Part shown: positions 1-64,000 of the stretch, one piece after another
Layout: every line of letters begins with the position of its first letter
How positions within the stretch are numbered: the first letter of the stretch is position 1
Assembly (NCBI GenBank): GCA_001692895.1
Contig: KV748221.1
Coordinates: 1,343,056-1,407,055, forward strand
Direction of reading: 5' to 3'
Length of the DNA stretch: 64,000 nucleotides
Source: Cenococcum geophilum 1.58
Lineage: Eukaryota > Ascomycota > Dothideomycetes > Gloniales > Gloniaceae
Made by a program: the position numbers and the translations under genes
Notes under the pieces: model-generated
The model's database searches: none
What the model was told of the DNA's origin: nothing
The model's input: the letters and a program-made list of their open reading frames with translations, nothing else

Positions 1-2048
1 GAAGAGGCAGAGTAGGCAATATACCGGCTCTACAACGCCTTTATAACGGCGCCACTTCTATAATACTATATACTAGGCTTACCAATACAGTTAGAAACTA
101 ATGCCTCCATATAAGGCCTAGCAGCAATTATATTATAGCTATTTAAAGACAGCCTTTAGTATCTAATAGCCTTCTAGTCTAGGAAGCTTTTATTAGTAAA
201 GCGTAATTATAAGACCCATAATTAAGAGCTACTAGCTATTGTAGAGGCTTTTAAGCATTGGGGGTACTATATTAAGGGGCTATTAAGCCGCCTAGAAGTG
301 CTTATAGATTATAATAATCTAAAGGGTTTTATAAAAGTAAAAGCCCTTAATAGGCGGTAAGCTAGATAGGCTATAGCATTAGCTGCCTATAACTTTATAA
401 TTAAGTATAGGGTGGGAAAAAATAAACCCTATAGACGCGCTATTAAGGTGACCCCTAGGCGTAGGGGGTCCGCTAGAAGAAAACACTATACTACTATTAC
501 TTTAAAGGACTTTAGAAATATAGGGCCACTAACTAAAATAAAAGTCCTATTAGGTATATAAGAAAGCGAGCCTTTTATAGAGGCGTTATTTTTATAGCTA
601 TAAGCTAGTGACCTAATGGCAGTACGCCTAGGTAATATAGTATTATAGTTTAACTAGGTGTTATGGAAGTGGGTATAAGCTAGAATACAATGTACTAAAC
701 GGGGTAGTAATTAAAGAAGGCTACGTACGCGTAACTATGCGTAGTTAATATAAAGACATTTGGATGTAGAATAGAATAGAATAGGTTAGGTACGGGTATA
801 AATAGGGGTTGTAAGGGAACGTGCGTAGGTGTTTTAGGACGAACGTGAGCATGGGTTAAGAACGTCAAAACGCGCAGAGACGTGAGAACGTGTGAGTCCT
901 GTAATACTAGGTAACCTGCACGTATATTATTAAGTAGCGCGTAATAAGGACCTAGGTTAGAGAAGTAAGTACTTAAGAAAGTGCTTATAAGTCTAGTACG
1001 GAAACAGTTATTAAGCTTATTAAAGGACTTTAGACTAAAGATAACTTTATGCTATAAAAGCATAGCGACAGCATAGATACGGCGAGACGCTGTTAACGCG
1101 CCCGCTTAAAGCTAGTATGGTAGTTTAATTCCGCTAAACTACTTTATTACTATAGGAGGTTATATATACCCCTAGACCTAGCAGTTTATATAGAGCTCCT
1201 ATAGATCTACTATAATAATNCCCTAGCTAGCCACTTTGGTAAGAAAAAACTTTAGATCTACTCTTGCGTAAGTACTACTAGCCTAGTATAAATACGGATG
1301 TTGCGAACTATATCTCTACCTATAATATATGCTAACGTATATATACGCCTTAATATCGCCCTTATAGTAAGCTCTAAGCGCTATCTTACCTAAAACAGCT
1401 ATAGTAGGAGATTATAATAGACTTTATTATAGGCCTACCACCTAGTAGATAAGGCGATAGGGTATATAATGCGATATATATAGTAGTTGACCGCTATACT
1501 AAAATAGCCCTATATCTGCTAATAGTAAAAACTATTACTATAACTAAACTTGCGGAGCTCTTCCTTAATAAAGTAGTACGCTGTTTTAGAATCCCTAAAG
1601 GGATTATATCTAATTATAGCAGTACCTTTACTAGTAAGTTCTGGTTAAAGCTATACTTTACTATAAAGATAAAACGCAAGCTAAGTACGGCCTTTTACCT
1701 GTAAACGGATGGGTAAATAAAACGCTAGAACTAAGCCCTAGAGTATTACCTCTGTATATTCTATAACAAAAAGCAGAGTAACTAGGTAGGCCTCTTATTA
1801 CTAGCTAAATTTGTCTATAATAATACTAAATATAATATAATAGGTATAAGCCCGTTCTATACTTACTATAGGTTTTACCCGTATCTAAAATATAAGGTTA
1901 AGGCGGATAATAGTAGTTCTATCCTAGCCGCCTCTAAGAGGATTAAAAGAATATCCCTTAAACGCGAAGCGCTGGCGAAATGCTAGGAAAGCGCTATTAA
2001 GGCGCAGGTAAAATACTATAATTATTATTACTAACTATAGATATATAA
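1..2048 (+). mobile_element. Ty3/gypsy LTR retrotransposon relic A, left part
   Basis: The piece enters from the left edge. Positions 1-430 read as RNase H (the ELLAIVEAFKHW and VLIDYNNLKGF stretches). About 1130-2040 reads as an integrase: a zinc-binding start, a catalytic core around 1400-1700 with FIIGLPPS and VVDRYTKIALY, then the C-terminal part. It is broken by many RIP-type changes and carries no open frame of useful length. It stops exactly at the LTR of element B and resumes at 8025, so A is the older host of B. Family assignment rests on domain order and motifs read by eye. Confidence 0.85.
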
Positions 2049-2252
2049 TGTTAGCGACTTAGTTAATTAAGATATAAGCATAGCAAGAAGGACGTATGCA
2101 AGCCTATATAATTGGATTGTCTATAAACGAGAATCTAAAGCTAGAGAAAGGAAAGAAGAAGGAGAGTAGCGCTAGTTAAAGAAGGGTTCTTTTATACGGT
2201 CCTCTAGTTACGTAACCGCAAAGTTTTACTAAGTTCTACCAGTGCCGTAATA
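2049..2252 (-). repeat. 3' LTR of element B
   Basis: 204 bp, begins TGTTAGCGAC on the plus strand and ends GTGCCGTAATA. It matches the copy at 7821-8024 along its whole length and the solo LTR at 50961-51179 over most of it. Confidence 0.92.
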
Positions 2253-5200
2253 TTACCCCCCCTCTAAAAAAGCCTGCCCTTAGGCTTTGTCGCTAAAAGT
2301 CTTAATAAGAGAATCTAACTAATTAGATAACTTTAACCGCCGGTTGAAGTTTTTAGACATCTTAAGACCTTATATAACTAAGAAATTTCTAGGGCGTTTT
2401 TGTCCTTATGTTCTTCTGGTAGCTTATTATCTTTATTATACTAGCATTTTATCTACTCGTCTAGGTACTTTGGCGGTTTGGGTTTATTAGGGTAACGGCT
2501 ATAAAACTCCTAAAGCTTATAGGGACTACCTATAAAGTTCTATATAGGGTACTAAGTAGGGTTTAGGTTATATCCCTTCTAACTAATACAATACTTTAAT
2601 GTTCCCTTTATAAGTTTATAGGCTAGTATTTCTTTAATTTTCCATTTATTATCGCCATTAACTTAAATTAGTAGGGGAGGTTTATTCTTTTNTCTAGNTA
2701 GTAGGTTATTTATAGCTTTCCGTAGCTTATCCGGTAAGAAAATAGGGTAAACTTTAATTAAGTCTGGGAGCTTAACCTTGTATAAGTTGCCTACTTTATT
2801 AAGAATCTTATACGGTCCTGCTATTTTATAGTCTAGCTTATAGCTAGGCCGTTCTATCTTTTAGTTCTTTATTATAACCTAGACTATATCGCCTATAGTA
2901 AAGTTAGGCTCGTACCTATACTTATTCGCCTACTGTTTTATTAATTTCTAGGCCTTTTCTAGGTTTATACGGGCTACTTTTTAGGCTTCTTTTAAGCGCT
3001 TAGCGTACTACTAGGCTTCCTTATAAGATGGTTTTTTTTATATATAGTCTAGGGCCCTTCTAGTCTTTCTTAGTTAAAGCTTATATAGGGTAGGTAACCC
3101 ATTTCTAGTTAAATAGGGGCAAATCTGGTAGAGTTATAGGGTAGGGTTACTTAGGCGTAGTTTATTAAGGGTAATAGTTCGGCCTAGTTATCCTAGAAGT
3201 AGTTAACAAAAGGCCGGAGTCTCTGGTCTAAGTATTAATTTATAATCTCTATTTAACCGTCTATTTAGGGGTAATATGCCATAAAAAGCTTTAGCTTAAT
3301 GCCTAGGATTTAGGTAAACTTATTCCAAAAGGCTAATATAAACTATAGCCCGCAATTAGATATAATAGTGTTTAGTAGTCCGTAAATTTAGTAAATGTAA
3401 TAGATATACAGTTGGGCCACCTCTTTAGTATTAATATTTTTATAATAGGGAATTAAGAACGGGCGCTTACTAAAGCGGTTAACTAGGATTATAACTATAT
3501 TATATCCGTTACGGTCTAGAGGTAGCTTATAAAAGTCTATAGAGACATATTACTAGGGGTGGTTAGGTATTAGGAGGGTTTTTAATAGTCCTAGGGTCTT
3601 ATCTCGTGAAATTATAGACCTACGGCAGTTATTGCAGTTCTGTATATAGTGGTTAATATTTATAATTATTCTAGGCTAGTAGTAGCGGTTGCTAATAATC
3701 CTACGGGTTTTATTTTTTTTAGGGTAGGCCGTANAGACCTAGGNATATGCTTTNGNAATAAGCNNAGTNNNTAAGTTCTGTTCCTCTACTACTACTAGCC
3801 GTTTACNGTGCTTAAGTAGTCTACTTTTAAGGGACTATAGGCTAGAAACGTTCTTTGCCTTTTTACGGTACTTCTATAAAGAATAGGCCGTATAGTTTAC
3901 CTACAGTAGTTTATTAATAAGGTTTAGTTCTATAAAGTTAATAGGGTATATCTTAGTATCTAAAGAGTCTATATTTAGTTCTGCCCATATTTAGGGGTTA
4001 AGGTGCTCTAGTTATAGTAGCGCCTAAGTCTATAATAAGATCTTTACAGCTATCTAGTTATTTATATCCTGTTTACGCCTTATAAGAGCATCCGCATAGT
4101 TAGTGGCGCCAGGCCTATATATAATTAGGAAGTTAAATTAAGATAGGGTGTCCGCCTAGCGCACCTATCGGGCTGTAAGGGCCTTTGTTACTATAAAATA
4201 TTCTAAGGCCTTATAATTAGAAACTACCTAGATAGACTTAGGGGTGCCCTTTAGTTAGGCTCGCTAGTGCTAAAAGCTAGAGATAATAGCTAGCATTTCT
4301 TTGTCGTGAATTGGGTAGTTTAGCTTAGCATCTACTATAGTCTTTAAATAGTAAGTAATAGGGTGCCATTCTCCGTCTATCTACTTTTAGGAGTAAATGC
4401 TAGCTATAACGCTATCTAAGGCATCAGTTTTTAGTATTAAGGGCCGTTCTAAGTTAAAGTGGGCGAGTAAGGGAGTAGAGATTAGTCGTTTCTTAAGCTT
4501 ATTAAAGGCCTGCCTATATACGGTGTTAAAGTAAAGGGCCGGTCCTTGTAGGTAAATAGGCTTAGTGGCTGGGTAATCCTACTATAGTTTTTAATAAAGC
4601 GTTAGTAGAAGTTATAGAACCCTAAGAATAACTATACCCCCTTTACGGTCCTTAGGGNTACCTATTNGTTAATTANNGCCGTCTTTTCTAGGTCTGCCTT
4701 AATTCCGCTTATACTAATAATAAACCCTAGGTACTTTATACGCTTAATACTAAATTCTAACTTCTTAATATTGGCTTAGAGGCTAGCTTCCCAAAGCCAT
4801 TACAGGACTTTATAGATATGCTCTTTATATTTTAGTTTATTTTTAGAGTAGATTATAATATTATCTAGGTATACTGTATAGAAGTTATTAAGGTAGTTAA
4901 ATAGTATATTATTTATATATTGTTGGTATATAACCGGTCCGTTAGTTAGTTTAAAAGGTAGTACTTTATATTTATACGTTCTATAATAGGTCTAAAATAT
5001 AGTAAGGTCTTCTAATTTAGGGTTTATCCTAATTCGGTAAAAAGCCTAGCGGATATTAAGCTTTATAAAGATCTTAGCTCTACTTATTCAGGACAAAGTC
5101 TTATTAAGTAAAGGTAGTAGGTAGCGGTCTTTAAGGGTTAAATTATTAAGCTTATGGTAGTTAATACAGAAACAAAGTCCTCTATTTGGTTTTTTGGTAA

Positions 5201-7820
5201 AGAGAATAGGTAAGTTAAAAGGGGCTTAACTAGGCTTAATAAAGCCCTTATTTAGGTTATTAATAAAATACTACTTTATGGCCTATAATTTGGTAGTAGA
5301 TTACTGTCGGAGGGGGCTATAGCTAAGGGTAACTACCTTATCTGGCTTAATTTTAATCTTATAGTCGTATGGTTAGTAAGGCGGAAGTATATTAAACGCT
5401 GCTTTAGAGAAAGTGTCTTTAAATTTCTAGTATTAATGGGGCAGTTTTTATTCTACTAGCTCCTTATTTATAAGTTCGCCTTTCTTTTAGGCTAAGGCTT
5501 CTTTCTCTTTAATTATTTAATTAATTTTGTATAAGCTAGTTATAAAGGTAATAATATTAGGCTAAACTAGGTTCTAGTAGAATCCTATAGCGCTAATATA
5601 GCAGATATTAACTGGTGGGAGGTCCGTGGGTTTCTTTACGGATATTTAGGCCGTATTTTGCGGTATAGGGTTTATGGTTTTCCTTAGCTTACATTTTATT
5701 TTCCGTAAGTTGTCCTTTTAGTCTATTAGTTTAGTATATCGTCTAATGTCCCTAGCCTTCCTTTGTGGCTGTATAGGGCCTAAGTTTTCTATTAGGGATT
5801 TAGCTAGGCCACTACTAACTTTCTAAGTCTTTAGTGCGGGTGGTATAATAAAGGCAGTCTAGGGGCGGCGTAGTATACGGATCTGTTGCGGATTAAGCTA
5901 TATATCCTTCTTAAAAGCCTAGTCCCTACGCGTCGCATCGGCCTAGTAAACGGTGTTTATCTACGGCTGTATAAGGTTTTCTATTATAATACTAATCTCT
6001 TTTATAAAGGAAGGCGTTGGGGGTATAGTTTTAGGCTAGATAAGCTGCCTGTTCCGTATATTAAGCTATAAGCCTAAATAGGCTAGCTATTTTCTCCCTA
6101 AGATTATATTATAGCTTTTAAGGTCCGTAATAAGGAAGGGGATATTATACTATCTTTGTCCGTTAACGCGGAGGTAGATTTACAAGATAGTTATAATAGG
6201 TGGCCCTATCTGTCCGTTATACCCATAAATAGGGATTAGTTTAGGTAGTTCTTTAAAGGGGTATATTTAAAAAGTTAGCTAGTTTTGCCGCGCACTTTAT
6301 ATTAATTAAGGTAAAGATATTTACTCCTAAGTTAGCTAAAGTAGAGGTTAAAACTTAATATCTATTACGGAATAAAGTATAAGGGATAGTATAGCTTTTT
6401 CTACTAACTAGCTGACCTAGATTGATATGTAATATATTAATCCCTTTTAACCCTAGAGAGGAGTCTTCCTCTAAGGTTTCTCTTTTTCTAACTTTATACT
6501 ATCCTCCTAAATTAATAGAACCTTATTTATCTTTATCTTTATTAGGTAGTTTCTTATAGGGTAGCCTAGTTAACCATATAAGAAGTAAGCTCTTTAATCG
6601 CTGAGGGCCTATATATAGGGGTCGCTGTATATAGGCTGGGTGTACACTAGGCCCGTAGTAGGGGTAGCTGTGCGGCTAGCTGCTGGGTTAACTATTAGCT
6701 AAGCGGCTAGTACTATAGGGGTTGCCGATCGTGCTGGGGTACTATAGGCCGTTCTTATAGTACTTGTGGCCTAGTTTATAAGGTTTCTAGTTTTTAGCCG
6801 ATTAGCACGTGCCTTAATATAATAGAGGCCTTAGTTAATAGCTAGGTAATGGTCTATAAGTTCCTTTAACGTCTATGCTGTAGTATAAGCTGGTAATACG
6901 GCCCGCTATAAGTCTAGGGTAAGCTTATTAAAGAGGTCTAATAGTAGGTCTTCTTAGGGGATCTAGGCCTATTCTACTAGGTATAAAAAGTGGGTTTAGA
7001 AGGCCGAAAAGGTCTCTATTGTTTTTATATTTAGGCTTTTATAGCTAAGGCGGGCATTCTATACTTTAAAAGGATCTTTATAAATAGAATATAAGTGTTT
7101 AACTATTTCTTCTTTAGAGATAAAGGGGTCTGCGGAGTCTTTAGTGTATTACGGACATAAATGCGTTTAGGCGTCTCCACTAGTACGGCCGAAGACGTAG
7201 GCTATTTTGGCTTAGGCGTTAGGGAAGTGGTCTATATTAACTTTAAGCTTATCCCGTAATTAAAGCTTCTAATTATTAAATATAGGGTTAGTTCCGTCTG
7301 TAAGTAGTAAAGGATCCGCAACCTTTGCCGACCGCTTTAGTGCTATATAGGCCTTAGTAGATCTACTAAGGCGCTAGGATAGGGCCTAAAGGACTATAGT
7401 AAGTCTTTAGTTGTCTAATAATAACTTATTATTAGATATAGGGGTATCTCTAGCTTTAAGCAGCTCTTGTAGTTGTTTAATTTTAGTATTAGCTGCCGTA
7501 AGCTCCGCCTGGGGGGTTAAGACGTTAATTATTTCCTTATCTGAAGTATTTAAGGGTCCTACAGCTGCTTTACCTACTGCTATATTTTATGGCATAGTGG
7601 TAGGGGTATTAGTTAATTTTGGGTAATTTCTTTAGGGGTTCTAGTCTGTATATATCTTGTAGGTCCTTTCCTTAGAGTTCTGTTCTTTTCTTTTAGGTTC
7701 TGTCCTTATGGTTCTAGTAATGTCCTTAGGGTCTTATTTTGTGTTCTTGTCCTATTTATAGTCTTATAGATATATTTAAGTTCCTTTTTAGAAAGAAAGA
7801 GTAGAGTGAGCTTTAGATAA

Positions 7821-8024
7821 TGTTAGCGACTTAGTTAATCGAGATATAAGCATAGTAAGAAGGACGTATACAAGCCTGTATAATTGGATTGTCTATAAAC
7901 GAGAATCTAAAGCTAGAGAAAGGAAAGGAGAAGGAGAGCAGCGCTAGTTAAAGAAGGGTTCTTTTATGTGGTCCTCTAGTTATATAACCGCAAAGTTTTG
8001 CTAAGTTCTGCCAGTGCCGTAACA
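7821..8024 (-). repeat. 5' LTR of element B
   Basis: 204 bp, TGTTAGCGAC to GTGCCGTAACA on the plus strand. Differences from the partner LTR are almost all transitions, so LTR divergence reflects RIP and cannot be used as an age clock. Confidence 0.92.
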
Positions 8025-8465
8025 TATAACGTAGGGAATTTAGTTCTATTATTAACTAAAAATCTTAAATAGAAAAGGCTAAATAAGAAGCTTATAGTAT
8101 GCTTTATCGGACCTTTTAGTATAGCTAAACTAGTTAGAAAGTAAATGTACTGGCTATATTAACCTATGTCTTACTATATCCACCCTATATTTTATATTAG
8201 CTTACTAGAGCTATATAAATAATATAAGGGCACTACTAGAGACCTATTACTAGGGCCTATTAAGCTAGATAACTAAAAGGACTAAGAGGACTAGTATAAG
8301 GTAGAAGAAATATATAGAAGAAAGGTATATAACTAGACCCTATAGTACCTAGTTAAGTAAAAAGGTTAGCTAAAAGAATATAACTAATAGGTTTTAGTAG
8401 AGGATATTAATAAGAACGTAAAGGAGATATATAATAATTACTTTACCCTAAGGGGCAAATAGAAA
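8025..8465 (+). mobile_element. Ty3/gypsy relic A, right part (integrase tail and chromodomain)
   Basis: Directly after the B target duplication the reading continues with the end of a gypsy integrase, followed by a chromodomain-like stretch at about 8300-8420. This is the same element as 1-2048, split by B. It is broken. Confidence 0.8.
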
Positions 8466-9640
8466 AGAAAGTAGGTGGGAAAACTAAAAACTTTTAATTA
8501 TAACCGGAATTACGCCCTACTAGTAGGGCGACGACGGAATGACGGTAAAGTAATAGTAGTACGCCGATAGAAATATAGATACTCTATAGCTTTATTAAAT
8601 CCTCCCTTTCCTCCCCTTCTTCCTCTTCCTTCTTCTCTTCTCCCTCCTTATCCTCCCCTCCCTCCTCCTTATTATCCTTATCCTTATCCTCCTTATCCCT
8701 TATAATAAGAGGCATATTAGCCTATAAATACTATTAGTATACGCTATAACGGCGAAATACCTACTTTATAATACGTACTAAAGCGAGTATTATATTAAGA
8801 ATTCCTTTAAGGGTATAACGGATGGCCTATAATTCCTGCACTTAGAATAAAGAAAAGTCTTTGCCCTTTAGGCGCTAGTAGGGACCGTGCTTAGCGCTAG
8901 TGCGTAGTAAAGCCTTAATATTCTTTGTAAAGGATTTCTAGGTGGTAGTAACGCAAGTATTAAGGTTAGCCGTATCCCCGCTAGCAACCCGCTAGCGCTT
9001 AACCCTATTAATAAGGGCGAGTAGCTTATTTAGGCGGCTATAAAAGGCCTTAGGGACCTAGTTTATTAGCTATTAAAACCTAAGCTAATATACTTAAACT
9101 TACTACTTAGTATAACTTATTTAGTCGTCGGCAGTACCCATAATTACAGTTAGCCTACTTACCGTAGGTAGCCCACCTAGCGGTAGCTATACGCTTAGCG
9201 TAGTAGAGGTAGATTAGTTCTAGTAAGACTAGGGAAGTAGCTTACAAGCGGCGTAGGAGCTTAGACGGCGTTTAGTAGAATTAGCGACAGCTATAAGCTA
9301 GTATAAAGAATACTTATAAAAGGCTCGCCAATAGGCAAACCGGTGGCGTTACGCTTGCGATTTATAATTAATTAGAAGTTAGGAAGAAGGTAAGTCGCAA
9401 GCTAAATAGATTAAAATAAAATAGGAAGGGAAATCTAATGTCTTACCTTTATAGGTCTTTATAGGGCCCTAGCGTTCTATTATCTTATTGTCCTATTATC
9501 TTATTATCTTATTATTATATTGTCCCATTATCTAATTTACTTAAATTTTGTTATATACTTTTTATTTAGTAAAGGACAATAATAGCACTCCTATTATATA
9601 ATAGCGTCGGTTAAGAACAGCTGCTTAAGAAGGGGGGGGG
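8466..9640. other. AT-rich decayed sequence, probably the 3' part of element A
   Basis: No open frame. A plus-strand stretch at about 9180-9400 reads as a charged, coiled-coil-like tail and may be the end of the A polyprotein region. A run of G after AAGAA near 9632-9642 looks like a polypurine tract. Nothing else can be assigned. Confidence 0.4.
8596..8702 (+). repeat. Polypyrimidine tract
   Basis: About 105 bases made almost only of C and T (CTCC, CTTC, CCTTAT units), with no coding reading. It lies in the 3' part of element A. Confidence 0.8.
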
Positions 9641-10555
9641 TAATTATTAAGCTATAGAGATGTACTTGCCGTACCTAGCTTAGCGCAGGCGAAGCGTAGG
9701 CGAGGCGCCTATAAAACGTAATCGCCCCGCACTTAAGAATAGCAGAATTTAGTTTTATGATTTTACTTTATTAAGAACCAGATACCTATTGCATTCCGCT
9801 ACTGTTATTACGTTACTATATGCCTTTAGGGCCTTAGTGCTTTAATAATAAGCTAAAGGCATCTAAGGATAAAGTTATAACCTATAAAGTTAGCTGCCTA
9901 GAAGGGTTATAGGCTAACTACCTTAGTGCGGTTATATATATTGGCTACTAACACTATAAGTTTATAGGCACTATATAGTTTAATCTAATGCTTATCTAAA
10001 AAGCCTATAATAGGATAAGTTTATACTCTTTTATTAAATTATATTATATAAGATTAATTTTAGCGCCGCTATTATATAGTGCTTGGGACTAACGTACCTT
10101 GCCTATAAGGAGTACTATTTCTAGCTTAATAGTAATATAGAGAGTCTCTTCTTCTATATTTTGCCCTAGTTATAACTAGAAGAGGTCCGCAACTAAGGCT
10201 TTTCTTTTTTTTATAGATTATTAGCATAGTTATCGCCCTATTTGTTTTTCTAATAAAATCTACCTCTAGAGTTTTCTTTTAACCTTTTAAAGTATTTCTA
10301 TAAAGGTGCCAGATAGGTATTAGGTTGGCCCTAAAAGTTTTTCCTATTACTTAAAGCCCCTAACTTTAACTCTTCTAAAGTTCTTTTTAAGAACGGCTTT
10401 TTTAAAGGTTAAATCTGCCTTATATTACTACTAAAGTGCCTACGCTTTTAGTAAACCCCTAGCTTTCTACTAAAAGAGGTCTAGTTCCTTACTGTATCTT
10501 TAGCGTTTAGTGTAATAGGACTAGCCCAGTTATAGTAAAAATGTCTTAGTAAAAC
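9641..10555. other. Decayed sequence with a possible LTR remnant
   Basis: After the G run there is TAATTATTAAGC, then a TATA-like CCTATAAAACG at about 9711-9721. This is what a RIP-changed LTR start and promoter would look like (3' LTR of A). I could not find its partner or its end. The remainder is AT-rich without recognisable coding sense. Confidence 0.3.
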
Positions 10556-10692
10556 ACTTAATAAATAAATTCTACTAAGTTCTACTAACTTAATTAAATT
10601 CTACTAAATTCTACTAAAACGAATGTTTTAATAAAATTGACGCTTAATCGAATTCTGCTAAATTCTACTAGATTCTACTAAAGTCTATTAAA
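10556..10692. repeat. Short tandem motif cluster, TTCTACTAAATTCTACTAA type
   Basis: Repeated 9-11 bp units of the form TTCTRCTAAA. The same motif forms the longer array at 21478-21692 and resembles the TTCTGCCAAGTTCTGC end of the B-family LTR. Confidence 0.6.
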
Positions 10693-10915
10693 GACTGTAT
10701 ATATATATATACGTCTATATATATTAACTACTAAGACCCCTAACTATTTAATTATAAGATTCTTGTATTATTCCTTTCTCTTCTTTATATAACGTTTTGT
10801 TCTTTATAAGAGCTATACCTCTAGATTTAGATAGAATATATTTTATTCCTTTAAATCTGCTCTAAAGCCTCTTTAAACCCTTATATTACGTTACGCTAAT
10901 ATAATTACTATTAAA
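10693..10915. other. Leader of gypsy relic C
   Basis: A TA run, then AT-rich DNA up to the gag start of C. It presumably holds the end of C's 5' LTR and the primer site, but neither could be located with confidence. Confidence 0.3.
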
Positions 10916-11203
10916 ATGGCAAACTAACCTATATCCTCTGCGTTAATTGTAGGTATTATAGCCTAAGTTAAGGAACAGTTAACTATAATATAATAGTCCT
11001 TTATAGATACCTTAGCCTAGTAATAAGCTATACTAGAAGCTTAATACTAGCAATTAATAGAAGCAATCTACGAAGAACTCTATAACGTAAAAGCACTTAT
11101 ATTAAAGACCCTGACACCGCCTATAAATAAGATTAAAATAACTATATTTAAGCCTAACCTATTAAACGCGAACCTTAAACTAGTAATAGTAGCTTAACCT
11201 ACA
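10916..11203 (+). mobile_element. Gypsy gag relic C, left part
   Basis: Begins with an ATG at 10916 and reads as a gag N-terminus (MANQPISSALIVGIIAQ, then a Gln/Leu-rich helical stretch). It is cut by element D at the CTACA target site (11199-11203) and continues at 19207. It is broken. Confidence 0.6.
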
Positions 11204-11626
11204 TGTTACGGACGCTTTAAGTACGATGTTACGACTACTAGGAGAGGAGTCGGAAGAAGCTAGTTGGTTAATACACGCACGGTCCAGGATGGAACCGGTA
11301 GAACCATGTGACGAGGAATAGTAGCCGAGGTCACATGACGTTATACGTAGTGTACGCAGTGTACGCAGTGTACGTTTACGTACAATACGTATAACACGTA
11401 CATCACGTACAAGGAGGATTTCATAGGAGTACGGTTGTGTATTTAAGGACCCTCAGTCCCTACCTAGATAGTTCCTTCCTTATAGTAATTCTTAGAATAC
11501 AATTAGAGTTAATCTGTTAGGTAACCACTCCACCAGTTATTATTACGTTATTAACTTCCTGCAATACCTATACACCTAGCCCATTAACAGGACCTACCGT
11601 AGTTCTTGCTATAAGGTTCCGTTATA
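11204..11626 (+). repeat. 5' LTR of element D
   Basis: 423 bp, TGTTACGGACGC to CCGTTATA. The U3 part (about 11330-11410) is packed with TACGT/ACGTA palindromes and three copies of a GTGTACGCA unit. Confidence 0.93.
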
Positions 11627-14600
11627 CAATCACTACCTAGTTACAGTCTTAGAAGTCAAACAACATGCCACCAAAAGCAGCCACCACAACGCTATCGACG
11701 GCGGCAACTACTTTAAGATCAGGTAACGACACCAATATAGTAGATACTGACTCGCAACAGCCTGTGACAGTAGGACAATTATAAGAAATAGTCGACCAAC
11801 TAACGGAAAACAACGCAATACTCAAAAATAGGATTAATGGGATAGGAGCAGCAAAGATTAAGCTACCATTAATTGAAAGATTCTCAGGAGAAAGATTAAA
11901 GTTTAAAGGATTCCTTATACAAATATACTTTAAGGTTTCACAAAAAGGAGCTAAGCTACTAATACCTATAGATTAAGTAGCGTACACAGGATTATTCTTA
12001 TTAGGAAGAGCACTTAAATAGTTTAAGCCTTACCTTATAGAGATATAAGCAAATAGAATAACAAAAATAAACTAAGAGGTACGGTTTATGTTCTTAAGTT
12101 AGGGAGAATTTGCGGAGCGACTCATACAAATGTTCGGAGATCTGGAGGTAACAACTATAGCGGAAAGAAAACTTCAAAACATTATGCAACGAACCTTAGC
12201 CATTAAATATATAATGTAGTTCTAAACGTTAGCAATATAAGTTAAGTGGAATAACAAGGCGCTTATAGCACAGTATAAACAGGGACTTAAGGCTAAAGTC
12301 TAGGACGTAATTATTCTAATAGAAGATACGGATACCCTAAGGGAATTAATAGATTAAGCGATTAAGATTAATAATAGAATCTTCTAAAGGGAACAGACTA
12401 AGAAAGGTTAGGATAGAGTTCTACAGTTATATAAGGCGCAGAGTACGCAACAACAAAGCTAAGTTAGAAACTATAGTATAGCGCAGAGCCAATGGACCTA
12501 AGCAATACTAAAGAAGCCTACAAGAGATAGAGTAAGAAACTATGGAAACCCAGAGGTTAAGGATTAAGTAATTATAGGACTAGGGAGCATAGGCTAAACC
12601 AAGGATCTTAGTAGCAGAAGACGTTTGAGCGGACTCTATAACAAAAGCAATAGTTTAAAGATAGAGCTTGTATAAATTATAGGAAATAGGGTCATTTTAC
12701 TAGAGACTATAAAAGTGGTTAGAGTCACCACGTAGTAAAGGGAACCAGATTAATAGTATGTAACATACACAAACAGAGGGTTAACAGTATACTACGAGGA
12801 ACAAAAGAATATTCAATTAGAAGTTTCGCGTTTTATTACAATAATGCATACTAAATTTATAAAGACGCTAAGTATGGCATAAGCTATTAGCCACAAGAGC
12901 TAGAGTTAAGAGGACTTAAAGGAACTAGAGAGTTAGACAAAGAACAAGATCAACTCTATAAGCTAGATTAAGATATTATAGTAACGTACGGACAAAGATT
13001 AGCTATAATAATAATGAAGTTAGAGTACTTATTAATTAACAGCAATAAGGACAGTAAAGGAACTAACTAGGAGTATCTAAACCTTAATAACGCAATAAAA
13101 GCAGAGACTGAGACCGCCACAAAGCAAGGTTTAGTAATGGGTATCATAACACCGTTGGATATAGCATCCATCGCTTTATAAGACGGAAGGAGTAATATCT
13201 AAAGACGATTAAGTAAGCAGACGACTACTAGTGCTAGCTTACCACTTAATAAAGGCAAAAGGCCACAGGCTTAAGATTCTTAAGACAAAATAAGAGATGA
13301 CTAAGATTCTTAAGACGAGATAAGGTACACCTAAGGACCCACAACAAACAAAAACCGATAGAGTAGGGCAGTAGCTTAGTTTAGAAACATACAAATAAGC
13401 TTAGGACAAGAGTTCCCCACGGCATAAGACTCTTAAGACGAGATAAGTGAGATTTAAGACTTTTAAGAAGAGATAAGAACACTACGGACGCCTAGTTAAA
13501 CTAAGGCGGGAGCCAAGCTTAAGTTAGAAGTAAGCTTAGGATTAAAGAATCTAGGGAACTAAGAATTCAGAGTGCAAATAAGGACACCTATAGGTAAGAG
13601 GTAAGGAGCTTCTTTATAGATTAGAGAATCTGCAATACAAATAGTAGTTAGACTAGGAGACAGATATATAGACCCAGAGGACTTACTAGGGGAACGCAGC
13701 GTTTAGCCTAAAGATCGAAAATTCAATACTAAGATTAAGAAGCATAAAGACTTTAAGGATCCACTTATAAGACGCAAAAGAAAAGAAACCATAGAGGAAT
13801 TTAGAGCAAGAATTACCTTATGGCAAGAACAGAAACTAGAAAAGAGATCTAGTATATTGGGACGTATAAGAGACAGAGCGCCAGTACGAAGGATTACTAA
13901 TAGGCCGAAAGTAGGCACCCTAAGAGCCAAGTGGCTTACTGAACTAGAATAAGAGGAGGACCTAGGAATTCTAATTAGATTCGAGGAACGATATACTAAA
14001 GGTTATTATAACGCAGTAATAAAGAGATACTTCCTTACAGACAGACCGTATATACTTAAGCAGCTATACCAAAAGTGGTATAGGCAAAGGCACAATAACG
14101 AATAGGAAGATTTCTATATATGGTTGGACGAAAAAGTTATCTAAGACTACCCAATTACAGAGAAGGCTATGACTTATATTAAGGGAGCCTTAATTATAAT
14201 GTCAAAGGATCTAAAGGAGTAATTAAAGGACTAAAGAAGTGAGAGGCGAATCTTAGTACCTGCGAACGAAGTCATAACGCTTAGATTAATATAAGAAAGG
14301 TTTGAACTTAAGGATAAAGATAAGCTAAGAGTTGACCCAAAACACCTAGCATATTATATACTATTGTGGATAGCATGTATGGATAATGTATATAATATGC
14401 ATAGAGCACCCAAGGATAAAAATTAGAAGTATTTAATAAGGATATATTGGATAATAAATAAGGCGAAATATTGAAATGCTAAGTACATATATAGTTAGCA
14501 CCTAGTAGAAGTTCAAGAATAAGGGGACTTAATACTTTAACCAGGAAGATTCCTTACGGAAGAATGCCTAGATGGACGATAGTGGTAGGAATGTTTAGAA

Positions 14601-17600
14601 AATACCTGTCTATAGTATATTAAAGATAAAAAGCAAACTAAGTATTGGCCTAAGTTGGACCAAGTATAAATAGGATTAAGTAGCTAATAGTTAGGAAAAG
14701 CGGAGGCCTATGGGACTAGAGGGAACTAGTAGTAGAGCCTTAGACCCTTAAGGGAATTTAAGGAAAACACCTAAACTTATGAGTTAAGTGGTAAGATTAG
14801 CAGTTTGAGGTATTAATAGATAGTGGAGTAATAAGGAACTATATCTCGCTAATAGTAGTTAAAAGAATAGGGTTACTATACAGATAGAAGGAACACTTTT
14901 ACCTATTAGTGATAATTTTAGGAGATCTAATAGCCTATAGAGGAGGCATTATTAATCTTAAAATAGGACTTATTTAGCTAACTATTAAAGGAAGATAAGT
15001 TAAGATATCTTTCGATATATTACCATTAGGGAATAATAAGGCAGTGTTAGGAATGCCTTAGTTATAGGAATACAATCTAAAGATTAATTGGATTATAGGT
15101 TAAGTTAATATTAGAGATACTCGACAACGTAAAATATAACAACAAACCAAGATGGTATAGTACTAAGTCGGAGCGATATATAAAGAGACCAATTAAGGAT
15201 TAAGTTACGTACTAAAAAGATACCATAAATATAGCAAAAAGTTATAGTTACTAGAAAGTGAAAAGCTGTTAAAACACGTAATATGGGACTATAAGATAGA
15301 ATTAGAACTAGGAATAAGTCTAAGGTTCTTTCCAATCTATAAGCTTACTGAAGAGGAAGGTAGAGCACTTAAAGAGTTTATCTAGGAGAACTTATAAAAG
15401 GGATATATTAGACTATCGCAGTTATTAGTAGGTTATCCAGTACTATTCGTCCTAAAGAAAAATAGAAAACTTAGACTATACATTAACTATAAATAGTTAA
15501 ACAGCATTACCAGGAAGGATAAGTATCCTTTACCCTTAATTAGCGAAATCTAAGACAGGATTGGCAGTACGCAAATCTTTATAAAGATAGATCTAAGATG
15601 GGCGTACCATCAGATTAGAATTAAGAAAGGCAACGAATAGAAGGCAGCCTTTAGGTTAAAGAAAGGACTATATAAGCCATTAGTTATGCAATTCGGGCTT
15701 ATAAACGCACTAGTAACGTTCTAGAAGCGAATTAACAATATATTAAGAGAATACTTAGATGAATTTGTTATAGTATACCTTAACGATATTATCATCTACT
15801 TAATGACTGAGGAAGAACACGGAAAACACGTTAAATAGGTTTTAGAGAGACTATAAGAAGAATAGATGCTAGTAGCAATTGAGAAATGCGAGTTCTTTAT
15901 AAGGAAGATAGATTTTGTAGGATTTATTATTAAACTAGGCTAACTTAGCATAGATCTAAAGAAGATCGAGGCTATAGTAAATTAGTAAGAACTAGAGAAC
16001 GTTACGCAGTTAAGATTATTCCTAGGGTTTTACAATTACTACAGAAGGTTTATAGCGCAATAGTTAAAAGACATTAAGCTATTTACGCGAATAATAAAGA
16101 AAGAAGAACTATAGGCATAGGGAAAGGAGTAATAAGAACTGTTTTAAGAAATCAAAAGGTTGTTTACCTAGGAGCTAGTTCTTAAGATCTATTAACTAGG
16201 ATTAGAGACGGTTATAAAAATAAATACATTAGACTTTATACAAAAGCATCCAGATAGATGGCATCCAGTAGCATACTACAGTTGAAAGATAACACCACTA
16301 GAACTAAACTATAACATCTATAACAAGGAGTTATTAGGTATAATTACAGCACTTAAAGAATAGAGAGCATTCTTATAAGGTATAGAGAAACTATTTATAG
16401 TCAAGACGGATTATAAGAACCTAACGGGGTTCCTAATAAAAAAAAAACTTAATTAAAGATAGGTTAGATGGGCAGAGATGCTTATAGAATACCATTTTAA
16501 GATTTAGTATACTAAGGGTACGGAGAACGCACGAGCAGATGCTCTAAGTAGAAAGGCTAAACTATAAAACAATAAAAAGCCATTAGGGGCTTTATTGCGA
16601 AAAGATATAGATAGGTTAATTAGGTATAATTATCTAAAAATCGCAGCAATATAAAAAGAAAAGATCTATAAATTACTAGAGAGTAATTAGATATAGAAGA
16701 TCCAAGACGTATAGACAGAGGATTTAGACTTAGAGCAGTATAAAAATTAAAAAGCAATATACGTGCCAAGATCCATTGCAAAGGAGTTTATTAAGACGTT
16801 TTATAAAGGACTAACTTAAGGACACAACGGAGCTATAGGCTTAGTATTAAGACTTTAAGAGGAGTATATTATTAACGGAATCTAGGGATTAGCAAGACAA
16901 GTTATAAAGAAATATCTAAATTACTAGAGAAATAAACTAATAAGGCATAAGCTATATAGAGGGCTACAACCTATTAAAATACCAGAGAGACCATAGAAGG
17001 TTATATTATAGGACTTTATTATTAAGTTGCTAAAATTAAGAGATCCTATTACCGGATAAGATTATAACACAATCTTAGTAATAGTAGACAAGCTTACGAA
17101 GTAGGGATACTTTATAGCATGCACAGAAGAAATATTAGCGGAAGATGTTGCTAGAATCTATGTTAAAGAAGTGTTCGTAAGATATAGAGCACTAAGTAAA
17201 ATTATATCAGACAGAGATCTAAGATTCGTAGCAGCATTTTAGGAAGTGTTCTTAGTAGAGCAAGGNGTTTAAGTAGTAACTTCCACCGCATATTATCTAT
17301 AGACAGACGGTTAAATAGAAAGACTAAATTAGACACTAGAGTAGTATCTAAGGCATTATATTAATTATGTATAAAATAATTAGGTATCGCTATTACCAGT
17401 TACACAGTTTATATACAATATAACACCACAAGAAGGAATAGGTACGTCACTATTTAAGGCGAATTATGGGTATAAGCTAAAGACCTCATTATCACCACGT
17501 CAAGCAAAGAAAACGAGTAGCACAGCTAAGCAAAGAATGGAGAATTTAATAAATCTTCATGCAAACCTTACGGAAACAGCTACGGTGGTACAGCAAAGAA

Positions 17601-18783
17601 TGAAAAAGTACTACGATGCTAAGAGATCTAAGGGACTAGATCTTAAGGAGGGAGATAAAGTATAGCTACTACACAAAAATTTCAAGAGTCGACAACTAAG
17701 CAAAAAATTAGACTATGTCAGACTAGGACCTTTCAAAATTACGCAGAAAATTTCATTAGTTACATTTAAGTTAAACCTACCAGCCAAAATAAAGATCTAC
17801 CCTATACAGCACATTATAATGCTAGAGCCAGCATACGGGAATATTAAGCCACTAGTTTACGAAGTAGATATATATAGAGAACAAGAAGAAGACAAATAGT
17901 AAGTTTTAAAGATTATTAGTCATAAGGACATAGACAATAAAATATAGTATGAAGTAAAGTAGACAGGCTACAATAAGACTACCTAGGAACTACTAGAAAA
18001 TTTAAAGAACGCTATAGGAAAGGTATAGGAGTATTAGAAGAGAAGAGGTTAGGTAGTAAAGAGTTACTAAAGAAAGAACTACCTAAGGGGGACCTAAGAG
18101 GAATAATTGCCAAACTACTTAGAGTTATTTCCCTCTCTATTAGAAGAGAACCCGTTCTTTTATTACTAAGTTCCTAAAGACCTTACTCTACAAGTTTCCA
18201 CTTCTTAGAACGGACCTTCTTACAAACCTTTTTAAGACGGGTTAACTAAGCGAACGCAACCTATTGGGACTTAAAGGAATAACGCTAAGCCTCAAGGGCC
18301 CGAGCTGTCTCCTTAGCAGAATAATGGAGTTTAGCGCGCGCCGCGGCCAACTTAGATTTAAGCTTCGCAGCAGCAGATTAAATACGAGACCCTATAACAA
18401 ATTACTTAGGGAACTTAAAAACTATTAAGAGTTATAGAACGCGTATACTTAGCGTCGGAAATAAAGCGAATATCGCAAGACAATTAAACGTTTACTTTAG
18501 TGCACTCTAAATAAAACGAGGGTTGTTAAGACAAAGGACTCGCCATTATAATATATACTAACCCCACCTTTACACAACGAGAATACGGAGATAGCATAAT
18601 TTCACTAAGCAACAATATAGTAGCAACAGTGCGGGCACAACGTTGCGCTTATAAAGAAGAAGAGACTTTAGGTATAATAAGTAACGATATTAACCAAATT
18701 AATTAGACGGATATTATACCTCTAGTGAACAACCTAGAGATGCTAGGTATCTTTAAGGACGAAGATAAAGAGAAGGGAAATAG

Positions 18784-19206
18784 TGTTACGGACGCTCTAA
18801 GTACAATATTATAACTACTAGGAGAGGAGTTAGAAGAAGCTAGTTAGTTAATACACGTACGGTCCAGGATGGAACCAGTAGAACTATGTGACAAGGAATG
18901 GTAGCCAAGGTCATATAACGTTATACGCAGTATACGCAGTGTACGCAGTGTACGTCTATATACAACACGTATAACACGTATATTACATACAAGGAGGATT
19001 TCATAGGAGTACGGTTGTATATTTAAGGACCCTTAATCCCTACCTAGATAGTTCCTTCCTTATAGTAATTCTTAGAATACAATTAGAGTTAATCTGTTAG
19101 GCAACCACTCCACCAGTTATTATTACGTTGTTAACTTCCTGCAATACCTACACACCTAGCCCATTAATAGGACCCACCGTAGTTCTTGCTACAAGGTTCC
19201 GTTACA
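18784..19206 (+). repeat. 3' LTR of element D
   Basis: 423 bp, the same length as the 5' LTR, ending CCGTTACA. Differences from the 5' copy are mostly C/T and G/A. Confidence 0.93.
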
Positions 19207-20300
19207 CTACACCTATAATAAATCTAATACTTATTATAAAATCTAAAAAGCTTCCTAACCCTCTAATATTTAATAGAAACTAAAATAACCTACGTCTCTT
19301 TATAACTAAGCTCTATTTTAAACTTTTATTAAACTATAACTAATACCCTACTAAAGCTAGTAAGGTTAGATATAGAATATCTTGTTTAAGCAAGGATGCC
19401 GCATGAACTATAGATCTATTCTTCCATAATAGTACCTTTATTAATTTTAAAATCTTTATCTCTCTATTAGAACAAATATATAATAATGCTAGCCGTAAAT
19501 ATACAGCTATTACTAAACTTAAAAACCTATAATAACGGAACCGAGACTTTACTAGCTTCTTTTTAGAATTTTTAGGCCTTATTAGCAAACTGGATTAGAA
19601 TAAAGCCGCTAGAGTTACTACTCTTTAATAAGCTATTTTAGATAAGATTAGAGCCTAGCTAGTAGATAGGGAACTGCTAAAGGACCTGCCTAAATTTGCT
19701 ATAATATATTAATAAATTAATAAGGACCTTTAATATAATAAATAGACTTATTCTCTAAAGCTAACTACGCCTTATGTTTAAAACGCCCTAAAATACAATA
19801 TTCTCTAAACCTAAAAAGTCCTATATATAACCCTATAGACCTTAATACTACTTAATCCTATATACCCTTAGGAACTAATAAATATAAAACTTAAGCCGCA
19901 ACGGAGAATGCTTTAGATATAGTAAAAAAGGACATATTTAAAGAAATTGCCAAACTTACCCTTTTAAAAAGGTCCATTAAAGTTCCTTTTAGTCCTTAAA
20001 TTATACTCGTTCTATAAATTATACCTAGTTGCTATAAAGTATCTTACCTTTAGTTAACTTAGAAAATAAATTATTCTAGGGCTAAGTCGCGCCTTAAAAT
20101 AGAAAGTAGAATAGTATAAGTATCTAGGCTCTTCTAGCGCTAATATATAATATAACTCCTTTAATATACTTAGCGAAATTTAAATACTTAGAAAATAGAA
20201 GGAAGTATATATTTTAATACATTCTAATACATAGCGAAGCTACTAGAATAGACTTATTTTTATTTTTATTTTTATATCCATTATATTATACTACGTATAA
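19207..20300 (+). mobile_element. Gypsy gag relic C, right part
   Basis: Resumes after D and reads as a gag with a capsid-like region about 19260-19650 and a CCHC zinc knuckle near 19896-19945 (pattern C..C...GH....C, read as CFRYSKKGHIQRNC). It fades out near 20300. It is broken and no pol follows. Confidence 0.65.
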
Positions 20301-20311
20301 TAATATAATAA

Positions 20312-20537
20312 AGCGTTATAGTAGGAACTACAGTAGACTTATTAATAGGCTAGGTATATAAGTAAATAAAAAGTTAATAATATAATAGTAACTAGTGGAG
20401 TGGCCGCCTAATGAATTAACTCTAATTGTATTCTAAGATTTACTATAAAGAAGAGAACTATCTAAGTAGGGACTGTAGTCCTTTAAATACATAATATTAC
20501 GCCTAAGAAATGTACTAAGTATGTTAGTACGTTACAT
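20312..20537 (-). repeat. LTR fragment related to the D/E family
   Basis: On the minus strand this matches the R/U5 side of the D and E LTRs over about 200 bp (the ATTAACTCTAATTGTATTC stretch and the TATTAATAGGCTAGG stretch). The U3 side differs. I found no target duplication, so it may be a truncated solo LTR. Confidence 0.6.
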
Positions 20538-20559
20538 TTCTATAATTCTATGTTTTTAT

Positions 20560-21178
20560 ATTCCAAACTTATAATATAACTATAATTATGTAAAGTTAAG
20601 TTAAACTTAACGCTAGGCCCATCTGTGCCTATATTATAACTTATAATATCGCTTTATTAATGCTATTAAAGTTATTTATAAAAATATAAATAAGGTTAGT
20701 AAAGAGGAATATAAGTCTAGCTAGTACCATATTAACAATATCCTTTAGACCAAGTTTATAAGCCTCCTCTATCTACTCTACCCTTTATCTCCTAATCTTA
20801 TAACCATGGCTTAGGAGTTAATTATTTTCTATATAGGCATCTTTAAGATTAATATTAGTAAATAGCAGCGGCCTATTTAAATAAGCTATTAATAAGTTAA
20901 GGTTAAAAGCAGCTATACCTTACCCCCATTATCTTAAGTAATTGTTTTCTAGAAACACTTCTTTTAATACTTTTACCTTCGCTCTTCTCCTAATAAGAAT
21001 AATTAGAAAAGGGAATTAGGATATTAAATTAGTTAAGTCATTAGTTATACTGCGAAGCTAGTCTTCGTAAGAAATAACTTAGTCCTTTTAATCGCGAAAT
21101 ATTTAGATTTAATCGGTTTGCGAATATAAAGCTATAATAAAGATGTTTTGTTTTAAATCCTTTTAAATATAGTCTATA
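20560..21178 (+). pseudogene. Unrecognised coding relic G, piece 1
   Basis: RIP-damaged sequence with coding-like texture on the plus strand but no usable open frame. It is interrupted at the CTATA site by copia element F and appears to continue at 27226. I do not recognise the family. The polarity and the linkage of the three pieces are inferred from the clean insertion sites, not from homology. Confidence 0.35.
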
Positions 21179-21339
21179 TATTGGTCACACAGGGTAACTC
21201 ACCAATAACGACTACTCGAGTAGGTTACAGTGATGTTGGTTAATATGCTTATAGGAATGAGGAAGGACGAGGAGCCTAAGACTCCTTGCCACGCTAGTGC
21301 CGCGGCAACACGTAACGACCGCTTGCCTCATTCCCGACA
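21179..21339 (-). repeat. 3' LTR of element F
   Basis: 161 bp, plus-strand end GACA, matching 27065-27225. It contains the conserved CTACTCGAGTAG palindrome and a GC-rich stretch that RIP has spared. Confidence 0.9.
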
Positions 21340-21477
21340 CTAGCAACTCTTCTTTTATAGTTGCTATCTATATATATAGATACCGCTTGACTTGCGTAGC
21401 GTTATGGAACCACCCCATAATACCTTGCGTACGCCTACTGATTAGGCCCAGTTATAAGGCCGTACTTTGCCGTAATC

Positions 21478-21692
21478 TGCCGCAACCTGCCGTAATTTGC
21501 CATATTCTGCCACGCTATAGAATTCTACTAAATTCTACCAAGTTATAAACTTCTGCTAAATTTTGCTAAGCTATAAACTTCTGCTAAATTCTGCTAAGCT
21601 ATAGACTTCTGCTAAATTCTACTAAGCTATAGACTTTTGCTAAATTCTGCTAAGCCATAATATTCTGCTAAATTCTGCCAGCTATATTCTGC
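21478..21692. repeat. Tandem motif array, TTCTGCTAAATTCTGCTAAG type
   Basis: About ten imperfect units of 9-27 bp built from TTCTGCTAA and a spacer CTATAGAC, inside the 3' untranslated part of copia element F. It follows a CTGCCGTAA-type run. No protein reading makes sense. Confidence 0.75.
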
Positions 21693-24600
21693 CAGCTATA
21701 TTTCCTACTCCCTCTTAACTTAACCTTTAACTCGCATATGCAGAGTATTTATATTAACGAATGTCTCTAGTACCTTATTTAGGTTTGCCTTTATTATCAT
21801 ATTTGCCAGGTTATCTTAGCTATTAATCTATTAAATCTTAAAGAGTTTTTAACGCTTGTAGGACTGTTAAAGTGCTATAATATTAATTATAAGGCGCTTC
21901 TCCTTTGTGGTACTAAGCTTAACTAAATATTTATAGAGGGAATATGAGTCGGTGTATACGATTATAGGGATAATAGGGAGTTCGAGTCGATCTATAATTA
22001 TCTTTAGAGTAGTTCTAATTGTAATTGCTATGTTAACTCCGCTAACTATTCTATATATCTCTAATACTAGAACGCTTTAAGTAATACGCTTACTCTTGGT
22101 TAAGCTTTAATAGATAAGATTACTATAGATTATAAAGTTATTCTCTCTAGTAGATTTATTTGTAATAATGATCTTATATTTTAGCTGGGAGCTAAAATCT
22201 TTATTATTTATAAACGATCTATTAATAAATATAAAGAGCTTAGCGGTAGGAAGATTAATAGGCACGTAGAGTAGTCCCTAATTAAGATAGTTTATTTACT
22301 AGGAAAGACGCTTATTTAGGGCAAGAACGTTATCCTTAGTTAGTTCCTGGTATTAAGCGGTAATAGAGAGATTAAATAAAGCCTTAGGTTAATAGATAGA
22401 AGTAACATAAGCTCCATAAGCGCGTTGCTCCATATATCCTTACTTTAGAGAATTAACGTTAATAACGTTAATCTTCTTACTCTAACCCTTCTGGCGCAAA
22501 GCAATAGAATCCTTATTTAGGGAGAGGATGCATCTATTAAAAAGTAATAGTATTATTAAATTAAGCTTTTCCTTTAGCTTTGCTATAAGATTTGCCTTTA
22601 CTAGTTTATTTTCTTTAAAAGCTAAGAATTAGTTGTCTTCTAAGATAATTATATTATTAGTTTATATGCCAATAATTCCGAATAGGGTTTCCGTGGTTAT
22701 AATAAGGAAGCATAAATTAAATATAAAAGTAGTTATTAAGAGCCTCTCTTTATAGTGCTTACTGTAGGTAGCCCACTAATAAATTCCTGCCTCTATAATT
22801 CTATATAATGGCTTAAGCACAACTATAATTGTATCTTTAGGATATTGGTGGCGAATTTGCTCTGGAAGGTATGCTAGTATTAAGCGCTAAAGGTGCGTCT
22901 CTAATTGGGTATAGGCCTAAGTAATATCTTATAAATAAACCGCCATTCCGTTCTTTATTAAGGAGGGAGCTAGCGTAATAATAACTTACTAACTAGCTCG
23001 TTAAATTGTGGGAAATTATATAAAAATTACCTCCTTATTATTGTTATTATAGCCTTAGATAATAAGCCTTAATTTCTTAAATAGGGCGTTAGTAGCTTTG
23101 CCCTTAATCTTATTAACTATTCTTAACTTAAAGATGCGAACTCTATTGAATTTAGTAGGGTTATACTTCTTGAATTTAAAGACTCCTCTTGTAATAAGAC
23201 TATCAATCTCCTGTTTGTTAGATGCTTAAAAAGGAGCTCCTAAAGTTATAATACAACCTTCCTTTTAGAGCTGTTTTATAAGCTTAAAGTTAGCCTTCTC
23301 TTTGGCTGTTATAAAGGCTATTAATAACTTAACTCTATTCTTAATAGCAGTAACAAATTGCTCTTTAAAATTAATAAGATATTAGCGATTTTATAATCCC
23401 TTCGGGCGACCTCTACCGTATTATAGTTGCGGTATATCTACTATAATTATATTAGAATTATAGTCGCCTTCTAGAGCATGTTGATTATAGTTCTCCTTTA
23501 GGGTATCTTTTAGGGCGTCCTATAAAGGCTTAAAAATGTTATCTTTATAGTAAGGCTTAATAACAGTTAAATGGAATTAAGTGGGTCTATAAGGCATCTA
23601 AATAGTATAAGTTTAACTATTAATTATAATAAGTTAATATAGGCCTGACTATTTTCCCTTTTTACGCTATACGCGTACTTTAGACTAAAGTGGTAGATTA
23701 AGCGTAGTTAAGGTATTTAGGCTATTTCTTATTCCTAGTGCGTTGTTGACCTAGCGTGTAGCGTAGAGACGTCACACCTCCTTCGTTGCCTTGTGAATAG
23801 CCTTAGCTTATTATATAATAGAGGGAGATAGTAGAGAATTATTAGTTATTTAAGGGTAGGCGCTAAAGACTAGTAATATAGGTATAAGTCTATTTAGGCT
23901 AGCGGAATTATTAATAGCTTTAACAGCTATTTATAAGGTAAGTTTTTCGCTAGCGTCCTCTAGTTTTAAAGAGATAATCTTATATATGCGGCGTAATAGC
24001 GTATAATACCGCTCTACTTTTCTAACACTATTATATGCCTTAATAAGGACTTCCTTAACCTTAATTGCTATTGCCTTTATCTATTATTAAAACTCTATAG
24101 ATAAGAAGTTCTTTCCTATATTATGGACGATTTAATTAGGGGGTCTTAGGTAGATATTAATCTAGTATAATTAAAGGGTATCCTATACGTTTCTAGCTAA
24201 TATATTCTTTAAGAAATGTGCGGCTTAGAAGGAGGTTAAGAAGTTAATAACTTAGAGTACTAGCTTACCGCTAAGATATATAACGTTAACGATAATACAG
24301 AAGTTAAAGTTGTAGTTATTTTTAAGGGTAAACTTAAATCGGCTAGGGGACTTCTGGTTTATTTAGCAGTAATAGTAGTACTTTATAAGATGCTTAATTG
24401 CCTTAACCTTAACTTTATAGCCTACTTACTAAAGAACCCTAAGNAATTAATAAANNGATAGGTNGCTAAANTAACGGTNTAGTTAANNTAACTNTAACTT
24501 AGTTAGGTGGCTCTAAGTAATACTCTTTTCTAGTTAATAAAGGAGCAACTAAGGGTGACCCCACTTACGCATAATAGGTACCCGGTTATCTCCCTAAATA

Positions 24601-27064
24601 AGTATATTCTTAAGGTTATTAAGCTTAACGCCTAATTTATTTATATCTCTAATGTAAAATAGAAACGGGGTGTTTATAGAAACAACGTGAAAAGTAATAT
24701 ACCCTAAGGGGGTTTAGACTCTAATTGTGCTAAGAGAGATTATAGTACCCTTACCAAAACAAATTGTATATTAGTCAATCTAAACAGAGCTATTAAGCTA
24801 CTAGAGAGCTTAAACTTGAGGTTCTCCTACTATAGATACTCCTGCGGCTCCAGTATCTGGTATAATACCATAGAAGATATTCACTAAGTATTTGTCGTTA
24901 AAGGAGAATACGGAGCTCTCCTTTAGCTTATTAAAGATATCTAACTTTATAATAGAATGTAATGTAGATTAGTTATTAAGAATAGCAACGGTTTGTGTAC
25001 TATCTACCTTACCATACTTAGTAAAGTATTGGTTGGGTAAGTAGTTCTTAATTTCCATATCTATAAGGAGCTGTTTGGCCTTATTAACCTTACCCTTAAG
25101 ATCTTCTACGCCTTTATATTAAACTAGGAAGCTTTAGAAGTAGGCCATAGTAACCTTATAATTTCTAATATTTCTTATACTTTAGCGAAACTTGTTATAT
25201 ACCTCCTTTCGCTTATTAAGAAAATGCCTAGTTAACTAGTAATTTGGTTTCTTATAAACGTAGCATTTTTTCTAGCGATTACTTTAAAATAAACCTCTAT
25301 AAGGACCTCCACCTTTACCTTATAGTTATTAATTATACCCTCTACCATATTACCTACTACGGCCACTATATATTTAATTAGTCTAGTTATAATCATATTA
25401 GTTAGCCGGGTCGTCTGGGTTAATTAAAGTAGACTAAAGTTAAATGTTAAATTGCTATACTTCTTAAGAGCGTAGAGCGATGCTAATAGAAGATCTTAAT
25501 TAAGTATACACTCCTTTATAAGTATTTACAGGATTAAAGAGAGTAAGGTTATATTTTTTTAATATTTTAGTATACGCTAATAACTTAATTACGTAGGCTG
25601 AAATTCTCTTAATATAATTTAGATAGACCACGCTAAATCATCTAAAGTTAATTAAAGAGCTTTTAAAGATAATTAAGCCGAGGAACACCTAGGTTTATAG
25701 CAATAATCCTTAAAAAGGTAGTCTCTCTCTATTCTAACATATACTGCTACTTATTCTCTTCTGTTTTAAAGTGGCATCTTAACTTATATATTATGCGGTT
25801 AAAGTTATATCCTTTTCCTACTAAACAATTATAATAGAAGGTACTAGCTCGGCCCCTAAGCATAATAGAATAGGCGTTATGGTATTAATTAGACTCTATT
25901 CCCACCTTCTAGTAATAATTATAAAAGATACGCAATTTCAAATTAAGAATATTATATAATTCCCTACTAAACTTCTTCTCCTAATCCAAATAGAGCTTCG
26001 TAAGCTCTATAAGCAATTTTAAAATGCCTCTAATTTAAGATTAAAATAAAGGAGGTAGGAGTTACATTATAGGCTGCAGTAGGGACGTAGGTTTAGTCGG
26101 TAGAGTCTTTAGGTTATTAAATCGCGAAGTAATAGGATTCTGTGCCTGCTTTCGTTGGGGTATAGTATCTAACGTTAAAGTTACAGGTTAAATTAGAGAT
26201 AGAGGAGTTAAAGGCGGAGGTAGATTCGTCTCTAGAGATATATTGCTTAGATTCTATTATAAGTTAAGCTTCCTTATAGTGCGTAGTTAATGCTTAATCT
26301 CTTATAGAGTCTATTCGTGCTCTTCTTTTACGTTAATAATATGCTCCTAAATATTATCTTTAATAACTCCCCTATCTATAGGGACAAATACTCTATACTC
26401 CCAAAGGAAGTTACGGAAGTCCTATATAATATCCTTATTTATAGGAACCTATATTTCCTTTATCTATCTAATAAAATCCTCCTTTATATAATACTATAGT
26501 ATAGTATCATCGTATTCGCTATCTTTATAGTATGCCATATGGTATAATAGGAATCCGTTTAGGTCCTATTGCTCAGCGTTTATAGGGTTAATTATGGTTT
26601 TATTTTATATCTTTGGGTTAATATCTTTCTTATACTTCTTTAGGTAGGTTAATACCATAATGGCTATTATCTTGTTGATTAAAAAATAAGGAAAATGAAG
26701 GTTGTTTAACGTGTATTTAGGTATTAATTGTAATTCTATAATCTGCGAAGGTACATAGAGGGTGTTAAGGTAGTTATTTAACGCGTTTTAGACGTTAACT
26801 TAGGACCCTAGGTTTAGTAATACTTCTAACCTAAAGTACTTAACCAAGTCTTCGTAAATGTGGTTATTCTACATAATAGACGCAACTTGGTATCTCCTAG
26901 TACTCAATAACACTTTTATTACTAGTTTTCCACAAATCTAAGGTAGCACAGTATCGCTGAGATCTATTCCATATAAGCGCATATAGCACCCCTATATAAG
27001 ACTATCTCTTCTATTCAAAAACCTAGCTGCTCTGTAGTTAACTATATATTTAACCACTGATCAG

Positions 27065-27225
27065 TGTTAGTTATATAGGGTGACTCACCAATAATAACTA
27101 CTCGAGTAGGTTACAGTAATGTTGGTTAATATGCTTGTAGGAATAAGGAAGGACGAGGAGCCTAAGACTCCTCGCCACGCTAGTGCCGCGGCGACACGTA
27201 ACGACCGCTTGCCTCATTCCCAACA
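27065..27225 (-). repeat. 5' LTR of element F
   Basis: 161 bp. On the minus strand it begins TGTTGGGAATGAGG, a usual copia LTR start, and ends TATATAACTAACA. Confidence 0.9.
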
Positions 27226-27815
27226 CTATATAAATCTCTATAATTTTATAGAGGGGTCGCATTTTTAGCCGCACTCTTCCGCATCGTTTTATTAAGGTTA
27301 GATAGACTTTATCCTAAGATTCCTTTATAATTCTTCTTAACTCTATCTCGTGATAAATAACAATATTTTATAAAATACACTTAAGAATTTTCTTAAGTCG
27401 GCCGAGGTGAATCTAAAGCACCTATATTTTAATTTATCTCTTAAGCTTTTAGATAAAGGTAATATTGAAAGGTTAGTAAGGATATTTAAAGCTAGCTGCT
27501 TTTATACCGATAAGGGGAATTATATATCCGCGAAAATTAAAAAACATAACTTAGATGCTGCAGTTGCGCAATCCAGAAGAGTGGCCTCTAATTTATTCCG
27601 GATTAGATCCTTTCCTAGGCTTTCATTTCCTAAGACCTTTAATTTAGCATATCTATATAGATAAGACTTTACTAAGGCTGTAAAACAGGCATTTCCGCTG
27701 CCAGAAGATTAGTAGTAGATAGTTGACTTTTATATAACTAGTAGGCTCACTAGTATTAAGCTAAAAAATCACTAACTTAAAAAGGTATTTCTCTAGAAAT
27801 AGAGGCCTATATTTG
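27226..27815 (+). pseudogene. Unrecognised coding relic G, piece 2
   Basis: The plus strand holds an 85-codon open stretch (27407-27664) that looks like genuine protein: a helical, basic segment with LKHLYFNLSLKLLDKGNIER and AAVAQSRRVASNLFRIRSF. It lies between the target duplications of F and E, so it belongs to the sequence both elements landed in. I do not recognise the family. G+C and TA content show the same RIP damage as the elements around it. Confidence 0.4.
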
Positions 27816-28240
27816 TGTTACGGACGCTTTAAGTATAATGTTACGACTACTTAGAGAAGAGACGGAAGAAGCTAGTTGGTTGATTTAGGCACGGTCTAGG
27901 ATAGAGCCAATAGAACTATGTGACGAGGAATGGTAACCAAGGTCACATAATATGCTACATATTAAACAAGAGGAACGAGAGGAACTTACGTACCTTATGT
28001 ATAAGACGTACATTACGTACAAGAAGGATTTCATAGGAGTACGGTTGTGTATTTAAGGACCCTCAGTCCCTACCTAGATAGTTTCTTCCTTATAGTAATT
28101 CTTAGAATATAATTAGAGTTAATCTGTTAGGCAACTACTCCACTAGTTATTATTACGTTGTTAACTTTTATACTTGCATTTCCTATACACCTAGCCCATT
28201 AATAAACCCATCGTAGTTCTTACTACAAGGTTCCGTTATA
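27816..28240 (+). repeat. 5' LTR of element E
   Basis: 425 bp. It shares its start, its R/U5 half and its end with the D LTR. The central U3 (about 27950-28010) is unrelated to D's palindrome-rich U3 and contains an AGAGGAACGAGAGGAAC direct repeat. Confidence 0.93.
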
Positions 28241-31200
28241 TAATCACTACCTAGTTATAGTATTAATATAAGAAGTTAAATAACATGCCACCAAAAGTAG
28301 CCACTATGACGCCATTGACGGCAGCAACTACTTTAAGGATAGGAGGTGATACCAGTATGGCGGATACTAACTTATAGTAACCTATAACGGTCGGACAGCT
28401 ATAAGAAATAGTTAACTAGCTAACAGCTAACAATATAGTGTTAGAAGAAAGACTTAATAAAATAGGAGCAGTAAAGATCAAGCTACTATTAATTAAGAGA
28501 TTCATAGGAGAGAGGTTAAAGCTTAAAGAATTCCTTATATAGATATACTTTAAGGTCTTACAGGAGGGAGTAAAGTTACCTACACCCATGGATTAAATAG
28601 CCTACATAGGACTATTCTTATTAGGAAAAGCACTTAAGTAGTTTAAACCTTACCTTATAAAGATATAGGTAAACGGAATAACGACCACTAACCAAGACGT
28701 GCGATTTATATTCTTAAGTTAGGAAGAATTCGCAAAGCGACTTACGCAGATATTTAGAGACCCGGAAGAAACAACTACAGCGGAAAAAAAACTCCAGAAC
28801 CTCATATAATAAACTTTAGTAATTAAGTATACAACACAGTTTTAGACACTAGCAATATAAATAGAGTGGAATAATAGGGCGCTTATAGCATAGTATAAAC
28901 AGGGACTTAAGGCTAAAGTCTAGGACGCGATTATCCTAATAGAAGATGCGGACACCCTAAGGGAACTAATAGATTAGGCGATTAAGATTAATAATTAGAT
29001 CTACTAAAGGGAACAGGCTAAGAAAAGCTAGGATAGAGTTCTATAGTTATATAAGGCGCAGAGTACGCAACAATAAAAGCTAAGTTAGAAACTATAGTAT
29101 AGCGTAGAGCTAATAGACCTAAGTGGCACTAAAGAAGCCTATAAGAGATAGAGCAAACTATAGAAACCTAGAGGATAAGGATTAGGTGATTAAAGGTCTA
29201 AGGAGTAAAGGCTAAATTAGGGATCTTAATAGCAGAAGATATTTAGGCGGACTCCATAGTAAGAGAAATAGTTTAAAGAAGGAGCTTATATAAATTGTGG
29301 AAAACAGGGTTATTACGTTAGAGACTATAGAAGTGGGCAGAGTCACTATATAGTAAAGGGTATAAGACTAGTAGACGATATATATATATAAAGGGACAAT
29401 AATATACTGCAAGGAACAAAAGAATATTTAATTAGAAGTTTTGCGTTTTATTATAATAACGCATACTAAATTTATAAGGACGCTAAGTACGGCGCAAGCT
29501 ATTAGCCATAAGAGCCAGCACCTATAGGATATAGAGGAACCAACGAACTAGTTCGCAGATCGGATATTAAGGACGATAAATTTAACCTAGGCGAAACATT
29601 CCGTAACGATAAGGCAATAAGGGCCGCTTACTAGGAGTAAGCAGACCTTAGAAATATTATACTAGAGGTAGAGGGTAATTCCATTATAGAATAAGGAATA
29701 TTAATAGGGATTAAAACCCCACTAGACATAATATCTATCGCTTTATAAGACGCAAGAGAAGTAGAACAGTAAACTACTTTGGCACTTAATAAAGGCAAAA
29801 GGCCAAAGGCTTAAGATTCTTATAGCGAGATAAGAGATAACTAAGATTCTTAAAATGAAATAAGGTAAGCTTAAGGACCTATAATAGACGATAACCAATA
29901 GAGCAGAGCAGTAGCTTAGTTTAAAGATATACAAATAAGCTTAGGATAAGAATTCCTAACAGTATAAGATTCTTAAGACGAGATAAGTAAGATCTAGGAC
30001 TCTTAAGACGAGACAAGGATACTAGTTAAGCCTAGTTAGACTAAGGTAGGAGCTAAGCTTAAGTTAGAAGCGAGCTTAGGACTAAAGAACCTAAGAGGTT
30101 AAGAATTCGGAGTATAAATCAGGACACCTATAGACAAAAGGTAAGGAGCTTCTTTATAGATTAGAGAATCTGCGGCACAAATAGTAATTAGACTGGGAGA
30201 TAAATATATAGACCCAGAGGATTTATTAGTTAAATGAAGTATTCAGACTAAAGATTAAAAAATTAATACTAAGATTAAGAAGCAAGACAACTTTAAGGAT
30301 TAAAGCGTAAGGCGTAAACCAAAAGAAACTATAAAAGAATTTAGGTAAAGAATTATCGCATAGTAAGAATAGAAACTAGACAAGAGATCTAGTATATTAG
30401 GACGTATAAAGGATAAAGCACTAGTATAAAGAATTACTAATAGGCTGAGAGCAGGCATACTAAGAGCTAAGTGGCTTACTAAACTAAAACAAGAAGAGGA
30501 TCTAGGAATTCCTACTAGGTTTAAGAAATGATATACAAAAGGCTATTACGATGCAGTAATAAGAAGATACTTCCTTATAGATAGACCGTATACACTCCAG
30601 TAGCTATACTAAAAGTAGTATAGGCAAAGGCACAATAATAAGTGGGAAGATTTCTATATATAGTTGGATAAAAAAGTTATCTAGGACCACCCAATTATAG
30701 AGAAGGCTATAACGTATATTAAAGGAGCCTTAATTATAACGTCAAAGGATCTAAAGGAACGTTTAGAGGACTAGAGAAGCAAAAGACGCATCTTAGTACC
30801 TATGAATAAAGTTATAACGTTTAGATTAATATAATAAAAGTTTAAACTTAAGGATAAAGACGAGCTAAGAGTTAACCTAAAGCACCTAGCACACTACACG
30901 TTATTATAGATTGCGTGCGTAGACAATATATACGATATATATAAGAATCCAAAGAAAAAGAATCGGAAATACTCTATAAGGATATACTAGATAATGGATA
31001 AATAATAGTATAGGAATGCCAAATATATATATAGATAGCATCCAGCAGAGGTCTAAGAGGAAGAAAGTTTAGTACTTTAACTAGGAAGATTCCTTATAGA
31101 AGAATGCTTAGACGGATAATAGTAGTGGGAATGCCTAGAAAACACGTATCTATAGTATATTAAAGATAAAAAGCGAACTAGGTATTAGCCAAAGAGTAAG

Positions 31201-34200
31201 CCAAATACACCAGGATTAAGCAGCTAATAGTTAGGAAAAGTAGAGGCCCACGGGATTAAAGGGAGCTAGTAGTAGAGCCTTAGACCCTTAAAGGAATTTA
31301 AGAACAACACCTAAATTTACGAATTAATTAGTAAAATCAGCAGTTTAAAGCGCTAATAGATAGTAAGGCAACGCGAAACCATATCTTACTAGCAGTAGTT
31401 AAGAGAATAGGACTACCTTATAGATAAAAGGAGTAACCTTACCTATTAGTTACAATTTTAGGAGATCTAATAACCTATAGAGGAGGGATCATTAATCTTA
31501 AAACAGAACCTATTTAGATAACTATTAAAGGGAGACAAATTAAGATGTCTTTTAATATCCTACTATTAGGACGGGACGAGGCAGTATTAAACATACCTTA
31601 GTTATAGGAATACAATCCAAGGATCAATTGGATTACAGGTCAGGTCAATATTAAAGATACTTAACGCCGCAAGATATAATAATAAGCCAAGTTGGTATAG
31701 TACTAAGTAGGAGCAACCTATAAAGAAATAGAAAAAGGACTAAGTTATATACTAAAGAGATACCATAAGTATGGCAAGAAACTATAGTCACTAGAAAGTA
31801 AAAAGTTATTAAAGTATATAATATAGGACTATAAAATAGAGTTAGAACTAGGAATAAGTCTAAAGTTCTTTCCAATCTATAAGCTTACCGAAGAAGAAGG
31901 TAGAGCATTAAAAGAGTTTATCTAGGAAAATCTATAAAAGGGATATATTAGACTATTGCAGTCATTAGCGGGTTATCCAGTACTATTTATACTAAAGAAA
32001 AATAGCAAACTAAGGCTGTGTATTAACTATAGATAGTTAAACAGCATTACTAAAAAGAATAGGTATTCTTTACCCTTAATTAGCGAAATCTAAGACAGGA
32101 TAGGCAATGCGCAAATCTTTATAAAGATAGATCTAAGATAGGCGTACTATTAAATTAGGATTAAGAAAGGCAACAAATAAAAGGCAGCCTTTAGGTTAAA
32201 GGAAGAACTATATAAACCATTAGTTATACAATTTAGGCTTATAAACACACTAGCAACGTTCTAAAAGCGTACTAACAATATATTAGGAGAACACTTAGAT
32301 AAATTTATTATAGCATATCTTAACGATATTATTATCTACTTAATGACTAAGGAAGAATACGGGGAACACGTCAAATAGGTCTTAAGGAGACTATAAGAAA
32401 AACAGATGCTAGTAGCAATTAAGAAATGCGAGTTCTTTACCAGAAAGACTAATTTCGTTAAATTTATTATTAAACTAGGCTAACTTAGTATAGATCTAAA
32501 GAAGATCGAGGCTATAGTAAATTAGCAGGAACTAGAGAACGTTACATAGTTAAAATCGTTCTTAGGGTTTTGCAATTACTATAAAAGGTTTATAGCGCAG
32601 TGGTTAAAGGACATTAAGCCATTTACGCGGTTAATAAAGAAAGAGGAACTATAGGCATGGGGAGAAAAGCAAAAAGAACTCTTTAAGAAAGTCAAAAAGT
32701 TGTTCACCTAGGAGCCAGTTCTTAAGATCTATTAACTAGAACTAGAGACGGTTATAAAAATAGATACATTAGACTATACACTAGGGGCGTACTTTATACA
32801 AAGATATTAAGATGGATGGCACCTAGTAGTATACTATAGTTGGAAGATAACACTACCGGAGTTAAACTATAACATCTATAACAAGGAGTTATTAGGTATA
32901 GTTACAGCATTAAAGAAATAGAGAGCATTCTTATAAGGCACAGAGAAACCATTTATAGTTAAGACGGATTATAAGAACCTAATAGGATTCCTAACAATAA
33001 AGGAACTTAACTAAAGATAGGTTAGATAGGCAGAGATACTTATAGAATACTATTTTGAAATTTAGTATACCAAAGGTACAGATAATACGAGGGCGGATGC
33101 TCTAAGCCACAAAGCTAAACTATAAAATGAGGAAAAGCCATTAGGGGCTTTATTGCGAAAAGATATAGACGGGTTAATTAGGTATAATTATCCGAAAATT
33201 GCAGCAACTCAAAAGGACAATAAACTAGAAAAAGTCTATAAGACACTAAAAAGCTTTTAGGTATAAAGAATTCTAGAAGTATAGCTAGAAGATCTATAAA
33301 CGGATATATATAAAAATTAAGAAGTAAAGTATATCCTAAGAAGTATAGCAGAGCAGTTCGTAAAAGACTTCTATAAGGGACTAACCTAAGGACATAATGG
33401 AGCTATAGGCTTAGTGACGAGACTTTAAGAGAAGTACATTATTAACGGAATCTAGAGGATAGCTAGAAAGGTTATAAAGGAATATCTAGATTGCTAAAGG
33501 AATAAATTAATGAGGTATAAGCTATATAGAGGGCTACAACCTATTAAAATACCAGAGAGACCATAGGAGGTTATATTATAGGACTTTATTATTAAGTTGC
33601 TAAAATTAAAAGATCCTATTACTAGACAAGATTATAACGTAATCTTAGTAATAGTAGATAAGCTTATAAAGTGGGGATACTTTATAGCATACACAGAAGA
33701 AATCTCAGCGGAAGATGTCGCTAGAATCTATATTAAAGAAGTGTTTATAAGATATAGAGCACTAAGCAAAATTATATTGGATAGAGATCTAAGATTTATA
33801 GCAGTATTCTAGAAAGTATTTTTAGCGGAGCAAGGAGTTTAAGTAGCAACTTCTACTGTATATTATCTACAGATAGACGGTTAAACGGAAAGGTTAAATT
33901 AGACACTAAAGCAGTATCTAAGGCATTATGTCAATTATATACAGAACAATTAGGTATCGCTATTACTAGTTATATAGTTCGCATATAATATAACACCTTA
34001 AGAAGGAATAGGCATATTACTATTTAAGGTAAATTATGGATATAAGCCAAGAACATTGTTATTACTACGGCAAGCGAAGAAAACGAGTAGTACGGCTAAA
34101 GAAAGAATAAAGACGTTAATAAATCTTTATGTAGACCTTATAGAATTAGTAAAGAAAGTATAAGAGAGAATAAAAAAGTACTATAATACTAAGAGATCTA

Positions 34201-35341
34201 AGGGACTAGATCTTAAGGAGGGAGATAAAGTGTAGCTACTATATAAAAATTTTAAGAGTTAACGACTAAGTAAGAAATTAGACCACGTTAGACTAGGACC
34301 TTTTAAAATTACGCAGAGAATTTCACTGGTTATATTTAAGTTAAACCTACCAGCTAAAATAAAGATCTACCCTATATAGCATATTGCAATACTAGAGCCA
34401 GCATATAGGAATATTAAGCCACTGGTTTATAAAGCAGACACGTATAGAGGACAAGAAAAAGATAAATAGTAAGTTTTAAGGATTGTTAGTCACAAGAACA
34501 TTAATAATAAAACATAGTATAAAGTAAAGTAGATAGGCTATACTAAGACTACCTAGGAGCTACTANAGAATTTAAANAANGCTATAGGAAAGGTATAGGA
34601 GTATTAGAAGANATTAGGTNAGGCANTATTAACAAAGAAGGATCGCTAAAGAATAAGTTACCTAAGGGGGACCTAAGAAGAGCAGTTGCCGAACTACTCA
34701 GATCTGTTTCCTTCTCTGTTAAAAGAGAATCTGTTCTTTTATTACCCAGTTCCTATAAACCTTATTTTATAAGTTTCTACTCCTTAGAACGAACCTTCTT
34801 ATAAACCTTCTTAAAATAAAGCAGACGAGTAAACGCCGCAATTTAAGTATCTAAAGCCTTCTATTCCGCGTTACGGGAACGTTCTAACTTAGTAAGGGCT
34901 TGCGATAGTTTACTATCTAGCCGCGTAGCAGCAGATTAAATATAAGACCCTAAGACAAATTAATTAGGGAACTAGACGACTATTAAGAGTAATAGATCGC
35001 GTATACTTAGTATTAGAAGTAGAGCGAACGTTATAGGATAAACGAATATTTGCTTTAGTACACTCTAAATAAAAGGATGGTTATCGCGAAGATAGGTTTA
35101 CTAACGCAACGCAAACTAACCCCTTTTTTAAACAACGAGAACACGGAGACGGTATAATCTCACTAAGAGACAATATTGCAGTAATAGTGCGAGCACGACG
35201 TTGGGCGTGTGAAGAAGAAATTACTTTAGGTATAATAAGCAATAATATTAACCAAATTAATTAGACGGATATTATACCTCTAGTAAATAACTTAGAGATG
35301 TTTTAAATCTTTAAGGACGAAGATAAAGAGGAGGGAGATGG

Positions 35342-35766
35342 TGTTACGGACGCTTTAAGTACAATATTATAACTACTTAGAGAAGAGACGGAAGAAGCTA
35401 GTTGGTTAATTTAGGCACGGTCTAAGATGGAGCCGATAGAACTATGTGACGAGGAATAGTAACTAAGGTTATATAATGTGCTATATATTAAACAAGAGGA
35501 ACGAGAGGAACTTATGTACCTTATATATAAGACGTATATTACGTATAAGAAGGATTTTATAGAAGTACGGTTATGTATTTAAGGACCCTTAGTCCCTACC
35601 TAGATAGTTCCTTCCTTATAGTGATTCTTAGAATACAATTAGAGTTAATCTGTTGGGCAACCACTCCATCAGTTGTTATTACGTTGTTGACTTTTGTACT
35701 TGCATTTCCTACACACCTAGCCCATTAACGAACCTATTGTAGTTCTTGCTACAAGGTTCCGTTATA
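35342..35766 (+). repeat. 3' LTR of element E
   Basis: 425 bp, same length as the 5' LTR, carrying the same E-type U3. Confidence 0.93.
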
Positions 35767-38700
35767 ATTTGCTTAGCTTATATAAACCCCTAAAACCCTT
35801 ATAATAGGGAAAAGTATATATATATAAGATTCTACTAGAAGTATAATAATAGAGATAAAGAGCATAGGTAGCTAGCTAGATTAAGCCCTAATAAGAAGAA
35901 AGTATTTAAACAAATTTAGCGTAATAGGTGGTTTGCTAACCCTTTAAATAAGCTCCTTCCGTTTTCTAGATTATAGAAGAAATTCCATCTTAGATCTACA
36001 CGCGCTTTTATAAGCTAGAAGTATAAAGAAGTTCGTTAGTTATATATAATTTTAATTATATCTTTACTTATAAACTTCTAAGAATTCTCTAACTATATTT
36101 ATAAGATTTATTAAGTATAAAAATATATAATAGGGGGGGATAAGTCCCTCAGCGTATTTGTTAATAAAACTACAGTGCGGCTACTAGGGTCTCTTTTACT
36201 AAATTAGTGCTATAGGGATAAGGAAGTAGTTTAATCTCTCTTTAGTTCCAAAACTGTCTTTCCTAAGTTAGACAATCTATATTAGCGCTTATAATTCCTT
36301 ATAAATATCTTATTAGTAGATAGAATAATATTTACCTTATATATATTTTTTAAGGATACTAACTACATTGGCGTGTTTATAAAAAGAATAAGGTCGCTTC
36401 TACCACTTAAGGTTAAAGATTTAACTATTATAGTAATAAAAAAGTGCTATATAGGCCAGGCGCAACAGACTAGTTATTATATCGTTTAATTTAGGATATA
36501 GGATAAACGCTATATATATATAACCGAATCCTAGAGTAAGGAATAGAGTTACCTACAGCTCTGTCTTTTTATTATCTGCTACTACCCTAAGCTAAATAAG
36601 GGCAAAAATTCTTTAGCGTTCTATAGAGGAGTAAAGCTTAAGGCGCATGGGATAAACAAACCGCTACCTTTTAGCTTATTTAAATTTGCTAATCTCGCTT
36701 TTAAGCTAGGATTTAAAACTAATAAAATCTATTACTATTGGGATAAACTAAATAGAATTTAAGCTAGTATTTATAAACGTAGACCTAAAGAACTATTTAA
36801 TATTAATAATACTAAACTTAAATAAGAAGTATAAAGAGAGTAAAAGGCTAATAAAAAGATATTTTAACCTAAGCTAATTGCCCTATAGCCTGTTCCAAAA
36901 CTAACTACTAACTCTTTATAAATTAAGTTAAGATATAGCAAGCCTTCTAAAAGTTCGCGGGATTTTAATAGCAGATACCTCTTTTTGCCAACTTTGTGCA
37001 ATACAAAGAATAAGGATCGCAAGCGCTCCCTTACATCTTTTGCAGCTAAAATGCTTATTTTTTTGCTTTTTTTAGACGCCTAGACTTTAATTATACCAAT
37101 AGCACTAGCGACCTTAATAATACTAGCGCGATTAATAGCAATATGAATAATAATTATCCCGACTAATGCGAACAGACTAACTTAATGGCGCCATGTTCTT
37201 CGTCGGAAGAGCCTTTAAATGCTCTACCGCCCTACAATACTATCTAGTCTCTAACCCCTAAGCCTAACCATTACGGCTTATGTGGCTAACTTAGAGGCCC
37301 TAAAGGCATATATAGACTTAGATAGGAAGCTGTAATGGGTAATAAGTTAATTTTGTGGATCTGGATTCTAGCGTATATCTAAAATTTACTAACACTCTAG
37401 AGGGCATCGAGCATGCCATTTGTTTAATTAGGGAAATGAAAAATCCTCTAACGTACGGAGCCGTTAAAGAGCATCGCTTAAAAACAATTTATTTAAAGGA
37501 TATTTATAAAGACGCTAATTAACTAGGATGGGACCCTTTAGGATTTATCTTCTATCTAGATAGCTCGTCTAGACTTACCTATTTTATATTTAGTGTGGAC
37601 TTTAAAACCTGCTTACAGTATACTTTTAGCTAAGGATAAAGGATAAAGGCTAACCTATTAGACTTTGTGGGAATTGTTAGAGATAGCCCGCGCGTTATTA
37701 TCGTAATATATAATTACGGTACAGTAGGGCTTGTCTATTCCTACTAGTAATTATAGCCAAACTTATAACTTATAATAGACCTTTTTAGTGTCCGTATTGT
37801 TAAAAATGTTTTATAAGATATTAGAACTACTAAAATCATTAGGCGACTTATAGTGATAAACAGGAAAACCCTTATAAGTGCCCTATACGTAAACAGAAGG
37901 GTAGATCTTTAACAGCTAGATTATATACTAAAGCACCTTTAGGGCTATAGATAGAAGTTTAAATGCCCTAAATATTATAAGAAAATTAATATTATTTATC
38001 TACCGAATTAATAGATAAATATTATATAGCGGAAAGTGAATTTACTGGTAAAGAAGAAGAGAAATCCGATTTGGAAAGAGATTATTATATAGAATATATT
38101 CTTAACAAGACTTCCAGAGATAAATTTATAGCATTTTTAATAAAATAGAAGGGGATAAGAATGGGAAAAATCTTTAGGGGTTTTGGATATTTTAAAGGAC
38201 GTATAGATACTTTAGAAAAATAGTATTAATAAAGGGGAGGCAAAACCTTTTAACCGTAAGGATTAGGAAATAAGGTTAGTAAGGAGGATAATAAGGAAGT
38301 TATAACGGATAAGGCTGTATAATAAATTATTAGGATAATATAAGGTTGTCTTGCATAGTATAAAGCTATATAGAATGCTGCTTTTTGGCACTACGCCCCC
38401 TAGATATTATAGGGACCCACTAGCTAATTCTATTGTAATGTATTTATTGTTTACGCTAAATATATTAGTAGAATTCTATTAGTAGCCTATATACTTACTA
38501 ATGCAATTTCTTTAATTAGCTACCTTATTCGTTTAATACGGCTTACCTCTATTAAGGAACGCTCTACAACTATCTCGTGCTTATAGCTTACTTTAAACCA
38601 TTTTTTATTAGGATACTCCTAAGCCTAAAACTGGCTATATATAATATAATCTTTAAGTAAAAGGTCTTTAACACTCTTAAGCCTAGGCTCTACTTAAGAA

Positions 38701-39900
38701 TTAGGATTATAACTTAAACTATTAATAAATATATAAATATCCTTCTAAGGGGCCTTATCTATGATAATTGCACCCCTATCTAATGTAGTTAGGTAAAGTA
38801 AAAAGGATAAGAGGATATAAATATAAGGGAGTGCGTTCTCTTTTCTTTTATAGCAAAGGACGACTTTTAAGGTTAAAAATGCTAGATCGGACGTAAGGCT
38901 CCTAGAACCTATAAAGTTAGTTAGTGGGCGATATAAAGGCGTAATATTTATAATGGCTAAATATATCCCAAAGTTCTTCCATAAAGAGTTATCCCGTTAA
39001 ATGTAATTTTAAAGCTATTTAAGGAAGTAACGTTAAAAAGTATATAAATCTGTAAGTCGCCCTTAAAAGAGATTAATATGTATAATCACAAATGCTATAT
39101 CAATTTGTTAGCTTTCTATATCTATAGTAGGAAATCCCTTAAAAAAAAGCAATAGGCTTTTTAGATGGTTGCTTTAAGCCCAGTAATCGGTAAAGGAATT
39201 ACATTTACTTTAGTTTGTTGCCCTTAGCTAATAAGGCTAATCTATAAAAGAGTCTTCTAACTTCTAAAGTTATATAGACGACGCTATTATATTTATCGCT
39301 TATAATATTTCGCCATTCTTCTAATCATTCTTTATTATAACAAGTAAGGTAAGCCGTAAAATCTCTAAGACATTCTCTTAAAGCTAACTTATAGTGTTAG
39401 TACTTTTTATATAAGTAGCTAATAGAGCGGTAGGACTTATAAAGGAAGCAGATAAGGTACTTAAAAGCTTAAGGTAGCTTTCCTAATAGAGCTATAATAG
39501 GTTTAATGCCCTTTATCCACATTTTTATAATTGCCTTAAAAGCTAGGTCCGGTTCTAGGCTGCTTAATAGACTAAGATATTCTTCTATAAGTATTTCGTA
39601 ACTTTGTACTAAATCTAAAAAGTTACCCTTACTTAAATCTTTCCGTATAGTGTTACGCTATTTAAGGCATCCCTTTTTAAGAGGGTAGATTTCTATAAGG
39701 CTTAAAACCATAACAGGGAAATTTTAGAATCGCTATAATTTTATTTAGTTCTATTTTATCCTGACTATAGAGTAAGCGTAGGAGTTTGTTATTAAAAGGA
39801 GAAACAGATTTTTAAATATAAAAGGGATCCAGCCTTGTATAGAAAAAATATTAGCTACTACTTTAATCACGTTACAACCAGCAGGGACCGGCAGTAATAG
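35767..39900 (+). pseudogene. Unrecognised coding relic G, piece 3
   Basis: About 4 kb with coding texture on the plus strand, most continuous at 35767-37160 (for example LDNLYQRL near 36270, LLPLKVKDLTIIVIKKCYIG near 36400) and weaker to about 39900. A Cys-x2-Cys pattern with later His and Cys near 37790-37880 could be a zinc finger. No family is recognised. Damage is of RIP type. It may be a large gene or the internal part of an unfamiliar element; no terminal repeats were found. Confidence 0.35.
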
Positions 39901-40160
39901 TATAACTTAAGGAAAATGTAAACGCTAAAAGATGCTGTACTATTTATTATACTTAATTGGAGCTTATTCTTACCTAAGGCGTTATAATCCGCTTAGAAGC
40001 AAAAGACCTTAGTTACTAGATAAAGTTAGAATTAATAGTAGGTAGTAGTGTGGGTTGTTAAAAAGTAACTATAAATCGTTGTGCTCTAATAGGTTTAAGC
40101 TTAGACTATAGATTCGCTACTAACGCTAGCTTTTATTAATATTCTATCTTTAAGCATTAT

Positions 40161-40317
40161 TGTTACGGCACTGTTATAGACCCTAGTTAGGGGCTCGGCT
40201 AAGCCTTAGCGCCATATATATAGACGTGTCCTTTCCTTGACCTTCTTCTAGTCCTTGTCTTAAAATTCTAGTTCACTAGCTACTAATAAATTCTATTCTT
40301 TTAACTAAGCCTTTACA
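40161..40317 (+). repeat. Solo LTR, 157 bp, with target duplication
   Basis: Begins TGTTACGGCACTG and ends CCTTTACA, bounded by ATTAT at 40156-40160 and 40318-40322. A TATATATAGACG stretch near 40230 could be its TATA box. It shares its first 13 bases with the B-family LTR but not the rest. Confidence 0.8.
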
Positions 40318-40662
40318 ATTATCTACTGCTTATTTATTTATACTAGTATTTAATCTAGGTATAAAACATTTTTAAAGCAATGTGGTTATAACCTTATGGC
40401 CTTTAAAACATTAAAATAAAAATTTAGCACCTTATAGTGACCTTATTTTAATCTACCTCCTAAACCTACCACTAATAAATTGAGATTAGCGTAAGAAGTA
40501 GTGTAAGAGAGTATACGTTTGCTGCTTAAGCTAACCCTAAATAAGCTAGTTAGGCGCTTGCCAAGGCTTCTTAGTATTAAAGGCGCAACGATTAACAGGT
40601 TTAAAACTTGTTAATCGCGTATCTATCTATCGCAGTTACGTAAGGGGATAATTAATTTTTAC
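40318..40662. other. Decayed AT-rich flank
   Basis: No gene, repeat or signal recognised. RIP texture continues up to the hAT target duplication. Confidence 0.5.
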
Positions 40663-40670
40663 CGTATAAT
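40663..40670. other. 8 bp target duplication of the hAT unit, left
   Basis: CGTATAAT, identical to 50636-50643. An 8 bp duplication is diagnostic of hAT insertion. Confidence 0.9.
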
Positions 40671-40691
40671 TAGTGATCTATTTAGATCGGA
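40671..40691 (+). repeat. Left terminal inverted repeat of the hAT unit
   Basis: Starts TAGTGATCTATTTAGATC; pairs with 50615-50635. Both mismatches are C/T or G/A, as expected from RIP at the left end. Confidence 0.88.
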
Positions 40692-40974
40692 TCCTTTTTG
40701 GCGTGGATAGTTGGAGCTAACCTATATTGGCTGTGGATCCGTTGATTTTACTAGTGGCGCGGAGTGGATCTTAAGGCTCTGGAGCTCTAAGAGCGCCAGT
40801 AGTATATCCAATTAGAAGGAGGCTGTAGAGTACGGCTCAAAAAGGTGCTAAAGCGTGGTGTTGAGCCAATCGGCAGAGCCACGCAATGACTTAATTTTTT
40901 AAAATATGAGCATCCTCCATACAATCTCGGAAGCCTGCTCATTTTACTTCCCTACTTTTCTTCCCATATTCTCA

Positions 40975-41660
40975 ATTACTTGGTAACGTCCGTCCCTGCG
41001 TACCGAGAAACCCCTTGTGGCGAGAAAAATAATAGGTACCTTAACTTTAAGCAATTTAGACTCTGTATAAATATCGAAAGTTTTTAAAGTTTTGTATTAG
41101 TTATATACTGTAACCACTCCTAAACACTCCTGACCCGGCTACCTAGAAAATTATATTCGTATTATTATCGTCGCGCCTAGTTTACAGAGAGCCTTATTTT
41201 ATGGCACAACAGAACTCCTCCACCACAGCACCACTATTAAGCTTTTACCGTTGTTAAAACTTATAAATTATCCTTATCCAAGCCTCTGAGTCCTTCAGAA
41301 CTACTGAGAAGTTATCGCCAGCCTTGTGGCTGCCGTGTGGCGCAAATTCATGCAGTGTCGGCGTGACGGTTGATACTTCTAATCAAATCCCTAACTCCGC
41401 ACAATTATTTACAGTGTAATTTCTTACGTAATGAACCATATCCAAAGTCCGGCCAAGCCTGTGGCTCTGCAGCCAGGGCCACAAAGTGTGGCGTTCTTCT
41501 AGAACTTTCCATAAGCAGCCACGTGCCTACCCTCGCTGGCGCCCTCCCACTCGTTCATTGCTGCCTCTCCATCTCTATCATCGCAGTAAGTTAGCATGAG
41601 CGACCGCGCCAGTGAAGCCCTTGCAGAGGGCTTTCTGCCGGGAGAGCCTCGAATATACGA
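40975..41660 (+). repeat. Left inverted-repeat arm flanking the gene island
   Basis: About 690 bp that pairs, in reverse orientation, with 47283-50088 once the pogo insertion is set aside. Well-matched blocks are at 41020-41070 (CGAGAAAAATAATAGGTACC), 41195-41260, 41320-41350 and 41479-41655. The arms are clearly diverged, and the left arm is the more RIP-damaged. The outer edge is uncertain by some tens of bases. Confidence 0.75.
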
Positions 41661-41833
41661 TGCCATATCAAAACGTAGGAATGTCCCTCTCTCTACCCTC
41701 CATTATCGTGCACAGGGGCGACGCTCGAAAGAACAGAAGGCCCAGAGCTAACAATATCTCACTCCGTCGGAAGAGAAAGCCCTCAAAGAGTTTTTGAAAC
41801 TGATGTCTGACCTCGGAAATCCTGTGCGAATAA
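41597..41833 (+). pseudogene. N-terminal fragment of a pogo/Fot1-like transposase
   Basis: Reads MSDRASEALAEGFLPGEPR, then a psq-type helix-turn-helix (VPLSTLHYRAQGRRSKE) and the start of a CENP-B-type DNA-binding domain (YLTPSEEKALKEFLKLMSDL), about 79 codons. One in-frame stop (TAA at 41750-41752) replaces the Gln usual at this point in the family. The coding match ends near 41833 (NPVRIKF) and no catalytic domain follows. The first 20 codons lie within the inverted-repeat arm; the rest is present only on this side. It is a different pogo family from the element at 47755-49887. Identification is from family motifs. Confidence 0.75.
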
Positions 41834-42620
41834 AGTTTGTACCTTCACTAAAGACTGAAAACTCAGACTTGTATACATTTGCCCTAATATCTGCCCTGAG
41901 ATCGTCTATGTCAGGCCCCGTCTTGTTGTAAGTAAACAGTGTGTGCTTTGGAGAAGTCAGCGGATGTGTTGCAAAAGACGCTTGTTTCGCTACCTTCGCC
42001 AATTCCTCCTCAATCGAATACGCAGATGCTGTTATCAAAAGGAACTGGACCGCTATGGAGTCAAGTGGCCAACGGCTGACATCGCGGACCTTTATAGGTC
42101 CATCGTATTTGGCGTCTTTATGCATCAGTTCCATTGTCACAAGAGATCATTTCAGCGTTTTGAAGAATAGCCGCCAGGAGACGGTGGATTTGACTGTGGG
42201 ATGGTTCAAGAAGTACCTCTGAAGGACCGGAAAGTTGTTCCAGAACTCCTGCTGTGTGCTGATCAGACGTGGGAAGTATGGTTCATTGATTAAGAAAGCC
42301 AGGATCGTAACAACGAGGCCTTCGTCATCCGGATTAATCCTCTGAGCCTTCCTCACTAGGAACCCTCAGGCCTCCCTTAACAGCAGTTTGAGCCCTTCAC
42401 AAGATATGGATAACCAGGAGACGGACCTGCGATAGTGCATCGACTCGTCAAAGATCATTTCATTGTCCTATAGATAATATCATGACCTCAGAACTAGAAC
42501 CACAATTCAACTATCACGAAGTCTTTGGGAATGATGTCCATTGTTAGAGCATTCCAGTCAACAGGCCCCTCAGGGGTAATTTGGGACAGTATGACCTCTG
42601 CAACTGGGCTACTTAATTAA
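41748..42620 (-). pseudogene. Unrecognised gene relic downstream of the protease pair
   Basis: On the minus strand, two open stretches adjoin: 42356-42147 (LAFLINEPYFPRLIS, then NNFPVLQRYFLNHPTVKS) and 42140-41748 (WPLDSIAVQFLLITASAYSI, then ATHPLTSPKHTLFTYNKTG), separated by one TGA. Further upstream at about 42620-42500 is TPEGPVDWNALTMDIIPKDF. Base use is like the neighbouring intact genes, not like the RIP-damaged flanks. It has the same strand and sits just after the end of the His-half gene. I do not recognise a family. Part of the 3' end overlaps the pogo fragment on the other strand, so at least that part is not real. It could be a decayed third cargo gene or chance open sequence. Confidence 0.35.
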
Positions 42621-42705
42621 ATAGAGAAAACAAGAACTAGGAAGAAAGACGCAACAATGGAAGTTCGTCACATCATGTCTCGATTTTGCCTCCGCCAGCT
42701 ACTCT

Positions 42706-44454
42706 TTACAACAGTTCCACTGTCTCCACATCGAACGTGGCGTCAAACAGAACCTCGCAGACACACTCACCCGTCTCTGTGACATTGGCCGAGTCCATGA
42801 TTCCCCCCAGCCTCCGTGCTGCAGTTATCGGATTACCGTTAGTCGGCGTGTTGTCCAGCGACTGACTCACGACAACCACTGCCCATTTGCCGTCTGGTTC
42901 CCTGAGAGGAAGCCGGAAGCTTCCACCGTAGTAATTCGAAACACCTTTCCACTTTCTTACGTCGATCATGTGCTTGTCAGCGCAAATCCCGGCCAGATAG
43001 CTCTTGGATCTGCCAGGAGCGAGCTCGACTCGGATGATCTCGGGCCCTGATAGGCGCAACTTGTGCACCACGTTCGCATCAGATGGGGTCGCTTCCTCGG
43101 AGACGGTTGCGCCATTGGCACTGATGGCTCTCGCGCGGACTGGGGATCCGCGATGGAAGACGGTCAGCTCGATGTGTGTCGAGGGCGGACAAGCGAAGGC
43201 CAGAATACGGTCGGGCAGGCGCAGGGCGGTGACGTCCGTGGGGTTGTCCGGTCCGGGATCGAGTAAAACGGATGAATCCTCGCCAATGAGAATAAATGGA
43301 GCCGCGAGAATGGGGAAGTTCACGGCTGCCACGCCCTCGAGCTGGTGCTTGAAGCCACGCACACAGAGCGGTTTGCGGTTGTAGTCAAGCCTCTTATCGA
43401 TATCTGCGCACGCTGTTCCGGGATGGAGCACTCGCTGTATGACACGCTCGGGACTCTTGATTGGAAAGCTATGCGCGACGACGAAGCGCTCAGGGTCTTT
43501 GTCGCCGGCTGGGGTCCAAATCTGCGAGCAAATGTTGACCGTGGCACCGGGGCTGTACACTTCGCGATGAGTGAAGACTCGCTTGCCGACCAGGACGTGC
43601 TCATTTGGCCGCACCTCGGTGGTCTCCACGCTGCTGGAGCCGGCAGTCGTGTCGCGTGTATAGCCCCAGGTCGCTTTGCTTTCCCAATGCCGCCCAGCAA
43701 ACGGAAGTCGTGGGAGCGGGGCGTCGATGTGAATACGTTCCCGAATCGTCTTTACACCCGGGCGCGGAACCGGACCAGTCCTCTGTCCCCATCGAGTTGG
43801 ATCCTCAGCATCCGATGCAGCAGCAGCGACCCAGGCGGCTGCTGCGGCGCTAGTCAGAATTGCAGTCGTGGGACTTGGAGCCGTCCAAGTCAAGATGTGC
43901 GACAGCGGCCCACCGCAGGCGAGCCATTCGATTGTGCCACCGACGTAATCCCGTTTTGATGGAAAGGGTTGAATCACATCGTCGCCGATGTCGCCGTCCC
44001 AAACATGGGCGTTGGAGATGGCCATGGATGCATTACTTCCAGCATCAAAGCAGATTCCACCAAGGGTCCCCCAACTCATAGCGAAGTTGTGGAGTCCTGT
44101 CAGGATAGAGGTGGATGTTCCGCCAACGAGCGGTGCCTCGCGCTGTTCTCCGCGCTGACCAGTCGGCCGTTTGTTGGTAGGACAGTTGAGCCGGCGTGAA
44201 CTCCTCATCTGCACCACATCTGTCTTGTAGCCTCCTACTTCATTCTGTATGTGTTCGCTGCCACGCTCTCTGATTTCATCCGCCCCGGTGAGTTTTTCCC
44301 AGACGTAGTAATGGAGCGAGGCCACCATTGTCGGCTTACCCCCGACCAACTTCAGACCGACCCCGACCGATACAATGTTCGGGTCGGCAGCGAGCCGTTG
44401 TGACTCTGCATAAGCCACGTCCTGGAGTGGCCTCCGTGATTGTGAGGTCGCCAT
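42706..44454 (-). CDS. Trypsin-like protease, His-half protein (582 aa)
   Basis: An intronless gene of 582 residues. I take the ATG at 44454 (MATSQSRRPLQDVAYAESQR) because the longer frame opens only with TTG, and the ATG has A at -3 and G at +4. Residues 25-85 resemble the N-terminal domain that precedes Nal1-like trypsin folds (IVSVGVGLKLVGGKPT, then GGYKTDVVQ). Residues 129-175 are the first protease barrel: GTLGGICFD, SNAHVWDGD with His150 as the likely catalytic base, then GDDVIQPF. A hydrophobic Ala-rich segment (about 184-213) may sit in or on a membrane. The rest, about 230-582, is beta-rich and unrecognised. No GDSG nucleophile motif occurs anywhere, so alone it should not be an active serine protease. 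It lies 492 bp downstream of the Ser-half gene on the same strand. Base composition is free of RIP. Family assignment is by motif; the partner role is inference. Confidence 0.8.
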   Translation of the reverse strand: MATSQSRRPLQDVAYAESQRLAADPNIVSVGVGLKLVGGKPTMVASLHYYVWEKLTGADEIRERGSEHIQNEVGGYKTDVVQMRSSRRLNCPTNKRPTGQRGEQREAPLVGGTSTSILTGLHNFAMSWGTLGGICFDAGSNASMAISNAHVWDGDIGDDVIQPFPSKRDYVGGTIEWLACGGPLSHILTWTAPSPTTAILTSAAAAAWVAAAASDAEDPTRWGQRTGPVPRPGVKTIRERIHIDAPLPRLPFAGRHWESKATWGYTRDTTAGSSSVETTEVRPNEHVLVGKRVFTHREVYSPGATVNICSQIWTPAGDKDPERFVVAHSFPIKSPERVIQRVLHPGTACADIDKRLDYNRKPLCVRGFKHQLEGVAAVNFPILAAPFILIGEDSSVLLDPGPDNPTDVTALRLPDRILAFACPPSTHIELTVFHRGSPVRARAISANGATVSEEATPSDANVVHKLRLSGPEIIRVELAPGRSKSYLAGICADKHMIDVRKWKGVSNYYGGSFRLPLREPDGKWAVVVVSQSLDNTPTNGNPITAARRLGGIMDSANVTETGECVCEVLFDATFDVETVELL

Positions 44455-44946
44455 TATGCTCACAGTGCAAGGCAATATGTTTGTGTGAAGAACAGAATCA
44501 AGCGCTCCGTGGTCTTTCAGCTTCAGGACAGGGCTGCTTTCCCCGCTTTTCAGTCCTCAGCCTTGAGTAATTGCCAAGTCCCGACAGAAGCGAAGTTCAG
44601 CTCTGTCATTATTTGTCAACTTGACGGTCACAATTTATGTTCTTCTTCAGAAGATGTGATGACCACTTTTTTTGTCAATTGGTAGCTGTTTGAAACATCT
44701 AGGTTTGTATGGCAAAGAGCTGGTCTCCCTTGGCTCGAGCCTCTTGCGATGCATACTACGGTTCATCAGTCTCTAGTGACCTCTACACATTTCTTTCTGC
44801 ATATCTAGTTATTTGTGTCCATGGCATTGAGCATTAAACCATTGCAGCCAAGACTAAGTACTAGTAGATTGGGAAACTGTAACTACATGCCCGTTCAGTT
44901 CATATCTCATATCTGTTATCTGCCACAACACATGTCACCACATTCT
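44455..44946 (-). other. Intergenic spacer between the two protease genes
   Basis: 492 bp without an open gene. It must hold the terminator of the Ser-half gene and the promoter of the His-half gene if they are transcribed separately. No convincing TATA box was seen on the minus strand; the region is RIP-free. Confidence 0.5.
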
Positions 44947-46926
44947 CTACGCGAACCGAGCTCCCACAGCCGCGAGTGCATCCTCTATTCGACAAGCGGT
45001 CGCGCTGCTACCATCCTCGAACCCTGCGTGATTCAGACCGATGACTGCAAGACTCGACCTCTGGAACCAGAGCGAGCCCGAGTCCCCTTTACAGCTAACG
45101 GGATCCCCTGTATCGTTTGGCTTGATGTTGAGTTGATTTTTAAACCATATTTTGCTGCCGTCGTCGTCCTCTTTACGCGAGTGGAGAGGCACTAGAGTTC
45201 CGACGAGTGTGCCAGAGGTGGTTCCGCTTCGCGCGCCGGACTTGAAAACACGGAAGGCGTCCTCCGCCGCGGGATCGCCAGGGTTCTCTGCGAGATTCTG
45301 TATCATTGCCGCTATCTGTGCATTAGTGAGGATTGTTCCGGGCGTGTCAATCTGACTGTCAAGCGCCTGAATAGGATTTGTCGACACGTCGCCAGACGCC
45401 GCATCCAAGACAGTAAAGATAGCAGGCGTAAGACCACGACTGCCATTCAGAGTCACAACCGCAATATCTACAGAGCCAGCTTCCTCTGGCGGCGGGGGGT
45501 CCGGTTTCTCCGCCGTGGCATTCAACACCCGATGCGCCAATGTGCCGATTACATCGTTATAGCCTGCATTCGCGAGGTCCGCACCGCCTGACACTGCCGC
45601 AGCAAGGGTTAGGATGAGGGCGACAATGATTAATAGGAGCTTCCACCACGGGTCCTGGAACGGGATGGGGCCGTACTGGCCCTCGAAGGGTTGGTTGTAC
45701 TCGACAGAGTAGTCAACCTCGGTCGGGAAGAGGAAAATGGTGAGGCCTGGGTCCGGTGTGCCCGTCCAATCTCCGCCTGGACTCGTGTTGTCGCCTCCTC
45801 CTCCACCACCTGTCCCACCGCTGGCACAGCAGCAGGCGAGCTGTCGCCAGAGTGCACAAAGGTCCACCTCTTTTCCGTCAAGAAAGGCTCGCAGTTGCGC
45901 CCGCACGTATTCGAGCGTTCTCTGATTGCAGCCCCTAGTTCCACCACCGCTTCCTCCAACTCCCCCTGGACCTCCTCCACCTCCACCCCCACCCGCGCCA
46001 CCTATGTCCAATTTTCGTAGGATGCTGACAGCGTGCCTGAAAGTGTTCAAATCAACAGCCATCTGCTTGATGGAGGCTGTCATGACACCAACATCACATC
46101 GTGAGATGAATGCCTTCTGGGACGGGTCATATGTGGTCCGCGTAACTGACATGGGTGCGCTCGCTGCCTTGTTGATGAGGGCAACTGTCTCCGCTCCCTG
46201 ATCAGTCATTACCTGCAGTTCCACCTGGTGCTTTCGTATGGCCGCCTGGGAGACGTCGACTTTGAAGAAGATGCGCCTCGTTGCCCACGCCTCGAGACGG
46301 CCGACAACGGCCCTGCCGCCAACTACTTGCTGGCCCACTGCTTCCTGGTCTTTCACACTCCAGCTGTCGATGACGCTAACACCCCCTGCGGACAGCCAGG
46401 CACGGCAACGATCGCTCAGTCCCACCCGGGCGGTTGGCGGCCAGGCGACTGTCCAAATGTTCTGAATGCGCACAGCCATGAGATACTGTCCAAGCGTCGC
46501 TTCAAATATGCCCTCGGGCATTGCCTGGAGACTGCCTGGTAAGACTGCAAAAGGCGGCACGGACTGACCAACCATGCCCAACTTGTCCAGCCGAATCACC
46601 AAGTCGTCAAAGTCGCGGTCGCCTCCAGGCTCCGTCTTGTCCTCCGATTCGACTGTCCAAGAAAGGAAAGGACTAGTACTAATGGTAGAGAGGCCTCGAA
46701 TGAAGCTCGGTTGCCAGCCATGAGTGCCGTCGTTGTGGTCGATTGATAAAGTCCAGTCTGCCTGACCATTGCCATATACATCCATTGTCGTGCCGACATA
46801 GCCAGCGAGGATTTTTGTGCCGGCTGCTGAACCGCTGGCGACCACCCGCTGTGCCCAGGCGGCATTCCGTCCTGTGACGGTGATACGCCAATCGCCTGTG
46901 AAAGTAATCTGGGTCTGATCTGACAT
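44947..46926 (-). CDS. DUF4114-like / membrane / trypsin-like Ser-half protein (659 aa)
   Basis: An intronless gene of 659 residues. The start is the ATG at 46926 (MSDQTQITFTGDWRITVTG); the frame extends upstream only to a GTG and that stretch reads as a pyrimidine-rich leader. Residues 5-115 form a beta-rich domain ending GGDRDFDDLVIRLDKLG, the acidic motif of DUF4114-like calcium-binding domains. A second region (about 150-300) is unrecognised. A Gly-rich linker is at 309-331 and a Cys cluster at 364-367. A membrane segment follows at 429-445 (LLLIIVALILTLAAAV). The C-terminus is a protease half: DVIGTLAH, VDIAVVTL with Asp487, then SCKGDSGSLWF with Ser616 as nucleophile and VIGLNHAGF. The SNAHV-type His barrel is absent here and present in the next gene. 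Function as a two-part protease is inference. Confidence 0.82.
   Translation of the reverse strand: MSDQTQITFTGDWRITVTGRNAAWAQRVVASGSAAGTKILAGYVGTTMDVYGNGQADWTLSIDHNDGTHGWQPSFIRGLSTISTSPFLSWTVESEDKTEPGGDRDFDDLVIRLDKLGMVGQSVPPFAVLPGSLQAMPEGIFEATLGQYLMAVRIQNIWTVAWPPTARVGLSDRCRAWLSAGGVSVIDSWSVKDQEAVGQQVVGGRAVVGRLEAWATRRIFFKVDVSQAAIRKHQVELQVMTDQGAETVALINKAASAPMSVTRTTYDPSQKAFISRCDVGVMTASIKQMAVDLNTFRHAVSILRKLDIGGAGGGGGGGGPGGVGGSGGGTRGCNQRTLEYVRAQLRAFLDGKEVDLCALWRQLACCCASGGTGGGGGGDNTSPGGDWTGTPDPGLTIFLFPTEVDYSVEYNQPFEGQYGPIPFQDPWWKLLLIIVALILTLAAAVSGGADLANAGYNDVIGTLAHRVLNATAEKPDPPPPEEAGSVDIAVVTLNGSRGLTPAIFTVLDAASGDVSTNPIQALDSQIDTPGTILTNAQIAAMIQNLAENPGDPAAEDAFRVFKSGARSGTTSGTLVGTLVPLHSRKEDDDGSKIWFKNQLNIKPNDTGDPVSCKGDSGSLWFQRSSLAVIGLNHAGFEDGSSATACRIEDALAAVGARFA
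45940..46000 (-). repeat. Gly-codon low-complexity run inside the Ser-half gene
   Basis: A stretch of GGN codons with few other residues, encoding a flexible linker that separates the N-terminal domains from the Cys-rich, membrane and protease parts. On the plus strand it reads as a Pro-rich frame, which is a shadow. Confidence 0.85.
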
Positions 46927-47147
46927 GGCTGCGTAAGTAGCAATGTAGAAGGAGAAGGATGGGTCTTGTCCCGGATGGAGAAGAATATAATCTATTGCTT
47001 CCGAGCTGAATGAAGCAATTCCGCAACCCCGCACTTCCAGCTGAATCCAAGCCTCACACGTGGGAAGCCCCTTCTAGCCATATTACCTAAGATAGTAATG
47101 AAAATCAGAACCCCGAGTGATGAGATGACAAGTCCCGTCGATATTAA

Positions 47148-47155
47148 CTTATATA
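47148..47155 (-). promoter_or_regulatory. Candidate TATA box of the Ser-half gene
   Basis: CTATATAAG on the minus strand about 225 bp before the ATG at 46926. A second weaker TATA-like site (GATTATATTC) lies about 60 bp before the ATG, followed by CTTCTCC-rich leader sequence typical of fungal 5' ends. Which one is used cannot be told. Confidence 0.4.
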
Positions 47156-47273
47156 GAAAGGGGAACTTAATAACTTACGGAGTTTTCCATTTAAATATTT
47201 GCCCCGACTACGCACACGTGATTTGTGATACAGTCTGGAAGCTGTCAAATAGGAAACTTTGCAAAATCCGTGT

Positions 47274-47335
47274 AATGTCCGAGGCTCTCCTGGCAGAAAG
47301 CTCTCTGCAAGAGCTTCACTGGCGCGATCGCTCAT
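47274..47335 (-). pseudogene. Second, inverted pogo-like transposase start
   Basis: On the minus strand from an ATG at 47335: MSDRASEALAESFLPGEPRT, nearly identical to the fragment at 41597 on the other side of the gene island. The similarity stops after about 20 codons. It forms the inner end of the right inverted-repeat arm. Confidence 0.75.
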
Positions 47336-47754
47336 GCCAACTTACTGCGATGATGGAGATGGAGTGAGAGGCAGCCGAGTGGGAGGCCGCCAGCGAAAGT
47401 AGGCACGGGGCTGCTCATGGAAAGTTCTAGAAGAACGCCACACTTTAAATGATTCGGTATAATGTACAATGTAACACGTCTAGCGTGGCTGTAAATATTA
47501 TATTATGTAAGCGCGGTAAATTCTCATCAAGACGCTTGGCGTTTTCTCCCGCGTGGCGACCTTGCATGAATTTGTGTGCCACAGCAGCCACAAAGGCTCA
47601 TGACGATTTCTAGCATGGTAGTGAGGCCCTAAAGCTTCGATAAGATCCTTTTATAAGTATTAGGAGTGATAAGAGCTCGATAGTGGAGCTGTAGTGAAGG
47701 AACTCTTTTGCGTCATAAATGGGGACTTCCCGCAAATTAGGTGCAAAGGCGATA

Positions 47755-47798
47755 GAAGAGGCCGCCAGGCAATGCACGCTTACAAAGCAATGCACGGT
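47755..47798 (+). repeat. Left terminal inverted repeat of the pogo/Fot1-like element
   Basis: 44 bp, an exact reverse complement of 49844-49887. It contains an internal near-repeat of GCAATGCACG. Confidence 0.92.
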
Positions 47799-47857
47799 GC
47801 TCCCCCACCAAAATCGTCAAAATCAAAATCGTCAAATATCAACACCAACGCACCAAA

Positions 47858-49741
47858 ATGGACTCAATTGAAGCTGCAATTGCTGATTTAAGACTTCAAG
47901 ATAAGCCGAATATTACTGCCACTGCCAAAAAGCATAGGTGCAACCGTATGACTCTCTCTAAGCGCTTTCGGAACGTTACCGGATCTAGGGCTACCGCGCA
48001 CGATTCAATGAGATTACTCAATCAGATACAGTTAAAAGTGCTTATACAATATATTAACAACCTCACTAAACGTGGGCTACCTCCTACTATTACAATAGTT
48101 CAAAACCTAGCTGCTAGAATTGCAGGAAGGCAGCTAGGAGAGCACTAGGCGGCCCGCTGGCTTCTTGCTTATAAGAATAAGCTCAAATCCGCATACCTTC
48201 TTCTAATTAACTCTGCACGTAAAAAGGCTAATTTAGCGCTATATTATAGCTTATATTTTAAGCTATTAGGTAGGAAAATAATTAAGTATAATATACAGCT
48301 AGGGAATACGTATAATATAGATAAAAAGGGCTTTCTTATTAGTTTCCTTAAAAAGGTAAAGAGGATCTTTTTAAAGAAGGCTTTTAATGCTAGTAGAAGT
48401 TAAAATATAAGCTAGGATAGAAATAGAGAGTGGATTACTATATTAGCAACTATTTGCGCTAACGGAATAAGCCTCTTGCCCGGTCTTATTTACTAAGCCG
48501 TCTTAGGTAATATTTAAAACTCCTAGCTATAGGATTATAACCCCAATAAACAGAGCTGCTTCTTTAGCTTATTAGTAACAGGCTGGACGAATAATAAGCT
48601 AGGCTACTTATAGTTAACAACTCTATTTAATCGGGAAATAAAAGCAAAAGCTTATAGGGACTAGGGGTTGCTTATTATTAACGGCCACGGCTCTTATATT
48701 AATATAAGGTTTATTAACTACTACCATAAGTATAAGATCTTGCTAGCTGTTTATCTACCTCATTTAACGCACAGATTGCAGCCTCTTAATGTCTCTCTCT
48801 TCTCGCCGCTCGCTATATTTTACAGTTAAGAATTAAGCCAGTTTACCACTAATTCTAAAGGGTTTACGCGCCTTATAAAGAGAGACTTTTTCTAACTATT
48901 CTAGGTGGCCTATAAAAAAGCTTTTGTAGCTAAGAATATACAAAGTGGCTAGGAAAAGACTGGTATTCACCCTTTTAAGCTAGAGGTTGTTTTAGATAAG
49001 TTTATATTAAAAGAAGCCCCTATAAAGAAAAGGCCTACATCCAGTAAGTCTTCTAACTTGGTATTAACTACTACCGACTAAAGGAAGATTGAGAGGACGC
49101 TTAAGGCGGTAGCTACCAATATATTTGCCCCTAAAGTATAATAGCTTACTAATACGATACACAGTCTAGCAGCCATGAATATCCTCCTTACATCGCGTGT
49201 TTAAGGCTACTAGCGAGCTCTTAAGAATAAATAGAAGAAGCGCCAATGCTAGAAACCTCTTTTTTATAAGCTCGCCGCGCAGAACAATAGTAGTGCTATA
49301 TTTTATAGTCCTAAGAAGGTACAGGAAGCTCGTAATCTTCTTATCCAATAGGAGGAAGATAGGAAGCATAAGGTAGCTCTTAAGGCTAATAAAAAGCTTT
49401 AAAGGCAACTATAGAAGGATAAGAAGAGGCGTTTAATAGAATAAAGAAAGGAACAGCGGGTATATAACAAGGAGCAGCGAGAGAGGGAAGCTTGGGCCAG
49501 GAAGCTCGCTATATAGGAGGCTAAGGAAGCTAAGCGACTTAAGCAGCAACTACAAAGCAACGCTAAACAGGCAAGGAGGTTAAAAAGGAAGCAAAATAAG
49601 GTCATATTGGATACAGAGAATGTTGAGATTGTTGCTATACGTGAGGAGGAGGTGGTAGAGGTGGAAACAGCTGATGTACGGCCTCGACGCCAGAAACGCC
49701 TGCCAAGCAATCTTAAGGACTATGAAATAGATATAGCCTAA
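47858..49741 (+). pseudogene. DDE_1-type transposase of the pogo/Fot1-like element
   Basis: The frame runs 627 codons from ATG 47858 to TAA 49741 with no net shift. Residues 1-96 are open (MDSIEAAIADLRLQDKPNIT, a psq-type HTH with TATAKKHRCNRMTLSKRF). The first stop is TAG at 48146, where the family has Trp, and others follow. Of the catalytic triad the first Asp is kept (YNIDKKGF, though the following Glu is now Lys). The second (INGHGSY, codon 48680) and third (QPLNVSLF, codon 48788) are Asn, all by G-to-A. The C-terminal third is a highly charged Lys/Glu/Arg coiled-coil tail to about residue 610. It is inactive. Length is somewhat above the roughly 540 residues common for Fot1 relatives because of this tail. 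Confidence 0.9.
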
Positions 49742-49843
49742 TTCAGCGACTTTTAGAGCCTCTAAAACACCAGAGATTAATTTAATTTGACGATTTATAT
49801 GGGTGTAAATAGTCTCATCTTTTACATCAATTTGGGCTTGAGG

Positions 49844-49887
49844 ACCGTGCATTGCTTTGTAAGCGTGCATTGCCTGGCGGCCTCTTC
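49844..49887 (-). repeat. Right terminal inverted repeat of the pogo/Fot1-like element
   Basis: Exact partner of 47755-47798; followed by the duplicated TA. Confidence 0.92.
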
Positions 49888-50085
49888 TAATGCAAACGCA
49901 ATTCTTTAGGTGGGAAGGGTCCATTATGTTCAGGAGTGACCACAGAACACAACTTATTTAAAACTATTGGAAATATCAGTGTATGTATAGACTTTAAGTT
50001 GCTCAAAGTCAAAGTACCCATTGTTTTTCTCGGCATGGTAGGTTTCTCGCCACCCAGGGAGGAACATTAGTTCAATTTGCTTCTC

Positions 50086-50425
50086 AATGATTGTCGCTCT
50101 CGATTGCGAATGGATATAATTGAGGCAAATGAGTGTCTTCGGCACTCGTACGGGCCTCCACAAAGAAGGCGCGTTTGACAATCAGGAAGTTGGAGAGATA
50201 GAAGGAGAGCCTGCAGCTCCTACAATATCGCCTGCACAAGCCTCTGCGGCTCGTAAAGCTGCAGAGCTGCCTCAACCACCTACTACTTCTGAGGATACTT
50301 GGTGTTCCGGCTTTGATGAGGAGTTCGATGCGTTAAGGTAGAAGCTGAGAGTGAGGCTACGTCCGATGGTGAGGTGGTGGTTATTAAGGACGATGATATT
50401 ACAGAGGAAGATGAGAGAAGATGAG
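50086..50425 (+). pseudogene. C-terminal remnant of a hAT transposase
   Basis: Opens with RSRLRMDIIEANECLRHSYG, the conserved end of the hAT dimerisation domain, followed by the usual acidic low-complexity tail: EGAFDNQEVGEIEGEP, then FDEEFDALR, then VEAESEATSDGEVVVIKDDD to a TGA at 50423-50425. The three stretches lie in two different frames, shifted near 50160 and again near 50340, so it is broken even though it shows little RIP. Everything upstream (zinc finger, RNase H-like core) is missing. Its orientation and distance to the right inverted repeat fit the parent hAT element of the 10 kb unit. Confidence 0.8.
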
Positions 50426-50614
50426 GAATCTAATAAGCCCATTTAACGACGTTTTTTGGTACGTTTAAAGGCCGCCTACCTCTCGAATACTACACCAGAT
50501 TTGTGCCAAGACTTACTATAAATAGTATATAACTACACTGGAGCTCCGTGGCGCTCCTGGCTTCAAATTGAATATTTGGTGGATGGAGTGGATCTGGCTT
50601 CAAATCCGCTCCAC

Positions 50615-50635
50615 TCCGATCCAAATAGATCACTG
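50615..50635 (-). repeat. Right terminal inverted repeat of the hAT unit
   Basis: Reads CAGTGATCTATTTGGATC on the minus strand; pairs with 40671-40691. This end is not RIP-damaged. Confidence 0.88.
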
Positions 50636-50643
50636 CGTATAAT
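50636..50643. other. 8 bp target duplication of the hAT unit, right
   Basis: CGTATAAT, identical to 40663-40670. Confidence 0.9.
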
Positions 50644-50671
50644 TGGGAGGCGCAGGGCTATAAAGTCACTC

Positions 50672-50770
50672 TAGGGCTAGTTCTTAGCGGTTTTGCTAGT
50701 ACCTAGCACTTAAATCTGCTAAGGATTTAGCGGTTTTGCTAGTTCCTAGCACCTGCTAAAGAATTGCCTT
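50672..50770. repeat. Two-copy tandem repeat, about 46 bp unit
   Basis: The block CTAGTTCTTAGCGGTTTTGC and its follow-on TAGTACCTAGCAC occur twice in a row with small changes. Confidence 0.7.
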
Positions 50771-50849
50771 AAAGCGCTATCTACATGCCCTACGGGCTAT
50801 GGAACATTAAAAGTACTGTAAAATACATCTAATTTAGGTGTATTCTACA

Positions 50850-50948
50850 CGTCCTATTTTAAGACACCTTTAGAAGGTATAGAATACATCTAATATAAGT
50901 GTATAGAGGTGTGTTTTACACCTCTAGAAGGTGTCCCAAAATGGGACT
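50850..50948. repeat. Imperfect hairpin
   Basis: Arms of about 40 bp: GTCCTATTTTAAGACACCTT at 50850 pairs with the reverse complement of the sequence ending GGTGTCCCAAAATGGGAC at 50943. A smaller palindrome sits just left (50818-50850). It could be a worn miniature inverted-repeat element; no clear target duplication. Confidence 0.55.
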
Positions 50949-50960
50949 TAGTGCATAGAC

Positions 50961-51179
50961 TGTTACGGCACTGGCAGAACTTGGTAGGACCTAGCAGAAC
51001 TTGGCAGAATAGCTATAGTCACGTGACTCGAAGATTGTATAAAACTTCGAGTGACGCTGCTTGTCTTTTTCCTTTCCTTTTCTCTAGCTTTGGATCCTCG
51101 TTTATAGACAATCCAATCATACAGGCTTGCGCGACCCTTTTTTACCGTGCTCGTGCCTCGATTGACTAAGTCGCTAACA
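50961..51179 (+). repeat. Solo LTR of the B family, well preserved
   Basis: 219 bp, TGTTACGGCACTGGCAG to GTCGCTAACA, bounded by the duplication TAGAC (50956-50960 and 51180-51184). It carries a CACGTGA site and a TATAAAA box at about 51038-51044, which define the sense strand. It shows little RIP, in contrast to the two B LTRs at 2-8 kb, and is 15 bp longer than they are. Confidence 0.92.
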
Positions 51180-51184
51180 TAGAC

Positions 51185-52089
51185 CGTAGGGATATAATGC
51201 ATACTGAGTGCAAGGAATAGAAAAGGAATTGAAAAGATGGCCGTCGTTTCACTGCGGGGCTCTCTAACGCCTGATTGCAGTGATGATTGCCATACACTAA
51301 GGCTGCCACTAATCGCAAGGTCCTTTATAAAAAGGTCAAGTCGACTCTCAACTCCTGATATATACATGACTGACTATCAAACTTTTTTCTATACTGATGA
51401 ACTGAATGATATTGGAATGAATGAATGAAGCTATAGAATCTAACTACGAGGAATATAGGCCTTAATATAGGCCTATATCTACGGGGTCCGGGGTGACTAC
51501 TACGGATACTAAAGTAGTTGCTGCGGAGACCGAACAAGAAGGGACTCTGCTTATATAAGCAGGAAACGCATATAGAGGACTCCTCCAGTACCATCGTCAT
51601 ATACAAAAAAACCCAAGCTATCTCCCTCTTTATTTAAATTATTCCCTATGCGTTACAAGTACGTACTGAATATTTGAAATCTCGCAGCGCTTACTAAAGG
51701 GGGGGGGGGTGAACTGGTCGTGCCCAGAGCTATATTAGCGAGGGGATCGCCTTATGCGCCTCCCAATTTCGACCCCTATTTGACATTATGCTTCCCATTT
51801 ATAAAAGTCTACATTTGTTTTATCCTAAGGTCCCGCAATAATTGCTTAACTATCTTAGTTATGGTGCAAATCGCGTATAAAATTCATAGCCTAGCCCTTG
51901 CTCCTCTTCTCGCATCCCGTACTTTCACAATGCCCTTAAATTTAAAAGCTGCTATAATTGACATTTAAATACCTATATGCTTTGGCTTTTATTTATAAAG
52001 AATAAAACTCCAATCTAATCTAACTTTTAGATATTAGATCTGCGAATTTAAACGATATTAGTTTATTAATTCTTTTAAAAATAACTAAA
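51185..52089. other. Non-coding spacer
   Basis: Mixed composition, lightly RIP-damaged. A palindromic GGCCTTAATATAGGCCTATA stretch near 51453 and a G run at 51690-51700 stand out. Open frames here are short and show no family features. Confidence 0.5.
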
Positions 52090-52965
52090 ATGGAAATTCT
52101 TAGTATATATATTTTCATGCTTATATACCGTATAGCGGCCACACCATTTCTAGAAAACGCCCTTATCGTATTTAACTTAAATAGGGATTTCCACGCACCT
52201 ATTAATCTTCTTTAGAATAACTTAACTGGGCCTATAAAGACTGATATTGAGCAGAATAGACTAGGAGATTATTAGATGCTTACTACTCTTACTTCTATAG
52301 TTAATTCTTCTAAAGGCTAAGACTTAATTAAAATAATTATTAAAAATAATACGGATAAAAATAAAGCTAATATTCTTTTATATAATTCCAATAGAAAAGA
52401 TTAAAAATTCTATATAGTATTAAAACCTAGCTTAGCGGATCCGTAGAATGGTTTCTTCTTAAATACTGGCGGGTTTTCTATTTCTGGCGGCACTGGTATA
52501 TTAGAAGTATATTCTTAGGTAGCCTATATAGAAAAAGCTATAGAGATAGCTAGATATAAAACTAAGGTTAAGTTAGGCGGCTAGGCCTATTATACTATAA
52601 AGATAATCTATAGTGGCGATAATAGACAGTGGATTAACATTAGCTTATTAAGTAACGACAACCTATAGACTCGAATACTTGCGGCCCTAAGCGTTCCAGC
52701 AGTTGCGACCTTAAATAACTACCCCGCTAAGGGAATAGTAAGCCAGTATTCTTACTCTCTTTTAGGCTCTATAACGGGAGACAAGACTAGTTAGATAGTT
52801 CTTCGCAACCCATAGGGTAATATTAACACTAATAGTTGGGGTATCCCTAATAACCCCGGAAATTTTCCAGATTTGGGCAATAGGAAGTTTTCTATATCGT
52901 TAGATACCTTTAGGAATAGCTTTAATATAATTTACTATCTTTATTAGGATTATAGACCACGATAA
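52090..52965 (+). pseudogene. Calpain-type (family C2) cysteine protease gene, RIP-inactivated
   Basis: A single frame from ATG 52090 stays in register for about 290 codons. TDIEQNRLGDY is the calpain active-site block (usually GDCW): Cys codon 61 is Tyr (TAT, 52270) and the following Trp is a stop (52273). Downstream are the Gly-rich NGFFLNTGGFS block, GGTGILEVYSQVAYIEKAIE, then SQYSYSLLGS, in which the catalytic His at codon 220 is Tyr (52747). In LRNP-stop-G the Asn at codon 240 is kept and the Trp is lost. Spacing Cys-His 159 and His-Asn 20 fits calpains. All key losses are C-to-T or G-to-A. Lacking any visible transposon ends, it is best read as a host gene caught by RIP, because it was duplicated or because it lies between repeats. 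It is the catalytic domain only; the C-terminus is unclear. Confidence 0.82.
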
Positions 52966-55440
52966 AATTGGAATTTCTTTATTAATATAATTAATTATAG
53001 TGCTAACGTTTCCGTGTCCTCGTAATTATAAAATTATAGTTTACTATAGTTTAAATAATACGCTTATCACGCAGATATTTTAAAAAAGAAATACTTTAAT
53101 TATTTGCCGCTACGCCGTGCTAAATAATCAAAACGCTCCTTATAGGTGTTTGCGGCAATAAGGATTAAAAACGTAAAATATAGCTAATTATATATGGGCG
53201 GTATACGGGAAGGTGTTAAATAGACTAAAAGGATATATTTAGGACTTATCTAAAGAATAGGAAAAGAATAATAGCTACACTAGTACTCCTGAAAAATCCT
53301 TAAGACAATAGTAAGATATAAATATTAATACACTAGCTAATATAATGGCGACGATACTTATAATACTAACGACAATTTGTAATTATTACTCTATTGCCAT
53401 CTAGTTAATATTAGCAAAAGGGAATAGAAACTGGCTAATAGGTAATAGAAACTAGTCGGCAAATCTAAAGGTACCGTAGTATTTAAAGTCTATAGTCGCC
53501 CGTTTAAGGTTAGTCTGTATAAATATTATGTTATTAGGACCTGGCTATGCCGTAGAGGTTAGTTAGGGCTGCCCCAAAAATAGGCTATCTATTGGTAGAG
53601 TTAGTAGAGCGTAGTTAGGCGCAAATAGATTAAACGGCTTTGTCGTTAGTGTTCTGTAAGATGCGGAAGATAAGCCTTAAGAGCATCCCGTACCGTTCTC
53701 TAATAGTTATTTCTATATATAGTTGCAGTCCTCTTTAAAACCTTTGTAATTGCTAGCGTTGTTACTACTAGAATATAATAGACCGAGCCTTTTAAGAATA
53801 TTATATGTAAGAGGATAGCCGTTTTATACCTTTGGTAACGGTAACCCTGGCCAATCTTTATTGTTTTATAGCCGGTTATAGAGCTCTTTTAGACCTACCA
53901 CTACCTGGGCCTATTGTCGCTTAAGCATTTCTATATAACTGCTATAATTAGTCCTTAAACTTAGAACGCTCGAATATAGAGGTATACCCTTTAGGGTAAA
54001 CTTTATCTCGCGACTTCTTTCGCGAGCTAGGGATATAGATAGTATTATTAGTTATACATTAAGTATATAAACTCCCTTCACTATACTAAATCATCGTCAG
54101 AAGTGCAACGTTATATAATTAAAATTTGGGTAATACCTTCGACTTCTTTAATTAATAGCGGCCATAAGCTTTATAAATTCGCTTTTAAACCTTAGATGTC
54201 TCTCTAGAGCCTAACTGTTATATAGATAATAGCAAAACAAAAATAGGGCTTAAGAAATAACGGCAGCGTTAAGAAATAGGAAAATATATTTATTTAAGTT
54301 AACATTTTAGCTTGGTTAAAGAGGATACGTAGTGTTAAAATAATACGTCGGCTAGCTAGTAAGTATAGTGTATACTCCACCCGGTGGGAGTACTGGGTAG
54401 ATTTAACCTAATCTATACGGCAGATAGTCTTCCTAGCGTTTTAGATCTCGCTACTAACACTAGAAAACACTAGTAGTTTGCTCCTATTGGGAGTAAAAAA
54501 AGGTGAGATAGGTAAGCTGTGGTGATGAGGTGGTAACGACCGCGGCGTCCTGCGGTAATTAGTTGTCGCTTAAACATTAGCTCCTTCTAATATCTTCTAG
54601 GCCGTTACCTCCCGTCCTATAATAATGCTATGTTATAGCAATAGAGGTAGGCATTTTGGGGATATATAAAAGGTACTATCTTTTTACAGCAATGTAAGTG
54701 GGCGTAATAATTACACTTTACCTCCGCGCGCTGTTGTGTTATATATACCATAGCACCCTAGTTCTTACTTTTAAAGAGTAATATAGAAAGTAAATTGGCG
54801 AGTGCAGCACAGACTAATAACTAACCCGTCATTTAATTGGTTATTAAATGCGCCGCGTTAGTCCGCTAAGCCAACCGCAGCTTACCCCAGTAATGTACCG
54901 CTACTTACTACGTTGCTTAGCGTTTCTAAACCAACTATAAGCTGGGTTCTAGCTCTTATTAATTACGTATATTCCTGTTACGGAAAGAAAGGAGACCCTA
55001 ACTGGGTAGAGATGCATTAGAATTAGGATCTTAATTAAAATATATTTTAGATTTAATAACTATTAACTATATTATCTCTATATATAACTATCCAATCCTA
55101 TAGCATAAGGTTTTATAACAATTAATATCCGCCCATCTCTATTCTAAACTATAGTTATCCGCAGCCGGGATATTATAGGTAAAAATTTCTTATTTTAATT
55201 TCTAAATCCTAGGATAATAAAGGAGATTCTAATATGCTAAGTAGAGTATAAGAGCTAATATAGGAAAGTTCCATATAGATAATAATATAAGTATATTATC
55301 GACACGCTGAAAATTACAATCACTCTCATTATAAAGTCTATGCGCTACTAGTAGTGCCAGGCACTTCTCTAAGGAGGTTAAGACAATTATTTAGCACTAG
55401 ATAGATATTAGAGGACTAAAAAGTAAGAAAAGGCTGTAGC
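52966..55440. other. Decayed sequence, unassigned
   Basis: RIP-type texture throughout. A plus-strand stretch at about 53340-53560 has coding-like character (KGTVVFKVYSRPFKVSLYKY) but no recognised family. A perfect palindrome ACTCCACCCGGTGGGAGT sits at 54374-54391. No open frame over 60 codons. Confidence 0.4.
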
Positions 55441-55449
55441 AGACTAACT

Positions 55450-55990
55450 TGCTATAATTTCCTCCTTCTAAATGCCTATCTGATAGTTAATAAGGCCGTG
55501 TTTCTCTATTAAATCGTATAGGCGAACAAGTTCTTTACCTATAGTGTCTAGCTTATTATACGTTATTAAGCTTTTTGGAAGTTGCTACCCTAAATTAATA
55601 ATAGCCTACGTTACTTCCTTTTGTTTTTAAAGAGTGCTAAGCTAATATGTATTAAAAATTTCCTATAGCTGTAGCCGCTTAGGATGTATAGATTCGTCCT
55701 TAAGAACTAGCCCTATATTTAATTTAGCTACTTACTTAGGTTAAATAAAGTTTAGCGTAAGCTTACCTAAGGGTTCCACATTGTTAAGCAGCTACTTAGA
55801 GATGTTAATAAGCAGTATACCTATTTTACTTAGCTGCTTATCTCGCATATACTAAAATAACCTTTTAATCCCTATCTGATATTGGTTATATACAGTTTTA
55901 AGCTTAGATCCTACTTATATGGAGTAAGTTAGCTAGTAATAGATCGCTTAAGAGCTACTTTAACTGGGGTTATTTATTAGCGGGGCGTAG
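55450..55990 (-). pseudogene. Unrecognised helical protein relic
   Basis: On the minus strand a long, mostly in-register reading is rich in Leu, Lys and Glu with heptad-like spacing (YNQYQIGIKRLF, SKIGILLINISK, LDTIGKELVRLYDLIEKHGL). Damage is RIP-type. It could be a helical N-terminal domain of a larger fungal protein. No family recognised, and start and end are not defined. Confidence 0.4.
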
Positions 55991-58353
55991 TGTGTTATAT
56001 ATCTTAGTGGTTAATACTGCGAGAGTATAGCCAGTGCTATTATAGGTGCGCTAGTAGACTTATACGGCGACTGTAGGGTCACCTATTGCCTAGATAGGAT
56101 ATTGTATGTAGTATTCTATCTATACTGAGAAAGTTACGCTCGTAGCTGCTCTTAAGTGTAATCTTATAGATATAGTAATAGCCCTAGCTGTATTAATAAG
56201 CTAACAAATTCTATTCCTTCTGGGTAACCGTACGTGTAACCTAGTGGATTGGCGTGACGGCCTAATAGGTGCGTTAAAGTTGGCGATTATGCAATTATGG
56301 TTGTTTGTCTATAGCGATCTGATGCGCTTACTGTAGGATATTATAGAGGCGTCTAAATAAAACCTTGCTAGCTTGTGTTTTTGTTTTCTATCCTAGGCGA
56401 CTAGCCTAAGGAATTGTAAAGTGGCAAGCTTTTCGGCTTAAGTCGTGTTTTTACTAAAGGTGAAAATGAATAGACGGGGCGTAGTAGGGTAGAAGTTGCA
56501 TTTAATAAGGGAGGAATCATTCGCGTATCGACTTAAGATTAAAGTGTGACAATCCTACTATATATTTATAACTGGATACTTTAGGCGCAATAGAGCCCGG
56601 ATTAAGTTGCTGTAGTATTTTTTCTATAATGTACGCACCTAGTTTATAGCTGGCCGGCAATGCGCCGCTGTAAATAGAATAATTAGTGTAGATTAAACTA
56701 TTTAGGCTAGTCTAGCAAGTGGCTACTAAAGTCAATAGCGGCCGTCTTGGAGAAGTTCCTAGATTTCTTATAGCTAGGGAAGCAATAGCAGAGGAAAGGA
56801 AGAAGGAAAGGTTGGTATAAGGTAGGAAGATAAGGAAGCCGACGTGGCTTATACTATGGCATAAGACGGATAGATAGCTTTTTAACTAATAACATAAGAA
56901 CTTAGTAGGTGACTTATCTAGTACTATAGCTCTTTAACTTACATTTTAGTATTTCCACCTTAATAGATTTCGCATATATAGGATCTTGGTCTGTTAATTT
57001 AGCGAGCTTTAATTTGCCCTATAGACGTCCTAAGCTATATTATAATTCCAAACGTTTAAAGGATTAAAATATAAATAGAAAGAAACCGTAAGCTCTGCCC
57101 TTTGCACCTCTTCGTTTGCTATGCAATCTGCCTAAAATATACTATTTATTTCCTAGGCTTTAATACCTTAACTAAATGCAAGCGCGCGTAAATCGCAGGA
57201 TTAGAGTTTAAGGCTGTAGTGGTGTAAAGCTTATTAGCTGTAGAACCGAACTATATTCTGGCTTAATTATAAACAGACCTAAAGCAGATATAAAACTTAA
57301 AAGTTTATAGCATGGTGTCCTACGTTAAGTTATAAGGCGATAAGGAACACTCTAACACTTATCCACTATACTATAGCTTGCTTTCACCCTCCGTATTTAA
57401 CCACTACGTTTAATTTACTATATACTTATACCGCACTAATACTAGCAAATTTAACTAATATAATGAAGTTAAGAAGCTAAGAAGCTTTAAAGGAATATTT
57501 GCTCGCCTATTTAAGAAACCTAAATGTATAAAAGGTAAACATTAAGTAATAAGATGAGCTCGTTCCTAATAGAGCATATTTTAGTTAAGAGTATATATTT
57601 ATTAATTAGTAGTCTATGCGCCGATTATAGGAGAAAAATAAGAACTTTATCTATTAAATGTAGCTCTAGAGCCTCTATATATATATAAGGAAGGTATAAG
57701 TATAGGGGTATAGCAATAAAAATAAGGAGTAAGTAACTAAGTTAAGGGGGTAGGTAACTAAGTCGAAAGGGAGGTAATTTATAATACTAATATTCTAAAG
57801 CAACTACGGTTTAATATTAAGACTTAGAAATTACTGGTATAATTTATATTTAAAGAAACCTATTAGAATAAAATAGCCTAATTTGGCTTCTAAAGCCGAA
57901 TAGTAGAGCTAAATAGTGGAGGAGCTAAAATAAGCTCTGTGGTCTCTGTAATTACATTTCTAGCCCTCTCTATTATAATACTGTGTTTAGCGGAACCTAT
58001 ATCCGGGTGTTATATATCCCTTAAGTATGGAAATATAACCGTGATGTTCTTTATAGGCTACTATATATCTTACTACTCTTACTCTAATCCTTTTCTTCGC
58101 CGATCTAGGCTTGACTAGTAATTAGGTAAATACTATTTTTTAAAATATAACGCCTTAGTCTATAGCTATATCTTTAAGTATTTATCCGGTTATAAATAAC
58201 TCCTCTTTTAAAGTAGCTGCAATAATTAAAATCTAAGTTAGCAACTTATCTGGTTCTAGAGTTATTGACTTTATTATCGCTATATCTAAATTGCAAGAAC
58301 CTAATAGTTTTACTTCGGTTTTAATTCTAATAGCAAGTTATAAACCTCGCCTA
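55991..58353. other. Decayed sequence, unassigned
   Basis: AT-rich with RIP texture. The last 400 bp (57950-58353) have hydrophobic coding-like character on the plus strand (LTTLTLILFFADLGLTSN) and continue at 61108 on the far side of the inverted-repeat element. No family recognised. Confidence 0.4.
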
Positions 58354-58454
58354 CGTCAGGAAAAAATTTACCAGCATTTTTGCAGCATTTAGCAGCATTT
58401 GGCGGCCAAATGTGTATTCCGCGCACTACAACGTGTAGCGTATAGTATCAACTA

Positions 58455-58692
58455 AGGTGCGGCATATTGCTGCATTCAACAATGCAGTGCGGCATACTGC
58501 TGCATACTGCTGCATTTAATAATCTAGTGCGGTATACTGCTGTATTTAATAATGCAGTGCGGCATACTGCTGTATACTGCTGTATTTAATAATCTAGTGC
58601 GGCATACTGCTATATTTAACGATGCAGTGCGGCATACTGCTATATTTAACAATACAGTGCGGCATACTGCTGTATTTAATAATGTAGTGCAG
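58455..58692. repeat. Minisatellite, 30 bp unit with 10 bp expansions
   Basis: About seven units of the type AGTGCGGCATACTGCTGTAT + TTAATAATCT; some carry an extra ATACTGCTGT. The open frame here (HTAVFNN repeated) is only a by-product of the unit being a multiple of three. Confidence 0.88.
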
Positions 58693-58864
58693 CTAATTAC
58701 GCATTTTACACTTAATGCGCAATTAATATATAATGCCCTCCTCGCGCATTCTATATATTTTGCTCTTCTTATACACTTAATAGTATTTGCTTGGTCTATA
58801 TAGTTAGTGTAAAATAAATTATATTATTTTAGATAATTTAATATAATATAGCGACGGTTCTCTT

Positions 58865-58887
58865 CTACCTACCTACCTACTAACCTA

Positions 58888-58922
<35 letters not shown>

Positions 58923-59062
58923 ACCTACCTACCTACCTACCTACCTACCTACCTACCTACCTACCTACCTACCTACCTACCTGCCTGCTTACCTACCTAC
59001 CTGCCTATACCTACCTGTCTATGCCTACCATCTATGCCTACCTGTCTATGCCTACCTATCTG
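58865..59062. repeat. Tetranucleotide array (CCTA)n / (CCTG)n
   Basis: About 30 uninterrupted units of CTAC/CTGC, then a longer composite unit CTACCTGTCTATGC repeated to 59062. Confidence 0.92.
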
Positions 59063-59084
59063 TAATTTGGGGGAAGGGCCGGCC

Positions 59085-59345
59085 CAATCAAAGGCTCTGC
59101 CTAATTCAATTGATCAATTGATTGTATTGATTCGAATCGTTCTTTACGGCCGTTCGCTGGCTGTATATTCAAACGGTGGTCGTCTGAGGTGCCTCCCTAG
59201 GAGGCCTTGATTTGATTTGGCGACGGGCTAATATCAAAGCTCTGGTTCAATTCGATCGATCGATTGATTAAATCGTTCGCGGCGTTCGCTGGCTGGTCGT
59301 TCGAACGGTGGTCGTCTGGTTCTGGCGACGGTCGTCTAGTTCTGG
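59085..59345. repeat. GC-rich duplicated block with 20 bp tandem repeats
   Basis: Two diverged copies of a roughly 100 bp block (59085-59190 and 59230-59320: CAAAGCTCTG, an ATCGATCGATTGATT-type stretch, GTTCGCTGGCTG, then ACGGTGGTCGTCTG), followed by 3-4 copies of GGTCGTCTGGTTCTGGCGAC to about 59370. There is little RIP. Confidence 0.75.
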
Positions 59346-59390
59346 CGACGGTCGTCTGGTTCTAGCGACAGTCCTCTGCTGGCGGGCTTA

Positions 59391-60239
59391 CAGCTCGGGG
59401 GGGTCACGGAAAAACTCGGCGGGGTCACAATGTTCAACGGGGTCACAACCTTTCTGACCCCGCTCAACTTCTGACCCCGCTGAGCTTTATGCATATGCAG
59501 TGCATATACAGACCAATTTTTTTTATTTTATAGAATTTAAAGTATTTTATATATATAATAAGTTATATGCGAGGCATATGCGGGGTATATGCAGGGCATA
59601 TACTAAAATAAAATAAAATAACCTAAGTTGTTAAAATATACCTGTATACGCGTTATATGGTCTTAGTATATGCAGAGTATATACTCTGTATATACTCTAC
59701 CAATTTTATATTTATTTTAAAGAGATTTTACTCCTTTATATACTACCTTTTAAACTATTATATTTATATTTTATATAAGGTAGGCTATGCTATAGTATTT
59801 ACTTAGTATATATACTTAGTATATACCCCCCATTAACTATAGCAGTAAATAAGTAAGCTAGGTTATTATAGTATAGACTATGCGTATGTATTGCATATGC
59901 TAGGCATATGCAAAGTCTATACGTACACCAATTTTACATAAGGTAGGGTGCGCTATATTATCCCTGTATATGCTGAGCATATACTTAGCATATGCACCTA
60001 CTAATAAACCATTTGACGTATATATCTTATAGTTGTATATATGCATATACTTAGCATATGCACCGCATATTTAATGCATACGGTCGCTAAAGGCAAATTG
60101 TGGCTACCGATGCACGTTCTGTATGGGTAAAAGTGTGACCCCGCCGACCTTTTTCCGGTGCTCCATCGGTGACCCCGTTCAACTTTCGCCGACCCCCATC
60201 GGTGACCCCTTTCAACTTTTCCGTGACCCCCCCGAGCTG
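59391..60239. mobile_element. Inner inverted-repeat element with GGGGTCAC subterminal repeats
   Basis: 849 bp with perfect 23 bp terminal inverted repeats (59391-59413 and 60217-60239, CAGCTCGGGGGGGTCACGG start). Several further GGGGTCAC / GTGACCCC copies follow inside each end (59414-59475 and 60136-60216). No clear target duplication. The core (59485-60080) contains no gene but about 20 copies of GCATATGC-like palindromes. It resembles a non-autonomous DNA transposon of an unassigned superfamily. Confidence 0.65.
59485..60080. repeat. Cluster of GCATATGC-type palindromes
   Basis: TATGCATATGC, GGCATATGC, GCATATAC and TAGCATATGCACC recur about every 20-40 bp in an otherwise AT-rich core, often as pairs separated by 4-6 bp. 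Confidence 0.75.
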
Positions 60240-60242
60240 CAC

Positions 60243-60785
60243 CCCGGAGCCTCCGTACGCAGAACTTCGCGCAGAGCCTTGTGCAGAGCCTCCGTACGCA
60301 GAGCTTCGCGCAGAGCCTTGTGCAGAGCCTCTATACGCAGAGCTTTATGTAGAGCCTTGTGTAGAGCCTCGTGCAGAGCCTTATATAGAGCCTCGTGCAG
60401 AGCTTTGTGTAAGAGCCTCGTGCAGAGCTTTGTGTAAGAGCTTTGTGTAGAGCTTCGTGCAGAGCTTCGTGTAGAGCTTCGTGTAGAGCTTCGTGTAGAG
60501 CTTCGTGTAGAGCTTCGTGTAGAGCTTCGTGTAAAGCTTCGTGCAGAGCTTCGTGTAGAGCTTCGTGTAAAACTTCGTGTAGAACTTCATGCAGAGCTTC
60601 GTGTAGAACTTCGTGTAGAACTTCGTGCAGAGCTTCGTGTAGAACTTCGTATAGAACTTCGTGCAGAGCTTCGTGTAGAACTTTATGTAGAACTTCGTGC
60701 AGAGCTTCATGTAGAGCTTCGTGTAGAGCTTCGCGCAGAGCTTCGTGCGGAACTTCGTGCAGAACTTCAAACTTTATATAGAACT
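60243..60785. repeat. 12 bp minisatellite (AGAGCTTCGTGT)n
   Basis: Starts with 15-27 bp variant units (GCAGAGCCTCCGTACGC type, 60243-60340), then about 35 units of a 12 bp repeat with C/T and G/A variants. Since 12 is divisible by three, several frames on both strands are open for 90-150 codons. These are not genes. Confidence 0.92.
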
Positions 60786-60792
60786 TTATGCG

Positions 60793-61085
60793 CATCTAAT
60801 TTTACTTTTCTGCCATTTTAGCATTTTCTAGCATTTAGCAGCTAAATGCTAATACTTAATTATAAATGCAGCATTTGGCGGCTAAATGCTAGTACTTAGT
60901 AATAAATGCAGCTAAATGTTAATACTTAATTATAAATGCAGCTAAATGCTAATACTTAATTATAAATGCGGCATTTGGCAGCTAAATGCTAGTACTTAGT
61001 AATAAATGCCGCATTTAGCTGCTAAATGCTAGAAAATGCTAGAAATGCTAGAAAATGCTAAAATGGCAGAAAAGTAAAATTAAAT
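60793..61085. repeat. Palindromic AAATGCTAATACTTA array
   Basis: Outer arms 60793-60845 and about 61015-61083 are inverted repeats (TTTTACTTTTCTGCCATTTT core). Between them are five direct units of roughly 30-45 bp, GCAGCTAAATGCTAATACTT type. Confidence 0.75.
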
Positions 61086-61109
61086 GCTGGTAAATTTTTT
61101 CCTGACGTA

Positions 61110-61312
61110 ATAGTTATCCTACCTCCTTTATATATAACGGTCCCTTTATTAGCTACTCTAATTGCTAGCCTAACTATAAAGTTTAATACTATATATAACT
61201 TAACTACGGGGCCTACTTATTTCTTCTTACTACTGCAGTTAATAAAGTAGTATAATTTTCCTAGTTTAGGGATAGTTCCTAGTATTCTAGATATTTTAGT
61301 CTTACTATTTTC
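61110..61312. other. Decayed coding-like flank
   Basis: Hydrophobic coding-like texture on the plus strand, continuing from 58353 and ending at the LTR of element H. No family recognised. Confidence 0.35.
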
Positions 61313-61499
61313 TGTCACGGCACTAACCTGACGCATACTGTTTTATACTATCTCGTACTATTCCCTACTATTAGCTGGCCCACCACTAGCGACTTAGCGG
61401 CTGGCCCTACTATTTATATACAATACCCCCTTTCCATCTTCTTCCCCTCTTTATACCACAACATAGTTATTTAGTCTACTTTATTGCAGCACTGTGACA
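61313..61499 (+). repeat. 5' LTR of gypsy element H
   Basis: 187 bp, TGTCACGGCACTAACC to GCAGCACTGTGACA. A TATTTATATACAA stretch near 61412 may be its TATA box. The partner LTR lies beyond the window, so the end is set by the TG...CA rule and the leader that follows. Confidence 0.75.
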
Positions 61500-64000
61500 G
61501 TTTGTGGTATCTTTAATTTGCGCCCTATTACGATCACTAATTCCCCATACCCTAGCTAATTAACCTCCGCCCTAGAGTAATTGCGACCTGCGCGCGCCTT
61601 TACTAAAACTAATACGTCCCTAGCACAGTCCTAAAACAATCCTCAGTTTTTACCTAGCGCCTAGATAGGCGACATTAATAACACCAAAATAGCCGAAACC
61701 TAGAACCCCCGCGACATTTTTGCAGACCTATTTATAGAGACATACCCCAATATTACATAGACAATCCGCCGCTCCCTACTGTACTTTAAGACCTTTAAGC
61801 CTAGCAAAGCTTACCTTACCCTTATTAACTATACCAATGAGTTCCTTAACAATATTAAAGTAGGACTACAGTATATATATAATATAAACACCGCTAATAA
61901 GAAAGCTAATAAAAACCTTAGTACCCTTATCGCTTCCTAGATAGGAACTATTAACTCCTAGGCAGAGACTATTACCGTTCTAAAACAATTAACCCCTATA
62001 ACAACGGTAGTAACCTAGTAGAAAAAACGGAGATCTAAAGACCCACTAATATTTAGCGGAAAAGGTACCCCGCTAGAATAATAAACTAATTTTAAGACCT
62101 GGCATATTAAGATTAAGGGAGTCTTTAACTGGGACTAGAACTACTTTAACATAGTTTAGTCCTAGATCCTTTACATCTTAGATATACTAGAGAATAAGGC
62201 CTATAAGTTTATTAAGTAGGGCCTAGAGCTTATATACGAGAACCCAAATAACATATCTGCATGGAAATGGCCTACTAAGGAAGATATGCTTAAAGACCTT
62301 ACTGCCTACTATAAGGTCCTTAATATAACCTAGGTCGCAAAGAATAAGCTTAACCATTTCCCCTAAGGCGAGCGTAATTACTGGTTCTGGAAGGGAGAGC
62401 TTAATAAGTTAATAGTCCGCGCTAAGAAGATAGATAAATAGAAGGTAAACCTACTCTAAAAGTTTATCTCTCTAAAGATGGAAGAGCTAGTACTTAGACT
62501 AGCCTATAAAATCAATAATAGTAACTATATAGGTTAGAGTAAGTAGATAGATGTATTTGCTAAGAACCTCGCGAACTATATACACTGAGCTAACCTTAAG
62601 AAGAACGCTAACCACCGCCTACCTACCTAAGCCCCTGCCCCTATGTTAACCCTAACCCTAGTAGTAACTAGAGAACCCATGGACCTTAATAGAATCTTAG
62701 ATATAGAGCGTAAGCGCCGCGTTAATAATAGATTATGCCTTGCCTATAGCCTACCTAGCCACTAGAAGGATGCCTATAACCCCACTAAGATAGCAAACCT
62801 AGTCCTAATGCCACCCCATTAAACGACGCGAATAAATAACCGCGGATGTGGTAACTGTGGAGTCTATTATAGACGCGGCGACCGCGGAGCCTATTATAGC
62901 TACGGCGGACGACCCCCCCCCTTTAACCCTACAGCTTAGTTACTCTAAACTATGCCCTATATGGGAGCCTAACCCGTTAACAACGCCTAGTATTAGCGAC
63001 TTTACGCTAGCGAATACGAACACGGCCATGTTATTGGCGAGGTATTATCTTTCTATACCCCGACCAAAACAGAGATAGATACCGCCAGCTAAACGGACAC
63101 TAGACCGCCCCGCTAAGACAGCCCTATACCCTAGTTGTTAAAAGGCAAACCCTTAGACTAAGTTACGCCTAAGGGTCTAAACTATATGAGGAGGAAGACA
63201 AGAAGATTAGGTCCCTGTTACTAGATCAATTAGTCCTTTCTATTAGTAAACTACTACTTAATCTTAGATTAGTAAATAGTAATAAGAAATTAATCCTTAT
63301 TTAAACCCAACTCTTTTTATTACGTAACCTATACCTCTAAGTTTATATTAATATAGTAAGCCTAGTGGACTTCAGTAGTACTATAATAGTATTTACCAAC
63401 GCAGAGTCTATTATAAGAAAGTATAACGTTATAACTAAGAAGCTGCTAGCACTTAGGCCACTACGCCTTATAGATAGTATCCCAACTTCGCTTATTACGG
63501 ACTACTTTACCGCCTAAATATTAATCGGCCTCTATACTAAAGCCATGCTCTTTTTTATTACTAAACTCTCGCCCACTACCCTAATTATCCTAGGTATACC
63601 CTGGCTTCAGAAACACGAGCCCCGTCCCAGCTTTAGGAAACTTAAGATCCGCTTTGACTTAGACTACTACTTTAGGCACTGCCTCCTATAGGGGATAGCC
63701 GACGTTAGCAGGGACGCCCCACGTGGATACTTAGCACTACTAAGCCTAGTGCCTAGGACTATATATAAAGCCCTAATAGTAGAAGACGTTCTTAATAAAG
63801 GGGAGCCTGTATAGCTGTAAAGAAATAAGATAGTAGAAGACTGGACTAACCTAGCACTTAAGACCAAAACGATGGGCTAGCTAGCCCTGCTAAGACTAAG
63901 GAAGAAGGTCCGCTTTGCGCCGCTACTACTAAGAAACCAACCCTAACCTAGGCACTATTTAAACCCCGGCCGCCTAGCCCGATACCCGGAATTAAGCTAT
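61500..64000 (+). mobile_element. Ty3/gypsy LTR retrotransposon H, 5' part
   Basis: A leader, then a gag reading about 61680-62900 (IFADLFIETYPNITQTIR, then DPLIFSGKGTPLEQQ-type capsid region, KTWHIKIKGVFNWD near 62095). A retropepsin-like region follows at about 63330-63690 (LIILGIPWLQKHEPRPSF, FDLDYYFRHCL). The polyprotein then runs off the right edge. It is broken by RIP, though less densely than A-E, and keeps several open stretches. Confidence 0.85.

Follow-up and report, generated by a model that had tools for sequence, protein, structure and literature searches.

Trypsin-fold proteases normally fold from one chain, and in the trypsin topology the catalytic His and Asp both belong to the first barrel. 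HtrA/Deg proteases are likewise single-chain and carry PDZ domains. Among described systems, NAL1 (NARROW LEAF 1) and the NAL1-like bacterial proteases share with the locus presented here an N-domain and the motifs GTLG, SNxHV, QPG, IGTL, VDAA and GDSG in this order. A likeness of a different sort is offered by split inteins and engineered split enzymes, whose activity is expected only after two chains have re-associated. In the literature covered, which mostly excludes subscription journals, no report on the gene pair described below or on a natural split trypsin-like protease was found.

Organisation of the locus

The window, meaning the whole stretch of 64,000 nucleotides of Cenococcum geophilum 1.58 DNA that was analysed, contains two open reading frames that are neighbours on the minus strand, as the original prediction had described. 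The principal features are:

44947-46926, minus strand: gene 1 (P0002), 659 aa; extra N-domain, X_N, TM1 and P_C
42706-44454, minus strand: gene 2 (P0001), 582 aa; P_N, TM2-like segment and X_C
44455..44946, minus strand: intergenic region, 492 nt, GC 0.43
41324..41656, no strand assigned: left arm of an inverted repeat, a transposon-like remnant flanking the gene pair
47275..47593, no strand assigned: right arm of the inverted repeat, three pieces, 81-93% complementary

Each gene has one match in its own genome. Profile alignments indicate that the two genes carry complementary halves of two proteins simultaneously, a predicted protease P and a second protein X, in a cross-fused layout with gene 1 as X_N-P_C and gene 2 as P_N-X_C.

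Distribution of the pair in bacteria

The pair was recovered from eight bacteria belonging to Pseudomonadota and Myxococcota, adjacent and in the same order as in the fungus; the order is fixed and the two genes co-occur in all nine pairs. When occurrence as single genes was checked in 195 Myxococcota genomes, full-length gene 2 was present in two of them, the same two that have full-length gene 1. Four deep groups, with 31-40% identity between groups, make up the nine pairs, and two members (L004 and L005) are 91-96% identical, so that the number of independent cases is well below nine. Neighbouring genes, mostly judged by eye, vary among pair loci, with MFS-type transporters, in different orientations, as the sole recurrent neighbours. 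PADLOC models of known anti-phage defence gave no match at E 0.1 to the six proteins compared.

The eight bacterial pairs have an intergenic gap of 9-16 nt, vs 492 nt in the fungus, and due to these short gaps the bacterial pair is presumed to be one operon, whose genes would be co-transcribed. Short gaps, together with the same reading frame for both genes in six of nine pairs (chance of at least 6/9, 0.042), would also suit the production of a single long permuted chain from both frames by stop read-through or frameshift. This is highly improbable, since the two genes are out of frame in L004, L005 and L047, GGAG or GAGG lies ahead of gene 2 in seven of the eight bacterial pairs, and the fungal gap has a further in-frame TGA as the fourth codon of its 492 nt. 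As a general mechanism, read-through was rejected on the three out-of-frame pairs.

Division of the predicted protease

The original prediction held that gene 2 carries GTLGG and SNAHV with His150 and lacks GDSG, and that gene 1 carries VIGTL, VDIAV with Asp487 and GDSGSLW with Ser616 and lacks a His block. Both descriptions agree with the sequences of the reading frames, in which the protease parts are located as follows:

44950..45555, minus strand: P_C (gene 1 residues 458-659), IGTL strand, Asp block and second barrel
45466..45468, minus strand: Asp487 codon, predicted catalytic, D in 9/9 pairs
45079..45081, minus strand: Ser616 codon, predicted nucleophile in GDSGS, S in 9/9 pairs
43906..44427, minus strand: P_N (gene 2 residues 10-183), NAL1-like N-domain plus the initial portion of barrel 1, His block included
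44005..44007, minus strand: His150 codon, predicted catalytic, H in 9/9 pairs

A single-chain protease HMM of 461 positions was made from 11 bacterial proteases among 15 available matches to the C-part only. Excluded were L025/L056 and L042/L055, two proteins of 212 aa in which the motifs read SSYHV and ADSG, L041, which has a 607-aa frame with both motifs, and L038, and three further C-part-only matches (L060, L061 and L063) lay outside the HMM set. This profile matches NAL1 structures with an E-value of 1.8e-15; the match of gene 1 to it follows from selection and that of gene 2 is independent. Fungal gene 2 covers HMM positions 51-190 (31.7 bits) and fungal gene 1 covers positions 246-352 (52.0 bits), while 500 shuffles of each protein reached maxima of 1.2 and 5.9 bits, respectively. 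Taking all nine pairs, the profile stretch covered by gene 2 begins at 45-52 and finishes at 174-210, and that covered by gene 1 begins at 194-281 and finishes at 352. By hhalign, P_N aligns with single-chain protease positions 51-213 (98.7%, E 1.4e-16) and P_C with positions 203-357 (99.0%, E 8e-18). Positions 203-213, in the region of the IGTL strand, are shared by both alignments, which makes the packing ambiguous. NAL1-like homology across the protease region is thus present in both genes in complementary profile parts, and neither fungal protein matches both profile halves in one chain.

Fungal gene 2 matches the first half of a further profile, the protease PHROG_20754 (E 5.7e-9), to which fungal gene 1 gave no match at E 0.1. 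The two products of the Archangium pair (L003) are both matched by this profile, one on each half. Pfam and NCBIfam scans of both fungal proteins returned no protease family; weak Pfam matches in the gene 2 alignment to MG2 (three of five members, best 5.1e-4) and NAL1_N (one of five, 0.072) are not relied on. PDB searches with the fungal proteins or their five-row profiles yielded no protease, the matches from one search being located at or around a glycine-rich stretch, and viral contigs searched with L003 gene 1 and two single-chain proteases contained no relatives. At the level of sequence P is split between the two genes, and profile complementarity, co-occurrence in all nine pairs and the invariant triad strongly support the proposal that one trypsin-like chain has been divided over two partner proteins.

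The three catalytic residues do not reside in one chain, His being in gene 2 and Asp and Ser in gene 1, and because His and Asp share the first barrel, the cut runs through barrel 1 and not between the barrels. All nine pairs have the same His, Asp, Ser and GDSGS, G614, D615, G617 and S618 of gene 1 are likewise invariant, and N148 of gene 2, the Asn two before His, is kept throughout. It could be argued that the halves are non-catalytic and that the barrel pieces act only as scaffold or binding domains in a pair without protease activity, given that many trypsin-like folds are pseudo-proteases and that no assembled site appeared in the low-confidence structure prediction (AF2 on the L003 read-through piece with 8 rows, pLDDT 42, pTM 0.29, without coordinates). 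We regard this as unlikely, since these residues are invariant despite the deep divergence between groups, and since two short single-chain relatives carry ADSG instead of GDSG, so that the motif can drift within the family. Retention of His, Asp and Ser also disfavours the earlier alternative of two inactive descendants, and proteolytic activity of the assembled pair is predicted. The modelled Archangium homologue of P_C, a low-confidence model, resembles the C-terminal barrel of HtrA/NAL1; VIA-align of this model gave second-barrel matches only, where absence of others is not evidence.

Division of protein X and hydrophobic segments

The other half of each gene is half of X, a complementarity that lay beyond the view of the original prediction. 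Its parts, along with the N-terminal region of gene 1, are:

46597..46926, minus strand: gene 1 N-terminal ~110 aa, DUF4114-like (weak), Pfam E 0.16, below cut-off
45577..46575, minus strand: X_N (gene 1 residues 118-450), front half of X through the first hydrophobic segment
45583..45639, minus strand: TM1 (gene 1 residues 430-448), immediately following the QYGPIPFQDPWWK motif
43813..43869, minus strand: TM2-like Ala-rich segment (gene 2 residues 196-214), weak hydrophobicity
42709..43902, minus strand: X_C (gene 2 residues 185-582), rear half of X together with its second hydrophobic segment

Single-chain X proteins are bacterial and archaeal and uncharacterised; two members scanned had no Pfam family above cut-off, and NCBIfam choice_anch_X matched one X at a score about the cut-off over 21 residues only. 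X_N aligns with X 5-268 (hhalign 99.9%, E 3e-36) and X_C with X 288-535 (99.8%, E 4e-28). The alignment begins after the N-terminal ~110 aa of gene 1; two of the five sequences in the gene 1 alignment matched DUF4114 (best 0.12), a weak match that is not relied on. Front half, rear half and hydrophobic segments of the X family are all present in the pair, TM1 and the TM2-like segment corresponding to the two hydrophobic segments of X, and X, as aligned, is split between the two genes. The arrangement of X as a single gene with Y, a protein of ~280 aa, directly upstream is not that of the pair, since Y accompanies single-chain X in eight of nine X loci, plus L070, and neither the window nor any of the pair loci contained a Y match. 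One X locus (L006) adjoins Baseplate_J, Tail_P2_I-like and DUF6519 genes, and no such genes of an extracellular contractile injection system (eCIS) were recognised in pair loci, where most neighbour ORFs were judged by eye; an eCIS function for the pair was considered, a link being supported by one X locus and by no pair locus.

With both P and X complementary and the genes adjacent in all nine pairs, it is very improbable that the halves are completed by other partners, such as further trypsin-like proteins encoded in that genome. Genomes G002, G465 and G293 do contain, besides the pair, other genes matching the gene 1 C-part, but neighbours differ between pair loci, as noted above, apart from the transporters.

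The original prediction placed a hydrophobic segment beside each half. This holds for gene 1, in which TM1 has a Kyte-Doolittle value of 2.61 (2.57-2.92 over all nine pairs), and only weakly for gene 2, in which the TM2-like segment reaches 1.36 (1.36-2.02 over the nine pairs), is not the top window in four of nine proteins and is exceeded in the fungus by a stretch at residue 372 (1.87). The suggestion that the halves meet at a membrane is unproven, because P_N precedes the weak segment and gene 2 has no obvious signal peptide by eye. Because the segment that closes X_N is strongly transmembrane-like, P_C should sit across the membrane from X_N. P_N would then have to reach the P_C side without an obvious signal peptide, which counts against re-pairing of the chains.

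Origin of the fungal copy

The fungal copy is intact, 68% identical to that of a Methylocystis plasmid, and retains 135 of 142 invariant residues, and is to this extent conserved. Its GC content of 0.58 vs 0.30-0.43 in window bins outside 42-48 kb, as well as its longer branch in the gene 2 tree (0.33, with 0.20 and 0.28 for two neighbours), could mean an assembly contaminant or a dead insertion irrelevant to the fungus. However, this is quite improbable, as the pair is embedded in a contig of 1.4 Mb or more, between inverted transposon-like arms, the left of which (41324..41656) is partially matched on further contigs of this genome, and as the gap is 492 nt long rather than 9-16 and the invariant residues are largely retained. 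The fungal pair is probably a bacterial operon taken up by horizontal transfer, and is presumably expressed in the fungus. Two CCAAT motifs, which may be chance occurrences, lie in the 492-nt gap.

Proposed model of assembly

It is fairly probable, judging from the sequences, that the products of the two genes re-pair to make up a single active site, such that cross-fusion of P and X gives a protease only upon assembly. According to this model, a NAL1-like trypsin-fold protease P is cross-fused with X, a protein of two hydrophobic segments. The arrangement may have originated when a circularly permuted P gene was inserted in frame within the inter-helix loop of X, the new genes 1 and 2 being separated by the stop and start of P itself. 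X_N would then re-pair with X_C, bringing the His-bearing strands of gene 2 to the Asp-bearing strand and second barrel of gene 1, and beta-strand complementation would complete barrel 1 along with the catalytic triad. The fungus would have acquired the pair whole, with subsequent widening of the gap to 492 nt, and therefore gene 2 could have its own promoter.

A broader proposal, advanced tentatively and with chances a little below even, is that of a natural two-protein AND gate, in which one in-frame integration of a permuted protease generated two cross-fused chains that form a protease only when the X halves re-pair, and which spread among bacteria and entered a fungus as a working two-gene unit. 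If true, a naturally split trypsin-fold protease, cut through barrel 1, would constitute a new route to conditional proteolysis and could serve as a natural basis for split-protease sensors, and its retention by a eukaryote would be a striking case of a bacterial two-gene unit useful only when paired. The significance, if any, of horizontal gene transfer in the evolution of C. geophilum is posed as an open question in a 2025 review (PMC11799279), and the fungal pair bears on this question.

Comparison with known systems

NAL1-like proteins are one chain, whereas the fungal and bacterial pair is cut between His and Asp, has its pieces in permuted gene order and has each of them fused to half of another protein. 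PHROG_20754, too, spans both halves in one chain, unlike the pair. The likeness to HtrA/Deg proteases lies at the level of the fold and comes from a weak model. Single-chain X shares with the pair the same sequence halves, the two hydrophobic segments and the motifs PFQDPWWK and SDxRDPxRxGQ, but it is one gene without a protease, and gene 1 of the pair has an extra N-domain. Scanning the two fungal proteins against Pfam revealed no splicing domain, and in contrast to split inteins and engineered split enzymes, each protease half is joined by cross-fusion to half of a second protein.

Motifs and protease homology of the two genes

The two fungal genes are read in the window as follows.

44947-46926, minus strand: gene 1, 659 aa, intact uninterrupted ORF
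42706-44454, minus strand: gene 2, 582 aa, intact uninterrupted ORF

A search of the fungus's own genome (177 Mb) gave one match for each. The original prediction, that the catalytic blocks of one trypsin-like protease are divided between these genes, agrees with the motifs read: gene 2 contains GTLGG and SNAHV and lacks GDSG, while gene 1 contains VIGTL, VDIAV and GDSGSLW and lacks the His block.

Genome searches of a set of 397 Methylocystis-order genomes and of 195 Myxococcota revealed fifteen proteins matched by the C-terminal part of gene 1 alone, of which 11 were used to build an HMM of single-chain proteases. Ten of these 11 have [ST]NxHV followed by GDSG and the eleventh has SSYHV with GDSG. 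Of the four proteins not used, one has both motifs, and two are Myxococcota relatives of 212 aa (loci L055 and L056) that carry SSYHV with ADSG replacing GDSG, and hence their catalysis may differ. A profile of eight of the 11 proteases found the crystal structures of rice NAL1 (8has, E 1.8e-15). On the single-chain proteases, the alignment of gene 2 covers the first part (51-213) and that of gene 1 the last (203-357), the gene 1 match being by selection, since its profile had found these proteases, and the gene 2 match being independent. On the external family PHROG_20754 'protease', the Archangium pair was split in the same manner, with gene 2 covering 4-165 (E 2.2e-19) and gene 1 covering 215-317 (E 3.2e-4). 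Fungal gene 2 matched 10-159 of this family (E 5.7e-9), and fungal gene 1 gave no match to it at E 0.1.

Occurrence of the pair in bacteria

Scanning of GTDB contigs recovered the two genes as neighbours in Rugamonas aquatica (64% and 62% identity), Archangium (32% and 31%) and Methylocystis suflitae, as well as in an alphaproteobacterial MAG. The pair is also present on a Methylocystis parvus plasmid (67.7% and 68.0%), where both products are annotated as hypothetical proteins, and genome-set searches added three more, in genomes G293 (Methylocystis order), G465 (Archangium phylum) and G1073 (Methylocystis genus). Matches in G1081 and G1062 were counted as the alphaproteobacterial MAG and M. 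parvus again, giving a total of eight bacterial pairs besides the fungal one. In all nine, gene 2 comes directly after gene 1 in the same orientation; the gap between them is 9-16 nt in the eight bacteria as compared to 492 nt in the fungal pair.

The genome sets searched gave no support for a wide occurrence of one gene without the other, which would argue against a split protease. Full-length gene 1 is present in 2 of 195 Myxococcota genomes and full-length gene 2 adjoins it in the same two; in five other genomes of this set gene 2 matched only in part, in four cases over the protease N-part. In the other, partly overlapping sets, full-length gene 1 was found in 2/397, 1/399, 1/60 and 4/39 genomes, with gene 2 beside every one. 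Genome G981 has an N-terminal fragment of gene 1 (L068, 7295-7867; about 105 profile positions) with neither its remainder nor gene 2 detected among frames of at least 80 aa, and is apparently a decayed pair.

Several further features of these loci were observed. A 172-aa protein of G803 (L069, 6986-7501) consists of the gene 1 N-terminal domain and a His-rich tail. G1073 holds the most divergent pair, and its gene 2 (L067, 8619-10349) has a duplicated NAL1-like N-domain. The M. parvus plasmid pair (L015, 5027-11573) has as neighbours TniQ and TniB, a Mu-type transposase and an MFS transporter, together with a peptidase that is annotated as S53 yet matches Pfam Peptidase_S8. A further ORF, judged by eye to be MFS-like and oppositely oriented, is located close to the Rugamonas pair.

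Conservation among the nine pairs

His150 and Asn148 of gene 2, and Asp487, Ser616 and the GDSGS residues of gene 1, are identical in all nine pairs, which form four deep groups sharing only 31-40% identity. The fungus keeps 72 of 76 gene 1 columns and 63 of 66 gene 2 columns invariant in the eight bacteria; its losses of 4 and 3 are inside the range obtained on leaving out each other member in turn (1-14 and 0-5, respectively), though above those of its closest bacterial relatives. The fungus, M. parvus and Rugamonas cluster with a support of 100; their order has a joint support of 52 and the gene trees disagree on it. Branch lengths in the joint tree are 0.24, 0.16 and 0.31, respectively. 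The gene 2 tree gives 0.33 for the fungus, which is longer than the 0.20 for M. parvus and the 0.28 for Rugamonas.

Surroundings of the fungal copy

The fungal pair lies in a GC-rich island (0.58 in the genes) within AT-rich DNA, internal to a contig that is 1.4 Mb or longer, and is bordered by the following elements.

41324-41656 and 47275-47593: inverted-repeat arms flanking the pair, three pieces, 81-93% complementary
40984-41126 and 49927-50069: outer arm pair, 71% complementary
47753-49889: nested Tc5/pogo-like transposon adjoining the right arm, 50-nt terminal inverted repeats, 98% complementary

The first ORF of the transposon matches HTH_Tnp_Tc5 just under the cut-off. Part of the left arm has nine further matches (72-93% identity) on other contigs of the same genome, and these inverted transposon-like arms might mark the vehicle or the target of insertion. 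The 492-nt gap has a GC content of 0.43 and two CCAAT motifs, which would give gene 2 room for a promoter of its own, as a eukaryote would need.

Cross-fusion with a second bacterial protein

The remaining parts of both genes match a second, uncharacterised bacterial protein, X, found as a single chain of ~500-540 aa in records from Paenibacillus, Saccharibacteria, Pontibacter, Rhodovibrio, the archaeon Halosimplex, Brocadia, Desmonostoc and Shewanella. Gene 1 aligned to X 5-268, ending just past the first hydrophobic segment of X, and gene 2 to 288-535, starting just ahead of the second; the match of gene 1 came by selection, via PFQDPWWK, and that of gene 2 is independent. Since the genes match complementary parts of both the protease and X, a split, cross-fused architecture is shown at the sequence level: gene 1 joins the front half of X to the protease C-part, and gene 2 the protease N-part to the rear half of X. 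With the X profile, two of the 195 Myxococcota and two of the 397 Methylocystis-order genomes matched, which are the four known pairs there, and each time the match is split between the two genes, stopping at 265-292 in gene 1 and starting at 275-306 in gene 2.

The Rugamonas genus also holds single-chain X (G1029, L070). A ~280-aa protein with a PWW motif, Y, lies directly upstream of single-chain X in eight of the nine X loci of the GTDB scan (L006-L010 and L012-L014) and in L070; a search of the pair loci found no Y. In Paenibacillus (L006, 1-9569), Y and X come after Baseplate_J, Tail_P2_I-like and DUF6519 genes, which suggests that X may there be part of a contractile injection system; DUF6519 is described as an eCIS tail-fibre domain in PMC12923769.

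Proposed origin and mechanism

This layout could have arisen by in-frame insertion of a circularly permuted protease gene into the inter-helix loop of X, which would give, in order, the front half of X, the protease C-part, a stop, a start, the protease N-part and the rear half of X. The two protease halves share about 10 profile positions (203-213) around the IGTL strand, an overlap that would be consistent with permutation by duplication. X is treated here as the ancestral form, given that it was found in several phyla and the pair in two; the reverse direction, deletion of the protease from the pair to leave single-chain X, may instead have occurred.

No account of this pair, or of a natural split trypsin-like protease, was found in a literature search that covered few subscription papers. 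The most likely reading, held with fair though not high confidence, is a two-chain protease completed on assembly. In trypsin-like folds the catalytic His and Asp are both in the first barrel, and a cut between them therefore passes through that barrel; thus reassembly would be a strand complementation rather than the docking of two finished barrels.
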